Source: Chamaelirium japonicum (taxonomy: Eukaryota; Streptophyta; Magnoliopsida; Liliales; Melanthiaceae). Taken from it: 64,000 nucleotides of DNA. Under the pieces are notes generated by a model, which saw nothing but the letters and a program-made list of their open reading frames with translations, did no database searches and was not told where the DNA came from. Shown here in pieces: positions 1-64,000 of this stretch (position 1 is the first letter of the stretch; the number at the start of each line of letters is the position of its first letter). The translations under genes were made by a program, and so were the position numbers. Location of the stretch: positions 32,597,126 through 32,661,125 of the forward strand of contig OX393549.1 in assembly GCA_947650365.1 (NCBI GenBank), written 5' to 3'.

Positions 1-835
1 TAACATTTCGTGAAGACTAGAAAAATATTTTATCCCCTTTCTAGCACAAAATTGAATGCCCAATTTTGTCGGTCTGGTACTCTTTTGTTGTTTTAGTTGC
101 CCCCAAATTCTCAATTATTTTGATTACTAAATGTTTTTTATCCAAACTTTTGTAGTTTGGCTGAAACAGCCAAATCTGAACCCGAACAACTGAACGACCA
201 AAATATTTCATGTTTGGGGCCAAGCTGAACCAAAAATAGAACCCAAAATCTAAACTTTTGCAACAACCTACTGTGGCTAGCTTATTGACAGTTCTAGCAA
301 AATGCAAGCCATAAAAGCACCAAGGATTCAAAGCCCATTGTTTTGATCCATAATTAATATGTATCAGCTTCTCTCTAGAAGATAAATTCGTTGGTGATAA
401 ACGAGTTATAGAAATCTTAAGTAGGGTTTTTCCAGGACTGGATCGTAGCCCTATCCTGGAAACCAGACCCTCTCCGAGCTCACCCGGCTAGCGGGCTTGT
501 TCCGAAACAGCACATACAAGAATTCCGCCACTTCAACTCCCAAATGTGTGCTTGCATGTTCCTGGACTCTTGCCTCTCCTACATGTCAGGCTTCCCCAAT
601 TAACATCTCACTAAGTCTCAAACATGTGAGTGGGAAAAATGGAAGGAAATCAAAGTAGTGTTTCCATGTGAGGAACATCTGAAACCTTTCAAATGAAAAA
701 AGAGCAAAAACGACTTAATCATAAACAAATGTTAATATTACAATATAAAGCCTTGTGGACTTCGATTTCTGAAGTGCCAGGTTCTAATTTGATTCCCCTT
801 TTCTTACTCTTACACTGGCCCTCCATACAATGCAG
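1..835 (+). other. Probable GPX intron sequence; no coding signal
   Basis: This stretch precedes the first visible GPX exon. No GPX exon homology or other gene signal was seen. The acceptor at 831-835 (tgcag) closes it. Short open frames on both strands have no recognisable content. Confidence 0.5.
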
Positions 836-1094
836 GTTTCGAGATTCTGGCTTTCCCGTGCAATCAGTTCGGAGGGCAAGAGCCAGGAAGCAATGAGGAG
901 ATAGTAGAATTTGCATGCACACGCTTCAAAGCCGAGTACCCTATCTTCGACAAGGTAACCTATGCTTTTTTGCATTCCTATCTGGAGATCTTTAGCTCAA
1001 ACATACTCAAAAACTTGGGACTTGGGGTTTTTGATGCAATGCTCGCCAATTGCAGCTGAGTTTTATATTACGAGAACTATACAGAATGATATTT

Positions 1095-1133
<39 letters not shown>

Positions 1134-2405
1134 AACATCCTACAGGCTGTGTTCTTTTCCCGGGAATTAGAATTCCCTGGAATTGGGCCCATTTTCATAT
1201 TTTCCATAGGTCTACCAGGTACCCATGTACATGCGTTCACCATGATGACACGGTGGAGGTACAATGGGATTTACAAATCTTAGATGTTTGGTTGGGAAAT
1301 AAAACCTCACGAACAGTGGGCTTTCATTTCTCAGGAACCTGTTATGGAGAAAAAAAATGTGAGAATGAACCCATTTCCTGGGAATTCCAATTCCCAGGAA
1401 AAGAACACAGCTACATTGAATTTGCCGAGAAATGCCTGAGCAAGGATCTGCACCAGTCTGTTACAAAGCTTCTCTCGTCTGGCTCCGGTTTATCTAAAGC
1501 CAAGGTTTATTTCCATGAATTAGGTTGATGTGAATGGAGCCAATGCAGCCCCTATCTATAAGTTCCTCAAGTCCAGCAAAGGTGGCCTCTTTGGGGATGG
1601 CATCAAATGGAACTTCTCAAAGTTTCTGGTTGACAAGGACGGGCATGTCGTGGATCGCTATGCTCCAACCACCTCTCCACTGAGCATCGAGGTAAAAGCC
1701 GCAACCATTTTTTAAAGCTAACTCCATGTGATTATTTCTTATTTTAAAAAAAGTTTAGGCCAAATTACAAAAACCTCCCCTGAACTATACACCTCATTTC
1801 ATACTGCTCCCTCTTAAGTTTTTTTCGGAACACTTTGAACCCTGTACTATGCTCAGTCTGCATTTAGCTCCCTCGGTCAAATTCGTATCCCGAAAAATAC
1901 CCTTGCCCTAGTAAGCCCAAGTTATATATCTCAAAAAAAATTTGAGTCTTATTTGAAATTAGTAAGGTATTTTCGGAATAAAAGTTGACCGAGGAGGCTA
2001 AATGCACAGAGCATTTTTCAGGGCTGTGTTAAAAAAAAAAAAAAAAGAAGCCGTGGGGCCAATATGAAATGGGATGCGTAGTTCAGGGAGAACGATTTTG
2101 TTCCAACCTCCTTAAAGAGGTTGGAGTCCCGCTCTCTCGTTGGTCCATCTCGAGGACTTTTGGTCATTTCACCATGATAAACAGGATGAAATGACAAACA
2201 TACCCTTGGAATGGACCAATGAGAGAGCGGGATGCTCCAATTGGAACAAAATCGTACTCGTAGTTCAGGGGAGGTTTTTGTAATTTGTCCTTAAATTTAT
2301 TCCTGACAATCTAGAGCTTGACCTAAACATAGGCCAGATGATGTTATATGTGGGTTTGCATCCATTTTGCAGAAACATATCAAGAAGCTGCTGGGAGCGT
2401 CTTGA
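836..2405 (+). CDS. GPX: Glutathione peroxidase (thioredoxin-dependent plant type), 3' exons only
   Basis: Three exons are visible: 836-954, 1524-1691 and 2373-2405, each bounded by AG/GT and ending in TGA at 2403-2405. The first holds the GPX signature [13 protein letters not shown], with the Gln of the catalytic tetrad, and [15 protein letters not shown], whose Cys is the resolving cysteine of plant enzymes that use thioredoxin. The second holds [16 protein letters not shown] and the Trp-bearing [13 protein letters not shown]. The last encodes [10 protein letters not shown] and the stop. Family knowledge: these enzymes reduce hydrogen peroxide and lipid hydroperoxides. The exon with the peroxidatic Cys (NVAS-x-CG) and the N-terminus were not found in 1-835, so the 5' half lies left of the window. 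Both complete introns carry foldback elements. No frame damage is seen in the visible exons, so the gene is probably functional. Confidence 0.93.
1145..1411. mobile_element. Foldback MITE, Tourist/Harbinger-like, in a GPX intron
   Basis: The left end ggctgtgttcttttcc and the right end ggaaaagaacacagc are inverted, and the pairing continues through gggaattagaattccc and gggaattccaattccc. The element is flanked by taca on both sides (1141-1144 and 1412-1415). The GG(C)TGTGTTC terminus and very short target duplication suggest a Tourist-like element, but the superfamily is an inference. It lies between exons 836-954 and 1524-1691. A (CA)n run at 1098-1129 sits just outside it. Confidence 0.7.
1758..2290. 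mobile_element. Foldback element in the last GPX intron, host of a nested MITE
   Basis: The end sequence ggccaaattacaaaaacc is mirrored by ggtttttgtaatttgtcc at 2273-2290. Internal arms (tagctccctcggtcaa and ttgaccgaggaggcta) also pair, giving a long hairpin. Probable 9-bp flanks (aaaagttta and ttaaattta) match at six of nine positions, consistent with an old Mutator-like insertion. Without the nested element at 2087-2259 it is about 350 bp. An element with related ends (aaattacac-agaccccc) occurs at 15604-15746. Confidence 0.65.
2087..2259. mobile_element. Mutator-like MITE nested inside the foldback, 9-bp TSD
   Basis: Inverted ends gagaacgattttgttcc and ggaacaaaatcgtactc bound about 173 bp. 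The 9-bp direct repeat gtagttcag flanks it exactly (2078-2086 and 2260-2268), as expected for Mutator superfamily insertions. A second family member lies at 45516-45710. No coding capacity; non-autonomous. Confidence 0.75.
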
Positions 2406-2899
2406 ACACCGGATACTTGAAAGCTAAAGCAGCTGATGAACTATAGATATAGTGTGTGTACTCATCAGGAAATAATCGCCGCATGGATAAATAAACATCT
2501 GGTATGCCTGGATCTGTGTTTTCTGATTCCACCCGACATCGAACGTCTGTACTCGGTTCGATCAGTCTTATATTTCTCGTCTTTGATCATGAGCCATGAC
2601 ATACTTTGGCATTAGCTAAAGTTTTGGATACGATCGAGCTCGATTGCGTTGTAAATGGACTCGCTAAAATTAGTACAATGAATTAACCGAGTACGTGTGG
2701 TCGGAACATACATGGTGAGAATTGTAGCTGTTGATCATGCTATGTTTTTTGTTTCCCCTTTCAATTTGAACTTGCGTGCCATTTGAGCGAATTAACACGA
2801 GGGGTTTGAACGAATCGAGCGCGAAGAACATCCAAGCCCTTCGAATGCTAGAAGCTTAGCCACTTAACGACGATGATCTGATAGCAAATTGTTCTTGCC

Positions 2900-3065
2900 A
2901 ACCAGCATTTAACCAACGGGCTCTTGGGCTGGTGGTACTTCCTCTCTCCCATGTTGGAGAGGTTCTCAGTTCGACTCCCGATATGGACACCATGTAGCGA
3001 GTTTTCCCTCAAGCCCTTTGTTCCTTTTTTGTGTGTGCGAATCTTGCCCATTAATGTCATGTTCA
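2900..3065 (+). repeat. Possible tRNA-derived SINE
   Basis: A box-A-like tgggctggtgg (around 2928) and a box-B-like agttcgactcc (around 2970) are spaced about 40 bp apart, as in RNA polymerase III promoters of tRNA-derived SINEs. A non-tRNA body follows. No clear tail or target duplication was found, so this is only a candidate. Confidence 0.35.
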
Positions 3066-3441
3066 CGTGATTAGGGAATTAATTAATAGTAGATGCAGCC
3101 TCACCTGTTTCGTTCGTCGAACCTCTTTGACACCTTGCTTAGCGCTCTGTCCTCTGCCACTTGTCCAGTTCATAGTAACAAATTCGGCGAGGGGGCAAAA
3201 TTCATAGTTTAGAAAATATCCAGAAATTCAGAATAAGTTCGGGAGAAATTCGGAAACATAAAACATATTATATTACATTAGTAATTCTATATTAATGGAT
3301 ATACTTTTTTTTAATTAAAATAAAATAGGTAGCACATAAAAAAAAGTTCAAGAATTATTCGCAAAATTCACAAACTATTCACGAATAATTTGGGTGACCC
3401 ATTTTACCGAATAATTCATTTGACCTTAGGTTCGTGAATTT

Positions 3442-3595
3442 TGTTGAGAAAACGTTCTTGTATTATTCATTTACCCCCCTATATATAGGCATAATAGGAG
3501 GTTGGGATAGAGACGGGGAAATCTCCTATCCCATGAATCTAGGGGTATTTATCCGGTGGGCATCCATATCCGATGCAACCACCGTTTCATAACAC
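3442..3595 (-). repeat. 3' LTR of the copia element
   Basis: TG...CA bounded repeat with a TATA-like tatatatagg region. It differs from the 9866-10018 copy at only a position or two. The polypurine tract lies immediately to its right on the coding-strand side. Confidence 0.9.
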
Positions 3596-3952
3596 TCCCC
3601 CTTGGATGACCACCATTTATCATTGATTGCCTCATTAAAACCTTTGAAGGAAAAACCCAGTGGGAAAAATCCTATCAAAGGAAAAAGAGTACAATCTTAG
3701 TTCTTCAGGAACTAGTTCTTCAGGAACTATGGTGGGTGCGCATAATGCTGCCTCGTTAAAACCTTTGATGGGAAAACCCTGTGGGAAAAACCCTACCAAA
3801 GGAAAAAGAGTACAGCGCGCATAAATTTGCATCTTCAGGATGCCCTCCGCCTAACTATTACATTATCACTATTACATCTCTCCCCCTGATTATATCTCCT
3901 CCTTATTACATTATTACATCTCTCCCCCTGATTATATCTTCTCCTTATTACA

Positions 3953-5250
3953 TCAATTTGTTTGGTGATTGAGCCGTCGCAGTCCGATGCCGTACACCAT
4001 CTTCTGGAAAGTAGACTTGGGCAAAGCTTTGGTGAAAAGATCCGCAAGATTGTCGCTTGACCGTACTTGCTTGACTTCAATCTCCCTTTTCTTCTGAAGT
4101 TCGTGGGTGTAGAAAAACTTTGGTGAGATGTGCTTTGTTCGATCTCCCTTGATGAAGCCAGCTTGAATTTGAGCAATACATGCGGCATTATCTTCGTGGA
4201 TAACTGTCGGCTCTTTGGTAACTGAAACCAACTGGCAACTGTTTCTGATGTGCTGCACAAGTGACCTCAACCATACGCATTCTCTACTTGCTTCATGCAG
4301 GGCTAATATTTCAGCATGGTTCGATGATGTAGCCACAAGTGTTTGTTTGGTCGATCTCCAAGAAATAGCTGCATTGTTATTCAAAAATACATACCCTGTT
4401 TGGGATCGACCCTTATGGGGGTTAGAGAGAAAACCTGAATCTGCATAACCAATCAAGTGAGGAGTACCACAAGAATAAAACAATCCCATATCAGTGGTTC
4501 CTCGCAAATATCTAAATATTTGCTTTATTCCATTCCAATACCTAAGAGTTGGTTCTGAACTGTATCTAGCCAATAGATTAACAGAAAAGTATATATCTGG
4601 TCTAGTACATTGAGCTAAATACAATAAAGCACCAATAGCACTTAAATACGATTTTTCAGAACCAAGAATAGTTTCATGTTCCTCTTTAGGTCTAAATGGA
4701 TCTTTATGAATATCAAGAGGTCTAACTACCATGGGAGTGCTTAGTGGGTGACATTTATCCATATTAAATTTCTTTAACAAATTTTCAGTATATAATGATT
4801 GATGTACTAAAATCCCACTAGAGTTACGCTCGATCTGCAGGCCGAGACAAAACTTAGTATCACCAAGTTCTTTCATTTCAAACTCCCTTTTTAGATAATC
4901 AGAAGTTTTCTTGAGCTCTTCAGGAGTCCCAATCAAGTTTATGTCATCCACATAAACTGCAATTATTGTAAATCCATTTTCTGATTTCTTTATGAAAACG
5001 CATGGGCATATGAGATCATTCTTATAACCTTCCCTAGACAAGTATTCACTAAGGCGATTGTACCACATCCTTTCGGATTACTTCAGGCCGTACAATGCTC
5101 GTCTTAGTTTTATCGAGTGCGCACTCTTTGATGTTGCTTCAGGCAACTTGAATCCTTCTGGGACTTTTGATGTTGCTTCGGGCAACTTGAATCCTTCTGG
5201 GATTTTCATATAAATATCTGTGTCTAGGTTCCCGGGTTTCTGCAGGAATC
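3953..5250 (-). pseudogene. pol: Copia reverse transcriptase / RNase H, interrupted
   Basis: The main open frame (3953-5068) contains the RT motif YVDD, then the RNase H block (QTGYVFLNNNAAISWRS, HEDNAACIAQ) and the LADLFTKALPKSTF C-terminus. Upstream, the frame runs into an in-frame TAA in the motif normally read YGLKQS and a TAG in the motif RLVAQGF, both explained by C-to-T change of a Gln codon. Between the RLVA*GFLQKPG segment and IYMKIPEGF several dozen residues are missing, including the stretch that carries the first catalytic Asp of RT. The coding sequence for PEGFKLPEATSK is tandemly duplicated (about 5130-5205). The product cannot be an active polymerase. Confidence 0.9.
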
Positions 5251-6577
5251 CCTAGGCTACAAGCCTTGCCTTATATCTAGCGATTTCATTATTTTCATTT
5301 CTTTTCCTTACAAACACCCATTTGAAACCTACAGGGTTTACGTTATTTGGTGTTTGTACTATAGGTCCAAATACTCCACGTTTCTTGAGAGATTCAAGTT
5401 CAGCTTGAATAGCTTCTCTCCATTTTGGCCAATCAGTTCTATGTCGACATTCATAGATACTACGTGGTTCATTATCTTCATCATCGCCCTTTGTTATTTC
5501 AGTAGCTACTTTGTATGCAAATATGTCATCGATGACTATTTCCTTTCGGTCCCAAATTTCACCCCTCATATGGAATATTGAGCTCTCATTATTTGGTACC
5601 GGTACCTTATCCATAATCACTGCAGGGATCTCTTCAGGAGTTTGAGGAAAATTTGGCCGTTGGGAAATATTTTCTTCTGGAAAAATATGGTCCATAATCT
5701 CTTGTGGAGCATTATGACCAGGTTCTTTTGGAACCATAACTTCTTCTGGAGTTTTAGGATATGATTTCTCATTCAACTTCCTCTTCCGGGGAACTGAATC
5801 TTTGGAACCTATAGGTCTGCCACGTTTCTGACGTGCATCATTTTCATTAGTGGGAGTTGGAATATTAATTCTTGCAGGTACATTCTTGGTTGGAACAAAC
5901 GACTTAGTTACATTAGTTGCATCATTGAAGGCATCAGGTAATTGATTTGCGATATCTTGCAAATGCAAAATCCTTTTTACTTCTACCTCGCATTGGGGAG
6001 ATCTAGGATCTAGATGAGACATAGTGGAAGTATTCCACGATAATTCACGCCGTTCTTCGGGAACAGGTCGTTGCCTAGAAACTTCTTTATCTCCCCCTAA
6101 CGACGGGAAGACTGTCTCATCGAAATGATAATCTGCAAATCTAGCAGTAAATAGATCACCTGTTAAGGGTTCTAAGAATCTTATGATTGAAGGTGAGTCA
6201 AAACCTATATAAATCCCCAATCTACGTTGAGGACCCATCTTAGTTCTATTTGGAGGGGGAATAGGGACATGCACAGCACATCCAAACTTTCTAAGATGAG
6301 ATATATTGGGCTGAATACCTGACACAAGTTGTGCAGGAGAAAAAATATGGTATGAAGTAGGTCTTAGTCTAACAAGATTAGCAGCATGCAAGATAGCATG
6401 CCCCCATGCAGAAATTGAAAGTCTGGATTGTAAGAGTAATGGTCTAGCTATTAATTGCAAGCGCTTGATAAGAGCTTCAGCAAGGCCATTCTGGGTATGG
6501 ACATGGGGGATAGAATGTTCGACTTCTATTCCTATGGATGTACAGAAGTTTGATAATCTGGGATAATAATCTAGCAA
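5251..6577 (-). pseudogene. pol: Copia integrase C-terminal half and start of RT
   Basis: A 441-codon frame carries HTQNGLAEALIKR, with the Glu of the integrase DDE triad, then ISAWGHAILHAA, a Lys/Arg- and Pro-rich linker, and the RT start (YKARLVA). It overlaps the next frame by about 100 bases. The residues expected between SQIIKL and NFCTSIGIEVEH are absent, including the Asp-bearing LDNAGEF segment of the core, with a frameshift at the same join. Integrase is therefore inactive. Confidence 0.88.
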
Positions 6578-7346
6578 ATGCTAAATTTCTAGTAGAGAGT
6601 AGGCTCACGTATGACCATCTAGTAGATGCATCTATTAGGACCATAAAATATCTAAATGGACCACTAGGAGGGTGTATAGGACCACAGATATCACCTTGAA
6701 CCCTCTGCAGGAAGGTAGGTGATTCTGTCTCTATTTTCTTAAAAGAAGGTCTAGTGATTAACTTCCCTTGGGAACAAGGGTCACAAAAATGGTCATTTGA
6801 AAAAGTCAAACTTCGATTGTTAAGAGGATGACCATAGGAATTATGAATGATCTTTCTAAACATACCTGACCCTGGGTGACCTAATCTATCATGCCAAAGG
6901 ACCAAATCTTCAGGATTTGGAAACTTTTGGTTCAAGTGAGTAGCATAGGACTCCATAACCCCAATGTGGGTAAAGTATAACCCTAAAGATAGGGTTGAGC
7001 ATTTTTCTAGTATTGAAATATGCTCTCCGTTTTTAGATGTGATGCAGAGGTATTCTAGATTGCCTTCATTTGTAGTTTCTAAATGATATCCATTTGCTCG
7101 GATGTCTTTGAACCTCAGTAAATTTCTTCTGGAATTTTCTGAGTATAGAGCATCCTTAATTAGCAAATGAGTACCATTAGGTAAAAGTATATGGGCTCTT
7201 CCGGACCCTGTAACTATGTCAGTAGGGCCAGCCACTGTAGTAACCATACGTGAATTATATTCAATGTTTGTAAAAAATTTTCTGTGTTTCAGTATGGTAT
7301 GTGTTGTTGCATTATCTATCAGGCAAATCTCTTTACAGTTGGTCAT
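6477..7346 (-). pseudogene. pol: Copia protease, GAG-pre-integrase and integrase N-terminus
   Basis: The frame begins near the protease active-site region (IDNATTHTI where most elements have D-S/T-G/A) and continues with the protease fold (GSGRAHILLPNG). It then has the zinc-binding GAG-pre-integrase segment (LWHDRLGHPG, CDPCSQGK) and the integrase start with its first Asp (GDICGPI, FMVLIDASTRWSYV). It ends by frameshift at the integrase deletion junction. Confidence 0.88.
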
Positions 7347-7639
7347 CGTTCCTAAATTATAAGTTATGAGTCAATAAATACCATAAGAGAAGTATCAATG
7401 ATAAAACTTACTAACACAATTTCTAAGTAAAATCATCAGAACGATAATATAAATTGATAATATCCAATAGAATATAAAAATTACTCAACAATGTCTGACA
7501 GAATAAATACTACTGAGTAATGTCTGACTGGAAATAAAAACTACTTAGCAATGTTTGACAGAAAATAAAGACTACTTAGCAATGTCTGACGGAATAAATA
7601 AAAGAAAAACTAAAGTCTTCAGAGATCCCAAGATTCAGG

Positions 7640-8000
7640 GATTTAATGTGCCATCGTCTAGCTCATCAAAGTAGTCTGAACTGTCCAGGTACGATGTCTT
7701 CAGGGCATCGGTCTGTTTGTGGTAATCTTCAGGCCACTCATTGTTATCTAATGTTTACTGGAACGACAGTTTCCAAACCAATGTCCTTCCTAGGACCCTA
7801 ATTATCATCTCTTCCAGGATGATATTGGTGTCCACCTCTTCCAGGGTGGTCTCTACCTCTTCCAGGATAGTTATTGCATCCTTCGCTATCGTGTCTTCCA
7901 TCTCTCCTACCTCTACCTCTACCTTGGTAAAAAAAAAAAAAAAACATTGGTGTTTGCTTCTGGCAGTGCCAATGATCTAGTGGGTCTAGAATTATGATTC
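7640..8000 (-). pseudogene. gag: Remnant of copia gag C-terminus
   Basis: Minus-strand translation gives a Gly/Arg-rich stretch (YQGRGRGRRDG, PGRGRDHPGRGG) followed by an acidic spacer (LDSSDYFDELDDG), as at the end of plant copia Gag. Stops and shifts interrupt it, and no intact CCHC knuckle or N-terminal Gag domain was found between here and the leader. Just downstream (7480-7600) a 40-50 bp motif with aatgtctgac recurs three to four times. Confidence 0.6.
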
Positions 8001-9865
8001 TTTACCAGTAAGGTATTATGTTTTCCAATGATCAGGTGGACTTTTATAAGTTCTGAGTACTTCTGGTACTCCATCCCCTGTATTGCTGTTGTAGAATGAT
8101 TATTTGGGTAGAAGGTAGATAGCGTTTTATCGTTCGCTCTTTGCTGCAGGCAAAGTGATCATCTTCTGGTGATCGTAGGGTTTCTTGAGTGCCTTATAGA
8201 GATCTGCAGGATCTACTATGCTCATATATTCATTCTTCAAATCTATCTTAACCATAGTTATATATTCATGTATGCATGCATGTTCATATATTCATTAATT
8301 ACTATGATTACCATATTCATCACATGTGAGTATGTAGAGACATATCAAGTACACAGCCTATTAATACTGGGTATTAATAGGGTCCTTTTAGAAACCACTT
8401 GCCAAGGTAGAGCGGGTTCTATGGAACCGTCATGCGCCTTGCCAAGCTTTTCTAAAAGGTTCTAATTACCTAAAGTACATTTAAAGAAGAAAATAATATC
8501 TTATGCACATGGAATATGTAAAAAAACACAAGATATAAGTACATCGTAAAGTCTGTTACGATTAAGGACAATTTTGTCCTTATTTATAAAATAGTTATTG
8601 CATATTGGTCTCTTAGGGGCTAAACAGTTAAATATATAAACAATGTATATGAAATAGCAAAATCTGACCATACCGATGCGTCCGAAATAGATCGATTAGT
8701 CAAGATCTTAACTTGGATCGATCAGATCGGGCCAAGATTGGGCCCACAATCACAAAATAAAAACTGACGGTCTAGATTAAAACAGATAGTAAAGTATATG
8801 TGAATGCATGCAAAATTAGATGGGTCGGGTTTAGCTAAAAGCAGTTGGGTCGGGTTTGCCATGTGCGGTCCGATCAGGTCTGTACTCATACAGTGATCGG
8901 GTCTGCTAGATAGCATTCGGGTCGGGTCTGCTAGATAGCATTCGGGTCGGGTATATACATGCAGTTGGGTCTGTATCAATCCAGTCGGGTCTGTATAAAC
9001 CCAGTCGGGTCGGGTCTGCCATATACATGCAGTCGGATTTAATACACAGGCGGGTCGGGTTTAGCCATTAAATGGCTAACGGGTTTAGCCATTAATACAC
9101 AGTCGGGTCGGGTTCGGTTATAATTGGGTTTTAAAAGTAAAATCTAAGATGAACACTGTTCATCTTCTCCGATTAAACCGGAGATCCGAACAGAATTTTC
9201 TGATATCCCTAACCGCTGCCACCGGCAGTCGCTCGCGCGCGTCACCAGCAGCCGCCCTCATGCGCCGCCGGCAGCCGCTCGCTCAGCCCTCCTGCAGCCG
9301 CTGCCATGCAACGCATGAAGCTGAACGCCTCCTTCGAAGTGAGCGGTTGCTGCTGTTGCGGTGCCGGCCGCCGTGGGTTCGCGCTCCCATCGAGTGCGAT
9401 GCGACTGCTGTGCCGCATGCGGGCTGGGTCGTCCAGCGTTGATGCTGGGTTCAGGTTAATGCCTGCCGCCGATATCAAAATCTCGTGGCTCCGGTGGCGT
9501 GTGGGGTTGAGCACGAACCACCAATCGAGTCCCCTAACCAGCTTCTTCTGGGTCGTTGCCAGGTGGTGCTAATCCGAAAACGATGACAAAAGCAATCATG
9601 CGAATCTCCGGCGAGATCAAATCTCACCGGAGTCGAAGGTCAATCAAAGGCGTACCTGGGTGGATCGATGTCGGTTTGGTTTGCTGGTTGTTGCCATGGA
9701 GGATCGTCGTCGACTTGCAGTCACGAAGCTTGCCTGGGTGCTCGACGGGATATCCTCTCTCGTGCGATGGGGTCTGCCGGGTCAGGGGCCGCGGACGAGA
9801 TTCGGAGCCGAGGCCGGGTCGTGCTCTCCCGTCGGGATCGTGCTTCACGTATCGTGCTGATAACG
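8001..9865 (-). other. Copia 5' leader with GGGTCGGG repeats
   Basis: About 1.9 kb lies between the gag remnant and the 5' LTR. 8815-9125 is a run of degenerate 25-30 bp repeats built on gggtcgggt and atacatgcag. 9180-9860 is GC-rich and could be the untranslated leader. No gag-like frame was seen on the coding strand. The plus-strand frames here are antisense and unlikely to be genes. Confidence 0.5.
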
Positions 9866-10018
9866 TGTTGAGAAAACGTTCTTGTATTATTCATTTACCC
9901 CCCTATATATAGGCATAATAGGAGGTTGGGATAGAGACGGGAAAATCTCCTATCCCATGAATCTAGGGGTATTTATCCGGTGGGCATCCATATCCGATGC
10001 AACCACCGTTTCATAACA
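9866..10018 (-). repeat. 5' LTR of the copia element
   Basis: Partner of the 3442-3595 repeat. The primer-binding-site-like sequence lies just inside it (around 9853-9865). The right flank aattt repeats the left flank of the element. Confidence 0.9.
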
Positions 10019-10667
10019 AATTTTTCAATAATTCAGCGTTGTTACTATGGTTCCAGCAAATAAAAAAACCATTTACTAATTCATCACAATCCCACCAAAA
10101 ATCAGATTTCAATTGTTCGAGGAAAACTATTGCACAGTCGTCTAGCTGGTCAGCCCACATGAGCCCAGCGTGCATCACAACCGCACAATAATCATCCTGT
10201 GGAGTGCAATTCACTTGTCGGGTGGCCTGCCATCGTGCATCAGCAACGCACACGCAGGGCGGGAGACCCACTGGAGGAGATTTAAACTCCTCTTGTGCTG
10301 ACCAAAAATTTAGAAAGTCAGGATAAAGACAAGACAAGTGGCAGGGACAAATTTAACACAATCCATTGGTTCAGTTCAGTAATTTCTAAATTAATCCTCC
10401 AAATTCAATCGAAGTTTGATCGGGCTGAATAATCATAACTTCAGAGTACAGTCGGATCAATGCTAAATCAGGCAATGGAGAAGAACTACATAGATCTACC
10501 ACGACGCACGGAACACTCGATCTGTTGCTGCAACACTATGTCAGTACAAAATGAGATCAAGGACCTTGAAAAGAAGCAGGAAATCGCATGTGCTTGGTTC
10601 TTAAAATGCTCCTCCATCATCACTAGCTAAAGCAACATATACACATCAGCGTAAAAACCAGCTAAAG
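10019..10667. other. AHL downstream flank; no gene seen
   Basis: Sequence between the copia element and the AHL stop codon; it should contain the AHL 3' UTR. No other gene is supported. Confidence 0.4.
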
Positions 10668-13600
10668 CTACCCTTGCATCAGGTCTATACCGATGTTGGG
10701 GTGCCGGACATCCATTTGCCTCGACCCAGACCATCCTCCCATCGCTGGAGAAGGGCTGGGGCTGAGGCTCTGATCGGGCAATGTGATAGACGGTGCACTC
10801 TGCTTCTCGCCGACTAGATGCTCAGATCCGGCACCGGCCTCCTCTTGGCCAGTTTTCTCTTTGTTCTTTGATTTCGTTCCGCCGTAGACGAAGCTACCCA
10901 CTATTACCTGCAATCAGTTGTAATATTATCCTTCTGAAGCTTTACAGAGTATAAAGGGCTACTACTTTAGGCTCAACTTAGTCTGGTCAAATTGAGATGT
11001 TTGGAGATGAAATGCACCGGATTTCAATTCCAACTTACAACCGCAGAGGGGTTCTCCCAATGATTCCCATAAGAAAAGAGCATGCAAGCATTCAGAGATG
11101 GTGGATCGGAAAATGCATGAAGTGATTACCTGGACAGCGCTTGCGGCTGTGAGCAACCCACCAACCCCGCCACCAATAACCCGACCGTCGGAGCCAGAAA
11201 GGGAAATGCTCAGACCCCCACTCCGGGTTCGGGATCCACCATCATCAGTCAACAAGTAAGAGCCAGACAGGCATAGTATTTCAAAGCGGCCCTGTCCATG
11301 TTTGAAGCAAACCAACACAAAAAATTAAAGCACACAAAAATTAACTGGCTGTGAAATGCTGATTGATCCCATGTTCTGCATTAAGATAATTTTGGGTACA
11401 GACCTTCTCAGTGTCATCCGACAAGCTAGACCACTTTGCAATCACAAAATTTAACTACTCGTCATGAAAAGAAAAAAAAATAATCACAGGACAGAATTCT
11501 ACTGGATAGACCTTAAGTCATAAATCCAAAAGGTAAAGTTTCCTAGCAAAAAATATAAAAGCAAGAAACGCTAAAGAATAGCAGCTTGACAAACATCGCA
11601 TGCGACTTTCTCTTATCAAGTCTATGGAATTTTTAAGGAGAGATCTTTTGAAGAGAGAAGGAAACATAAGCAGTTCAACTTAGGTTCCGTTGGTTTGGCG
11701 GAAGATGTTCTGGAGAGTATTTATAGAGAATATAGGTCGTAGAGATAAAATGTATGCCGTAGAAAGAGAATAAATGTTGTAGAGATATTATGTAACCGTC
11801 GTAATGTTGTAGATAGAATCTATGTTGTAGAGAATGTATGTCGTGCATAGAGTGTACGTTGTAGAGACGGAATTTTGGTTATAGAGTAAATCTAGTGAAT
11901 GTAGGTCGTACATAGATTGCATGTTGTAGAAAGAGAATGTAGGTTGCAGAGAGAATATACATTATAAAGAATGTACGTTGTACAGATAATAATGTTGGAG
12001 AGAGAAAATAAGTCAGAGAGCCTGCACGTTGTGGAGAGAATGTACGTTGGAGAGTGTATGTCCTAGATAAAATAAATGTCCTAGAAAGACAATAATTGGC
12101 CTAGAGAGAGAATGTAAGCTGTAGAGAGAATACATGTTGTAGATAGAGAATATCAGTTGAAAAGAATCTATGTTTCAGAGAGAGAATGTATGTTTTAGAG
12201 AGAATGTAGGTTGGAGAGAGAATGTAAATCATAGAGTGAATGTATGTTTTGGAGAGGATGCAAGTTGGAGAAAGAATATATGTTGTAGATAGAAAATGTA
12301 AGTCGTAGAGAGTCCTACCAAACAAAAAAAAAAAGGTCGTAGAGAGAATTTATGTTGTAGAAGGATGCATTTGGTAGATAGAGAATGCAAGTAAGTCATA
12401 GAATGTATGTTTCAGAGAGAATGTGCCATAGATAGAGAATGTAAATCGCAGAAAGAAAGTGCTTTTTCAAATAAAACTAGTGGAATATGCCATACCACAT
12501 TTTTTATAGAATTATAAATGGGGCTTTTTTAAGTATTACAAATTCTAGGTACATTAGCACTACTTCATGGGATAGTTACTTCACATCCCAAATGGAGTAA
12601 AAGTTTTACGATCTCAAAATACTTCCCAAAATATGACTTACCGTACATTTTGCATCAAGCCCGACACAGCCTTAGAAATTAATAAGTGCTGAATTGTTGG
12701 CATGCATACTTGGACTTGCCTCCCTTCAGTGCTTTCAGTCATTGAATCGGGTAGGGTAGGTTTTAGTGAAGAGAACGAACTGATAAAAAAATCAAAAATA
12801 AGGATTGAGAAAGCATGAGGGAGGCATCCATGAAAGTAGACTAGATGTAAAAAAGAAGAGAGAAAAAACCACCATGCTCGCTGTTCGTCGGAAACAATGT
12901 GCTCGTTATGGGCACCGGGTCTACAAACACCTCATCATCAAACTTGATCTTTTTTAACCACCGGAGCTACTGAACTATGAAATGGATAATATGCACAAAA
13001 TGCAGAAAAAACAGCATTTACAAAGAGTTGCAAGTCAGGGATAACTTCTTGACGCGTCACACTTCTTGGGGGAACCAAAGAGTCCCACGTTAGTGTCTTG
13101 GAGGAGGAGCACCAAGAAATCCTGAGGCATCTCACAAAATAGGCCGCAACAGAAAATTGTAGCAAAGAAGAGCGAAGAAATTGGAAGTTTGATTGCTTTA
13201 ATTAGTGGCCAAAGGCCCTAAGTGGACCTCCTAGGATAGGATGGGAGGCTGGTGTGTAACATACAATGGCTCATTGTATAGTACATCATATCTGCAGCAT
13301 CCTATCATATTCTTAGGGATTCCACTTAAATTGGGCAAGTGAGACTCCTAGGAGGCCGGCAGGTATGACGAAACAAGTGAAACTCCTAGGAATAGTGATG
13401 CAGGACACTAATGCAAAAGGCTATATGATGATTCATCAATAAGATTCTCCCAAGTAATTTCAATATAGAATTTAGGATTCAGTTTCTGTTATAAAAGTAT
13501 TCAAAATAAACGATTAAGACAATGATTGGATGGAAAAAAAGCAAACCGGTAGTGTCGAGTATTCAAATTAATTAAAAGGTCGATCGTTTGGAAATCAAGA

Positions 13601-15330
13601 GATTTTTGTTGGCCAAGGAGACCAATAGATTTACTAATAAGAGATTGATAACCCTTAAAAGGATTTCAAACACAGTTCTAAGGCTCAAGCAGGTTCCGAT
13701 TGATTAGGCTAATATATTGTTGAAGATCATATCACAAACCAACAATTAATATGATCTCAAGAAGTTATTCTAATGAGTGGAAAGATCTATCGGTTCTGCA
13801 GGTTGGTGATTCTACGCAATTGCAAACAAGCACGTAAGAAGTTTTGATGAATTCTTGGAAGTTCATCAAAGGAATCCCCTTTCTTAGAAGTTCATCAACT
13901 TGCCTCTTTAACTATGAATGTTCAGTAAAGTTTAACCAATAGGGAGGTAAGTTGGGAGGAGATGCCCTCGGGACAAGATCGATTGCATGTTAAATATCAC
14001 GCATCAGAGGTAAGTGATCCGGAAGGTCCTCATGAAAGACATCTTCAAACTATTTTAGAACAAAGCCACCTCCTCAGGAAGTTCTTCCTGAGAGTCTGTT
14101 GCAACTTCCTTGGCGACTACGATTGATTATGTGTTCACCTCCTTCTTGAAACTCCTTAGAGCTGATGATGTGCAAGCCCTTCGTGTTTGTCGCATCTTTC
14201 TTTTTCTTTATTAGGGAATTTTAGTTGGAGAGGATTAAGCTTGATCCTTTGGCCATTGTAAACGATGGAAGAAATTTGAAGGACCATAAAAGGTAACGTC
14301 AATATCGTATAACCACGGCCTACCCAAATTATATGCCCCACGTTCAAAGGCTAGCATCACACCATATCTTGTCTTCATAATCAATGATCTTCATGGAGAC
14401 AAGACATGTCTTTAAGATAGCTATGGACGACGTATCAACCCATGATGCATTGTATGGGTTAGCATGGAGAAATGGATTCAGGTATAAACACAGTACTTGT
14501 TGAGACTACGTTGATGCAACTCTCGCTGTCAATGATGACCTTGCAATTTGTTTTCTCCAGACTTGGCATAGGTATGGAAAATTGCACTTCGTCCAGTCAT
14601 TGTTTTGTTGAGGTTGCGCTAACGCACACCTAATTACTCCTAGTGTAGGGGTATCTGAACCGCTATCAGAATGCTCTACTCGAGAGGGCATGACTCGACG
14701 ACATCATAAATGCTATCCATTCTCAAAATCGTTGACGCTTGTATTAACGTCAGACTCATAGATTCGATCTTCCAGATCGTCTCAATCAACGTTCTCTTGC
14801 TCACTGATCATCAAATTTCTTAGTCGATACTTGTTGGCGCATTGAATGGTGATGTGACCAAAGCCTTGACACCTGAAATATAGAATTCGAGAATTGGACC
14901 TTGGAGGCTCACCAAACACCCTTTTCCTTTAACACATTTTCCAGATTCTAAGAAGCACGGATACGGGATACGGGTACGACGATACGGTAAATCATAAAAA
15001 AGTAGGATACGGGTACGGCTAAGAATACGGCAATAAATTATTATTTTTTAAATATAAATTTTAAATAAAATACTAAATTATTAATTTATAGAATTATTAA
15101 TTGATAGAATGCATCATAAAGAACATATTCAATATAGAAGCACGGGTTATTGCATATTCAATATAAAATTAATTGCTATAATTTATCACTGTTTTTTTTA
15201 AAAAAATTAATTAAATTTTTATAATTGGCTCAATATTTTATCACTGTTTTTGATTGATCTTATTGCATACCTGCATATCCTGGCGGCGGGTTAGAAAGCC
15301 TGCAAATGGGGCTGTGAGGGAGAGCGAGCG

Positions 15331-15376
<46 letters not shown>

Positions 15377-18300
15377 GGTTGTGAGGGAGAGAGACAAGCG
15401 AACGGCGGACAGGTGCGGGGGGACGGTGGGCGGCTGCAGTCGGGCGACGGACGGGCGGCTAACAGCTGTAGTTAGGTGTGAACGGAGGACGACTGCAGTC
15501 AGGCAGACGACTGCGAACGGCGGACGACAAGTGGACGTTTGCCTCTCTGCTCTCTCTCTCCTCTCGCTCGATACAAAAAACAGGGTGGGTGGGGTTAAAT
15601 CTTGGATAAATTACACATAGACCCCCTACAGTTTGAAAAACATATCACTTGCAATCCCTCCAAAGGGGGCATTTGTAGGGTTTTAAACATAAAGGGGGTG
15701 TAAGTGATAATCGATCAAACTATAGGGGTCTTTGTGCAATTTACATTTAAATCTTTTAGTGTGGGACAATAGGTTTGGGTTTGGGTTTAACTTTTAACCA
15801 AACCCAAACTCGATAACCCAAGCCTAAACCGGTCAGTCGTATCCCTCCTGTATCCCGCCATATCCCTCCCGTATCCCGGCCGTATCCGAACCACATCCTG
15901 GCATTTTTAAATCCAAGATATGCCCGAAACGTATCGGACACATATCCGAGCCGTATCCGTGTCCGATATGTATCCGGTACGGGTACTTCATGTATTTTGA
16001 AGTATACGTGCTTCATAGATTACAACTAATAACTAAGTTTAAATTAAAGTTAATTTGGCACAACTGAGATGTTTGATCACACAATCGCATAAGTGACCAC
16101 ATATGCGATCGGCTCAATTTGAGTTGCGCGGTTGCAATTCGCACTTCTGACAACATTGCTTGTAATTTGTAAGTAATCTAGGAAAATCAACTAATCTGTG
16201 TAAAAAAAGTAAAGATAATATGTATAAATTGCAGAGAAAACAACACTCTGAAGGGTGTGAAACAAAAAGCCCTACAATAAGTGTTGCATTTCTAGCAACG
16301 AACTAAGGATCACACCTTAATGTTTCCAAGGCATCACAACAAGAGATTCTGAAGCATAGCAGAAAATTGCAACAAATAAGAGAAAGGACTCTTTTTCCTT
16401 TAATTTGGTAGCCAAAGACCTCCTTATATGGTTCATGGGATTCAGAGACCTGTTCATTTGAAATTGAACTCTTATTCAATGAAAGACCTATTCCATCTAA
16501 AACAGGACAATTTCACACGGATTCAGCATCCTAAAAATGAGTTTAGAGTCTTTAGACTAATATAAAGTAAGAAGATAGGCACCCTTGTGCTTCTTGGATG
16601 GTAGGTTGCCCTCTTCTTGGTAAGATAAGTTCATGGGCTGCTCCATTTTCTTCTTTAAATATTATTCTGCTTTGCAATGCGTCAACTAGGCTCGGTATTA
16701 AGATACAAGCCATTAATCAACTATGCTTAATTCCATGATGGTTTAGATAAAGCCCCGGATAAGTTCTGTATGGCATCAATGATTAACATGTAAGAGCTAC
16801 ATACTATTAACGAGGGTAGAGACATTTTCAGAAATATAATAAAGATGATGCATGAAGGAACCAGACTACTTTAATGCAGGGATAAGAAATAGTGTGTGAA
16901 TGAACCTCATAAGTGATTGTGCCACCAGAAGACGCGGGCTGCCGAAGAGTCACTGTTGAGACTGCACCATTTGCTGAGAGGATACACACAGCCCTTGGCC
17001 CCTGTTGTGAAAATGACATTATCTTTGCTGCAACGTCCTGCACAAAGAATGCCATTATTTTCGCGAAGAGCATTCAAGTCATGATCATGGAATATCATAA
17101 ATGATCAATCAGACTGAAAGGAGCCAGTCCACCCAGAGAGTGGTAATAGTACAAGGAAAATTCTAGAATCCAATACTCATCCAAACGTTGAAATCCATAA
17201 CTCATGCAGTACCAACACAAACTTTTCATCCAAGTAGGTAGAAGACCAATTAATTATCATGTATTCCCAATAGTCCATGATAATAACAATTTTATGAATC
17301 ACACGAAAAATATGATAATAAACCAACAGAAAACTTAAAAATGTAAGTATGATTATTTTGCATACTACATCGTAACCAAGTGATGGTACCATTCAGAAGT
17401 AAAACACTGTAGCCATTGATATGTGGAACAAGCATGTTCTATTCATGGTGTCTGACAAGCTTGGCCAGTGCATAATTGTATGGAATTATCAGTGTTCAAA
17501 AACTTGAAACTCGGACTCAACTCGAAATCCAGCTGAGCCGAGTAAACTCGGTCCGACTCGACCGAGTTTAATCCCAATTCGTTCCAACTCAGCCCAATAA
17601 CTCGACTTAAAATTTTGCCGAGTCGAGTCAACTCGATCCGACTTGGCCAAGTTTTACTGAGCTTTAAAACAGTGGGTATTATAACACTAGGATAATTATG
17701 TTTAAGTATGCATCTCAAAAATTAGTATGTATATCCCTTATAAGAAAGGTGACTAAATAGTAAATATGCTGTCAAAGTAGAAGTTATAGTTTAGAAAGTA
17801 TAACCTAGTTATTGAGTTATAGACTTATAGTCCAAAGAAGTATATTTAGTAGCCATGGATATAACTTATTTATCACCGACTTGTACTTGAATTAGAGAAA
17901 GAGCTGTTTTATAATGGTCAAGTCACAGTGTTACTGATCCATCTTGAAGATGGTTAAACTTATTAACTGTTTTATTTGTAACATGATCTTGTACTTTTCT
18001 ATTGTTGACGCTTCTGGTTGTTCATGCTAAACTTTTCTAACACTCGGAGTAAGGCCTATTTATAAGTTCTTGTCTTGTTCTTCTCGCCAGCTGCCAATGT
18101 TGCCATTGGAAATGACAAAGCAGTAGGGTGCATGGAATGTCATGTATCTCAAACACTCGGAGTAAGGCCTATTTATAAGTTCTTGTCTTGTTCTTCTCGC
18201 CAGCTGCCAATGTTGCCATTGGAAATGACAAAGCAGTAGGGTGCATGGAATGTCATGTATCTCACCTTAGAGGTACTAAAAAAAAAAGAAGCTTCGCAAT

Positions 18301-21300
18301 CCACTTCACTTAAAACAAGCTAGGATCCCGCTTTGAGAAATCCCCTAACTATATTTGGTGGTCCAGATTTGGCAAAAATCTATTTTCTGAAGACTCCGCC
18401 ACCATACTCTGGGGTTACATCCTACCGTGGGTGATTAATGAGTAAAATGGCAAAACAACACTGAAAAAAATAAATGATTGAATGTTTTTGGGGGGATTTA
18501 CGAATCAGTTAAAGGAGGGCGACTCAAAGCAAGTGGAGCCAACACAGGCCCATTTTGTCAAAAGCACACAATAGAAGATAATGACAACCACCAATTGACA
18601 TGAGAAAGTCCCTGGCCCGAGTTTTATTTTGGTTTTGATTTTTTCTGAAAATGTCCTGCGAGAACTGAAATTGCTCCTCAATTCAGTTAAATGCTAAATA
18701 AACTCAGCACTTGCAAAATGTGAATTTGTATTGATTACATAAATACGTGCATTGGCATATGCATAGATATGCAGCACATGTCTTGTCATCTGACACCCGT
18801 AGTTAATCATCATGTGCTACCGGCGACTATATCGATCATTTCACGGTTATGTATTCTAACTTTGAAATGAAGTCAAAAAACCCCAAGCTGTATGGACAAA
18901 ATTTCTGCCTACATTTTCTGAAACATGGCAGAATTATAGAAGGGAGTGGGAAAAAAATGTGGTTCCAGAAACTAAAAGATTCTCAGATACTTGAAGGGCA
19001 TATCAAAGTTGTGTTTGTGCTTTGGTGATCCAAGGTCAGTGTTGGAAGAGTATGCAGATGCTGATGTGGCAGGTGACTTTGATAAAAGAAATGCCACATC
19101 AGACTATTTGTGTACTTTTGCAGGAGGAGCCATATCTTGGCAATCCAAGTTGCACAAATGTGTTGCACTTTCAACAGCTGAGCCAGAGTATATTGCTATC
19201 ACTGAAGCAGGAAAAGAGATGATGTGTTATGCATTTTATAGCTAAACATAGGAGTTGTACTATTACAATTGCAAGAAAATACAGATTACTTTGATGACAT
19301 TTTGAGCATGGATCACTTTGACGACACTTTGTGCATATATTTTCCACCAACATTTAGAGCTAAAACATAGCACTTCTCCTCGTCCTAAACGATCATTGCA
19401 ATAATTCTATTGAATTTAGTACGCAGCCTTTCAAAGAGGCTAGAATTTATTTGGTCAAAGGATCAAAGCTGAAAATTAATATTGTCATTTTGATAGCCAT
19501 CTTACATAATATTCTATGTTTGTCACTTCAACACATCTATATAATAGGGGAAGGTTTGAGATAAAGAGAACCATCAGATATAAGTTGGGAGACAAACTCT
19601 AACACATTTGAACGGCCAAGATTTGAGGATAAGATTTGATTGAGAGTTTTAATAGGGATTTTAAGAGGGACTAAATTCTAAAAAATATATAAATTAAAAT
19701 TAGAAGGGCTTTTTTGTTAAAGGGGATAGTTGTTCGCGTGAGCACACATGGGGGGACAACTATCACTAGATAATTGCACTCAGCCCATCGTTTCCTCACT
19801 AGATTCCCAGCGTGTCGCGATCACAACCGTCTATTTCACCCAGCATCGACCAGTGAATCGCACTCAGCCCGGATCGATAGGCAAAGGGCCATTATGATTG
19901 AATGCCACATCATTACGTGCGATAGAATTGGTAAAGGGGTGTTGTGATTGAATAGCATTGTCATTGGTCCATAAAACCAGTGTTCCAAAAACCGTCTTAG
20001 GTGGCGCCTAGGCGCTAGAAGGTCCCTACCGCCCAACCGAGCCCTAGGTGGTGCGAAAAAGCGGCCTAGGCCGCTAGGCGGGCCAGGCGACCTCCTAGGC
20101 AGGTCTAGGTGGGGTTAGGCGGACCCCAACAGGCCTAGACGCTAGAATGTATATCGATGTTATTTTATTGTTCGTAATCTTGAATTTATGATTTGGATTG
20201 TACTAAAATCATGGATATTATGATATTATCTCATAATATCATGTTTGTTTTTGTTCTTGTTAATCTTACCTTTATGGTTATGAAAATAATACATGATCTT
20301 TAAAATAATGGTTGGAATGATATAGAATTTATAGTAATTTTAAACATATATATATATATAATATAATATCAAAATAATAACTAACATAATTAAAAAAAAC
20401 CAAAACACCTGGGTGCTGCCTAAGTGCCACCTAGGCAGCCTAGGAGCTAGAAGGTTCCTCCACCACCCGACCAACGCCTAGTGCTTTTTAGAACATCTCA
20501 TGAAACCACGTCTCCCCTCTCTCCTCGGGACGCAGCTCTCCACACCCTTTCCATAGATCGAAAGAGAGAGAGGAACCAACCACCTCTCCATCCTAATATC
20601 TTCCTCCTGCGACCAGAGCCGGACGCACGTCCGGCTGACCCTCCTCACCCAACGTGATCCATCGCCGGTAGCTGGAGCATGGAGTGCGCCTCCACACGTC
20701 GCATCTTCTTCCTCCTCCCTTCTCTCATTTTTTTTCCATAGAAACTAGCCCCTCCTCCGGCTTTCCTTCTTACAACGGGCTACCGACTCCGTGGTCGGTG
20801 ACTGGGCAGCCCAGTGACCTCGACTCCCGCCGGCCCTCCCCACCCTTATCCCCTCTTTTCGTTGCCTCGGCTTCCAGCGACCATTTAGCCGGTGATCAAG
20901 CCAATCAAACCTTCAACCACCCTGCAAGTAGCCCATCGCACCCCTTGATGCCCTTGTTGTCTGCCCTAGACCAGCCTAATGCCACTCAGGTGGGCAGGCT
21001 GGGCAGTCGTCGGCAACGCTATGGAGGCCACGATGATGTTGGCTGCTATCAAGGCCACATCTACCTTTCGGATCTCTAGATCGGAGTTGAACCCTGTCAC
21101 TCTTTGGTTGGTGCCTCTCTTTCTCTCTCCACCACTGAAAACCTTTTTTTGTCGGGGGCCTCTCTCAAATCCAAAGGCCCCACATGCGGCTGAAACTTCA
21201 TCTCATACCGCAGACCACTAAAAGCTTTAATTTAAATAGTGATGAACGTTTCCAGATCAAAGATATGAGTCATCTTTAATTCCTTTGAATTTTGTTAAAT

Positions 21301-24124
21301 TCTTTTGTCCTTTTGTTTGGATTCTAAATCTTTTGAATGGTTTGCAATACTAGGTTCCAAAGATTCAACACCTAATTTTGGATGATGTTTCATTCAAGCT
21401 TAGGGATTCATTTCGTTTATAGGTCATAGAACCTACCTCAAACATGAAAACATGTAAGACTATGAGAATCATGGATTGGGTAAAATATTTTTAATAAATT
21501 GATAGGTAGACGTTCTGCCCTAGGTTCATGATCTCTTGTAGAGTTTGAATCATTACAACTGAATATTACTACAATTCAATTGGAGTAACCGATCTCACCT
21601 TCAGCTTGCGGTGACTCCTATTTTATTCAGGACTTAAGGAGGATGGAGAAAGAGGGCGTTCTATGTGGCACCCCTGCCCAAATAACTATAACATTTTTTT
21701 TTTGGGAAGCGCGCAGTTGGGTCCAGTGCAATTCACTTATGGGGTGATGGTCATCAGGCAACTGTAATAAAAGATATGTCTATATATTTGACTTCAAATA
21801 ATGTGTTTTGTTTTTAATTTTCTAGCAGTGTTTTCTAGGATCTTTTGCGAATGAGTTATATATATCATCACCACCTTTGACTAATTTCATAGTTTCTTTT
21901 CGTAATGTTTTTCAGGGCATCATGGTGAGCCCAATTGGTCTTTCTTCTTATTGATCTTATTTGCCCTGTATGTAATGAAGTTAAACAATCATGTTAATAG
22001 TGTTTATTCTGAGATAATGGTCATGTATGTAATTGATGTTTTATGAAAAGACCTTAGAATCATATATATATATAGAGCAGGGTTTTAAATCTCGGCCGAT
22101 ACTGATATGTATTGGTTTTGACGGAGTCGAGACCGGTACTGCATCCAATCCCGATACCTGTCCCGTACCGGCCAGTTCAGGCCTGTACCGACCAAGGTTT
22201 AAAATCACGGTATTGGTCGCGGTATCGGTCGACCCCGAACCGGTATGTACCGGCCGATACGTACCGACCGATACGGACCGATACCGGTTGAGAAAAAAAC
22301 CCTGAAAAAAATCCAAAAAATCCAAAAAAAAAAAATTTAACCTGTCGGTACCGGCCGATACGAGCCAGGTATCGGGATCGGATGCAGTACCGGTCTTGAA
22401 CCGGCCAAAACCAGTACGTACCGGCCGGTACGTACCGGTATCGACCGAGATTTAAAACCCTGGTACCGACCGGTACCAACAAGTTAAATTTTTTTTTTTT
22501 TTTTTTTGGGTTTTTTTCCTCAATAGGTATCGATCCGTATCGACAGCTACCGGTACATACCGGTTCAGGGCCAACCGATACCGCGATTTTAAACCTTGGT
22601 ATATAATATAGGTTTTATGAGAGAGAGTGAGAGATTGGGGGGGGGGGGATTAACGGGAGGAAGTTCCATCGAAAGCGACCTCCGGAGGGGGCGGGCGGTG
22701 GTGAGCATGGTTGTGGACACCTGAGTCGGTGGGGGAGTGCCGTCGAAGGCGGCCATGACCATCTGAAGTAGTAGTGTGCCGACAGACATGCGGGCATTAC
22801 TAGTACTCATTATAGTTGAAGCGATTTGACTTATTTTTTGCAAACTTCAAAAAAAAAAAAATACTGATACAAAATCAGATTCCATTCAAAATTGTAAATT
22901 GGAACATCATAAGAATCCAAGACCAAATTAGTAGGTGTTTAAGTAGAAATGAAAGGCACAAGCCATACCTGTCCTATAGGAATTGTAGTAGAAATGAAAG
23001 GCACAAGCCATAACTCTCCTATAGGAATTGTAGTAGAAATGAAAGGCACAAGCCATACCTCTCCTATAGGAATTGTAGTAGAAATGAAAGGCACAAGCCA
23101 TAACTCTCCTATAGGAATTGTAGTAGAAATGAAAGGCACAAGCCATACCTCTCCTATAGGAATTGTTATCACATGCGGAGTAAAACCCATTCCAGCAGAA
23201 CCAGAGATCCATTCCCCTGTGAAAAAAAGAGTCAGTGATGTACTCAGACATGTGCAGGAATTCTTGATTACTGGACCCTCGGATAGCCGATAGGCCACCA
23301 TTTATCTAGTTTGTGTATACAATGCTCAAGGAATCATACCAAAATTGCCGATCAAAATTTCTTTATTAGTAATAAATCGAGCAAAAGACAACTGAGAAAT
23401 GAATCAAATGACAATCGACAAAACAGTTTCAGAACAGCAGGAAAAAAACCATCCACTTGGTGATTTCATAAGATTCTTGCTATTGTTCTAAGCTAATATT
23501 ATCATCATCTCCGAAATGAAATTGAATGATTACATTAAACTATGTGATGTCGAACTTTATACGAAACAGAATTCAGAGCAGAATCGAAAGATGCAATCTT
23601 CAACACCAACACATTGTCAAAGCAAGGAACCAGATCAATCAGAGAAAGGGCAATCCCCGCTACTAACTAGCAAAATGGTGTTAAAACTCACCAAGAGAAG
23701 CCAGCTGCTGCTTCCGCCCGGTTCCGGGCGGTCGCCCCCTGCCCCTTCTCTGCTTTCCATCCACTATCCCGGACCCCGACACTGATCCAGACCCAGCAGG
23801 GGAAGACATCGGTGAGAGGGCTAACGACACAGTTCCATCCGGCCCGTACTTCCGCGGCCTCCCCCTCTTCTTCCTCACCGGCTCTCCTGACGATCCCATA
23901 CTAGCGAGCCCCCCGCCAGCACTGACGCCATGGGGGGAGGCCGACGGCGAAGGCTCCACCTGAAATGCCGATCCAATGGACCCACTCCCGATGACGGAGG
24001 AGTGCGGGGTCAGAACCGGGTTGGTACTAGGCATCTGCCGGAACCCAGGTGGTGCATGCAAGCCTGGCGGCGCGCCGATCCCTCTGTGGAGGTAGTATGA
24101 GGACATAGCTTCTCTCCCATCCAT
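10668..24124 (-). CDS. AHL: AT-hook motif nuclear-localized protein (AHL, two AT-hooks plus PPC/DUF296)
   Basis: Five exons: 23692-24124, 23149-23216, 16906-17037, 11130-11291 and 10668-10907, all with GT/AG boundaries and consistent phase, giving 344 residues. Exon 1 starts MDGREAMSSYYLHRG and carries two AT-hooks, KKRGRPRKYGPDG and RRGRGRPPGTGRKQ, which bind the minor groove of AT-rich DNA. Exons 2-5 build the PPC domain: GFTPHVITIPIGE, DVAAKIMSFSQQGPRAVCIL, GRFEILCLSGSYLL, GGGVGGLLTAASAVQ, VIVGSFVYGG. PPC domains mediate AHL oligomerisation and nuclear partner contacts. Two hooks and a multi-exon structure fit the type II AHL group. Introns 2 and 3 are about 6.1 and 5.6 kb and hold transposon debris. 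The exon 2 donor is iterated (separate entry). All exons are open and conserved, so the gene is probably functional. Confidence 0.95.
11700..12470. repeat. Degenerate GTAGAGAGAATGTA minisatellite in AHL intron 3
   Basis: About 0.75 kb of variants of ttgtagagagaatgtatg, recurring roughly every 18-25 bases with many substitutions and length changes. Minus-strand frames through it show repeated YILSPT/KTYIL units, a by-product of the repeat and not a protein signature. Confidence 0.7.
13830..14930 (-). pseudogene. Ty3/gypsy gag-pol relic in AHL intron 3
   Basis: Minus-strand translation gives, in order, a zinc-knuckle remnant (YFRCQGFGHITIQC, first Cys changed to Tyr), a degraded protease-to-RT linker (SIVYNGQRIKLNPLQ) and the RT entry motif (DLVPRASPPNLPPYW, then QVDELLRKG). 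Stops and frameshifts are frequent. No LTRs were found. The relic is in the same orientation as AHL. Confidence 0.65.
14948..16018. mobile_element. Element with GGATACGGG-rich inverted ends
   Basis: The left end ctaagaagcacggatacg is mirrored by cgtatacgtgcttcatag. Both terminal zones are dense in ggatacggg or its complement (14957-15030 and 15830-15990). The middle has a (GA)n run at 15328-15374 and a GC-rich stretch. A 143-bp MITE is nested at 15604-15746. No clean target duplication was found, so the superfamily is undecided. Confidence 0.5.
15604..15746. mobile_element. Mutator-like MITE, 9-bp TSD, nested
   Basis: Ends ggataaattacacatag and ctttgtgcaatttacat are inverted. The 9-bp ttaaatctt flanks both sides (15595-15603 and 15747-15755). 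The interior also pairs (catagaccccctac with taggggtcttt), so the whole element folds back. Its ends resemble those of the GPX intron element at 1758-2290. Confidence 0.7.
17490..17674. mobile_element. hAT-type MITE with ACTCGG-rich interior
   Basis: Begins cagtgttcaaaaac and ends gctttaaaacagtg. The flanks ggaattat and ggtattat form an 8-bp duplication with one mismatch, as for hAT elements. The interior is a chain of direct and inverted copies of actcgg and gagtcgagt. It lies in AHL intron 2. Confidence 0.6.
18039..18264. repeat. Perfect 113-bp tandem duplication in AHL intron 2
   Basis: Two adjacent copies (period 113 bp), each starting cactcggagtaaggcc and ending catgtatctca, with no difference seen. 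Unlike most repeats here it has no transposon ends, so a recent replication or unequal-exchange duplication is likely. Confidence 0.85.
18991..19245 (+). pseudogene. Copia RNase H fragment, antisense in AHL intron 2
   Basis: An 84-codon frame matches the C-terminal RNase H of copia elements: YADADVAGDF, GGAISWQSKLHKCVALST, EPEYIAITEAGKEM. No RT, LTR or upstream domain accompanies it, so it is an isolated relic. Confidence 0.8.
19978..20498. mobile_element. hAT-type element with CCTAGGCG-rich ends
   Basis: Starts cagtgttccaaaaacc and ends ctttttagaacatct. The flanks cataaaac and catgaaac form an 8-bp duplication with one mismatch. Both terminal regions are packed with cctaggcg, ctaggcgg and gcctagg words that can pair with each other; the centre is AT-rich. 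Relatives lie at 45316-45974 and, truncated, at about 44925-45075. Confidence 0.6.
20507..22077. other. AHL intron 2 sequence without a recognised gene
   Basis: 20680-21230 is C-rich with an open plus-strand frame of 131 codons that resembles no family I recognise and is low in complexity (Ser/Pro-rich). 21231-22077 is AT-rich. Neither shows splice-conserved coding or transposon ends. Confidence 0.4.
22078..22598. mobile_element. CCGATAC-rich hAT-like element containing a copy of itself
   Basis: The outer element runs from cagggttttaaatctcgg to ccgcgattttaaaccttg. An inner element (22193-22462) runs from caaggtttaaaatcacgg to ccgagatttaaaaccctg and is flanked by gtaccgac on both sides (22185-22192 and 22463-22470), an exact 8-bp duplication. 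Both interiors are made of ggtaccg, cggccgatac and related palindromic words. The outer flanks are TA-rich and give no clean duplication. Confidence 0.6.
22607..22945. other. Spacer with G-tract, no gene recognised
   Basis: A run of about ten G at 22638-22647 and a GC-rich stretch lie between the CCGATAC element and the AHL donor repeat. A minus-strand frame (84 codons) has no family signature. Confidence 0.35.
22946..23170 (-). repeat. 45-bp in-frame tandem repeat spanning the AHL exon 2 / intron 2 splice donor
   Basis: Five head-to-tail units of 45 bp. Each repeats the last 15 coding bases of exon 2 (IPIGE, or IPIGQ in the last), the donor and 30 intronic bases. Read on the minus strand, units 1, 3 and 5 have gag or cag followed by GTATGG, a usable donor. 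Units 2 and 4 read gagTTATGG and lack that GT. The fifth has the better consensus CAG|GTATGG. Because 45 is a multiple of 3 and no stop occurs, use of donor 3 or 5 would insert 30 or 60 residues (IPIGEVWLVPFISTT type) after the first PPC strand. Confidence 0.9.
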
Positions 24125-24850
24125 GCATGGATCGGAAAGCCTCCAACCCTAAAAATGGGCGCGGCGCAGCAACAGAAACTTCTAGATAAAACGAGAAAGC
24201 AGGGGATAAATCAGCGAAATTAGGGGCTCCTGAAGCTAAACAGAAAGGTGCGGTTGGGAACTCGTTGCGCTGATCAAACCCACGATTACGAGCTCAAGAG
24301 GGACGAAACAGAGATCATCCCTGCATCGCCAAACCCTAGCTTCTTACCTCCTCCTCTGTTCAATGCAGTGAAAAACGCAGAGACTGAGAGGGGAAACGAG
24401 AGAGCGAGAGGGATGTCGATAGGCCGTGGAGAGTAAGTCCCGACTTCCAATGCGGAAGCAGAAGCAGAGGGGAGTGAACAGAGGGAGGGTGATGATGGAG
24501 CTCGCAGAAGAGAGCCTCGGATTCCAAAGCTTTCCTTGTGTGGCAAATGGCAGAAACCCTAGTGCAGAGCGAGGTGACAAGGGTGGAAGGCAAGCACTTA
24601 AAGCCTGAACAGTTCCCCAAAAACCCTAGCTCTTCCTCTTCTGAATGTAGAGAGAGAAAGAGGAGAGAGAGGGGAGAGATAGAGAGAGAGAGAGAGACGA
24701 TGAAGAGTAAAGTGTTAAAGGTCCAGCGGGGTCGTGGACGCTGCAGCGGAGAGGACAAAGTCGCAGCCGTAAATGTTGAAGCAGACGGAATTACGAACAA
24801 GGCCACTGAGAGCGTTGGCGAAGAGAGAGAAAGGAGGGGGGTGTGAACAT
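24125..24850 (-). promoter_or_regulatory. AHL 5' leader and proximal promoter region
   Basis: The region upstream of the AHL start codon is GA/CT-rich (24650-24700 is a (GA)n-type run, a frequent feature of plant leaders). A minus-strand ATG at 24128 lies just upstream and out of frame with the main start at 24124. No TATA box was placed with confidence. The transposon-derived zone starts at 25009. Confidence 0.45.
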
Positions 24851-25008
24851 AAAAGTGGATAATTACAAAACTTCTTTTTTTATTCTACGGATAGAATTAG
24901 AAAGAAACGGAACGGATAGTGCTGAGTTCGAATCTTCTACACGGTTCCAGTGGCTACAGTTGGAACGGTAGCCGGCTGATGCGCCCCGCATGGTGCATGC
25001 CTGCCATC

Positions 25009-26034
25009 TAGGGGTGTTAATGAGTTCGGGCCAGCCCGAAGCCCACTGGGCCGGGTCCAATTTGGGTCTAGTTTGGATTAGGGGTGGCAATGGGTCGGGT
25101 CGGGTTCGGGTCGTGTCTAGTGTCGTGTCGTATCCAAAACCCCCAGATCCGGACCCAACCCGTTTAACTAATCGTGTCTAGATCCTAAACCCGTACCCGA
25201 CTCGCTAATAAACGGGTATACACGATAATACCCGGTAAGACCCGTTTACCACCCAGGTCTATTCAGTTGACCCGATCCGACCCAATCCGATTCGACCCGA
25301 CCTGACCCGAAAGACCCGCTGGTATTATATATTATAGTATCAGATTGCGAGTAGACCCGATCCGTTGAATACTAAACGGGTCTACCGTGTCCAGACCCTA
25401 AACCCGGACCCGACCTGTTTATTAAACGGGTCTATCGTGTCGACCCGTTTATGACCCGAACCCGTTTAGCCCTGACCCAGACCCACTAACTTCGTGTAGG
25501 GTCGTGTCGGGTCTGCCGTGTCGGGTCCGAACTTTCCCGCCCTAGTTTGGATAGAGTTAGCTTGGGCTTTGGGTCGGACTGGGCATGAACATTCTAGCCC
25601 GATTGTGTTATGGGTCATATATGGACAACCACTAACCCGACCCGAAGTCCGAACCGAAACCCGAAATATTTTATTTTTATTTTTTATATACAATGAATAC
25701 ATAATTTAAAAGGGCCCATGTTACAAATATCAATGCCTCGAACATTAGGAGCATTATTTCGTATATATCATTTCAATGTATATCATAATCAATGCTATTT
25801 TTTACTTTTATTGTGTGATAAAGAGAGAAAAAAGATTTATACATATACCGTGTTAGAAATATGGGTTTAATTGGGTCGGGTTTGGACTTAGGTTTTGTAA
25901 GAAAGTTTCGGGCCCGGTTTAGGCCAAGTCTGAAAATTTTAATTTGGGCCTGGGATGCTGGGCAAGGTCGGGCACACACTCATAAGTTTGGGCCGGGCCG
26001 TGTCTGGGCATGGGCCGGCCCATTAACAGCCTTA
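25009..26034. mobile_element. hAT-type element with exact 8-bp TSD, host of a nested hAT
   Basis: Ends taggggtgttaatgag and gcccattaacagcctta are inverted. The flank ctgccatc is repeated exactly (25001-25008 and 26035-26042). The interior is rich in gggcc, cgggcc and gcccga. Removing the nested 25079-25544 element leaves about 550 bp. Non-autonomous; no transposase frame. Confidence 0.8.
25079..25544. mobile_element. hAT-type GGGTCGGGT element, nested, 8-bp TSD
   Basis: Begins taggggtggcaatgggtc and ends actttcccgccccta-like (written here as cccgcccta). gtttggat flanks it exactly (25071-25078 and 25545-25552). The interior consists of forward and reverse runs of gggtcgggt and cccgacccg that can fold back. 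A close homologue is at 37981-38430, and amplified relatives lie at 56560-58735. Confidence 0.8.
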
Positions 26035-26042
26035 CTGCCATC

Positions 26043-26492
26043 GGGTCCTACCGTGAATCACAACTAACCACAACGGCTGCGATGGCGTAGTGCCACATGG
26101 CGTGCATCGGTCGGCTGCCCTCTCAAACTGTAGATTACGGGAGCCGTAGGAGATTCGAACTCGATAATGGCAGTGTCGAGCTCCCAACGGCATTGATCCG
26201 GCCGCCGACGCCGCCCCCTCCTGGTTTCGCACGTGCCAACCCCGACTGGGGAACTCTTGTGATGAGTGGCTGTGGATGCGAGTTGATGGTGCGTGGCGCT
26301 CGGGCCCGCAGCAGCAAACGCGGTGAGGCTCGCCCACGGCCGATCACGTGGCGGTCGGCTCCGCGCACCTGAAGGTGGAAGACAGCTGGACTATCCCAAC
26401 TGACACGTAATACGGAGATATTTTGGTCTGATCTCACGAGGATTCGGGGCTTGGCGCGTCGCGACCTTTATGAGCAGCGGGGGACTATTTAA
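26043..26492. other. GC-rich intergenic stretch, no gene recognised
   Basis: About 450 bp of GC-rich sequence with overlapping open frames on both strands, none matching a known family. Confidence 0.35.
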
Positions 26493-26644
26493 GCACATCC
26501 TGCGTACCATACAACCGCGGGCCCACTGCCCCTAGAGTCTATTAGTACGGATTATCGGGGGCCACAATCCCATCTTGTGGGACCCGCTGCCCATGTTTCT
26601 TGAAACGCAGTGGGACCGTGGTTGTATGGTACGCAGGATGTGCT
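26493..26644. mobile_element. Foldback MITE of about 150 bp
   Basis: The left arm agcacatcctgcgtaccata continues to caaccgcgggcccactgc. The right arm is its near-perfect inverse (gcagtgggaccgtggttg and on to tatggtacgcaggatgtgct). The stem is close to 37 bp with few mismatches around a short loop. No target duplication could be assigned. Confidence 0.7.
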
Positions 26645-27309
26645 GAAAATTTTCCCGAGTCGTAGGTAAGTCCATGCTCCAATTTTTTTTTTTTAAAGGT
26701 CCTTCCCAAAATGAGTAACAATTTTTATCTATCCTACAAACTATTACTCACACAAAAAGTTGTTATTTTAAGATCTAACAGAGAATTTTAGGATATAAAT
26801 ATCATTAATTCAAAATGAAATTTAACCCTTATTTCATGATAGAGTAAAGAACACCAGTCGATCATTTTAAATAATCACGGCATCTATCTCTCATCCATTC
26901 ATGTTTTTTCATTGCCTGCGTGACTCTCAACAGTCATCCAACCTAATCTGAAACACCAACATGACAAGCAAGACACCACAAGATGATTTTCTGTATTCAA
27001 CATATAGCGATTGTGGTAGCTGTAATAATTTTACAAACATGCCAACATAATTTTCAGTACTCAACAAAGAGTGATTGTGGTACCCTAAAAAACGTTATGG
27101 TCATCACAATATTTAGCACTCAACGAAAAATATTCGAGGCATACAACATGAGTTGTATCATGTGCACTTATTTATTGCGACGATCGATACAGTTTTGCGA
27201 TTATCGCTAATTGCATTACAGGATTCAACGGTTGTTTAATGATTGCAAGTTCTGATCCATCAAAATTTATCAATAAGACAACAAATCGAGATTTTGATAT
27301 CTTCTAAAA

Positions 27310-27510
27310 CATTAAACTTTTTTTTTTTAAGATCAGTGGGTGTCCTGAAACTTTTAGGCAATGGCCCACTTCTTGCCTAGACTAATCTCTCCGGGAGCGA
27401 AGCCCGACCCACTCGGCAATTCCCACTTCACTCCTTTGTAAATCGACGGGAGAAGTCGAACCCACAACCTGGATGAATTCTTTATCGCTTAGCGCATCAA
27501 AGGATGTGGA
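27310..27510 (-). repeat. Probable tRNA-derived SINE (minus strand)
   Basis: On the minus strand a box-A-like tgcgctaagcgataaag is followed by a box-B-like gggttcgacttctcc, a 130-bp body and an A-tail (the T run at 27320-27330). Order and spacing fit a plant tRNA-derived SINE. No target duplication was established. Confidence 0.5.
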
Positions 27511-28249
27511 ATCAATGGTTCCTAGGGTCTTGAATTGGTATGATTTTTGTAGCATTTCATATGATAATGTGAAGGAGTTTTTTAAATTTTGATGGGGCTT
27601 CTACTAAGCAATACATAAATGAGAGGGATTCTCACTTTTTGCGAAGGAAACTAAGTGGTGGATTTTTTCCCAAAAAGAACAAAATCCTTAGTGGAATGGC
27701 ATTTTTGTAAGGTGGGGTTTGACCCGACAATCTTGGAGATTGTAAGGGTGGATTGTAGTTGTTGGACCTTTTTGGGTTAATATATTAACCTTAAATTAAC
27801 CACACACAAAAATTATTTTAATCTATGTATGAAAAAGTACCCCAAAAACAGTGCATGTGTCATACATCCAAAGTAGTGACCCATGTTTTTCCTTGCGATC
27901 TAAACATTTTAATAGTATATGAACTATATGGGCATGATTTAGATGCAATATTTTTGCATTATGGCTATATAAATAGCCTATCTTGTAATTATTTAAACCA
28001 TAGATGATAGCGCGTAATATTATACAATTTTTTATTGGGAGAGTTAGCGGTCAGTCCCATATAAGATATCATTTTTAACGTGCAGGACACCAAAAAGTTT
28101 GTTTGAGTTGGGATCCCTCCGCAAAGAACGGGACACCGCCAGCTATATTTAATCGCCTGATTATTTTAAAGACCCATTGATACCCTTCTGATTTTGCTCA
28201 AATTACAAACCTTGTGATCAATAGAAATCCGAACATATATAAGCATTGT

Positions 28250-29480
28250 AGTAACCATTATTATTTATTTTTAGAATTTTATTATTTGCTACAGTAAAAT
28301 CACTGTAGCAAATATTTTTTTTGGAAAACTCGATTTTAAAATTTATATTTTTTTGCTACAGTGAAATTACTGTAGCAAATGTTACTCTTTATACCAAAAT
28401 GTTACTCTTTATAAAGAGTAACATTTTGAATAATAAAGAGTAACATTTGCTATAATGAAATCACTATAGCATTTTTTTTTAATAAATCTTATTTAAAATA
28501 GAAATATTATATACATCGAAATCACTGTAGCAAATGATACTCTTCAGTATCGAAATGTTATTCTTTATAAAGAGTAACATTTCGATAATGAAGAGTAACA
28601 TTTGCTACAGTGAAATCACTGTAACATTTTTTTTTGATAAATCTAGTTTAAAAAATTATAAAAAAAAAGTAGTGAATCACTGTTGCACTTTTTTTTGGCC
28701 AGTGTATGAAACTCTTCACATGAAGAAGAAAAGAATAAAAAAGGTTGTTTTGATTTTTTTTCTAGAGTTTGTTACACGTAACAAACTCTGAACAGCTGCA
28801 GATACCCCACGTGTTTTTTGAAATGACTAAACGTCATTAAATTCATAATTATAGAGATCACAGCTACAACCAATCCTTCAAACATATCATATTTAACGAT
28901 AAGAATCAGTAAAGTGATACTTTAGCGTTAGGTCTTGTTGTTTGGAAAATAATCATTTTACCCCTATATGCAATCGTAGAGGACATCACATGAAAAATAG
29001 CATTTCAGTAATATTTATTTGAAATCACATTTCATTATAGCTGCTATAATGGTTTCGTTATAGCAACTACAGAGACTGCTACAATAATTTTAATATAATA
29101 AAGAGTAACAATCTGCAAAATATTATAGCAAAGAGTAGCATTTGTATATTGTTATTGCTATAGTGAAATCACTATAGTAGTCAATACATCTGCTATAGTG
29201 AAATCACTGTAGCAAAGAGTAACATTCTGCATAGTATTGTAGCTAAGGAGTAACATTTGCATATTGTTATTCTTTGCTATAGTACTACTTTGCAGATTAT
29301 TACTCTATGCTATAATGAAAGCACTATAGCAGTCACTGTATATGCCACAATCAAAATCATTATAGCAAAAAGTAACAATATACAAAATATTATAGCAAAG
29401 AGTAACAATCTACAAAATATTGTAGCAAAAGAGTAACATTTGCATATTGTTACTCTTCGCTACAGTAAAGAGTAACATTT
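28250..29480. repeat. Array of CTACAGTGAAATCACTGTAG palindromes
   Basis: At least ten imperfect copies of the palindrome ctacagtgaaatcactgtag, or its variants with atag/ctat ends, are separated by aaagagtaacattt spacers. Each can form a short hairpin. The same family, reduced to a few units, occurs at 38755-38885 in PAR1 unit B, where about 1.6 kb is missing relative to unit A. No coding potential. Confidence 0.7.
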
Positions 29481-30368
29481 GTGATTTTAGGATTATGAAT
29501 AAATTTGTCATTTAAAGGGGAGAAAAAGTCAATAGAGGGACTTGTTACAAATGCATCTTTACGAGAGGGACATGGTGCAAAACCATATCGTTGTTTGTCC
29601 TTTTAACCAAACAAACCTATTTCCAGGGACCTAACATTAAGTCCTCTTTTTATATTTTAGGAAGTGGGACATTTTAAATCATGAATGGTGTGGATAATCA
29701 ATTTAAAATATAGATCTTGTATTTTTCATCAATTGGATTTGGACTGTAATCCCTTTGAAAGGACCATAGATAAACTTTCCCTATACTATTTTTAGGGATT
29801 TTGCACATCGACCTCCCTCTGTAATCTTCTCTATTACATATGAACCATTATAATGTCAGTATTTAAATATAAGCCCTTCAAAAATTGTAACTTTTCTTAT
29901 CAACCCTTGCAGTTATCAGACGTCCAAAATTTAAAAATATTCCTAGAATACTCCTTCCTTTAGTTGTTACTTTTGCATAAAGATGTTTAATTTCCTTTTT
30001 TAACTATGAAGTATCTAAATGCCCCTCCAAAGTGAAATTTGTTCGAGCTAACTCCAAGTTAGAATCATAAAGAGTAATAAAAGTAGAAGATAAGTTATTT
30101 TATATAATAATTTTAATATAATAATTTTATTTTATATAATAATTTTGCATCATCATTTTAATTACTATTGTCATTATGGATTCCAAAAAAACAATACTTG
30201 ACAAAAACAAAGTAATCCAGATATTATGGAACTTAACAATAATAGTAAACAATAGGCTCATTATCTTGTAATATAATCATCTTTGTTCCAACATAAGATA
30301 GCAGGTGGGTCGAAACTTGGACATACAACCACCCCCCACTGATAGTATTCAACTTCTCAAATCTCACA

Positions 30369-31344
30369 TTAGAGAGGTGAAAGTGCTGGGCCGGACGCAA
30401 GGACTTGCTCAGACTGAGCAGGGGCACTAGCTAGCTTCTCCATTGATCCTGACACCGGCCCTGCCGCCGCTACACCAGAGCTCCGGATCACGGCCACGCT
30501 GCCTTGACGAGCACTCCTTTCATGCTCATCCGCACATAACTTTGGGAGGAACATGCCTACAGAACAATCAAAAGGAACAATCAGAATAACAGTCTTGATC
30601 TCGTCGGAGCAATGGAGTTGGAGTGATAGTTCACATAGAACAAGACGTACCTTCGCCAGCAGCAAGGTCGAAGTAGAGATCGACGATGTTTGGGCACCCC
30701 TGGTAGCACCGAGGGGAGCAGAGCTTCTGCGTGAAACGAGGCTCGAGGAGAGAATCCGATGAGATCCCCACCGTGTTGCGGGTGACCCCGCAAGCTTCGA
30801 GGCACCCGTCGGTCTCGATCCAGTCCTTGAGATTGTCGGCCTCGATCTCTGATGAGCGGCAAGAGAAATGATCTAGGCCTCCCCTCCGCACTCGCTTCTC
30901 GAGCACACAACGTGTGCCAGTCGACGAGACGGCAAAGGCACACGTGCTGCGGTCCAGACCCTCACAATGGATCCCGCCTGCAATAAACATTTACTTTAGA
31001 ACGCCTATTACATAAACCTATTAAGAAACCATTTCACCCAAAACCTTAAAGATGTTAGGGTATGGAACAAGAATATAGATGATGCTAATGAGACCTGATG
31101 GAAAACCATCATTACCGGTGTCAATCGCGTACAATAAAGGTTGAAGGTTGATGCTAGGTTGAAATCAATTTTTTTTTTTTAAAAAAACTCAAACTATAAA
31201 ATGAATCCTAATTCGATTCTATAGATGTGATGGATTGAGATCACCTAGCTGAACTTTATCCGAGGACATACCGAGGGCCCCCTGCACTAACAAGACAAGA
31301 GCAAGAGCAAGGAACATGAGAAAGCCATGGAGGAAGCGAGTCAT
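30369..31344 (-). CDS. PAR1 family protein, copy A (intact)
   Basis: Three exons: 31272-31344, 30651-30977 and 30369-30556, giving 195 residues. Exon 1 encodes a signal peptide (MTRFLHGFLMFLALALVLLV). Exon 2 holds the Cys-rich PAR1 core: CAFAVSSTGTRCVLEKR, KDWIETDGCLEACGVTRN, SSDSLLEPRFTQKLCS, CYQGCPNIVDLYFDLAAG. Exon 3 encodes FLPKLCADEHERSARQG and an Ala/Ser/Pro-rich tail ending SGPALSPL. PAR1 proteins (photoassimilate-responsive protein 1) are small secreted plant proteins induced by sugar accumulation or stress; their biochemical role is not known. All splice sites are canonical and all reading phases agree. Its upstream region at 31430-32510 is shared with the other units. Confidence 0.93.
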
Positions 31345-31429
31345 TGGTGCTTTTACTTTGGATATAGACCAATGGGACGAGGGAGATGATGGAATAGCTG
31401 CAAAAGCTTGGCAAGTGATGTTTGTATTG

Positions 31430-32352
31430 GGTGAGTATTAAGAGTTGTTATTTATAGTAACTTTGTGAATATAGACATGGTAAGGCTCCGGTGGAATGCC
31501 TCCTCGTTTGTCGTGCCGTAGGCGCATGTAGTTGTTGCCCTCACAAAGTAGACATATAATGTATAATTCTTGCTCAAAAATAAGCCAAACCAAAAATCCA
31601 AAGCAAAGGTGCCGTAACATAGAAAAGTCGGAGTCTACACGTTGGGTGAATTAAAAAATAATTTATGTATCACATATTTTTGCATCTTCAAAAATTGAGA
31701 AATGATCCAATAAGTTATCCCGTAGATAAAATGAAACATCACAGCCATCAGTCTGGGTGAGTGTTATTTACCCAAACTGATGGTTGTGATGCATTGTCAT
31801 CATACGTACTAGACGCTTTATGGAATCAGTATTCTTCAAAAACATATCTTGCGAATCGTGATATCCACTAGTATAGGTTTCGGATTAGTGGAGAGATCTT
31901 TGTACCATGGAATCGTTCTCTTGGCAAGAATTACGACATTGATTCAAATTGATAGGAAGTCCTTGGATGGATATTTGGCTTCATGGATGAGGGTCTTGAA
32001 AGTATGTCAAAAGCAAGAAGCTATTGACTTGAGACAAGCAAAAAGCAGAAACAATTTAATTAATTTTGCTAATAATCTTTATTATGTAAAAATAATCAGA
32101 CTTAGGAGTTCAATACCCTTTGCTACCCCTGCATAATTATAAAATTAAAGAGATAACAGTGAGGTTGTTCTAGTGAGGTTGTTCTGATCTTTTCATGGTA
32201 TACTAAATTTTTTTACCTATTGTTTCCGCCATTCATTAAATTAGTGAGGGGTTTGGTCTTTTTCCTCCCTCAGCACCTACAAAAAAGGACGAGCGAGAGA
32301 GAGATGGATAACAATTTCTCTCTCCCCTCTGTTCCAAACCCAAGTTGTTTCC

Positions 32353-32448
<96 letters not shown>

Positions 32449-32526
32449 ATAGATCATCTTTGAATTGGTTAGGGTACCATCAACAAAATGGTATTACTTA
32501 GTAGAACTACATTCTCATGGACATGG
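31430..32526 (-). promoter_or_regulatory. PAR1 unit A upstream region with long (CT)n
   Basis: This block recurs upstream of units D (36490-37562), B (41000-42010) and C (50105-50770 plus 59234-59354). It contains a TATA-like tatttatagtaac near 31447, an inverted pair around tcacagccatcagtctgggtg (31740-31790) and a (CT)45 run at 32355-32445. Conservation across copies shows duplication with the gene. No regulatory site can be proven. Confidence 0.5.
32355..32445. repeat. (CT)n microsatellite, about 45 units
   Basis: Uninterrupted CT dinucleotides. The equivalent positions of the other PAR1 units carry shorter runs (37463-37482, 41871-41924, 59277-59309), so the tract has changed length after duplication. 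Open frames of Ser/Leu or Arg/Glu repeats here are artefacts. Confidence 0.95.
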
Positions 32527-32649
32527 TGTTAATTGTAATGGTGTGTGTTCTCTCCCTATATAAGGAGAGGTAGTGCTAGTATAATGATAATAAATACAAG
32601 GATTTTTTTCTCCAAAAACCTAGTCTCACTCTCCCTCTCCCTTATAACA
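32527..32649 (+). repeat. Short LTR (family S) with adjacent tRNA-Met-type primer site
   Basis: Begins tgttaattg, ends ttataaca, contains the TATA-like ctatataaggagag, and is followed at once by tggtacgtatcagag, close to the initiator-Met primer site TGGTATCAGAG. Homologous LTRs lie at 42179-42319 and, inverted, at 63364-63518. The leader following it (32700-32830) is also shared with 42340-42490. No partner LTR or pol frame is seen for this copy. Confidence 0.65.
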
Positions 32650-33676
32650 TGGTACGTATCAGAGACAAGATGCTCGGTCTAGGGTTTAAGAGTTCTCCAC
32701 CAGGCTTTGGCCTCCTCGGTCACCGCCGACAACTTCAAAGAAGTCGGGAAAAATGAAATATTTTCTTCGGTCTTCTTCCTCGCGAAAGCCTTACCGCCTT
32801 CTCTAGATCCCGTCTTCGGATCCTTCAGAGTCTCGATGCCTAATCCCTTGTGTCGGCGATGGAACCAAGGTTATTCTATGACTGAGGCTTGACCTCCTTT
32901 GTAGTGAGACCAGATCCTTGGTGGGCCCCGCAACACAAGGCTCTGCAATGGCCTCCTCACCCGCGATGAGCCTCTCGCTCACGAGATCTTCATCTGCGAG
33001 TCACAACTTCTTCCGGATCTCTACTTTAGGCTCTACGATTAGGCTATTGGCTTGCTCTCACTAGTTCTCTTGTGTTTGTTCATTACCACCATTGCTAGAC
33101 GTCGCAGATCAACATCAACCACCACTATGCATGTGCTTGTTCGTCTTACAAAACCACACTTGTTTTGTCCTCACTATTACAACGTATGCTGAACATCTAT
33201 TTTGTTGGCAAAATTTGTAAGCACCAAAACCAACTCGGTGAGGTTTGTGTAACCTGTGAGTTAGGACATCGTGCACATTCACAACCCTGATTGAAGATTT
33301 TAGAGATGCAATACATTATTAGTTTTGTAGTACAACGAAGATTTAACATCAGATCAGACTGCCTAGCTCGCACACCCACTCGCATGTATTATGTTGCATA
33401 TCCATTAGGTGTAAAGGGTTTAGTATGTGTGTATTTTTAGTCTGTGAAATTATTTTACTCGATTTGCATGTATTTTATTTGATTCATCGTTTTCATGCTT
33501 TTCGAGGTTCATACATATTTAAATACCATTTTTATGCTTTCCAAGATCTGTGCCTTTTAAATATTATTCTATTCAAAATCCTAGTTAAAAGATGCTTTTG
33601 AAACTCTCGGATTACAAAAAATATAGTTTTGAAATATTTATGGTTTTACCATTGAGGTTGCCATAATTTTTCTAAC
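32650..33676 (+). other. Leader sequence of the short-LTR element and AT-rich flank
   Basis: 32650-32890 matches the leader after the 42319 LTR (ttctccacc, cctcctcggtcac, gaaatattttcttc). Beyond about 33100 there is no similarity to it and no gene signal. Confidence 0.45.
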
Positions 33677-35279
33677 TGTTAGGAGCCTATTGCTCCTTGT
33701 GCGGTCTAGACCGCAATAGGTAGCAGTAAGCAGTTTCAACACATAGAAAAATTTCTCCTTCTTTCTCTTCTTCCATGGCCGAAACCACAAGAGAGAAGGA
33801 GAGGGTGAGATGGGCGACTAGGTTTTGGGAGAGGAGACCCAAAAGGTCGGCCTCCTCTCTTTCTTTCCTTATATAAGACCTGCCCCCTTTAGTGTTTGAC
33901 CAAGTCAAAACCTTAAGAGTTGTGGCCGGCCATACATATTCAAGGAAGATGGGGGACACAAAATTCCATGTGCTCTATCCCTATACACATGGCCGCCATA
34001 TCTAAAAACAAGGAGTCGACTCTCGTAATTAGGGTGACCGACTCTATGGTTGTGAGAGAGAGTTTTACTCGACGAAATTGTGAACTGATTTCGCCTATGG
34101 ACTCTTAGAATTATTCCCATCCATATAAGATCCATATTCCATATGTGTACAACTATAAATAGATATTGATGAAAATACCTTTATGGCTCATACACATATG
34201 CGAATGGACTTCCGGCGTTTAGATATACGCTCCATCGCGCTACTTCGTATCTAGCAAATTTTATTGGATATGATTTACAATACCTATACCGATTACAAGG
34301 TGGAACCTTCATGGCTTAGGATCTCTAGCTCCAACCAGATTCTTGAATGACTATCTTGGTAGCACACCAAGAGCTCTGTCAATTAGTCCGAATCTGATTA
34401 ACCCATGACTTAACCTAGTTTGTCCTGCGGGCTGCACTCTAGTAATCCCAAACTTATATTACTCCCTTTGTAACTCATGTTCTTCACTTTAACTTGGTAA
34501 TCATTGTCCCCTCCAATGCTTGTGCCATGACTCGACTCGGGAGGTGGAGAGCACCTTCAGACTCGATCAATCATTTGACTCGATTCGATGACTTGTCAAC
34601 CATAACACCACACACTCTGGTGCTATACCTAGCAACTTAACTATCATTAGTCTAACTAATGACCACCAGGCATGGGTTTAATGTGTCGACAGTATGACTC
34701 ATCGAATGCACCCATCTATCTTTAGATATTGGATAGCCTGTAGCAGTTGCATCCTACTCTAACGCCAGCCGGGTAACGCAACGTACCGTGGTATTAGACT
34801 ATGGTAGGTCCGCACACGTTGGCACATCAAAGCACCGCACAACTGGTTAGCTTAGTGGACATGGTTTCTTAGGGTTAAGGATATATTACCTAAAGTGATA
34901 AGACAGTTAATGCACCAGTGTCTGACTCACTGATCTGTGCACCGTCCTTATTCTTGTTCAACACAATCATCCTGCTTGATCAGTGAAGATCCAATGTCCC
35001 CGTGGTGGAGACTTCACCACATCATTCAACTTACCAATAGCCTATTCCCGGTGAAACTACTAGCATCACCAAATCATGAACTGAGTCTAGGTCTACACAA
35101 GACTGGTCCTCAGGGTCTAATAAGCATGGATCCACCATGCACCTTAGTGGCCTACTGTGTTCCCTAGGGTCCTTATTATATATGGTTTACATATACTATT
35201 TTAGTTATTCATTAACTAGAGCTATTATTCAATAATGCTAATCTAGAAAATCCATGCTATGGACACACCGGCTCCAACA
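33677..35279. repeat. Possible solo LTR of a larger retrotransposon
   Basis: The segment opens TGTTAGGAGCC and closes GGCTCCAACA, an inverted terminal match typical of plant LTRs with TG/CA ends, and is 1603 bp long. It has a possible TATA region (ctataaatagatatt near 34155). No target duplication, primer site or partner LTR was found, so the call is tentative. It lies where the coding part of PAR1 unit D would be expected. Confidence 0.35.
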
Positions 35280-36489
35280 GAATGATGGTTGGTGTCTTAT
35301 GTGGATTGAGTGCTCACAATGTGCTTTTGCTAGCAGGGTATGAAGCTAGCAGTGCTCAGGAGGTCGAGGTGTTAAGGACAAGTAATTTAAGCAAAGGAGG
35401 CTGCAGGAGATTGCGTGCGATGATTGCGGTGCACCAAGTCGAGCAACTCGTGAAACGCTTGTTCGTGTGAAGCATCAGGGTTGGGTTGTGAATCGCCGTA
35501 GATCTACCAGGGTAACTCTCTAGACTCTAGTACCGTTTTTCTTTCTAGTGAATTACTTGCACCTCAGGGATCACAATCCTGACTTGGTTTTTCCCTTCGG
35601 GGTTTCCATGTAAAAATCGATTGCATACTTTTCATTCTTCTTTGCCTTGAATGTTTATTACCTTAGCACGTAGTTAACTCCTGGGTCATCACCAGTGATT
35701 GTACCTTTAAGTGGAGAGGAGCGTACCTCACTTTGCATGTTAAGATAAAATCTTTAATAGAGCGTGCAGTTAGCACGCAAACACAAGCAAGATTAAAAAT
35801 AGTAACCCATCGACTTGTATGCATTGTGCCGCAAGGGCAGATGATCGTGAGTGAAAATTTATTAGGTCATGTTTTTCTTTCATACTCCAGGAACCTCCCT
35901 TTTGAACCCCTATGGATGCTACCCATAAGAATTTTTACCCATATGGATGCTACCCATGAGAATTTCGGCCAAGGGATAAACCCTAGTCAAAATCCTCATA
36001 TGGTAACATTCACAGGTGGAGAAAGAGAGAAAAAGAAGAGAATAAAAAAAGATCTTCCTCCCCTTTGGGCTTCCACACGACGGATCCGTTCATCTTCATC
36101 AATATTCTTTATGAGGATCTAGAAAAGGAGAAGACTCTCATAAGTCTATCATTGCGGCTCGTGTGCATGGGATAGACATTAAATCAAGACGATAGTGAGA
36201 TCGTAACTTTATCTTTAACCTTCGTCGTCATCGGATCTACAACCTTAGACATCTACAAGTTTTAAGAGATAAACTTCTAATAATCTATAGATGATGGTCG
36301 CCATTATAATTTATTTTTCTAAAACCATGATATTTCATAATTCATTATTATCTAGCTATGATGCGACTTTGGTGTTGATCCGACACAAAATTTTTTGCAT
36401 CTCGACTTTTCGTCGGATAATCAGAATCCTAATTCCTATGCCACCTTATGGATGGTAAAAACCTACTTCCATCGCGGGCTCGGACCAAC
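35280..36489. other. Unassigned sequence replacing the PAR1 unit D gene body
   Basis: About 1.2 kb without a recognised gene. It ends abruptly at 36490, where homology to the PAR1 upstream block begins. A plus-strand frame of 129 codons (35733-36122) has no family signature. Probably part of a retroelement. Confidence 0.35.
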
Positions 36490-36862
36490 ATGTATTAGGT
36501 GAGTATTATTAACTTTGTGAATGCAAACGTGGTAAGGCTCCGGTGTAATGCCTCCTCTATTGTCCTGTCGTAGGTGCAAGTAACTCTTGCCTTCACGAAG
36601 TTGATAAATAATGTACAATTCTTGCTAAAAAATAAGCCAAACCAATAATCCAAAGCAAAGTTTTCGTAACAAGAAACATACAGACTCTACACGTAGGGTG
36701 AATTAAAAAAATATTTTTTATATCATATATTATTGCGTCTTTAAAAAATGAGAAATGATCCAATACTGCGTTCGTAGGCAAAGTGATGACTCATCATAGC
36801 CGTCAATTTGGATGATTAACACTCACCCAAACTAATGGATGTAATGCGTCAACTTACATAAG

Positions 36863-36977
36863 GGGTGCGATCATACCAGTGCTAAAGCACCGGATCCCAT
36901 TAGAACTCCACAGTTAAGCATGCTTGGAAAGTAGTACTAGGATGGGTGACCTCCTGGGAAGTCCTCGTGTTGCACCC
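36863..36977 (+). rRNA. 5S rRNA-like sequence (head of the SINE, not an rDNA gene)
   Basis: About 115 bp aligned end to end with plant 5S rRNA. It retains the internal control regions but has several substitutions and a short deletion around cttggaaagtag. A single copy with an A-tail and target duplication shows it is retroposed, not part of a 5S rDNA array. Confidence 0.8.
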
Positions 36978-37047
36978 ATTTCACAAAACTGGTCGGGGGC
37001 TGCCTAACCCTCCCTCCTCTTGGAGGGATTCTCAAAAAAAAAAAAAA
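36863..37047 (+). mobile_element. 5S rRNA-derived SINE with a LINE-like 3' tail
   Basis: 36863-36977 is nearly a whole 5S rRNA: gggtgcgatcataccag, agcaccggatcccat, agttaagcatgcttgg (box A), agtagtactaggatgggtga (box C region) and cctcgtgttgcaccc. It is followed by a 60-bp tail, ggtcgggggctgcctaac then a ccctcc/ggaggg stem, and a run of 14 A. The flanks tacataaggg and tacgtaaggg form a target duplication. The paralogous unit B has this site empty (ttacgtaagagacatc near 41370). The tail resembles the 3' end of the LINE at 37581-37841. Confidence 0.88.
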
Positions 37048-37580
37048 CATACGTAAGGGACACATTATGGAATCATTTCTCTTCAAAAATATCCCTTGTG
37101 AATCATGATATCCACCGGTATAGGTTTCCAATTGGTGGAGAGATACTTTTGCCATGGAATCGTCCTCTTGGCAAGAATCACGACATTGATTCAAATCAAT
37201 AGGAAGTCCCCTGATGGATATTTGCCTCCATGGATGAGGGTTTTGAAAGTATGTCAAAAGCAAGAAGCCATTGACATGAGACAGACAAAAGGCGGAAATA
37301 GTTTAATTAATTTTGCTAATAATATTTATTATATAAAAATAATTGGTCTTATGAATTCAATACCCTTTGCTACCATTGCATTGGTCTTTTCCTCCCTCAA
37401 CACGTACAAAAAAGGAAGAGACAGAGAGAGGTGACAGTTTCTCTCTCCCCTCTTCCAGCCCCCCTTCTCTCTCTCTCTCTCTAAAATTAGATAATCTTTG
37501 AATTGGTTAGGGTACCAACAGCATAATGGTATTGTTTGGTAGAAGAACCACATTCTCATGGACATGGTCCGATTTATTTT

Positions 37581-37841
37581 TTTTTTTTTTTTTGAGAACC
37601 CCTCCTAAAGGAGGGAGGGTTTGGCGGACCCCAACCAGAAATCATTAATAACTAAGATAATAGGTTGTTACAAAAAATGGTAGCCTCCGCCCCTAGCTTA
37701 TCTCTCCATGGCACAATCCAAGCGCGGAAAAAGAAAATCACCGAAAGCCGCAACTTATCCTGCCCTGCCGACTTACCTTTGAAAATTCTGCTGTTCCGCT
37801 CAAGCCAGATAACCCACACGATTGCCATGACCAAGACGTCC
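37581..37841 (-). mobile_element. 5'-truncated LINE with long target duplication
   Basis: The minus-strand frame (stop near 37652) reads VWVIWLERNSRIFKGKS, the end of the reverse-transcriptase zinc-binding region of plant L1-type LINEs. It is followed by ccgccaaaccctccctcc, a stem-loop and an A-tail (T run at 37578-37593). The sequence catggtccgatttattttt is present on both sides (about 37563-37580 and 37842-37860). Unit B keeps the uninterrupted site at 42022-42045. Confidence 0.88.
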
Positions 37842-37980
37842 CATGGTCCGATTTATTTTTGGGCACATATATATCTATATGTGTTTTTCCGCTATGTCGT
37901 GCATTTTATATTTCTAAATAATTAATGTTTCAACTAGGTATGTAAAAAAAAAAAAAACATGATTGTGAAGGGGGAAAATC

Positions 37981-38430
37981 TAGTGGTGGTAATGGGTCGT
38001 GTCGGGCCGTGTTGTGTTTAGTTTCGGGTCGTGTCCAAAACCCCTAGACCCGGACCCGACCCGGTTAATTAATCGTGTCTAGATCCTAAACCCGTACCCG
38101 ATCCGTTTATAAACGGGTAGACCCGATAAGACTTGTTCGACCTGTTTACCACACGGGTTTATTCAGTTCACCTGATCCGACCCAATCCGACTCGACCCGA
38201 CCTAACCCAATAGACCCGCTGATACTATATATTATAGTATCGGATTGCGGGTAGACCCGACCTGACACAACCCGTTGAATTTTAACTGAGTCTACCGTGT
38301 CCAGACCCTAAACCCATACCCGACCCGTTTATTAAACGGGTCTATTGTGTTGACCCGTTTATGACCTGAACCCGTTTAGCCCTGACTCAGACCCGCTAAC
38401 TTCGTGTCGGGTCCGAAATTGCCAGCCCTA
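37981..38430. mobile_element. hAT-type GGGTCGGGT element, 8-bp TSD
   Basis: Begins tagtggtggtaatgggtc and ends aaattgccagcccta. The flank ggaaaatc is repeated exactly (37973-37980 and 38431-38438). It is homologous along its length to 25079-25544. No coding capacity. Confidence 0.82.
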
Positions 38431-38514
38431 GGAAAATCTATGGGAGAAGTTTATCGTACTGCTGGGGCTTCTACTAAAGAATACATGGTTGTAAAGTGGG
38501 AGCCATCGGAAGAT

Positions 38515-38760
38515 GATGAATTTTGATGGTGCCCCCTCCCGAACCAATGGGCAAGCCGACGCGTGGTAACATCCGCCTTTGCTAGCATAGGTCGCCCAAG
38601 CGGAAGCTTGTACTGCATGGAAAGGAAATCAAAGTTGCGACAATGTTTGGATTGAGGTTGATTCGCTCTCTACCATCAAATCTTTACCTTTTTGCGCGAG
38701 AAAATCAAGTGGTGGATTTGTTCGCAACAAGAACCAAATCCTTTGTGGAAAGGCAATAGT
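38515..38760 (+). pseudogene. LINE RNase H fragment
   Basis: Plus-strand translation gives EACTAWKGNQSCDNVWIEVD followed by SLSTIKS, the second half of the RNase H domain found at the C-terminus of plant LINE proteins. Related but shorter sequence is at 27600-27690 in unit A, so the insertion predates duplication of the units. Confidence 0.6.
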
Positions 38761-39921
38761 GAAATCACTATAGCAGTCACTGTCTACACTACAATTAAAA
38801 TCATTGTAGCAAAGAGTACAATCTGCAAAGTATTGTAGCTAAAGAGTAATATTTGTATATTGTTGCTCTTTGCTATAGTAAAGAATAACATTTGTGAATT
38901 TAGGATTAGGAATAATTTTATCATTTAAAGGGGATAAAAGGTCAACAGAGGGACTTGCTACAAATACATCTTTTGTAGAGGGACCTGTTGCAAAACCATA
39001 TTATTGTTTGTCCTTTTAACCAAACCAATATCTTGCCATGGACCTAAAACTAAATTCCCCTTTTTTATTTTAGACAGTGGGACATTTTAAATCATGAATG
39101 GGGGGGATAATCAATTTAAAATATAGATCATGTATTTTTCATCAAACGAATTTCGACTGGAATCCCTTTGAAATAACCTTTGATGAACTTTCCCTATACT
39201 ATTTTTAGGGATTTTACAAATCGACCTCTGTAGTCTTCTCTGTTACATAATAACCATTATAAAGCTAGTATTTAGATGTAAGCTCCTAAAAAATCCTGAC
39301 TTTGCATATCGACCCTTTCAGTTATAAGCTTCCAAAATATAAAAATATTCCTACAATATTCCTTCTTTTAGTTGTTACTTTTGCATAACTATGTTTAATT
39401 TCCTTTTTTACCTTTGAAGTACCTAAATACCCCTCCAAAGTGAGATTTGTTCGAGCTAATTACAAATTAGAATCATAAAGATGGATCAATTTACGTATAA
39501 AAGTCGAGGATAAGCTGTTTTATATAATTTAGATTAATAGTTCATTAATGACGGTTAACAAATGGGTCAATATGTAAGATTAGGATAATATAGGGGATTG
39601 ATGTGTAAATATCATATTTATAGGAATTTTTATGTAAATATGAAATACTTCATAGGTTGATTTATAAAAATCTCTTTTTTTTTTTTTTAAAAAAATCATC
39701 ATTGTGAGCATCATCATTTTAATCATTATTGTTATTATTATATGGATTCCAAAAAACATTACTTAGCAAAAACAAAATAATCCAGATACCATATAATAGT
39801 AAACAGTAGCCACATTATCCAGGAATTTAATCATCTTTGTTCAAACATAAGATAGTAGTGGGTTGAAACTTGAGCATATAACCACCCCCCACTGAGTGTC
39901 TGTAACTTCCCAAACCTCACA

Positions 39922-40915
39922 TTAGAGAGGTGAAAGTGCAGGGCCAAACACAATGACTTGCTCAGACTGAGAAGGGGCACTAGCCGGCTTCTCCATTGAT
40001 TCCGACACCGGTCCTGCTGCCGCAACACTAGAGCTTCGGATCACGGCCACGCTGCCTTGACGAGCACTTCTTTCCAACTCATCCCTACATAACTTTGGGA
40101 GGAACACGCCTGCAGAACAAACCAAAGGAACAATCAGAATGACAATCTTGATCTCATCAGAGCAATGCAGTTGGAGTGATAGTTCATATCAGCGTACCTT
40201 CGCCAGCCGCAAGGTCGAAGTAGAGATCGACGATGTTTGGACACCCCTGGTAGCACCAAGGGGAGCAGAGCTTCTGCGTGAAATGAGGCTCGAGGAGAGA
40301 ATCCGATGAGATCCCCACCGTGCTGCGGGTGACCCCGCAAGCTTTGAGGCACCCGTCGGTCTCGATCCAGTCCTTGAGATTGCCGGCCTCAATCTCTGAC
40401 GAGCGGCAAGAGAAGTGATCTAGCCCTCCTCTCCGCACTCGCTTCTCGAGCACGCAACGTGTGCCCGTCGACGAGACGGCGAAAGCACACATGCTATGGT
40501 CCAGGCCCTCACAATGGACCCCCCCTGTAAACAAATCAAGGTAACAATATTTAGACCCAAGACCTCCTAGAAACGAGAGTTCTGATACCATGTTAGAAAA
40601 CCATTTCAGCCAAATGTTTAAGTTGTTAAGGAATGCATGTGCCAACAATGTAGATCAAGCTAACAAGACCTAATGGAAGACCGTCATTAGCTGTGTCAAT
40701 CCCATACGAGAAAGGTTGAAGGTTGATGCTAGGTTGAAAGCCATTTATAAAAAAACAACTCAAACTATAAAATGAATCCTAATTCGGCTCTATAGATGTG
40801 ATGGATTATGATCACCTGCTCGAACTTTATCCGAGGATGTACCGAGGGTCCCCTGTACTAACAAGACAAGGGCAAGAGCAAGGAACAGGAGAAAGCCATT
40901 GAAGAAGCGAGCCAT
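39922..40915 (-). CDS. PAR1 family protein, copy B (intact)
   Basis: Exons 40843-40915, 40198-40524 and 39922-40109 have the same lengths as in copy A (73, 327, 188 bases; 195 residues) and canonical sites. The signal peptide starts MARFFNGFLLFLALALVLLV. The Cys-rich core is kept (CAFAVSSTGTRCVLEKR, GCLKACGVTRS, KLCSPWCYQGCPNIVDL), with substitutions relative to A (C-terminal tail FGPALSPL, and Val for Met at the exon 3 start). No stops or shifts. As a recent tandem paralogue it probably still makes a secreted protein. Confidence 0.92.
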
Positions 40916-40999
40916 TGGTGCTTTTACTTTGGATTTAGACCAATGAGACTAGGGAGATGGTTGAATAGCCTCTAAAGCTTAGGGAGTGATGTTTGTATT

Positions 41000-41868
41000 G
41001 GGTGAGTATTAAGAGCTGCTATTTATAGTAACTTTGTGAATGCAGACGTGGTAAGACTCCGGTGGAATGCCTCCTCTATTGTCGTGCCGTAGGCGCAAGT
41101 AGCTCTTGCCCTCACAAAGTTGACAAATAATGTATAATTCTTGCTAAAAAATAAGCCAAACCAATAATCCAAAGCAAAGTTGGTGAAACATGAAACATAC
41201 GGACTCTACACGTTGGGTGAATTAAAAAATAATTTATATATCACATATTTTTGCATCTTCAAAAGTGAGAAATGATCCAATAAGGCATCCGTAGGCAAGG
41301 TGACACATCATAGCCGTCTGTTTAGGTGAACAACCCTCACCCAAATTGATGAATGTGATGCGTCACGTTACGTAAGAGACATCTTATGGAATCACTACTC
41401 TTCAAAAATATCCCTTGTGAATCATGATATCCACCGGTATAGGTTTCCTGTTGGTGGAGAGATCTTCGTTTCATGGAATCGTCCTCTTGGCAAGGATCGC
41501 GACATTGATTCAAATCGATAGGAAGTCCTTGGATGGATATTTGCCTCCATGGATGAAGGTCTTGAAAGTATGTCAAAAGCAAGAAGCCATTGACATGAGA
41601 CAGACAAAAAAGCAAAAATAGTTTAATTAATTTTGTTCATAATCTTTATTATATAAAAATAATTAGGATTATGAATTCAAGACCCTTTGCTACCCCAACA
41701 AACTTATAAAAAGAGATTGCAGTGAAATTGTTCTCTTATTTGTCATGGTACACTAATTACTTTTACCCATTGTTGACCCCCATTCATTAAATTAGCGATG
41801 GGTTTGCTCTTTTTCCTCCCTCAATACCTACAAAAAAAGCCAAAAAAAACCAAGATAGGGAAGGATAA

Positions 41869-41928
<60 letters not shown>

Positions 41929-42178
41929 GTTTGTGTGTGTGTGTGTCAAAATAGATCATCATTGTATTTGTTAGGGTACCATCAACATAATGGTATTGCT
42001 TAGTAGAAGAATCATATTATCATGGACATGGTCTGATTTATTTTTGTGCACATATATGTTGTGTAGCTTATATTTCTAAATAATTAATGTTTCAACGAGG
42101 TCAATAAAAAAAAAAACTCCAGTAAGTTGAATTGTGGAAGGACTTGTGTTAATTCATAAAAAAAAACCTAGAGAGATT
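41000..42178 (-). promoter_or_regulatory. PAR1 unit B upstream region
   Basis: Homologous to 31430-32526. Includes a TATA-like tatttatagtaac, the catggacatggtctgattt block that is split by a LINE in unit D, and a (CT)n tract at 41871-41924 followed by a short (TG)n run. Confidence 0.5.
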
Positions 42179-42319
42179 GTTCAAAGTAGTCTTACTATTA
42201 GTCCCATACGAATTATGGAAGTGTATCTATATAAGGAGAGACAGTGCTAGTATAATGATAATCAATACATTGAGTCTTCTCTCCAAAACCCTAGTCCCTT
42301 TCTCCCTCTATATCTAACA
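42179..42319 (+). repeat. Short LTR (family S), second copy
   Basis: Begins tgttcaaagtagtcttac, ends tatatctaaca, and shares ttactattagtccca, tatataaggagag and ctctccaaaaccctag with the LTR at 63364-63518 (inverted) and in part with 32527-32649. The following leader (42330-42490) matches 32680-32840. The primer-site position reads atcttcctagg, so the site itself has been lost. Confidence 0.6.
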
Positions 42320-42765
42320 ATCTTCCTAGGGTTTTAGAGTTCTCCACCCAATCTCTGCCTCCTCGGTCACTGCCGGAGATCTCGAAGAGGCTAGGAATAG
42401 TGAAATATTTTCTTCAGTCCTCTTTCTTGTGGAAGCCTTGCCTCCTTCTCTCAATCCCTTCTTAGGATCCTTCGAAGCCTCGACCAGCTCCTATGGCGAC
42501 AGCTCTAATTATTGATGATTCTCCTTTACTCCTTGACAGATGGTGCTTTGTTGCTGCGTGACTTTGATTCCTTGTGTCACAACCGAGCATCTTCGAGTCT
42601 CGTGATCAATGCTGTAGCGATCATGAGCACCATAATCAACCGAGTGCATCAAACCCACATGTATCATCTGCTGAGGTGAACAGCTTGCTCGTGCAATCAA
42701 TGGAGAGCCTGGCCATTATCTTTGCCCAGATATGCTCTTCATGTCGGGTGTTTACCGTCTTCCCT

Positions 42766-43320
42766 GAGTGCGCTCTGCACGTCAGGCCTCTGATGTATTC
42801 CTAGGGTACACTCCATACGGCGGGCGTTTGTCGTATTCCTCGGGTGCGTTCATCACATCGGGAGGCTGGTCATTGTCTTCCCTGGGTGCACTCTGCACGC
42901 CGGGCATTTGCCATCTCCCCAAGTTTGTTCATCAGGTCGAGTGTCCATCGTATTCCCCGGGTGTGATCAACACGCCATGAGCCCAACCCTTTCTCGCACC
43001 ATATTTCTTGGGTGCACTCAGCACGCCGGGAGCTTAACCCTATCTCGTATTCATATTCCTCGGGTGCACTCAGCACGCCGATAGCTTAGCCCTATCTCGT
43101 ATTCATATTCCTCGGGTGCACTCAGGACACCGGCAACCCAACCGTATTCCCCGGGTACGCTCAACATAGCGGGAGCCTGGTCCTCTGTCATGCCGTAATC
43201 CCCGGGTGCGCTTAGCATATCGGGAGCCTGACCCTCTCTCGCGTTGTATTTTCCGGATGTGCTCATCACGCCGGGAGCCTGACCCTCTCTCACGCTGTAT
43301 TCCCTGGGTCTACCCACTCC
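42766..43320. repeat. CTCGGGTGCACTCAGCACGCC minisatellite
   Basis: About ten degenerate units of 45-60 bp, each with a version of attccccgggtgc, gctcagcacgccgggagc and ctgaccctctctcg. Minus-strand frames running through it (68 and 88 codons, with MLSAPGEYG-type repeats) follow the period of the DNA and show no domain. Confidence 0.75.
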
Positions 43321-43639
43321 ATTATGGGTTGCCAGTTGCTCCCCCTCCTATTCTACTTGTGGATCATCCTCAAGGACCGTAGGAGTGGCCTCAACACCTT
43401 CTCCCAAAGCTGAAAGATGTCGGAGGTGCAACCATTGCAGAAACAGAATTCAAGCGCCTCCTTTGTCTCACTAGAATTCTGCAATGCTGAATTTTCCATT
43501 ACAGAAATCAGCAATACAAATTCTGCACTGCATCAGCTGAATTCTGCATCACATAATTCTGCCTCCTCACTAACATCTCTCTTGCTGCCAATTTCAAATT
43601 GAGCATTAATCCCCTCCTCAACCAAGACGGCAAATTTAG

Positions 43640-44290
43640 ATGCAAAGCGGGCCTGTTGGTATTTGGTCAACAGGCAAATTAGTAAAGTAAATCAGGTAAA
43701 AGTTTTACTTTGCTGCTGTTTGAATTCTAAAAATTGTAGTAAAGTAAATGGTATGACGTTTACTAGTAGCAAAAAAGTTTTACTTTGAAAAAGTCAAGTA
43801 AAATTTTTGATTTACTAGTAGAAGGCTCCGGTTGACCACGCCACATCAGCCAATGGCACGATCGAGAGATCATCTTGTGATGAATTTGATGATTTTGGAG
43901 CGACATTTGGCGATCCCAGTTTCAACGGCCACGATGAACCAGGGGGATGCCACCCCTGCCGACCACCAGCCGCTCGCCGCCGAGGCGGCCGACAGTGGGT
44001 GGTGGCTGATGGGGCGGCGGTGGGCGACCGGTGGTCTGGGCGATGACAGGTTGTTGGTAGCCGGCGGGGGGTAGTGGACGGCGGCGCTGAGCGACCTGTA
44101 GATTTAATTTCTAATTTATTTTACTAGTCAATCCAAACAGCCATCCAAAACTAATGGTTTACTTTATTGGTCAATACAAACAGCAAGAAGAAAATCAGAT
44201 TTACTAGTCGATTTGAAAGATTTACTAGCCCACATCTAATTTACTAGCCTTTACTTTGCAGGTCCGAAAAACAAACATACTCGTCGCAGC
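43640..44290. repeat. TTTACTAGT-rich repeat with GC-rich insert
   Basis: Both borders (43670-43830 and 44100-44265) are dense in agtaaagtaaa, tttactagt and tttactttg words. The centre (43850-44090) is GC-rich with an 80-codon plus-strand frame of no known family. It may be a foldback element; ends could not be fixed. Confidence 0.4.
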
Positions 44291-44924
44291 AGGTTGAGAA
44301 GGTTATGTACCTTTTCTACTGCCCCCAACAGTAGTCCACTTTTTGGAAGCTTGCCCTGGCTTAACAGGTTGCATCCCCACCTTAGATGTCCCGCCTAGCT
44401 CTTAGCTAACCAGGCGTCACGTAAGTCTCCACCCTTTTGGCTAAAATTTGGGTCCGTTCCTGGCCAGAAATTTCCTAGGCTCATTAATCTGATGATGAGC
44501 TATACAAGATCCGTCACGTCGATCAAATGATCTGCACATGCTGCATCTAATCTCAAACACAGATTGCGAGGGATTCTCCTTGCGACGTGTCCGAAGAGGC
44601 AATTTATTGTATTTTTGGAAAGCATATTCGGAGATGATTTTTATAGTACGTATTTAATAAAATTTTATGAAAGAAAGTTGTGTTCACATACGGATGGGTA
44701 TTTTTTTTCTTTAAAAAACATCCACGTGTCACCGCATGGGAGAGAGGGCTCCGTTTTAGTATTATACTAGTAAGAAATCTAGGCAATACCTGGATGAACT
44801 TTATACACACCACTTGGTACAGACGACATCACAACCGTCCAAAGAAGTATGCAATTTGGAGTGAGTTATATAGTACTAATGATTTTCCTAATGCTATTAA
44901 ATGCCATTTAAATGGTTTTTATCA

Positions 44925-45075
44925 GTATTCCAAAAAGCGGCCCAAGCGACTACTGCCTAGGCACTAGAAGGTCCTCTACAGCCTAGCCTAGCCCCTAGGC
45001 TATGCAAAAAAGTGGCCCAGGCCCCTAGATAGGGCTAGGCGGTCTAGGTGAGCTGGGCGGTCCAGGAGGGTTGGG
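44925..45075. mobile_element. Truncated CCTAGGCG element
   Basis: Starts gtattccaaaaagcggcc and shares gcactagaaggtcc, cctagcccctagg and gctaggcggtctaggtg with the elements at 19978 and 45316. The far end is missing. Confidence 0.5.
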
Positions 45076-45315
45076 TTTTCCTTTTCTTTAGCCTAGTGTA
45101 TATCTAATACAATACCAAGATCATCAATAAGAAGAGAAAGAGTAAAGAGCAAGGAGTAGATGTATTACTAGCGACAAAAGCTAGTAAGGCCTAAGGATGC
45201 ATTGTTGATAGTGGTGATGGTGAAGAAAATGATGAAAATGTCAATGCCGATTAGGGACTTGGTGAATGGTTGGAGAGGCGCTGGGAGCGGATAATGTTCT
45301 AGTACCTAAGAGAAG

Positions 45316-45974
45316 TAATGTTCTAAAAAGTGGTCTAGGTGACGGCCTAGGCATTAGAAGGCCCCCCACCGCATAGCCTAGTCCCTAGGTGGTGCAGAAA
45401 AGCATCCCAAGCCGCTAGGCAGGGCTAGGCAGCTGTCTAGGCGCTAGAGCATGTATAAATGCTATTTTATTATTGATAATCTTGAATTTATGGTTTGAAT
45501 TGTACTAAAACCGTGATAACGATTATGTTCCAACCTCCTCAAAGAGGTTCAAGCATTCCCCTCTTTCTCTCATTGGTCTATTTTAAGGACATGTATGTCA
45601 TTTCATGCTATTCATCATTGTAAAATGACCAAATGCCCTTGAAATGAACCAATGAGAGAGAGGGAAATGCTCCAACCTCTTTGAGGAGGTTGGAACAAAA
45701 TCGTTCTCATAAAACGATGGATGTTATGATATTATCTCACAATATCATGATTGTTTTTGTTTTAGTAAATCTTGAGTTTGTGGATATGTAAATCATACCT
45801 ACTCTTTAAAATAATAGTTGAGATAACCTTGAATTTATAGTAATATTAAAATATATATTATATATAATATCAAAAAAATTATTAAAAATTTTAAAAATTC
45901 AAAATACCTAGGCCTAGCCTAGGCGCTAAAAAGCACCCCACCGCCCAACTAGCCTAACACTTTTTAGAACATTG
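45316..45974. mobile_element. CCTAGGCG hAT-type element with nested MITE
   Basis: Runs from atgttctaaaaagtggtc to cactttttagaacattg. Both terminal zones are cctagg-rich. The AT-rich centre matches the centre of the 19978-20498 element (cttgaatttatggtttg, atgatattatctca), proving one family. A Mutator-like MITE is inserted at 45516-45710. No clean target duplication. Confidence 0.6.
45516..45710. mobile_element. Mutator-like MITE, 9-bp TSD, second copy
   Basis: Ends acgattatgttccaacctcc and ggaggttggaacaaaatcgt. The flanks aaaaccgtg (45507-45515) and aaaacgatg (45711-45719) differ at two of nine positions. The empty site is visible in the sister element near 20190 (actaaaatcatggatat). Same family as 2087-2259. 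Confidence 0.72.
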
Positions 45975-46399
45975 GTATTTATCATATTTATAATTTGGTT
46001 TCAAAAGGATTTATGAGAGAGGGTTGTCAGAAATGATTCTAGTAATTTGAAAGAGCTCCATGTGTCACAACACGGAAGAGAGGGATCCATTTAGTATTAT
46101 ACTATTAGTGTGCAATCTAGAGTGAATGCGATTCACTTGTGGGAATGTGATTCACTTGTTAGAAAGAGATATATATAATACTAATGATTTTTCTAATTAA
46201 TATCAATTGATCATTAAATGCTATTGAATTGATACTTATCATCTTTATAGTAGGGTTTTAATAGGATTTATAAGAGAGTCATGTTCACACACGAGATAAG
46301 GATTCTGGCTCTACAAAAGAGGTCCATGTGTCACAACACGAAAGAGAGGGCTCCATTTTAGTATCTAACTATTAGATTATACTAGTGATGTACCCGTGC

Positions 46400-47330
46400 A
46401 ATGCATGGAAAAATATTTAAAAAAATTATAAGAAATTAAATAAAATTTTAATTTAACTGGGGACTATAACATGTGAGTTATTGTTTGCACCTTTGCTTGA
46501 AGCTAGTTTCAAACCTGACAATGCCAGGGATCACTCGTTGTCTATATCTTTTTAATCTAAAATTAAAATTTTAATAATTAAAAATAAAATAAACAGTAAA
46601 ATAAAACTAATTTTTTGGCAATTATACTAAAACTATTAATCCTTTTAGAAACTACACAAATCATGAAACAAACATGAATTTTCAAAATGATAGAATTTAT
46701 CATCCACCAATTATTATTTTTTGATTATTTTTTACGCATTCCTCCAACAAATCCAATCCACAATCCCTCAAACAGTATCAAAAGAACAAATAATAGTCAA
46801 AGACTATCGAAAGCCATTTCGCCAAATTATATGTTTGTGTCCTGACAGATCGAGCTTCGCAATCCCTGTCCCTATGGTGGTCTAGCAGAGGCATGATTTG
46901 TCGCAGCAGGATCCCATTGGTTTCAGCATAAATAGAGTATCCGGTCCCAAAAACGTTATCCTGGGTCCATAGCTCTTATGCTACTATGTACGCTTCCTTT
47001 TGCGACAACCGCAACAGATATTGCATCTTCTTTGGTGATATCTTTGCTGTCTTGGTTTTCTATTTATCCCCATCCCTTCAATGCAAACCTTTTAACGAAA
47101 ATGAAAAAGGATGAAAGGGTTTTGAAAGGATGATTTAGTGATTAGAATAAAATAAAAAACAAATTAACCTTGAATCAGTAACCTTATATGGTTCTTTTGT
47201 CAGTGTAAGGTTTTTTTTTTCTTAAAGGAATCGGTGTAAGGTTATTGATTCATATATTGGTGAAAATGAAAAACTAATGCACATTTCATTTTGATCCCCA
47301 AAGTGATAAGTACTCTGATTTGTAGAATAA
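46400..47330. other. AT-rich stretch without a gene
   Basis: No coding signal was found. At its left border, cactagt next to cccgtgcaatgcatgg (46383-46410) looks like the 3' terminus of a minus-strand Helitron (hairpin then CTAG-T), but the 5' end was not found. Confidence 0.3.
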
Positions 47331-47339
47331 TGAAACCTA

Positions 47340-48812
47340 AAGACAGCTATTCCAATAATACCAGGATGGCATCCCACTCAAAGGGCTCAAAGGACCTTTT
47401 GATAGCCGTAACTTACCCTTAAGTGTGATCCACCAAATGAACATAATATGCCGAGCTTTCTTCTGGGGTCATACTTCTATGACCAGGCGGCTTTATCTTA
47501 TTTCTTGGGATCAGATTACGCAGGAGAAAAGATTCAGGGCGCTTCAAATTTAGAGTTTCGTGGCATCCCAACTTCAACAAGGAATTGCAAATCTTTTTTA
47601 TCTACTAACTGAACACCAGATGGGTTTGGGTCAGGAACAAATACCAACTGGATCACGGTTCGTGGCAATCATGGTCTGGGCATCAGGCCTCTAATTGGTT
47701 GCGAGGGAATTTGAGGAGGGTTCAACTTCTAGGACCGGAGTGCCCCTTTTTATGACCTAAGTATTTCCGCATGTTGCAGGTCTTACATGGTTCGCCAACT
47801 TCGGAGGTGAGGGTTAGCTCCTCCAACGTGGCAAAGGGAACGATTATGTATGCTAAGAGTCCCCCCCCCCCTGTGTCCATTTATTTTTATGGAAATTGGT
47901 GCATGGTGATCTACCAACTGCGAGCCTGTTACGGTGGCGGATCGGTGCTGGTTTTATGGGCTGTCCATGGTGTGGGGAACAGGAGGAAGACACCAATCAT
48001 GTATTTTGGGGGTGCTTTATGGCTATTGAGTTATGGCATCATATTCGAATAAGTTCGAGACTCGATTTCTTTCGATTGGAGTTGTTGAAGTCAGGAACGA
48101 GGGAGGAGCGGGCTCGGCCTTTTTCGGTTCTAGGTGAGATCCTCGCGGTGTGCATGTGGGTGTTAGGGAGGGCTAGGTGTGACAAGATTTTTGGCAAGCC
48201 AATTCAATCTTGTGCTAACTTGGTCAATACTAGACTATCTCTCAGCAACCAGTATGTGAAAATTTCCCACTCAACTATGGGCTCCTTGGATGGGGGTGGG
48301 AGTAGGAAATACATTGTTTGGACGGATGGATCATTTACATCTAGGGAGGAGGTGGCTAGAAGGGCTTGGGCGTTGATCGATAAGCAGGGGAATCTTTGTA
48401 TGGTGGCCTCCTTGAGGTGCAGGGTTGATTCTTCTCTACTTGCAAAGATATGGGCGATAAAGGGTGCGCTGGGTGAACTCGTTCGGGAGAAATATAGTCA
48501 AATGGTGATGTACACATATGCTTCTCAAGCCCGTGATGCGTTGCTGTTGGGTTAAGGCAGCTCCTTGGACATTTGCTCGCTGATAGTGTCTTGCATGGCG
48601 GACTTGCAATAGCTCCAGGCTCTCTCACTAAGGTGGGTCCACCGGTTAGGTAATAGGGCTACCCATTGGCTTTCTCGCGAGGCCCGGAAAGTAGGGTTAG
48701 AGGGGTTTTGGGAGGAGGATTTTTCATCTATCATGCCAGCTCTGGTTTGTAAAGATTTCCAAGCATTTCAAGTTCACATGTAGTGACCTTCATCTGTTGT
48801 ACCAAAAAAAAA
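47340..48812 (+). pseudogene. 3' end of a LINE: RT tail, zinc-binding domain, RNase H, poly-A
   Basis: The clearest frame (47896-48555) has the RT zinc-binding motif GCPWCGEQEEDTNHVFWGC, then the RNase H start KYIVWTDGSFTSREE. After a frame change the RNase H end follows (ARKVGLEGFWEEDF, LVCKDFQAFQVHM, stop near 48781). A short 3' UTR ends in an A run at 48804-48814. Upstream (47340-47770) degraded RT tail sequence is visible. The 5' portion with endonuclease and RT catalytic motifs is absent, typical of a 5'-truncated copy. This LINE tail differs from that of the 37581-37841 LINE. Confidence 0.85.
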
Positions 48813-49290
48813 AGTGATGTAGCCATAGGCAAACAAAAACTAATACCTTGAATGTAGTCCCCTAAATAAATTCTAAAACAAATATCGATAAAATAACCTT
48901 ATAGATTTTAAAAAGAAACGGAAAAATACTTTCGTGGATATGAACATCCTCAGAGATTCAGAGATGAATAAAGCATTTGATTCTTTTCATAAAATTGATC
49001 ATAAAGAACACATGTATTTGTGGCAAGATTTCTCATCGGCCCGACAACAGTCCGCTAGTAACGAGAGGGACTGTAAACCCCCCTCTGTGACGTTAACACG
49101 CGTATCATAGTCAAATAGTCAACAATAAAATGGTCAAATTATATTTCGGATTTGTTGTCTAGGGGCTGCTCAAGATCAAGTGACGTAATTGGGGGGAAAG
49201 TCAAAATTTTTTTAGAAAAGTGGGGGGTAACTCATATACCGACATAAAATTAGGGGGGTGGGTATGTAACTCAAAATACCTCTTATTTTA
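48813..49290. other. Spacer between LINE and PAR1 unit C
   Basis: No gene seen. 49070-49270 has G- and C-runs (gtaaacccccctct, ggggggtaact) that may be arms of an old foldback element. Confidence 0.35.
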
Positions 49291-49500
49291 ATCATTGTTG
49301 TTGTTCTTATAGATTCCAAAATATATTACTTTACAAAAACAAACTAATCCAGATACCATGGAACTTAACAATAATAGTAAACAATAACTTCATTATCATG
49401 TAACATAATCATCTTTGTTTCAGCATAAGATAGCAGGTGGGTCGAAACTTGAACATACAACCACCCCCCACTGATAGTGTGCAACTTCTCAAATCTCACA

Positions 49501-50105
49501 TTAGAGAGGTGAAAGTGCTGGGTTGGATGCAAGGACTTGCTCAGACTGAGCAGGGGAACTAGCTAGCTTCTCCATTGATCCCGATACCGGCCCTGCCGCC
49601 GCTACACCAGAGCTCCGGATCACGGCCACGCTGCCTTGACGAGCACTCCTTTCCAACTCATCCCCACATAACTTTGGGAGGAACACACCTATAGAACAAT
49701 CAAAATTAGAACAATCAGAATACCTGTCTTGATCTCATCGGAGCAGTGGAGTTGGAGTGATAGTTGACATAGAACATGGCGTACCTTCGCCAGCAGCAAG
49801 GTCGAAGTAGAGATCGACGATGTTTGGGCACCCCTGGTAGCACCGAGGGGAGCAGAGCTTCTGCGTGAAACGAGGCTCGAGGAGAGAATCCGATGAGATC
49901 CCCACCGTGTTGCGGGTGACCCCGCAAGCTTCGAGGCACCCGTTGGTCTCAATCCAGTCCTTGAGATTGCCGGCCTCAATCTCTGACGAGCGGCAAGAGA
50001 AGTGATCTAGCCCTCCCCTCCGCACTCGCTTCTCAAGCACACAGCGTGTGCCCGTCGATGAGACGGCAAAGGCACATGTGCTGCGGTCCAGACTCTCGCA
50101 ATGGA
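49501..50105 (-). pseudogene. PAR1 family, copy C, 5'-truncated
   Basis: Exon 3 (49501-49688) and nearly all of exon 2 (49785 to about 50105) are open and close to copy A (CAFAVSSTGTRCVLEKR, GCLEACGVTRN, KLCSPRCYQGCPNIVDL). The exon 2 acceptor, intron 1, exon 1 with its signal peptide and the proximal promoter are gone: the exon breaks after the HCES codons at atccattgcgag and joins directly to distal upstream sequence (taataatttacgtatctc). A start upstream of the break would give a protein without secretion signal, so this is most likely a pseudogene. Confidence 0.85.
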
Positions 50106-50770
50106 TTAAGTAATAATTTACGTATCTCATATTATTGCATCTTCAAAAAATGAGAAATGGTCCAATAAGGCGTCCCGGAGATAAGGTCACACATCACAGC
50201 CATCAGCTTGGGTGAGTGTTATCACCCAAACTTGTGGCTATGATGCGTCACCATTCGTACGAGACGCCTTATGGAATCATTATTCTTCAAAAACATCTCT
50301 TGTGAATCATGATATCCATTGGTATAGGTTTTCGGTTGGTGGAGAGATCATTGTACAATGGAATCGTCCTCTTCGCAAGGATTGAGACATTGATTCAATC
50401 AATAGGAAGTCCTTGGATGGATTTTGCATCCATGGACGAGGGTCTTGAAAGTATGTCAAAAGTAAGAAGCTATTGACTTGAGACAAGCAAAAGACGGAAA
50501 TAGTTTAATTAAATTTTACTAATTATATTTATTATATAAAAATAATTGGCCATATGAACTCTTTAAATTTAATTTTGCTAATAACCTTTGCTACCCCTGG
50601 AGAATTATAAAAACGGATAACAGTGTGGTTGTTCTAATCGTTTTCATGGTACAATACATATTTTTACTCGTTGTTGCATGTTATTCATTAAATTAGTGAG
50701 GGGTTCGGTCTTTTTCCTCGCTCTACAACTACTAAAAAGTATAAGAGAGAGAGAGAGAGAGGGATAACAA
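50106..50770 (-). promoter_or_regulatory. PAR1 unit C upstream region, left part
   Basis: Homologous to 31650-32310 of unit A. It stops at the CACTA insertion site and resumes at 59234 with caatttctatctcccctctg and a (CT)n run. Confidence 0.5.
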
Positions 50771-50794
50771 CACTACAACAAATTACACATTTCC

Positions 50795-51275
50795 CGATGA
50801 AATAATACGTCGGGAATAATCAATAAAACGTCGGGAAAACTCTTTCCCGACGCAATAACCAACGCCGGCACTGCGTCAGTAATAGTGCGTCTGGGAAAGT
50901 ATTTGCCGACGCGGTTATGAAGCGTCGGTAAAAGAATGACTTATGCCGACGCATAATGCGTCGGCAAAAGTATATTTTTTACCGGCACAAGAGCAAAGCG
51001 TCGAAAAAAAGTTATCTTCGCCGACGAAATATTTTGTGTTATAATTTTGTAATTAAACTATTTTTAAAATATTTACCGACGAAAGGAGATGACTGTCGGT
51101 AAAAGATTAATCTTTGCCGACGCATGATGCGTTGCTAAAAGTTCACATTAGCCGACGCACGTACATAGCGTTGGTAAATGTGCACTTTTACTGTCGTAGT
51201 ATATATGTCGGCAATAGTAAATTTTTTTAAAAAAATATACCCTTTGCCGGCACAAACTGCGTCGGCAAAAGTTAT
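50795..51275. repeat. CACTA left subterminal repeats
   Basis: More than ten copies of variants of gacgcnnnatgcgtcggcaaaag and its reverse are arranged in inverted pairs. They match those at 58860-59220. Confidence 0.75.
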
Positions 51276-51489
51276 ATTTTTTTATTTATTTTTATTTAGA
51301 AAAGAATCTTGCAAAAGTTGCAAACCTGCTATAATTGTAAACCGTTCAATTTCCAACTACTTATGATTGCTCTCGATCCACAATCGATTCAAGAAAACAA
51401 AGAAGTTTTATATATGAATTTTTGTCACCAAGACCTTAGTGTCCAATGATCTTGGTTTATGACCCACAATGTTCACAACCATTAAAAAA

Positions 51490-51960
51490 ATAACAAACTG
51501 CAAGTGATCTCTTGAGAAAGATAATTATGCCATCTACACAGACATCTAACTAAATAAAAGCATTAAAACTCTACAAAACTGTCTTACAACCAAAGAGGAG
51601 ATCTCTTGAGAAGGAAAGTTGTGCCATCCACAAAGACAACTAACTAAAGACAAGGAGCATTAAAACTCTGCATAACATTCTTACAATCCTTTCCAAAAAA
51701 AAAAGTCTTACAACCAAAGAGGAAAGCATCACATTGAAACAATAGCTAAAGATGGTAGCAGAGTTGGTGGCCGGAGGACGTTCGTCCATGTGCAGGCAAC
51801 AGCTCTCCATCCGTACGTCTGATGCCATGACTCCACCATGATCCCAATCTTACCCAGGAGGAGGCTTGGAGATGTAGATTGTGCGTGGATTCTGAAATGA
51901 AGACATACATACAAATAAATAAAAAAAACAAAGCAAAGTCCCACATCTACTTACAAAATA
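51490..51960. repeat. Tandem duplication of about 100 bp in the CACTA interior
   Basis: tctcttgagaaagataattatg...cattaaaactc is repeated with changes as tctcttgagaaggaaagttgtg...cattaaaactc about 97 bp later (51509 and 51602). The remainder to 51960 shows no recognised coding content. Confidence 0.55.
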
Positions 51961-52399
51961 GAAGAAATAATACTTTTCAAAAAAAATAAAAAATAGAGTC
52001 ATTGTCACAAAGGAGATAATGTAGAGCCCATTGCATAATCTCAGTAATGAAACATATTACATTGTATGGCATCAACTGCATTCCCTTTAAATTTTTTCAT
52101 TCTATTAAGAGTGTTATTTTTAATTCTCTATTGTCATTGGCCACTTTAGCGAGGCGAATAGAGGTGCCCACCAAAATGGCTTCTTTTCGTCTTTCTTTCA
52201 ATGTCCCGTAAAGAATTTGGTATTGGCAGCTCCAAATTTATTTTTTGTACCAAATTCATAATTTCACAGGGGGGTCCTTCGGAAGTGGTATTTCCAAGTT
52301 CCCTTCTCTGTTAAATTGGTGATTGGCGATTGAGATTTTGGTATTCATTCTGGCATTCTATCTCACTTAAGAGTGTTATTTTTGTTTAGAGTGTCTAAA

Positions 52400-53060
52400 G
52401 ATGTAATCCCACATCTAAACGGGATAGGTAAGCCATTTAAAAGGTCATGAAATCCCACAACAGATGGGAAGACATCCCTTATAAACAAAAGGCTACCAAC
52501 AAGAGTGTCCCAACGTTCAGAAAAAATTGAGAAATCTCTCCATTTTCTGCAAACAGAAAATCAGCAAATCTGAAGATCAGCAAATCAGAAAATCAGCAAA
52601 ATTGAGAAATCTCTCCATTTACTGTTTTTAACATTTAACAACAACATATTTCACACCATGGCAAACCTAGTGGCTCATCCTGGGTCTCCTTGGCCCCAAA
52701 CTAGTAAATACGGAACAAATGGGAAGACATCCCTTATAAACAAAAGGCTAAACGGGATGGATAAATGGCTAAATGGGATGGATAAGCCACTTAAAAGGTC
52801 ATGAAATCCCACAACAAATGGGAAGACATCCCTTATAAACAAAAGGCTACCAACAAGAGTGTCCCAATGTTCAGAAAAAATTGAGAAATCTCTCCGTTTT
52901 TTGCAAACAAAAAATCAGCAAATCAAAAACCTAATTGGAAATCAGCAAATCAGAAAAATCAACAAATCAGAAAAATCAGCAAAAATCAGCAAATCAGCAA
53001 ATCAGAAAAACCAGCAAAATCAGCAAATCAGAAAATCAGCAAATCATTTCTAATTGGAAA
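52400..53060. repeat. Duplicated block plus AATCAGCA tandem repeat in CACTA
   Basis: A block with aaaggtcatgaaatcccaca, gggaagacatcccttataaa and gagaaatctctcc occurs at about 52436-52560 and 52795-52905, and in part at 52720-52760. Runs of aaatcagcaaatcagaaa follow the first (52555-52600) and second (52910-53045) copies. The 64-codon Lys/Gln/Ser frame through the last run is a repeat artefact. Confidence 0.65.
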
Positions 53061-53285
53061 TGCACTAAATCATTTCTAATGATTAAAACTCTGAAGAATC
53101 ACAGGTAAAGCCATTTTACTAAGGACTACATAAATTTTGAACTTGAATGTGCAGAAAAGATATGCATTACTAGTTGGACTAATGTTGGAAAGATCTGAAT
53201 TCCAAAGAACCAGAAGAGATATTAAGTCTTTTTTTTTTGAAGTAGTAGCAATAAGGAACGTATTAACTGAAAAATTAGTCTTACC

Positions 53286-54899
53286 TTATCCTGAAGAAAA
53301 ATCAGCACCATCGTCACTCGCTTGAGGCATGCCACGTGCTAGTATCTGATGCACTAAAGCCTCAAGATCGGCAGTCTTTTGGGCTTGCATAGCCATTTGC
53401 TCAGCTTGTATAGCCACTTGCTCCTTCAAGGCTGCGACCTCGGCATCTAGAGCAGCTGACTCTGCGGCAGTCCTTGTAGATGAACTTCCCTTGTAGTGGA
53501 TCCCATATCCCTTCAAATAACCCGACCTTCTCCCAAGGATTTCAACTGAAATCTCTAACTCAGTCATGGGGGATATGACTTCGGGCTGAGACTGTTCGAT
53601 AGTCTTGTTGACTAATTGCTCCTATCATTTAAAAAATTATAAAACCAATATTAGTTATAGAAAGATATATTTGTATCGATAAATTTAACAAATTTAAATT
53701 TGGGATACATACATGGATGTCCTTTGCCGTCTCGTTTATCCAATCATCCTTCTTATTACTGTAGTGTGTTTCTTTGTAGAAGTCAGGAAAAGGGGGAGCT
53801 AGTCCATCATTCTTTGCTCTCTAAAATTTCATAGATAAATACTTATATTTTAGTTTTAAAAAAAAACTTGTAAAGGAAAACTTACTATTAGGGACATCGT
53901 GGCTGGAAATGATCGAGAACCAGCCGTATGGTTGTAGGGAATCTTTGATCGACTATGTTTCGCCTTAGATGATTTTGTCTAAAAAAACATAAAATATTCT
54001 TGTAAATAGAATCAATCACAATAAATGACATAAGCTTAGCAATTTAATATAATGAATTCGAGATTTTTACCTTCCAAGTATTAGTTTTTCAAACCTCATT
54101 GATCATCAAGACCCAATCGTTAGAATTCACCCGTGCAGGTGGGTGGTTCTCGGGATCGGGAACCCCCTTTTCTAGCAAAGCAAGATAGTGTGCATATAGC
54201 TCATGCTTCCAATCCCTATATCGTTTCATACACATCTTTCTCACTGACTCCTGGATGACTTGATCATTCTCATAATCCCCGATATCAAATCTTTGCTGTA
54301 ATTGTAATTAGAATACATTTTCATAGTAGACACACTTGTAATTAAAATTGTAAGAATTAATAAAAATACCTGGACTCTCATAATTATTGACTCTCGAGTC
54401 ACAGCATCAATTTTTTCCCAGCTATGATTGCGAACCGGTGCAAATGATCGGATCTCTTTTCTGAGCTCATTTGCAAAGGATGTCGCATGCTCTCCATCTG
54501 GCACTCCACTTGAGGAAGGGATCGGAATGGGAATTGCATGACCCATTTTCCTTACCAATTTCTCCACCGCCTTCCCTCGTGTAACACCGCGTACACGTTT
54601 AGAGGTCGAGCCTACGATAGATCCTATTAAGGCCACAATGTTAATTGAAATATATTTTATTTGAAAGACATGTGAATTTGATATCTAAAAAGTTTATATT
54701 TTTTACCAACACTACTCCCGATCGTAGGGGGGCTAGCTAGCTGACTGGGCTGGGCCATTGATGTTGGCTCGAGGTGGGGTGGCTCACGCTGGTTAGGCTG
54801 GGGTGGCTGGCTCGAGGTAGCCTCCATCCCCCTCTCAAGCTCATAAGCTGGTGTCAGATGGGTACGTGTAGATTTCCTCCCTGGAGCCATACGTGTCAC
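53286..54899 (-). CDS. CACTA Transposase_24-like protein (TnpA-type), spliced
   Basis: Successive minus-strand segments, separated by short introns, give the family in order: MAPGRKSTRTHLTPAYELER (about 54890), RGVTRGKAVEKLVRKMG and SFANELRKEIRSFAP (54370-54636), WKHELYAHYLALLEKGVPDP then NDWVLMINEV (54090-54240), KIPYNHTAGSRSFPA (53880-53990), PPFPDFYKETHYSNKKDDWI (53720-53820), ELEISVEILGRRSGYLKGYG and a coiled coil (VAALKEQVAIQAEQMAM) up to the stop at 53286. Such proteins bind subterminal repeats of plant CACTA elements. Exact splice sites were not all fixed; one stop (TGA in the segment after INEV) probably falls in an intron. Whether it is functional is open. Confidence 0.72.
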
Positions 54900-55123
54900 C
54901 CATCACAACAGAGTAATAAAAAATATTAGTACACAGAATGACAAGAAAGTAATAATAAGCAATGACAAAAGCAAGTAATGACTGTCAAGAAGAACAAACA
55001 ACTATGTCTAATTTTATTCTGATGATACCTAATGACCCTACAGAATAAGAAAATTTAAATTTCATTACTAATTCTACTCATTGTTATGAAGTCTTAGTCT
55101 CGAGCAATTCAAAAAAAGGGCAG

Positions 55124-55543
55124 ATGTATACTGAACTATCACTATCACTATCAAGTATAGCAGATGAAGATAATCTAATGCAGCAAGATACTACTTCATC
55201 ATCCACTGTGAATGCTGATAAATCAGAATACAAAGATATTGAAAATGATATCAGAATAAAGGCCAATGCAAAATACATTATGGCTATCAAAAGGGCATAT
55301 ACAGAATCTGGAAACACATGCAAACTCACTTGGGTCAAATGGGTTTACTCTAAGTACTTGAGGCATGAAAGAATCTGGGAGTATAAGTCTACAACTAATG
55401 CATCAGAAATCTGGAAATGGATACTGAAAATCAGAAAGGAAATTAAGCCTCATAATCACCTTTTCTTTAACTCATATTTTAAAGGGCTCATTATGTTTAA
55501 ATGGCTCATTATGTTGGATAACAGAGTTATTTTGGCCAAATAA
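55124..55543 (+). pseudogene. LINE fragment within the CACTA element
   Basis: A 139-codon plus-strand frame. The second half (LTWVKWVYSKYLRHERIWEY, ASEIWKWILKIRKEIKPH) matches the region between RT and the zinc-binding domain of plant LINEs. The first half is Ser/Asp-rich and unrecognised. It lies antisense to the transposase. No A-tail or target duplication was found. Confidence 0.55.
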
Positions 55544-55709
55544 GGATGATATTTGAAACAATATAGTCAGAAAACTCAATATGACATTCGTTTATTGTAG
55601 CAAAATGCATCAGAGATGAATATGACATTCCATGGAATGCAATGCTAAAGTACAAGTGCAAGTAATGACAAGTGTAAGTAATGACAAGTAAAATATACTG
55701 AATAAGATA

Positions 55710-56000
55710 TTACATCTTCCCAATCATCAACGTCATCTTCACTCGATGAGATAAGCAAATCATCACCCTCAGGCAGTATGTACTCATCATCATCCTCACC
55801 AACCTTTTTTTTTTTTCAATTTTACTTGTTCTCTTGGACACTGGCACTGTCCCAACAAATGAATTTACGAGAGGCCGTATTCCCAAAGCACTCATTCTCG
55901 CTACATTATCCTTTATTATCTTCTTCCTTTTTTTCAAATATATTTCTGTCATTTTTCTAGTCGAGCCAGGTTTGACCCATAATTTTCCACCTTTGGGCAT
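55710..56000 (-). CDS. Hypothetical CACTA-encoded frame upstream of the transposase
   Basis: A 96-codon minus-strand frame starting MPKGGKLWVKPGSTRK, with many basic residues and ARMSALGIRPLVNSF, a type of motif seen near the N-terminus of plant CACTA accessory proteins. It could be an upstream exon of the Transposase_24-like gene (same strand, 0.8 kb away) or a separate small gene. No firm family match. Confidence 0.35.
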   Translation of the reverse strand: MPKGGKLWVKPGSTRKMTEIYLKKRKKIIKDNVARMSALGIRPLVNSFVGTVPVSKRTSKIEKKKRLVRMMMSTYCLRVMICLSHRVKMTLMIGKM

Positions 56001-56559
56001 ATTTGAAAACTACGATATAAATATACAAGTATGGGGTTAGAAAAAATAAATTGTATGCTATATACATGTGACAAACTATAATATACAAGGCCCACGTTAC
56101 TGGTATTATCCCCCAACCATCGAATCCAAAAAGGAGAAACCCTAAAATCACATAACCCATCACGATCAGATCTGGTAGGCTAGAAGCCCACCTAGAGCGA
56201 TTAGATCCCCGATCGATGTGAGACCAGATAAATAATCGTGGGGATCGGAACAAAGGTTAAAAACTACCAGAGAAAATTGGAAAAAAATAATTTTCTATAG
56301 GAAAGAGAAGGGATGAAAGGGATCTTACAAGAAACTTGAGCTTGAGGCCTGCGAGCGACGGATCTTACAAGAAACTTGAGCTTGAGCGACGGATCACGAG
56401 CGACGGATCATGAGCGACGGATCAATTTTACCCCTTTCTGCTGTGGAGGTTTTACCCCTTTTCTGCTGTGGTGGTTTTACCCCTTTCTACTGTGGACGGG
56501 TCTTACAAGAGTGACGGGGTAAACTTCGTGCCGGGTCTGCTAACTTCTTGCCGGGTCTG

Positions 56560-58735
56560 CTAACTTCGTGATTAACCCTGACCCAAACCCAGACCCGGAC
56601 CTGCTAACTTCGTGCCGGGTCTGCCGTGTCGCGTCCAAAACAGGTCGGGTCGTGTCAGGTCGGGTTGGGTTGGGTCAACAGATCGGGTTGTGTCAGGTCG
56701 GGTTGGGTCAACGGAACCTATGTAAACCTGTTGGGTTTGGGCCGGGTCAACAGATCGGGTTGTGTCAGGTCGGGTTGGGTTGGGTCAACAGATCGGGTCG
56801 TGTCAGGTCGGGTTGGGTCAAGACGGGTGGGATTGGGCCGGGTTGGATTGGGTTGGTTCAAGTTGGGTCAGGTCGGTTCGGGTTCGCTCGGGTCGGATCG
56901 GGTCGGGTTTACATGACCCATTTGGTAAACGGGTCAAGTCGGGTCAATCGGGTTGTAAGGACAAACCCAATCCCGACCCATTAAATAAACGGGTCAATCG
57001 GGTCGACCCGTTTATGACCCGAACCCGTTTAGAGCAAACCCAAACCCGCTAACTTCGGGTCGGGTTCGCTAGTCGGGTCAAGGATTGCCACCCCTAGTCG
57101 TGTCATGTCGGGTTGGGTCAACAGAACCTATGTAAACCTGTCGGGTTGGGTCAAGACGGGTGGGATTAGGCCAGGTTGGATCGGGTTGGGTCAACAAAAC
57201 CTATGTAAACCTGTCGGGTTGGGTCAAGACGGGTGGGATTGGGTTGGTTCAAGTTGGGTCAGGTCAGTTCGGGTTCGCTCGGGTCGGGTCGGGTCGGGTT
57301 TACATGACCCATTTGGTAAACGGGTCAAGTCGGGTCAATCGGGTTGTAAGGACAAACCCAATCCCGACCCATTAAATAAACGGGTCAATCGGGTCGACCC
57401 GTTTATGACCCGAACCCGTTTAGAGCAAACCCAAACCCGCTAACTTCGGGTCGGGTTCGGGTCGGGTTGGCGGGTCGGGTCAAGGATTGCCACCCCTAGT
57501 CGTGTCAGGTAGGGTTGGGTCAACAGAACCTATGTAAACCTGTCGTGTTGGGTCAAGACGGGTGGGATTGGGCTGGGTTGGATCGGGTTGGGTCAACATA
57601 ACCTATGTAAACCTGTCGGGTTGGGTCAAGACGGGTGGGATTGGGCCGGGTTGGTTCAAGTTGGGTCAGGTTGGTTCGGGTTTGCTCGGGTCGGGTCGGG
57701 TCGGGTTTACATGACCCATTTTGTAAACGGGTCAAGTCGGGTCAATCGGGTTGTAAGGACAAACCCAATCCCGACCCATTAAATAAACGGGTCAATCGGG
57801 TCGACCCGTTTATGACCCGAACCCGTTTAGAGCAAACCCAAACCCGCTAACTTCGGGTCGGGTTCGGGTCGGGTTGGCTAGTCGGGTCAAGGATTGCCAC
57901 CCCTAGTCATGTCACGTCGGGTTGGGTCAACAGAACCTATGTAAACCTGTCGGGTTGGGTCAAGACGGGTGGGATTGGGCCGGGTTGGATCGGTTTGGGT
58001 CAACAGAACCTATGTAAACCTGTCAGGTTGGGTCAAGACGGGTGGGATTGGGCCGGGTTGGATTGGGTTGGTTCAAGTTGGGTCAGGTCGGTTCGGGTTC
58101 GCTCGGGTCGGGTCGGGTCGGGTTTACATGACCCATTTGGTAAACGGGTCAAGTCGAGTCAATCGGGTTGTAAGGACAAACCCAATCCCGACCCATTAAA
58201 TAAACGGGTCAATCGGGTCGACCCGTTTATGACCCGAACCCGTTTAGAGCAAACCCAAACCCGCTAACTTCGGGTCGGGTTCGGGTCAGGTTGGCGGGTC
58301 GGGTCAAGGATTGCCACCCCTAGTGGTGTCAGGTCGGGTTGGGTCAACAGAACCTATGTAAACCTATCGGGTTGGGTCAAGACGGGTGGGATTGGGCCGG
58401 GTTGGATCGGGTTGGGTCAACAGAACCTATGTAAACCTGTCAGGTTGGGTCAAGACGGGTGGGATTGGGCCGGGTTGGATTGGGTTGGTTCAAGTTGGGT
58501 CAGGTCGGTTCGGGTTCGCTCGGGTCGGGTCGGGTCGGGTTTACATGACCCATTTGGTAAACGGGTCAAGTCGGGTCAATCGGGTTGTAAGGACAAACCC
58601 AATCCCGACCCATTAAATAAACGGGTCAATCAGGTCGACCCGTTTATGACCCGAACCCGTTTAGAGCAAACCCAAACCCGCTAACTTCGGGTCGGGTTGG
58701 CGGGTCGGGTCAAGGATTGCCACCGGCCCCTAAGT
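56560..58735. repeat. Tandem array of 0.40-0.42 kb GGGTCGGGT units inside CACTA
   Basis: Five units end with ggattgccaccccta or a variant near 57098, 57498, 57905, 58322 and 58725. Each contains caacagaacctatgtaaacc, gtcaagacgggtgggattgg, ttacatgacccatttggta, ttgtaaggacaaacccaatc and cgacccgtttatgacccg in the same order. The repeated 64-138 codon frames are read from the repeat and are not genes. The unit end equals the inverted terminus of the hAT elements at 25079 and 37981. Confidence 0.85.
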
Positions 58736-58859
58736 ATGGGTATACATTTACCCAAACCCGAAGCTCGATCTCTAACTACACACTGCAAGGTTTTTCGTTC
58801 AAAAACTTTTGCGACACATATTTTTATGCTGGCAAAAGTAATATACAAGAGAGAGAAAA

Positions 58860-59220
58860 AATTAATTTTTTAAAAAATTGAGATTTACCGACGTTATATT
58901 AGTGGCGTCGGCCAAAGCAGTCACTTTGAGCGGCATAAACTTGTTCACGTTGAAAAAGGTTTCACTTTTGCTGACGAAACCAAAAAACACCAGAAAAACT
59001 TATGTTTTTTGCCGACGCTATATTATTTGCGCCATAAAAGGTATCATATTTGGCGGCACAAACTTTCTTACGTCGGCAAAAGTATTATTTTTTCCGACGA
59101 CAAATAAAGCATCGGCAATAGTTTTATTTTTAATGACGCTTGTATGATAGCGTCGGCAAATGTACACCTATTGCCGACAAAATTCGCATTGCGTCGGAAC
59201 AACGCGTCGGGAAAAATGCA
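58860..59220. repeat. CACTA right subterminal repeats
   Basis: Copies of gccgacgctatatt, gcgtcggcaaaagta and ttgccgacaaaattcg in both orientations, mirroring the left end. Confidence 0.75.
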
Positions 59221-59233
59221 ATTTCTTGTAGTG

Positions 59234-59267
59234 CAATTTCTATCTCCCCTCTGCCAAACCCACGTTG

Positions 59268-59313
<46 letters not shown>

Positions 59314-59354
59314 GAAAATAGATTATTGTTTTATTGGTTAGGGTACCATGAACA
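59234..59354 (-). promoter_or_regulatory. PAR1 unit C upstream region, right part
   Basis: Continues the unit after the CACTA insertion: caatttctatctcccctctg, a (CT)n run at 59277-59309 and ggttagggtaccatgaaca, equivalent to 32308-32483 in unit A. Interrupted at 59355 by a copia LTR. Confidence 0.6.
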
Positions 59355-60119
59355 TGTTGAGATATGGCTCGAGTGAATGGATCGTGCGCACGACCAAGAT
59401 AGTTTGTGCACACGATCCGGCCCTCCGGAAAAAGTCGATGTGTCTTTTGAAAAAAAGACGAGTGTCCTCTCTAGGTGGTCGTGCACACGACTTGGAGCCC
59501 GACATTCTCGACGCATCCTTCAGCGAAAAGACAAGACCAGGGTACAAGCGGTCCAGCGCACGACTTGCTCAGGTAGTGCACACGACTGTGCCTGATAACA
59601 CGGGTCAGCCCAAGTCAAGCACGATTTGACTTTCCTATTTCGGCTATTTTTAGAGGAATTTCGGGATTAAGCTTATGTAACATATTCCCTTAATATATAA
59701 AGAGATCTAGGGTTTTGGGGATTGTATTGCATTGAAGAGAAAACTTTGAGGGATGCTTAAAGAAGCTTAGTGAAGGTTTGAAGAAGATGGAGGTGCTCTC
59801 AGCGAAGGGAGTTTATCTCGTTGGAGTTGGACGTTGCTTGTAACTCCTTTTCGTTCTTTGTTCTGGCGGATCGTCCGATCGTCTTTACCCGAGGTTTTTT
59901 TCGCAAGGGTTTCCACGTAAACCTCTCGACTATCTCTCTGTGATTGCGTTGTGGTTATTTTTCTTCTTACTTTGCTATTTCTCTATTTTTGTTGGATTGC
60001 TTGTTCCGTATTGATTCGTTGAAGAATCATCTTGTGTAATTGATCTATGTTGACCCATGTTGTCAGAATGATTCAATATCGGATTGCTCATCCAGTATCA
60101 TCTAGTAGGATCCTCAACA
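59355..60119 (+). repeat. 5' LTR of the truncated copia element
   Basis: 765 bp with TG/CA ends and a 7-bp inverted terminus. The TATA-like ttaatatataaagag at 59690 would place the transcript start near 59720. Confidence 0.82.
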
Positions 60120-60186
60120 AATTAATTGGTATCAGAACTAAGCTTATCGTTCTTGATTAATTGTCACGGCAACCAACTTATTGAAT

Positions 60187-61595
60187 ATGTCGAATCTCAA
60201 GATCGACATAGAGAAATTTAATGGGAAGTCTAACCTCGCCTTATGACAAGTTAGCATCAAAGATATGTCGGCAGCGAAGCCTAAAGATAGGTCTTCACAA
60301 AGCTCTGTATGGTTCGAAGGCGAAGCCTGTAGATATGTCGAAGAGGGATTGGAAAGAGTTTGATCTTCATGTCTGTAGCATAATCCAATCTTGTTTGGAA
60401 AAGGAGATCAAGTTTTTCGTCATATATAAGAGTTCCGCGGTGGTAATCTGAATGAAGCTCGAAAGCCGATACATGACAAAGTCTCTTACAAATCGGTTGT
60501 TCTTGAAGCAGTAGTTTTATATATTTCCAATGAAAGAAGGTACTTCCATCCACCAACACCTTAATGACTTTAGTCGGATCATGTCAGAATTATTGAATGA
60601 TGAAGTAAACATCAAAGAGAGAGACAAAGCCCTTATCTCTCTTTCTTCTTTTACCGGAGTGCTTCGACCACCTCGTTATGATGATGCTCTATGGGAAGGA
60701 GACCATTGAACTAAAGGAAGTGAAAGTGAATCTTCTGTCCAATGATTTCAGAAAGAAGGTCTTGGTTATGGAGTCACAGGCGGAGAGTAGTTCTATCTTG
60801 TTTGTGGAGAGAAGAAGGTCAGAGAATAAGGACTCTTCCAAAGGAAAGTCTAGATCTAAGTCTAGACCAAGGAAAGATGTGGAGTGTGATTACTGTCACA
60901 AAAGGGGGTCATATCAAGTTGGATTACCCTAAGCTAAAAGTGAAGGAAGTACGTCTGGGAGGAGTGTACATCCTGAGACACTATCTGACATGGCTCACAT
61001 AGTGGAGGATCTGTCAAATGATGCAATTTAATTGATCACAATTCGAGGGGATTTGAATAATAAATGAATCCTAGATTTTGATTACTCCTATCACATGTGT
61101 CCCAATCGAGAGTGGTTCTCCTCCTATTAGAAGGTGAATGGTGGTTCGGTTTTGATAGGGAATGATTTTGCGTGCAAGACTATTGAAAAGTGAGAAATCA
61201 AAATCCATATGCATGATGACATTGTTAGGACTTTAATTGACGTTCGGCACGTTCTAGATTTGAAGAATATTATCCCTTATAGTACTGTGGATTCTTTGGG
61301 ATGCAAGTTGGCCACTCAAGGTGGAGTACTCAGAGTATCTCGATGGATTATGACCGTTATAAAGGGTGATAGGATCAAGAGCCTCTATGTTCTTTCTTGG
61401 AGCACTGTAGTGCAGTGGTTACTACTTTGGTAGATCGGGAGATATCTGGTCATGGTTATGGAATAAGCATTCAGGTCATATGAGAGAGAGATATATATAT
61501 ATTTTTGAGTTAAGCAAGCAGAATTTGCTCTTAGGTGTGAAGAACGTCAAGATTGACTTTTATGAGCACTGTGTGTTTGGGAAGCAATTGTTGGC
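60187..61595 (+). pseudogene. gag-pol: Copia gag, protease and GAG-pre-integrase, broken
   Basis: Starts MSNLKIDIEKFNGKSN, then after shifts SLKIGLHKALYGSKAKPVDM, YGKETIELKEVKVNLLSND, the zinc-knuckle region (ECDYCHKRG then HIKLDYPKLK in another frame, last Cys changed to Tyr), the protease-region MHDDIVRTLIDVRHVLDLK and LGCKLATQGGVLRVS, and the GAG-pre-integrase KIDFYEHCVFGK. At least four frameshifts and several stops; no function is possible. Confidence 0.85.
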
Positions 61596-61629
61596 ATTAA
61601 ATGCTATTATCAGAGTCACAACGGAAGCT

Positions 61630-62110
61630 AAAGTTAGATCTGAGGACTGATAGAACGCAAGGCGCAGGCGGACCGATAAAACGCAAGGCGCAGGAAGACT
61701 AGCAAAGCACAAGGGCATAGGGCACATGCATACTGATAAAGTGCAAGGGCACAGGGCGCAAGGCCGAAAGAGTGCAACACATAGGCGGTCAAGCCGCGAG
61801 AGCATAGGACGCAGGAGAGACTAATAAAGTGCAAAGCACATACAGACCGACAAAGCGCAGACGCAGAGGGGAAGGCCAGTAAAGTGCAGGTTGGACCGGT
61901 AGAGCGCAGTGCAAAGGTCGCAGGCGCAGACAAAGTGCAAGGCATAGGCGGCCGAATTGGAAGAGCGCAGGCGGTGTTTGGCACAAGGAAGGTGGAGTCC
62001 GGTAGGTTGCAGGTGTGCCGAGATCAAGCCAGAGACAGGCGGCTAGGTGCGATAGGACCGGGAGAGCGCAAGGCGTATGCAACTGCAGTTGTGGGTTGCA
62101 CGATCGATCA
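61630..62110. repeat. GCGCAAGGCGCAGGCGGACCG minisatellite
   Basis: Degenerate 25-45 bp units with gataaa(a/g)cgcaa, ggcgcagg and gcggaccg run directly on from the broken copia element. Minus-strand frames rich in Cys, Ala and Leu follow the repeat and have no domain. Confidence 0.7.
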
Positions 62111-62185
62111 AAGGAGGAAGACGTGGTGACTACTGGCAGTCCATGGCTGTGGACGGCTGTGAGCTCAATATAGAGAGAAAGATGT

Positions 62186-63600
62186 GGACCATTATAATAC
62201 CATAACCGAGGTGGGACTAATAATACCATTAGATGTAGATGAAAGATAGGGTAACGTAAGAGAGAGAAAAAAAAAGGAGAGAGAGAGACAGAGAGCCCTA
62301 GAAAAGGTAAGAGAAAAAGAGAGATAAGGAAAGGGAGAGAGAGAAGGAAAGAGAGAGAAACAGGTTCGGATTAGAAAGAGAGTCGGAGACGAGAGGGAGA
62401 AACAGGGATAGAGAGAGAGAGAGAGAGAAATCTGGACGGTAGCGACGACGAGCGACAACAGCGAGGGCCCCACGGTGACTAGGGCATAGGGAGGAGGCCG
62501 GCGCGGCGAGAGATTGAGCATATCCGACGAGGGCTGCGGTGGCAAATCCGGGCGGCGAGGGCTTGGGATCTCGCAGGTCTCGGATGTTTGACAGTGGCGC
62601 AAGGTGGCTGGGCCAGACCTGGAGCACATGCGGCGGTCAGTGGCACGAGGAAGGGAGACAGGGGCGGCCAAGGGGCGTGGCCGGCCGGACAGCGAGCTAC
62701 ACAGATCTCGGAGGTTGCCGGCAGGCCAGACCAGATCAGGGATAGCATCGACCACGGCAAGGAGGCTGACAGAGGCCGGCGTTGGTTCCTGACGACGAGC
62801 ATGGTTAGGTTAGCTCTGGCCCGGAGGTGCCGGATATAGAGCAGATCGGTAAGCAAGAGGTGGCGGTTGGTCGGATCTGGCCATGACAAGGCACACAAGA
62901 AGTGGCGATCGGTCGGATCTGGGAGGGTTGACGGTTTCAGGCAGCGTCCAAAATTCGGATGGAGCACGGCCAACCAGATCGTCTGTGCAGGCGGCAGCCG
63001 AAGCTCGTGCAAGTGGCAGGACACGAGAGGGGAGAGAGGTCGACGACAGATCAAAGTCGCCCAGTGCAGATCGCAATCTCAGAGGAAGCTGGAGGAGCAG
63101 CTCGCAAGCAGCACACACGACGTAGAAGGCTTCGCATGGATCTCGACGAGGAGGCCACTCGGAGAGAGGGAGGCACGAGATCCAGAATCCAGGATCGAGT
63201 GCACGGGATCGGGCCGCTCAGGAGAGAGAGAGGGGGGGGGGGGGGGGCGCTCAGGAGATCGAGACGGAATCAAGACTTAAAATTAATTAATTTTTTTTTT
63301 ACTATGCCTGGCCTCCCTGAGGTTAGAGAGGCATCTCCAAACCCTAGACCGGCTCTGATACCATGTTACGAAGAGAGAGGGAGAGGGACTAGGGTTTAGA
63401 GAGAAAACTCCTTGTATTATCTCATCAATATTACATAAGACTACCTCTCCTTATATAAGGAGGGAACACACACCATTATAATATCATAACCGAGGTGGGA
63501 CTAATAGTAATACTAACACTACATACCTCTCCTTATATAAGGAGGGAACACACACCATTATAATACCATAATCGAGGTGGGACTAATAGTAATACTAACA
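62186..63600 (-). mobile_element. Short-LTR (family S) retroelement remnant, minus strand
   Basis: A 155-bp LTR (63364-63518) has TG/CA ends. Just inside it, on the minus strand, lies an exact TGGTATCAGAGCC primer site (complement at 63351-63363). The interior (62250-63300) is GC-rich leader-like sequence without an identifiable gag or pol. A fragment of the LTR (ccattataataccataaccg) at 62186-62225 may mark the other end. The LTR's right half is repeated in tandem at 63519-63600. (G)n at 63233-63247 and (GA)n tracts are present. Confidence 0.6.
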
Positions 63601-64000
63601 CTACATCTAATAGATTTTATCATAGAACCAACGGTTCACACTTTGAACTTCGAAGTTATAATTTTCTATTTTTAAAAATTATATATTTTCTTAATCCAAT
63701 AGTAATAATTTTGAAATGCTCCATAATATTTTCTAGCTAGATATTGATCGGTTGTAATTTTGTATTTGGCGATATGCACATATGTGGTATCAAAAAGACT
63801 TTAACTAAGGCTTTTCATAGATTTTATATTGATTTAAGCAATACTAATAAGTTTCTATATAGAAAAAGAAAACTATTTACATAGAGGATAATGATTTGAT
63901 TTTGTATGGGGCCTTCACTATTTAAGTAGTTCTGGGTATTCTTTTCGTATTGAGCTTGGGCTATTTATTTTGATTAGGCCTTTGGAGACTTTTTTTCATA
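63601..64000. other. AT-rich right edge, no gene
   Basis: No coding, RNA or transposon-end signal was seen in the last 400 bp. Confidence 0.4.

Follow-up and report, generated by a model that had tools for sequence, protein, structure and literature searches.

What does a plant gene do with a tandem repeat that copies its own splice donor, and which of the copied donors would set the length of the protein? This question is raised by an AHL gene of Chamaelirium japonicum, located on the minus strand of a 64,000-nucleotide stretch of DNA (the window). As summarized in Table 1, the gene is intact, with five exons, GT-AG at all borders and a single open frame of 344 aa, and its normal protein scored 89.8 bits for the PPC/PCC domain (PF03479; cut-off 25), which bore out the AHL call made in a preliminary description of this DNA. 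Searched as unspliced ORFs against Pfam, exon 1 gave no match, and exon 2 together with the repeat gave two weak matches below the cut-off. TYE closes exon 3 and GRFEIL opens exon 4, an arrangement reported as the mark of intron-containing type-B domains (PMC4209074), and the gene was thus assigned to clade B. When exon 1 was aligned by tblastn with the closest paralog (the putative homeolog, see below), 112 of 161 columns were identical. Exon 1 also carries RKKRGRPRKYG and RRGRGRPPGTGRK, identified by eye, which we take to be AT-hook-like motifs, type II presumably having two; no AT-hook profile was found at E ≤ 0.001 in the profile search of the AHL protein.

Table 1. Features of the AHL gene and its junction array (positions in the window; a slash marks a splice border)
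Feature	Position	Strand	Details
AHL exon 1, coding part	23692..24124	-	start codon at 24124; translation; two AT-hook-like motifs (presumed)
AHL exon 2, paralog-like form	23149..23216	-	68 nt, ends ...IPIGE/, phase 0; acceptor TTTTTCACAG/GGGAAT
45-bp x5 array across exon 2/intron 2 junction	22942..23166	-	TRF and copy-by-copy reading; pattern A-B-A-B-A'
Donor 1, native	23147..23149	-	last exon base 23149, GT 23148-23147, GAG/GTATGG; U1 duplex -6.3 kcal/mol; position conserved in paralogs
Copy 2 broken donor GAG/TTATGG	23102..23104	-	U1 duplex -1.7 kcal/mol
Donor 3, predicted +30 aa	23057..23059	-	last exon base 23059, GAG/GTATGG; U1 duplex -6.3 kcal/mol
Copy 4 broken donor GAG/TTATGG	23012..23014	-	copy reading; U1 duplex -1.7 kcal/mol
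Donor 5, predicted +60 aa, array's strongest	22967..22969	-	last exon base 22969, CAG/GTATGG; U1 duplex -7.7 kcal/mol
Duplication-created acceptor-like sites	22969..23109	-	CTATAG/ ending 23109, 23064, 23019, 22974; AG/GT zero-exon points 23059, 22969
TAA stop, reached if intron 2 retained	22939..22941	-	immediately after array; frame reading
AHL exon 3	16906..17037	-	132 nt; DVAAKIMSF...TYE; translation and protein search
AHL exon 4	11130..11291	-	begins GRFEIL; translation and protein search
AHL exon 5, coding part incl. stop	10668..10907	-	translation

TRF reported the tandem array at 22942-23166 of the minus strand, with a period of 45, 5.0 copies, 97% matches and a score of 429, and copy-by-copy reading gave the unit as ACAATTCCTATAGGAGAG/GTATGGCTTGTGCCTTTCATTTCTACT, that is, 18 exon-2 bases followed by 27 intron-2 bases, not the 15 coding and 30 intron bases first described. 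The interval originally assigned to it, 22946..23216, misses the first 4 positions of the array and extends past it as far as the first base of exon 2. The flanks do not extend the unit on either side, and there is no partial copy. Copy 3 is the same as copy 1 (A) and copy 4 the same as copy 2 (B); copy 5 forms a third kind (A'). The sole variable sites among the five copies are donor +1, where G>T in copies 2 and 4 gives GAG/TTATGG, and donor -3, where G>C in copy 5 gives CAG/GTATGG; both lie inside the 9-nt window of the donor, for which uniform placement gives a probability of about 4%, computed post hoc. Thus, the donors alternate between intact (GTATGG in copies 1, 3 and 5) and broken (TTATGG in copies 2 and 4), as had been noticed, and the same reading confirmed the donor ends proposed at 23149, 23059 and 22969.

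The five copies are also free of stops, in agreement with the preliminary description, and the reading frame stays open through the whole array until the TAA at 22941-22939. This lack of stops says little, because 333 of the 463 AG/GT sites in the window (72%) are open for nine codons in the same phase and identical copies share one fate; we therefore set the open frame aside as uninformative about function. The prior odds that a unit is a multiple of three are about one in three. A chance repeat was ruled out by the TRF result, the array being far beyond chance. A dispersed repeat family was rejected as well, for a 331-bp junction query, in a search that skipped very common words and scored the best candidates only, matched two places in the genome, the array locus and the putative homeolog. 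Contact with an exon border is not especially unlikely in itself, as a random 225-bp stretch in the gene span, with its 8 borders, would touch one in 11% of cases; of the 9 arrays that TRF gave for this span (counted after overlapping rows were merged by hand), only the 45-bp array does so. Intron 2 also holds a second tandem repeat, a perfect 2 x 113-bp one (TRF).

Relatives were sought in the window's own genome, of which one assembly was covered (1.52 Gb in 3253 contigs). The second match of the junction, C2:33087384-33087479, shares 84% DNA identity and has a single copy, ATAGGAGAG/GTATGACTTGTGCC. It belongs to an intact five-exon AHL gene, which we termed the homeolog, a putative label not based on synteny. 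The two proteins are identical at 258 of 335 aligned residues, and the gene pair shows a dN of 0.14-0.15 and a dS of 0.50 (YN00) to 0.65 (NG86); the dN/dS ratio of the pair mostly reflects time preceding the array. Past the donor, the putative homeolog hits TGA at codon 2, where the array gene has TGG. Protein search gave at least 36 AHL-like matches in the genome, and exon-3 matches of intron-containing AHL genes numbered 10 among the matches listed: the array gene, the putative homeolog and 8 others. For these 8, we examined 10-kb stretches ending just beyond exon 3 and located exon 2 in 6 genes, all ending GAG/GTA; it was not found within the stretches of L030 (2203 Ns) and L032. In the 6 paralogs and the putative homeolog, no extra exact copy of the last 12 exon-2 bases occurred within the next 1 kb (361 bases past the junction in L035), and nine codons past the donor were stop-free in 2 of the 7.

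Because a single GAG/GT junction is found in the closest paralog and in the 6 of 8 other genes whose exon 2 was found, we regard the single-copy GAG junction as ancestral; the array probably arose within this gene and would be much younger than the gene pair. The order of the copies suggests a history of few steps in this clade-B AHL gene, in which the exon 2/intron 2 junction would have been tandemly duplicated to A-A-A', the middle donor would have been lost to give A-B-A', and a 90-bp duplication of A-B-A' would have yielded A-B-A-B-A'. Since one mutation and one 90-bp duplication suffice, the A-B-A-B alternation is not evidence of repeated selection.

We then compared the donors by predicted U1 pairing. 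The last one has the best consensus of the array, as first proposed (-7.7 versus -6.3 kcal/mol), and the corresponding values are -8.9, -4.2 and -8.1 for the other donors of the host gene, -5.8 for the exon-2 donor of the putative homeolog and -5.8 to -9.6 for those of the six paralogs. Thus, donors 1, 3 and 5 are ordinary donors for this gene, because their energies fall among those of its other donors and of its paralogs, and no other GT between exon 2 and 22850 reaches a U1 energy of -4. They would also compete in a near-identical local exon context, because each copy carries 18 exon bases. In the single-sequence RNA fold, the mean unpaired probability was 0.09-0.14 at donors 1 and 3 and 0.34-0.36 at donor 5. 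The RNA fold had a z of -2.16, with 2 of 200 shuffles equally stable, a stability that is partly expected because the palindrome CCTATAGG is present in every copy.

As the unit is 45 nt long and open, every donor choice preserves the frame, and in-frame splicing from donors 1, 3 and 5 is predicted to give proteins of 344, 374 and 404 aa, which matches the 30 or 60 extra residues anticipated from donors 3 and 5. The array could therefore persist without breaking the gene, and splice-site choice is a possible device for setting protein length. Exon 3, at 132 nt, could also be skipped with the frame kept, a further possible outcome. Tentatively, with a probability of roughly 45%, we favor the reading that this is a young, minisatellite-like array in which most mature mRNA would encode the normal 344-aa protein, by splicing from donor 1 or by trimming back through splicing between array copies, while a minority would encode in-frame products with 30 or 60 additional residues inserted after the first PPC strand and before the helix. 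The normal protein is presumably what the conserved domain needs, which would favor donor 1.

Somewhat unlikely, but a serious contender, is the outcome in which donor 5 takes most of the splicing, so that exon 2 would have lengthened from its original 68 nt to 248 nt and would chiefly yield a 404-aa AHL protein with a 60-residue repeat insert, its last copy (ISTTIPIGQ) substituting for the original strand before the helix DVAAK. Donor 5 has the best U1 duplex in the array, shows less pairing in the predicted fold than donors 1 and 3 and lies intron-proximal, nearest the acceptor, and a preference for the intron-proximal site among equal donors is known from vertebrate in vitro work. The rise in AT content from 61% in the array to 75% in the following 100 nt would favor it too, but this contrast is only local, the 500 nt after the array having 56%, below the array's own value. 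Beside the normal protein, only the +60 form was scanned, and its PCC match (81.8 bits) starts within the last copy (residue 222), which by the position of the Pfam match supplies the end of the strand preceding DVAAK; the match thus moves to the last copy with a loss of just 8 bits. Alignment to 2hx0, a bacterial PPC protein (E 0.002), places the insertion directly after the G-E/G-Q pair preceding the DV/EV stretch, a point that we take to be the strand-to-helix turn. The Q that donor 5 introduces is also found in 2hx0, yet it is unusual in the clade, as GAG stands at 7 of 7 paralogous junctions (the putative homeolog and 6 others), and the donor-5 form would put 60 largely hydrophobic residues into a conserved domain. 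The 91-aa peptide of exon 2 and the array, folded alone from its single sequence, reached a mean pLDDT of 47 with strands only, which does not speak for this form but was not used as evidence.

The nearest known system that we found is the donor VNTR in intron 18 of human ABCA7, where the repeat opens with the GT of the exon's own donor and 2 ± 1% of transcripts are reported to retain one unit through alternative donor use (PMC5954066). By analogy, this little use of a second donor speaks against donor 5 and favors donor 1. The ABCA7 VNTR has 25-bp units, numbering about 12 to 427 in humans, and its length is described as affecting skipping of the next exon and lowering expression, with unit retention unchanged (PMC5954066). 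As in ABCA7, the AHL array contains the native exon donor, copy 1 holding 23149/GT. The precedent is inexact, however, since the ABCA7 units start at GT without exon bases, whereas those of the AHL array carry 18; in addition, retention of a 25-bp unit shifts the frame, unlike that of a 45-bp unit, and alternate donors are broken in the AHL array only. The better U1 match, weaker predicted pairing and intron-proximal position of donor 5 argue against donor 1. The sequence does not settle the choice, and we lean to donor 1 over donor 5.

The array may be neutral. In the extreme form of this view, which we regard as improbable, donor 1 would be used essentially always and the rest would be an inconsequential intron minisatellite, or the copy number would be an assembly error. 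The open frame is expected by chance, as shown by the AG/GT sites of the window; near-identical copies could be miscounted; and intron 2 holds another tandem repeat, the perfect 113-bp one. Nevertheless, the three ordered kinds of copy would make at least three copies hard to blame on misassembly alone, 225 bp would be short for long reads, if such reads were used, and copies of the native donor in a near-identical context would be unlikely to be wholly silent. At the opposite end, and the least probable of the readings that we considered, is a length dial that keeps the frame and is under selection. The number of copies, together with the silencing of alternate donors, would determine how many 30-residue steps enter the PPC domain, the last donor would have been strengthened by G>C, and the spare strand end of each unit (TIPIGE) would let the protein refold on the last copy with earlier copies looped out; re-splicing between copies in 90-nt steps would also make the array a birthplace of introns. 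This reading draws on the location of both variable sites in the donor window, with its post hoc value of ~4%.

Splicing between array copies, which the favored reading allows as a route to the normal message, also stands at the center of another explanation that we consider distinctly improbable, namely that A-B-A forms a 90-nt unit between AG/GT borders that is spliced out, either as a short intron or in a recursive, zero-exon step. AGGT occurs in copies 1, 3 and 5, so that the duplicated AGGT supplies both a GT and an AG, as in intron gain by tandem duplication. Through duplication, the pyrimidine-rich start of the intron now precedes exon-derived AGs, and the broken middle donor would favor a 90-nt intron over a 45-nt one, which would be too short. 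If donor 1 were spliced to the AG/GT in copy 3 or copy 5, 90 or 180 nt, respectively, would be lost but a donor would be regenerated, so that the mature transcript would look like the normal one. By a crude measure, the pyrimidine fraction between -22 and -4 (19 bases), the ATAG sites of copies 2-5 (0.68) fall inside the range of the gene's own four acceptors (0.79, 0.53, 0.47 and 0.47). The AG/GT points, however, score 0.53 and are closely preceded by other AGs (ATAG and, in copies 1-4, also GGAG). Splicing to the first AG would lengthen the message by 5 nt and disrupt the frame, and 90 nt is near the lower size limit of plant introns.

Precedents exist for such events. In potato RdRp, an intron was gained by tandem duplication across an exon-intron border, with 106 RNA-seq reads for the new intron (PMC4974935), a route to introns reviewed in PMC3443670. 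The AHL array resembles it in that the duplication spans a border and the splice signals are inherited from the parent junction, but the potato event concerned the acceptor side and a single duplication, whereas the array concerns the donor side and five copies and is known from genome sequence alone. In fission yeast, SPOG_01682 and SOCG_00815 have introns made of 24-nt repeats with spliced ESTs, one of which removes a longer piece than annotated while the other covers little of the 5' exon (PMC3629103). They share with the AHL array several tandem copies bearing proto-splice sites; their repeats are exonic, with AGGC, and the account given there does not describe them at an existing donor, whereas the AHL array sits at one. 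In Arabidopsis, a single-nucleotide exon has been proposed to involve re-splicing (PMC4674806). Exitrons, which are located in exons and have both of their splice sites in use, are stop-free and often 3n (PMC4484396). At the sequence level the AHL array is likewise stop-free, 3n and potentially intron or coding, but exitrons lie within coding exons, whereas the array offers candidate alternative donors of an existing intron. Thus, arrays of this kind are already known, both as donor-containing VNTRs and as border-crossing duplications that create introns, which weakens the earlier statement that the repeat is unusual. What still stands of it is the exact combination, a frame-preserving unit with exon sequence and alternately disabled donors, which had no match in the literature searched, a set with most subscription journals outside its scope, so that an earlier report may be in print.

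The array constitutes a natural competing-donor experiment: its three intact donors share a near-identical local setting, each of the two donors lying between them is disabled by one base change, and the paralog with just one junction serves as a built-in control. Transcripts would directly show how a plant selects one of several tandem donors. They would also reveal whether protein length can change stepwise in frame through a splice-border repeat, or whether such a repeat can start a new intron.

Two tandem arrays detected with TRF lie elsewhere in the window, one consisting of 4.9 copies of a 417-bp unit that is itself composed of TCGGGTTGGGTCAA-like sub-repeats, and the other of an 82-bp unit duplicated in tandem (2.0 copies, 97% matches). 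Long open reading frames were also seen that resemble a fragmented Copia-type retrotransposon polyprotein, the label being assigned by eye.

Within AHL intron 2, TRF revealed a perfect tandem duplication of a 113-bp unit (2.0 copies, 100% matches), which represents either a second recent tandem duplication within this intron or an assembly effect.

Coordinates of the features described (window positions unless stated)
Feature	Position	Strand	Method
Copia-like ORFs	3953-7370	minus	by eye
113-bp duplication	18039-18264		TRF
Repeat-like piece	22534-22598		blastn
GTATGRCTTGTGCC	23148-23135		blastn
Homeolog counterpart of GTATGRCTTGTGCC	L002, near 1500-1520	reverse	blastn
417-bp array	56690-58710		TRF
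82-bp duplication	63442-63606		TRF

The homeolog (L002, the closest AHL paralog) agrees with the 14 intron bases past the donor, GTATGRCTTGTGCC, except at one base, and its sole other blastn match within AHL intron 2 is a piece that looks like a repeat. The 14-base stretch common to both genes may be either a short regulatory stretch or a product of chance.
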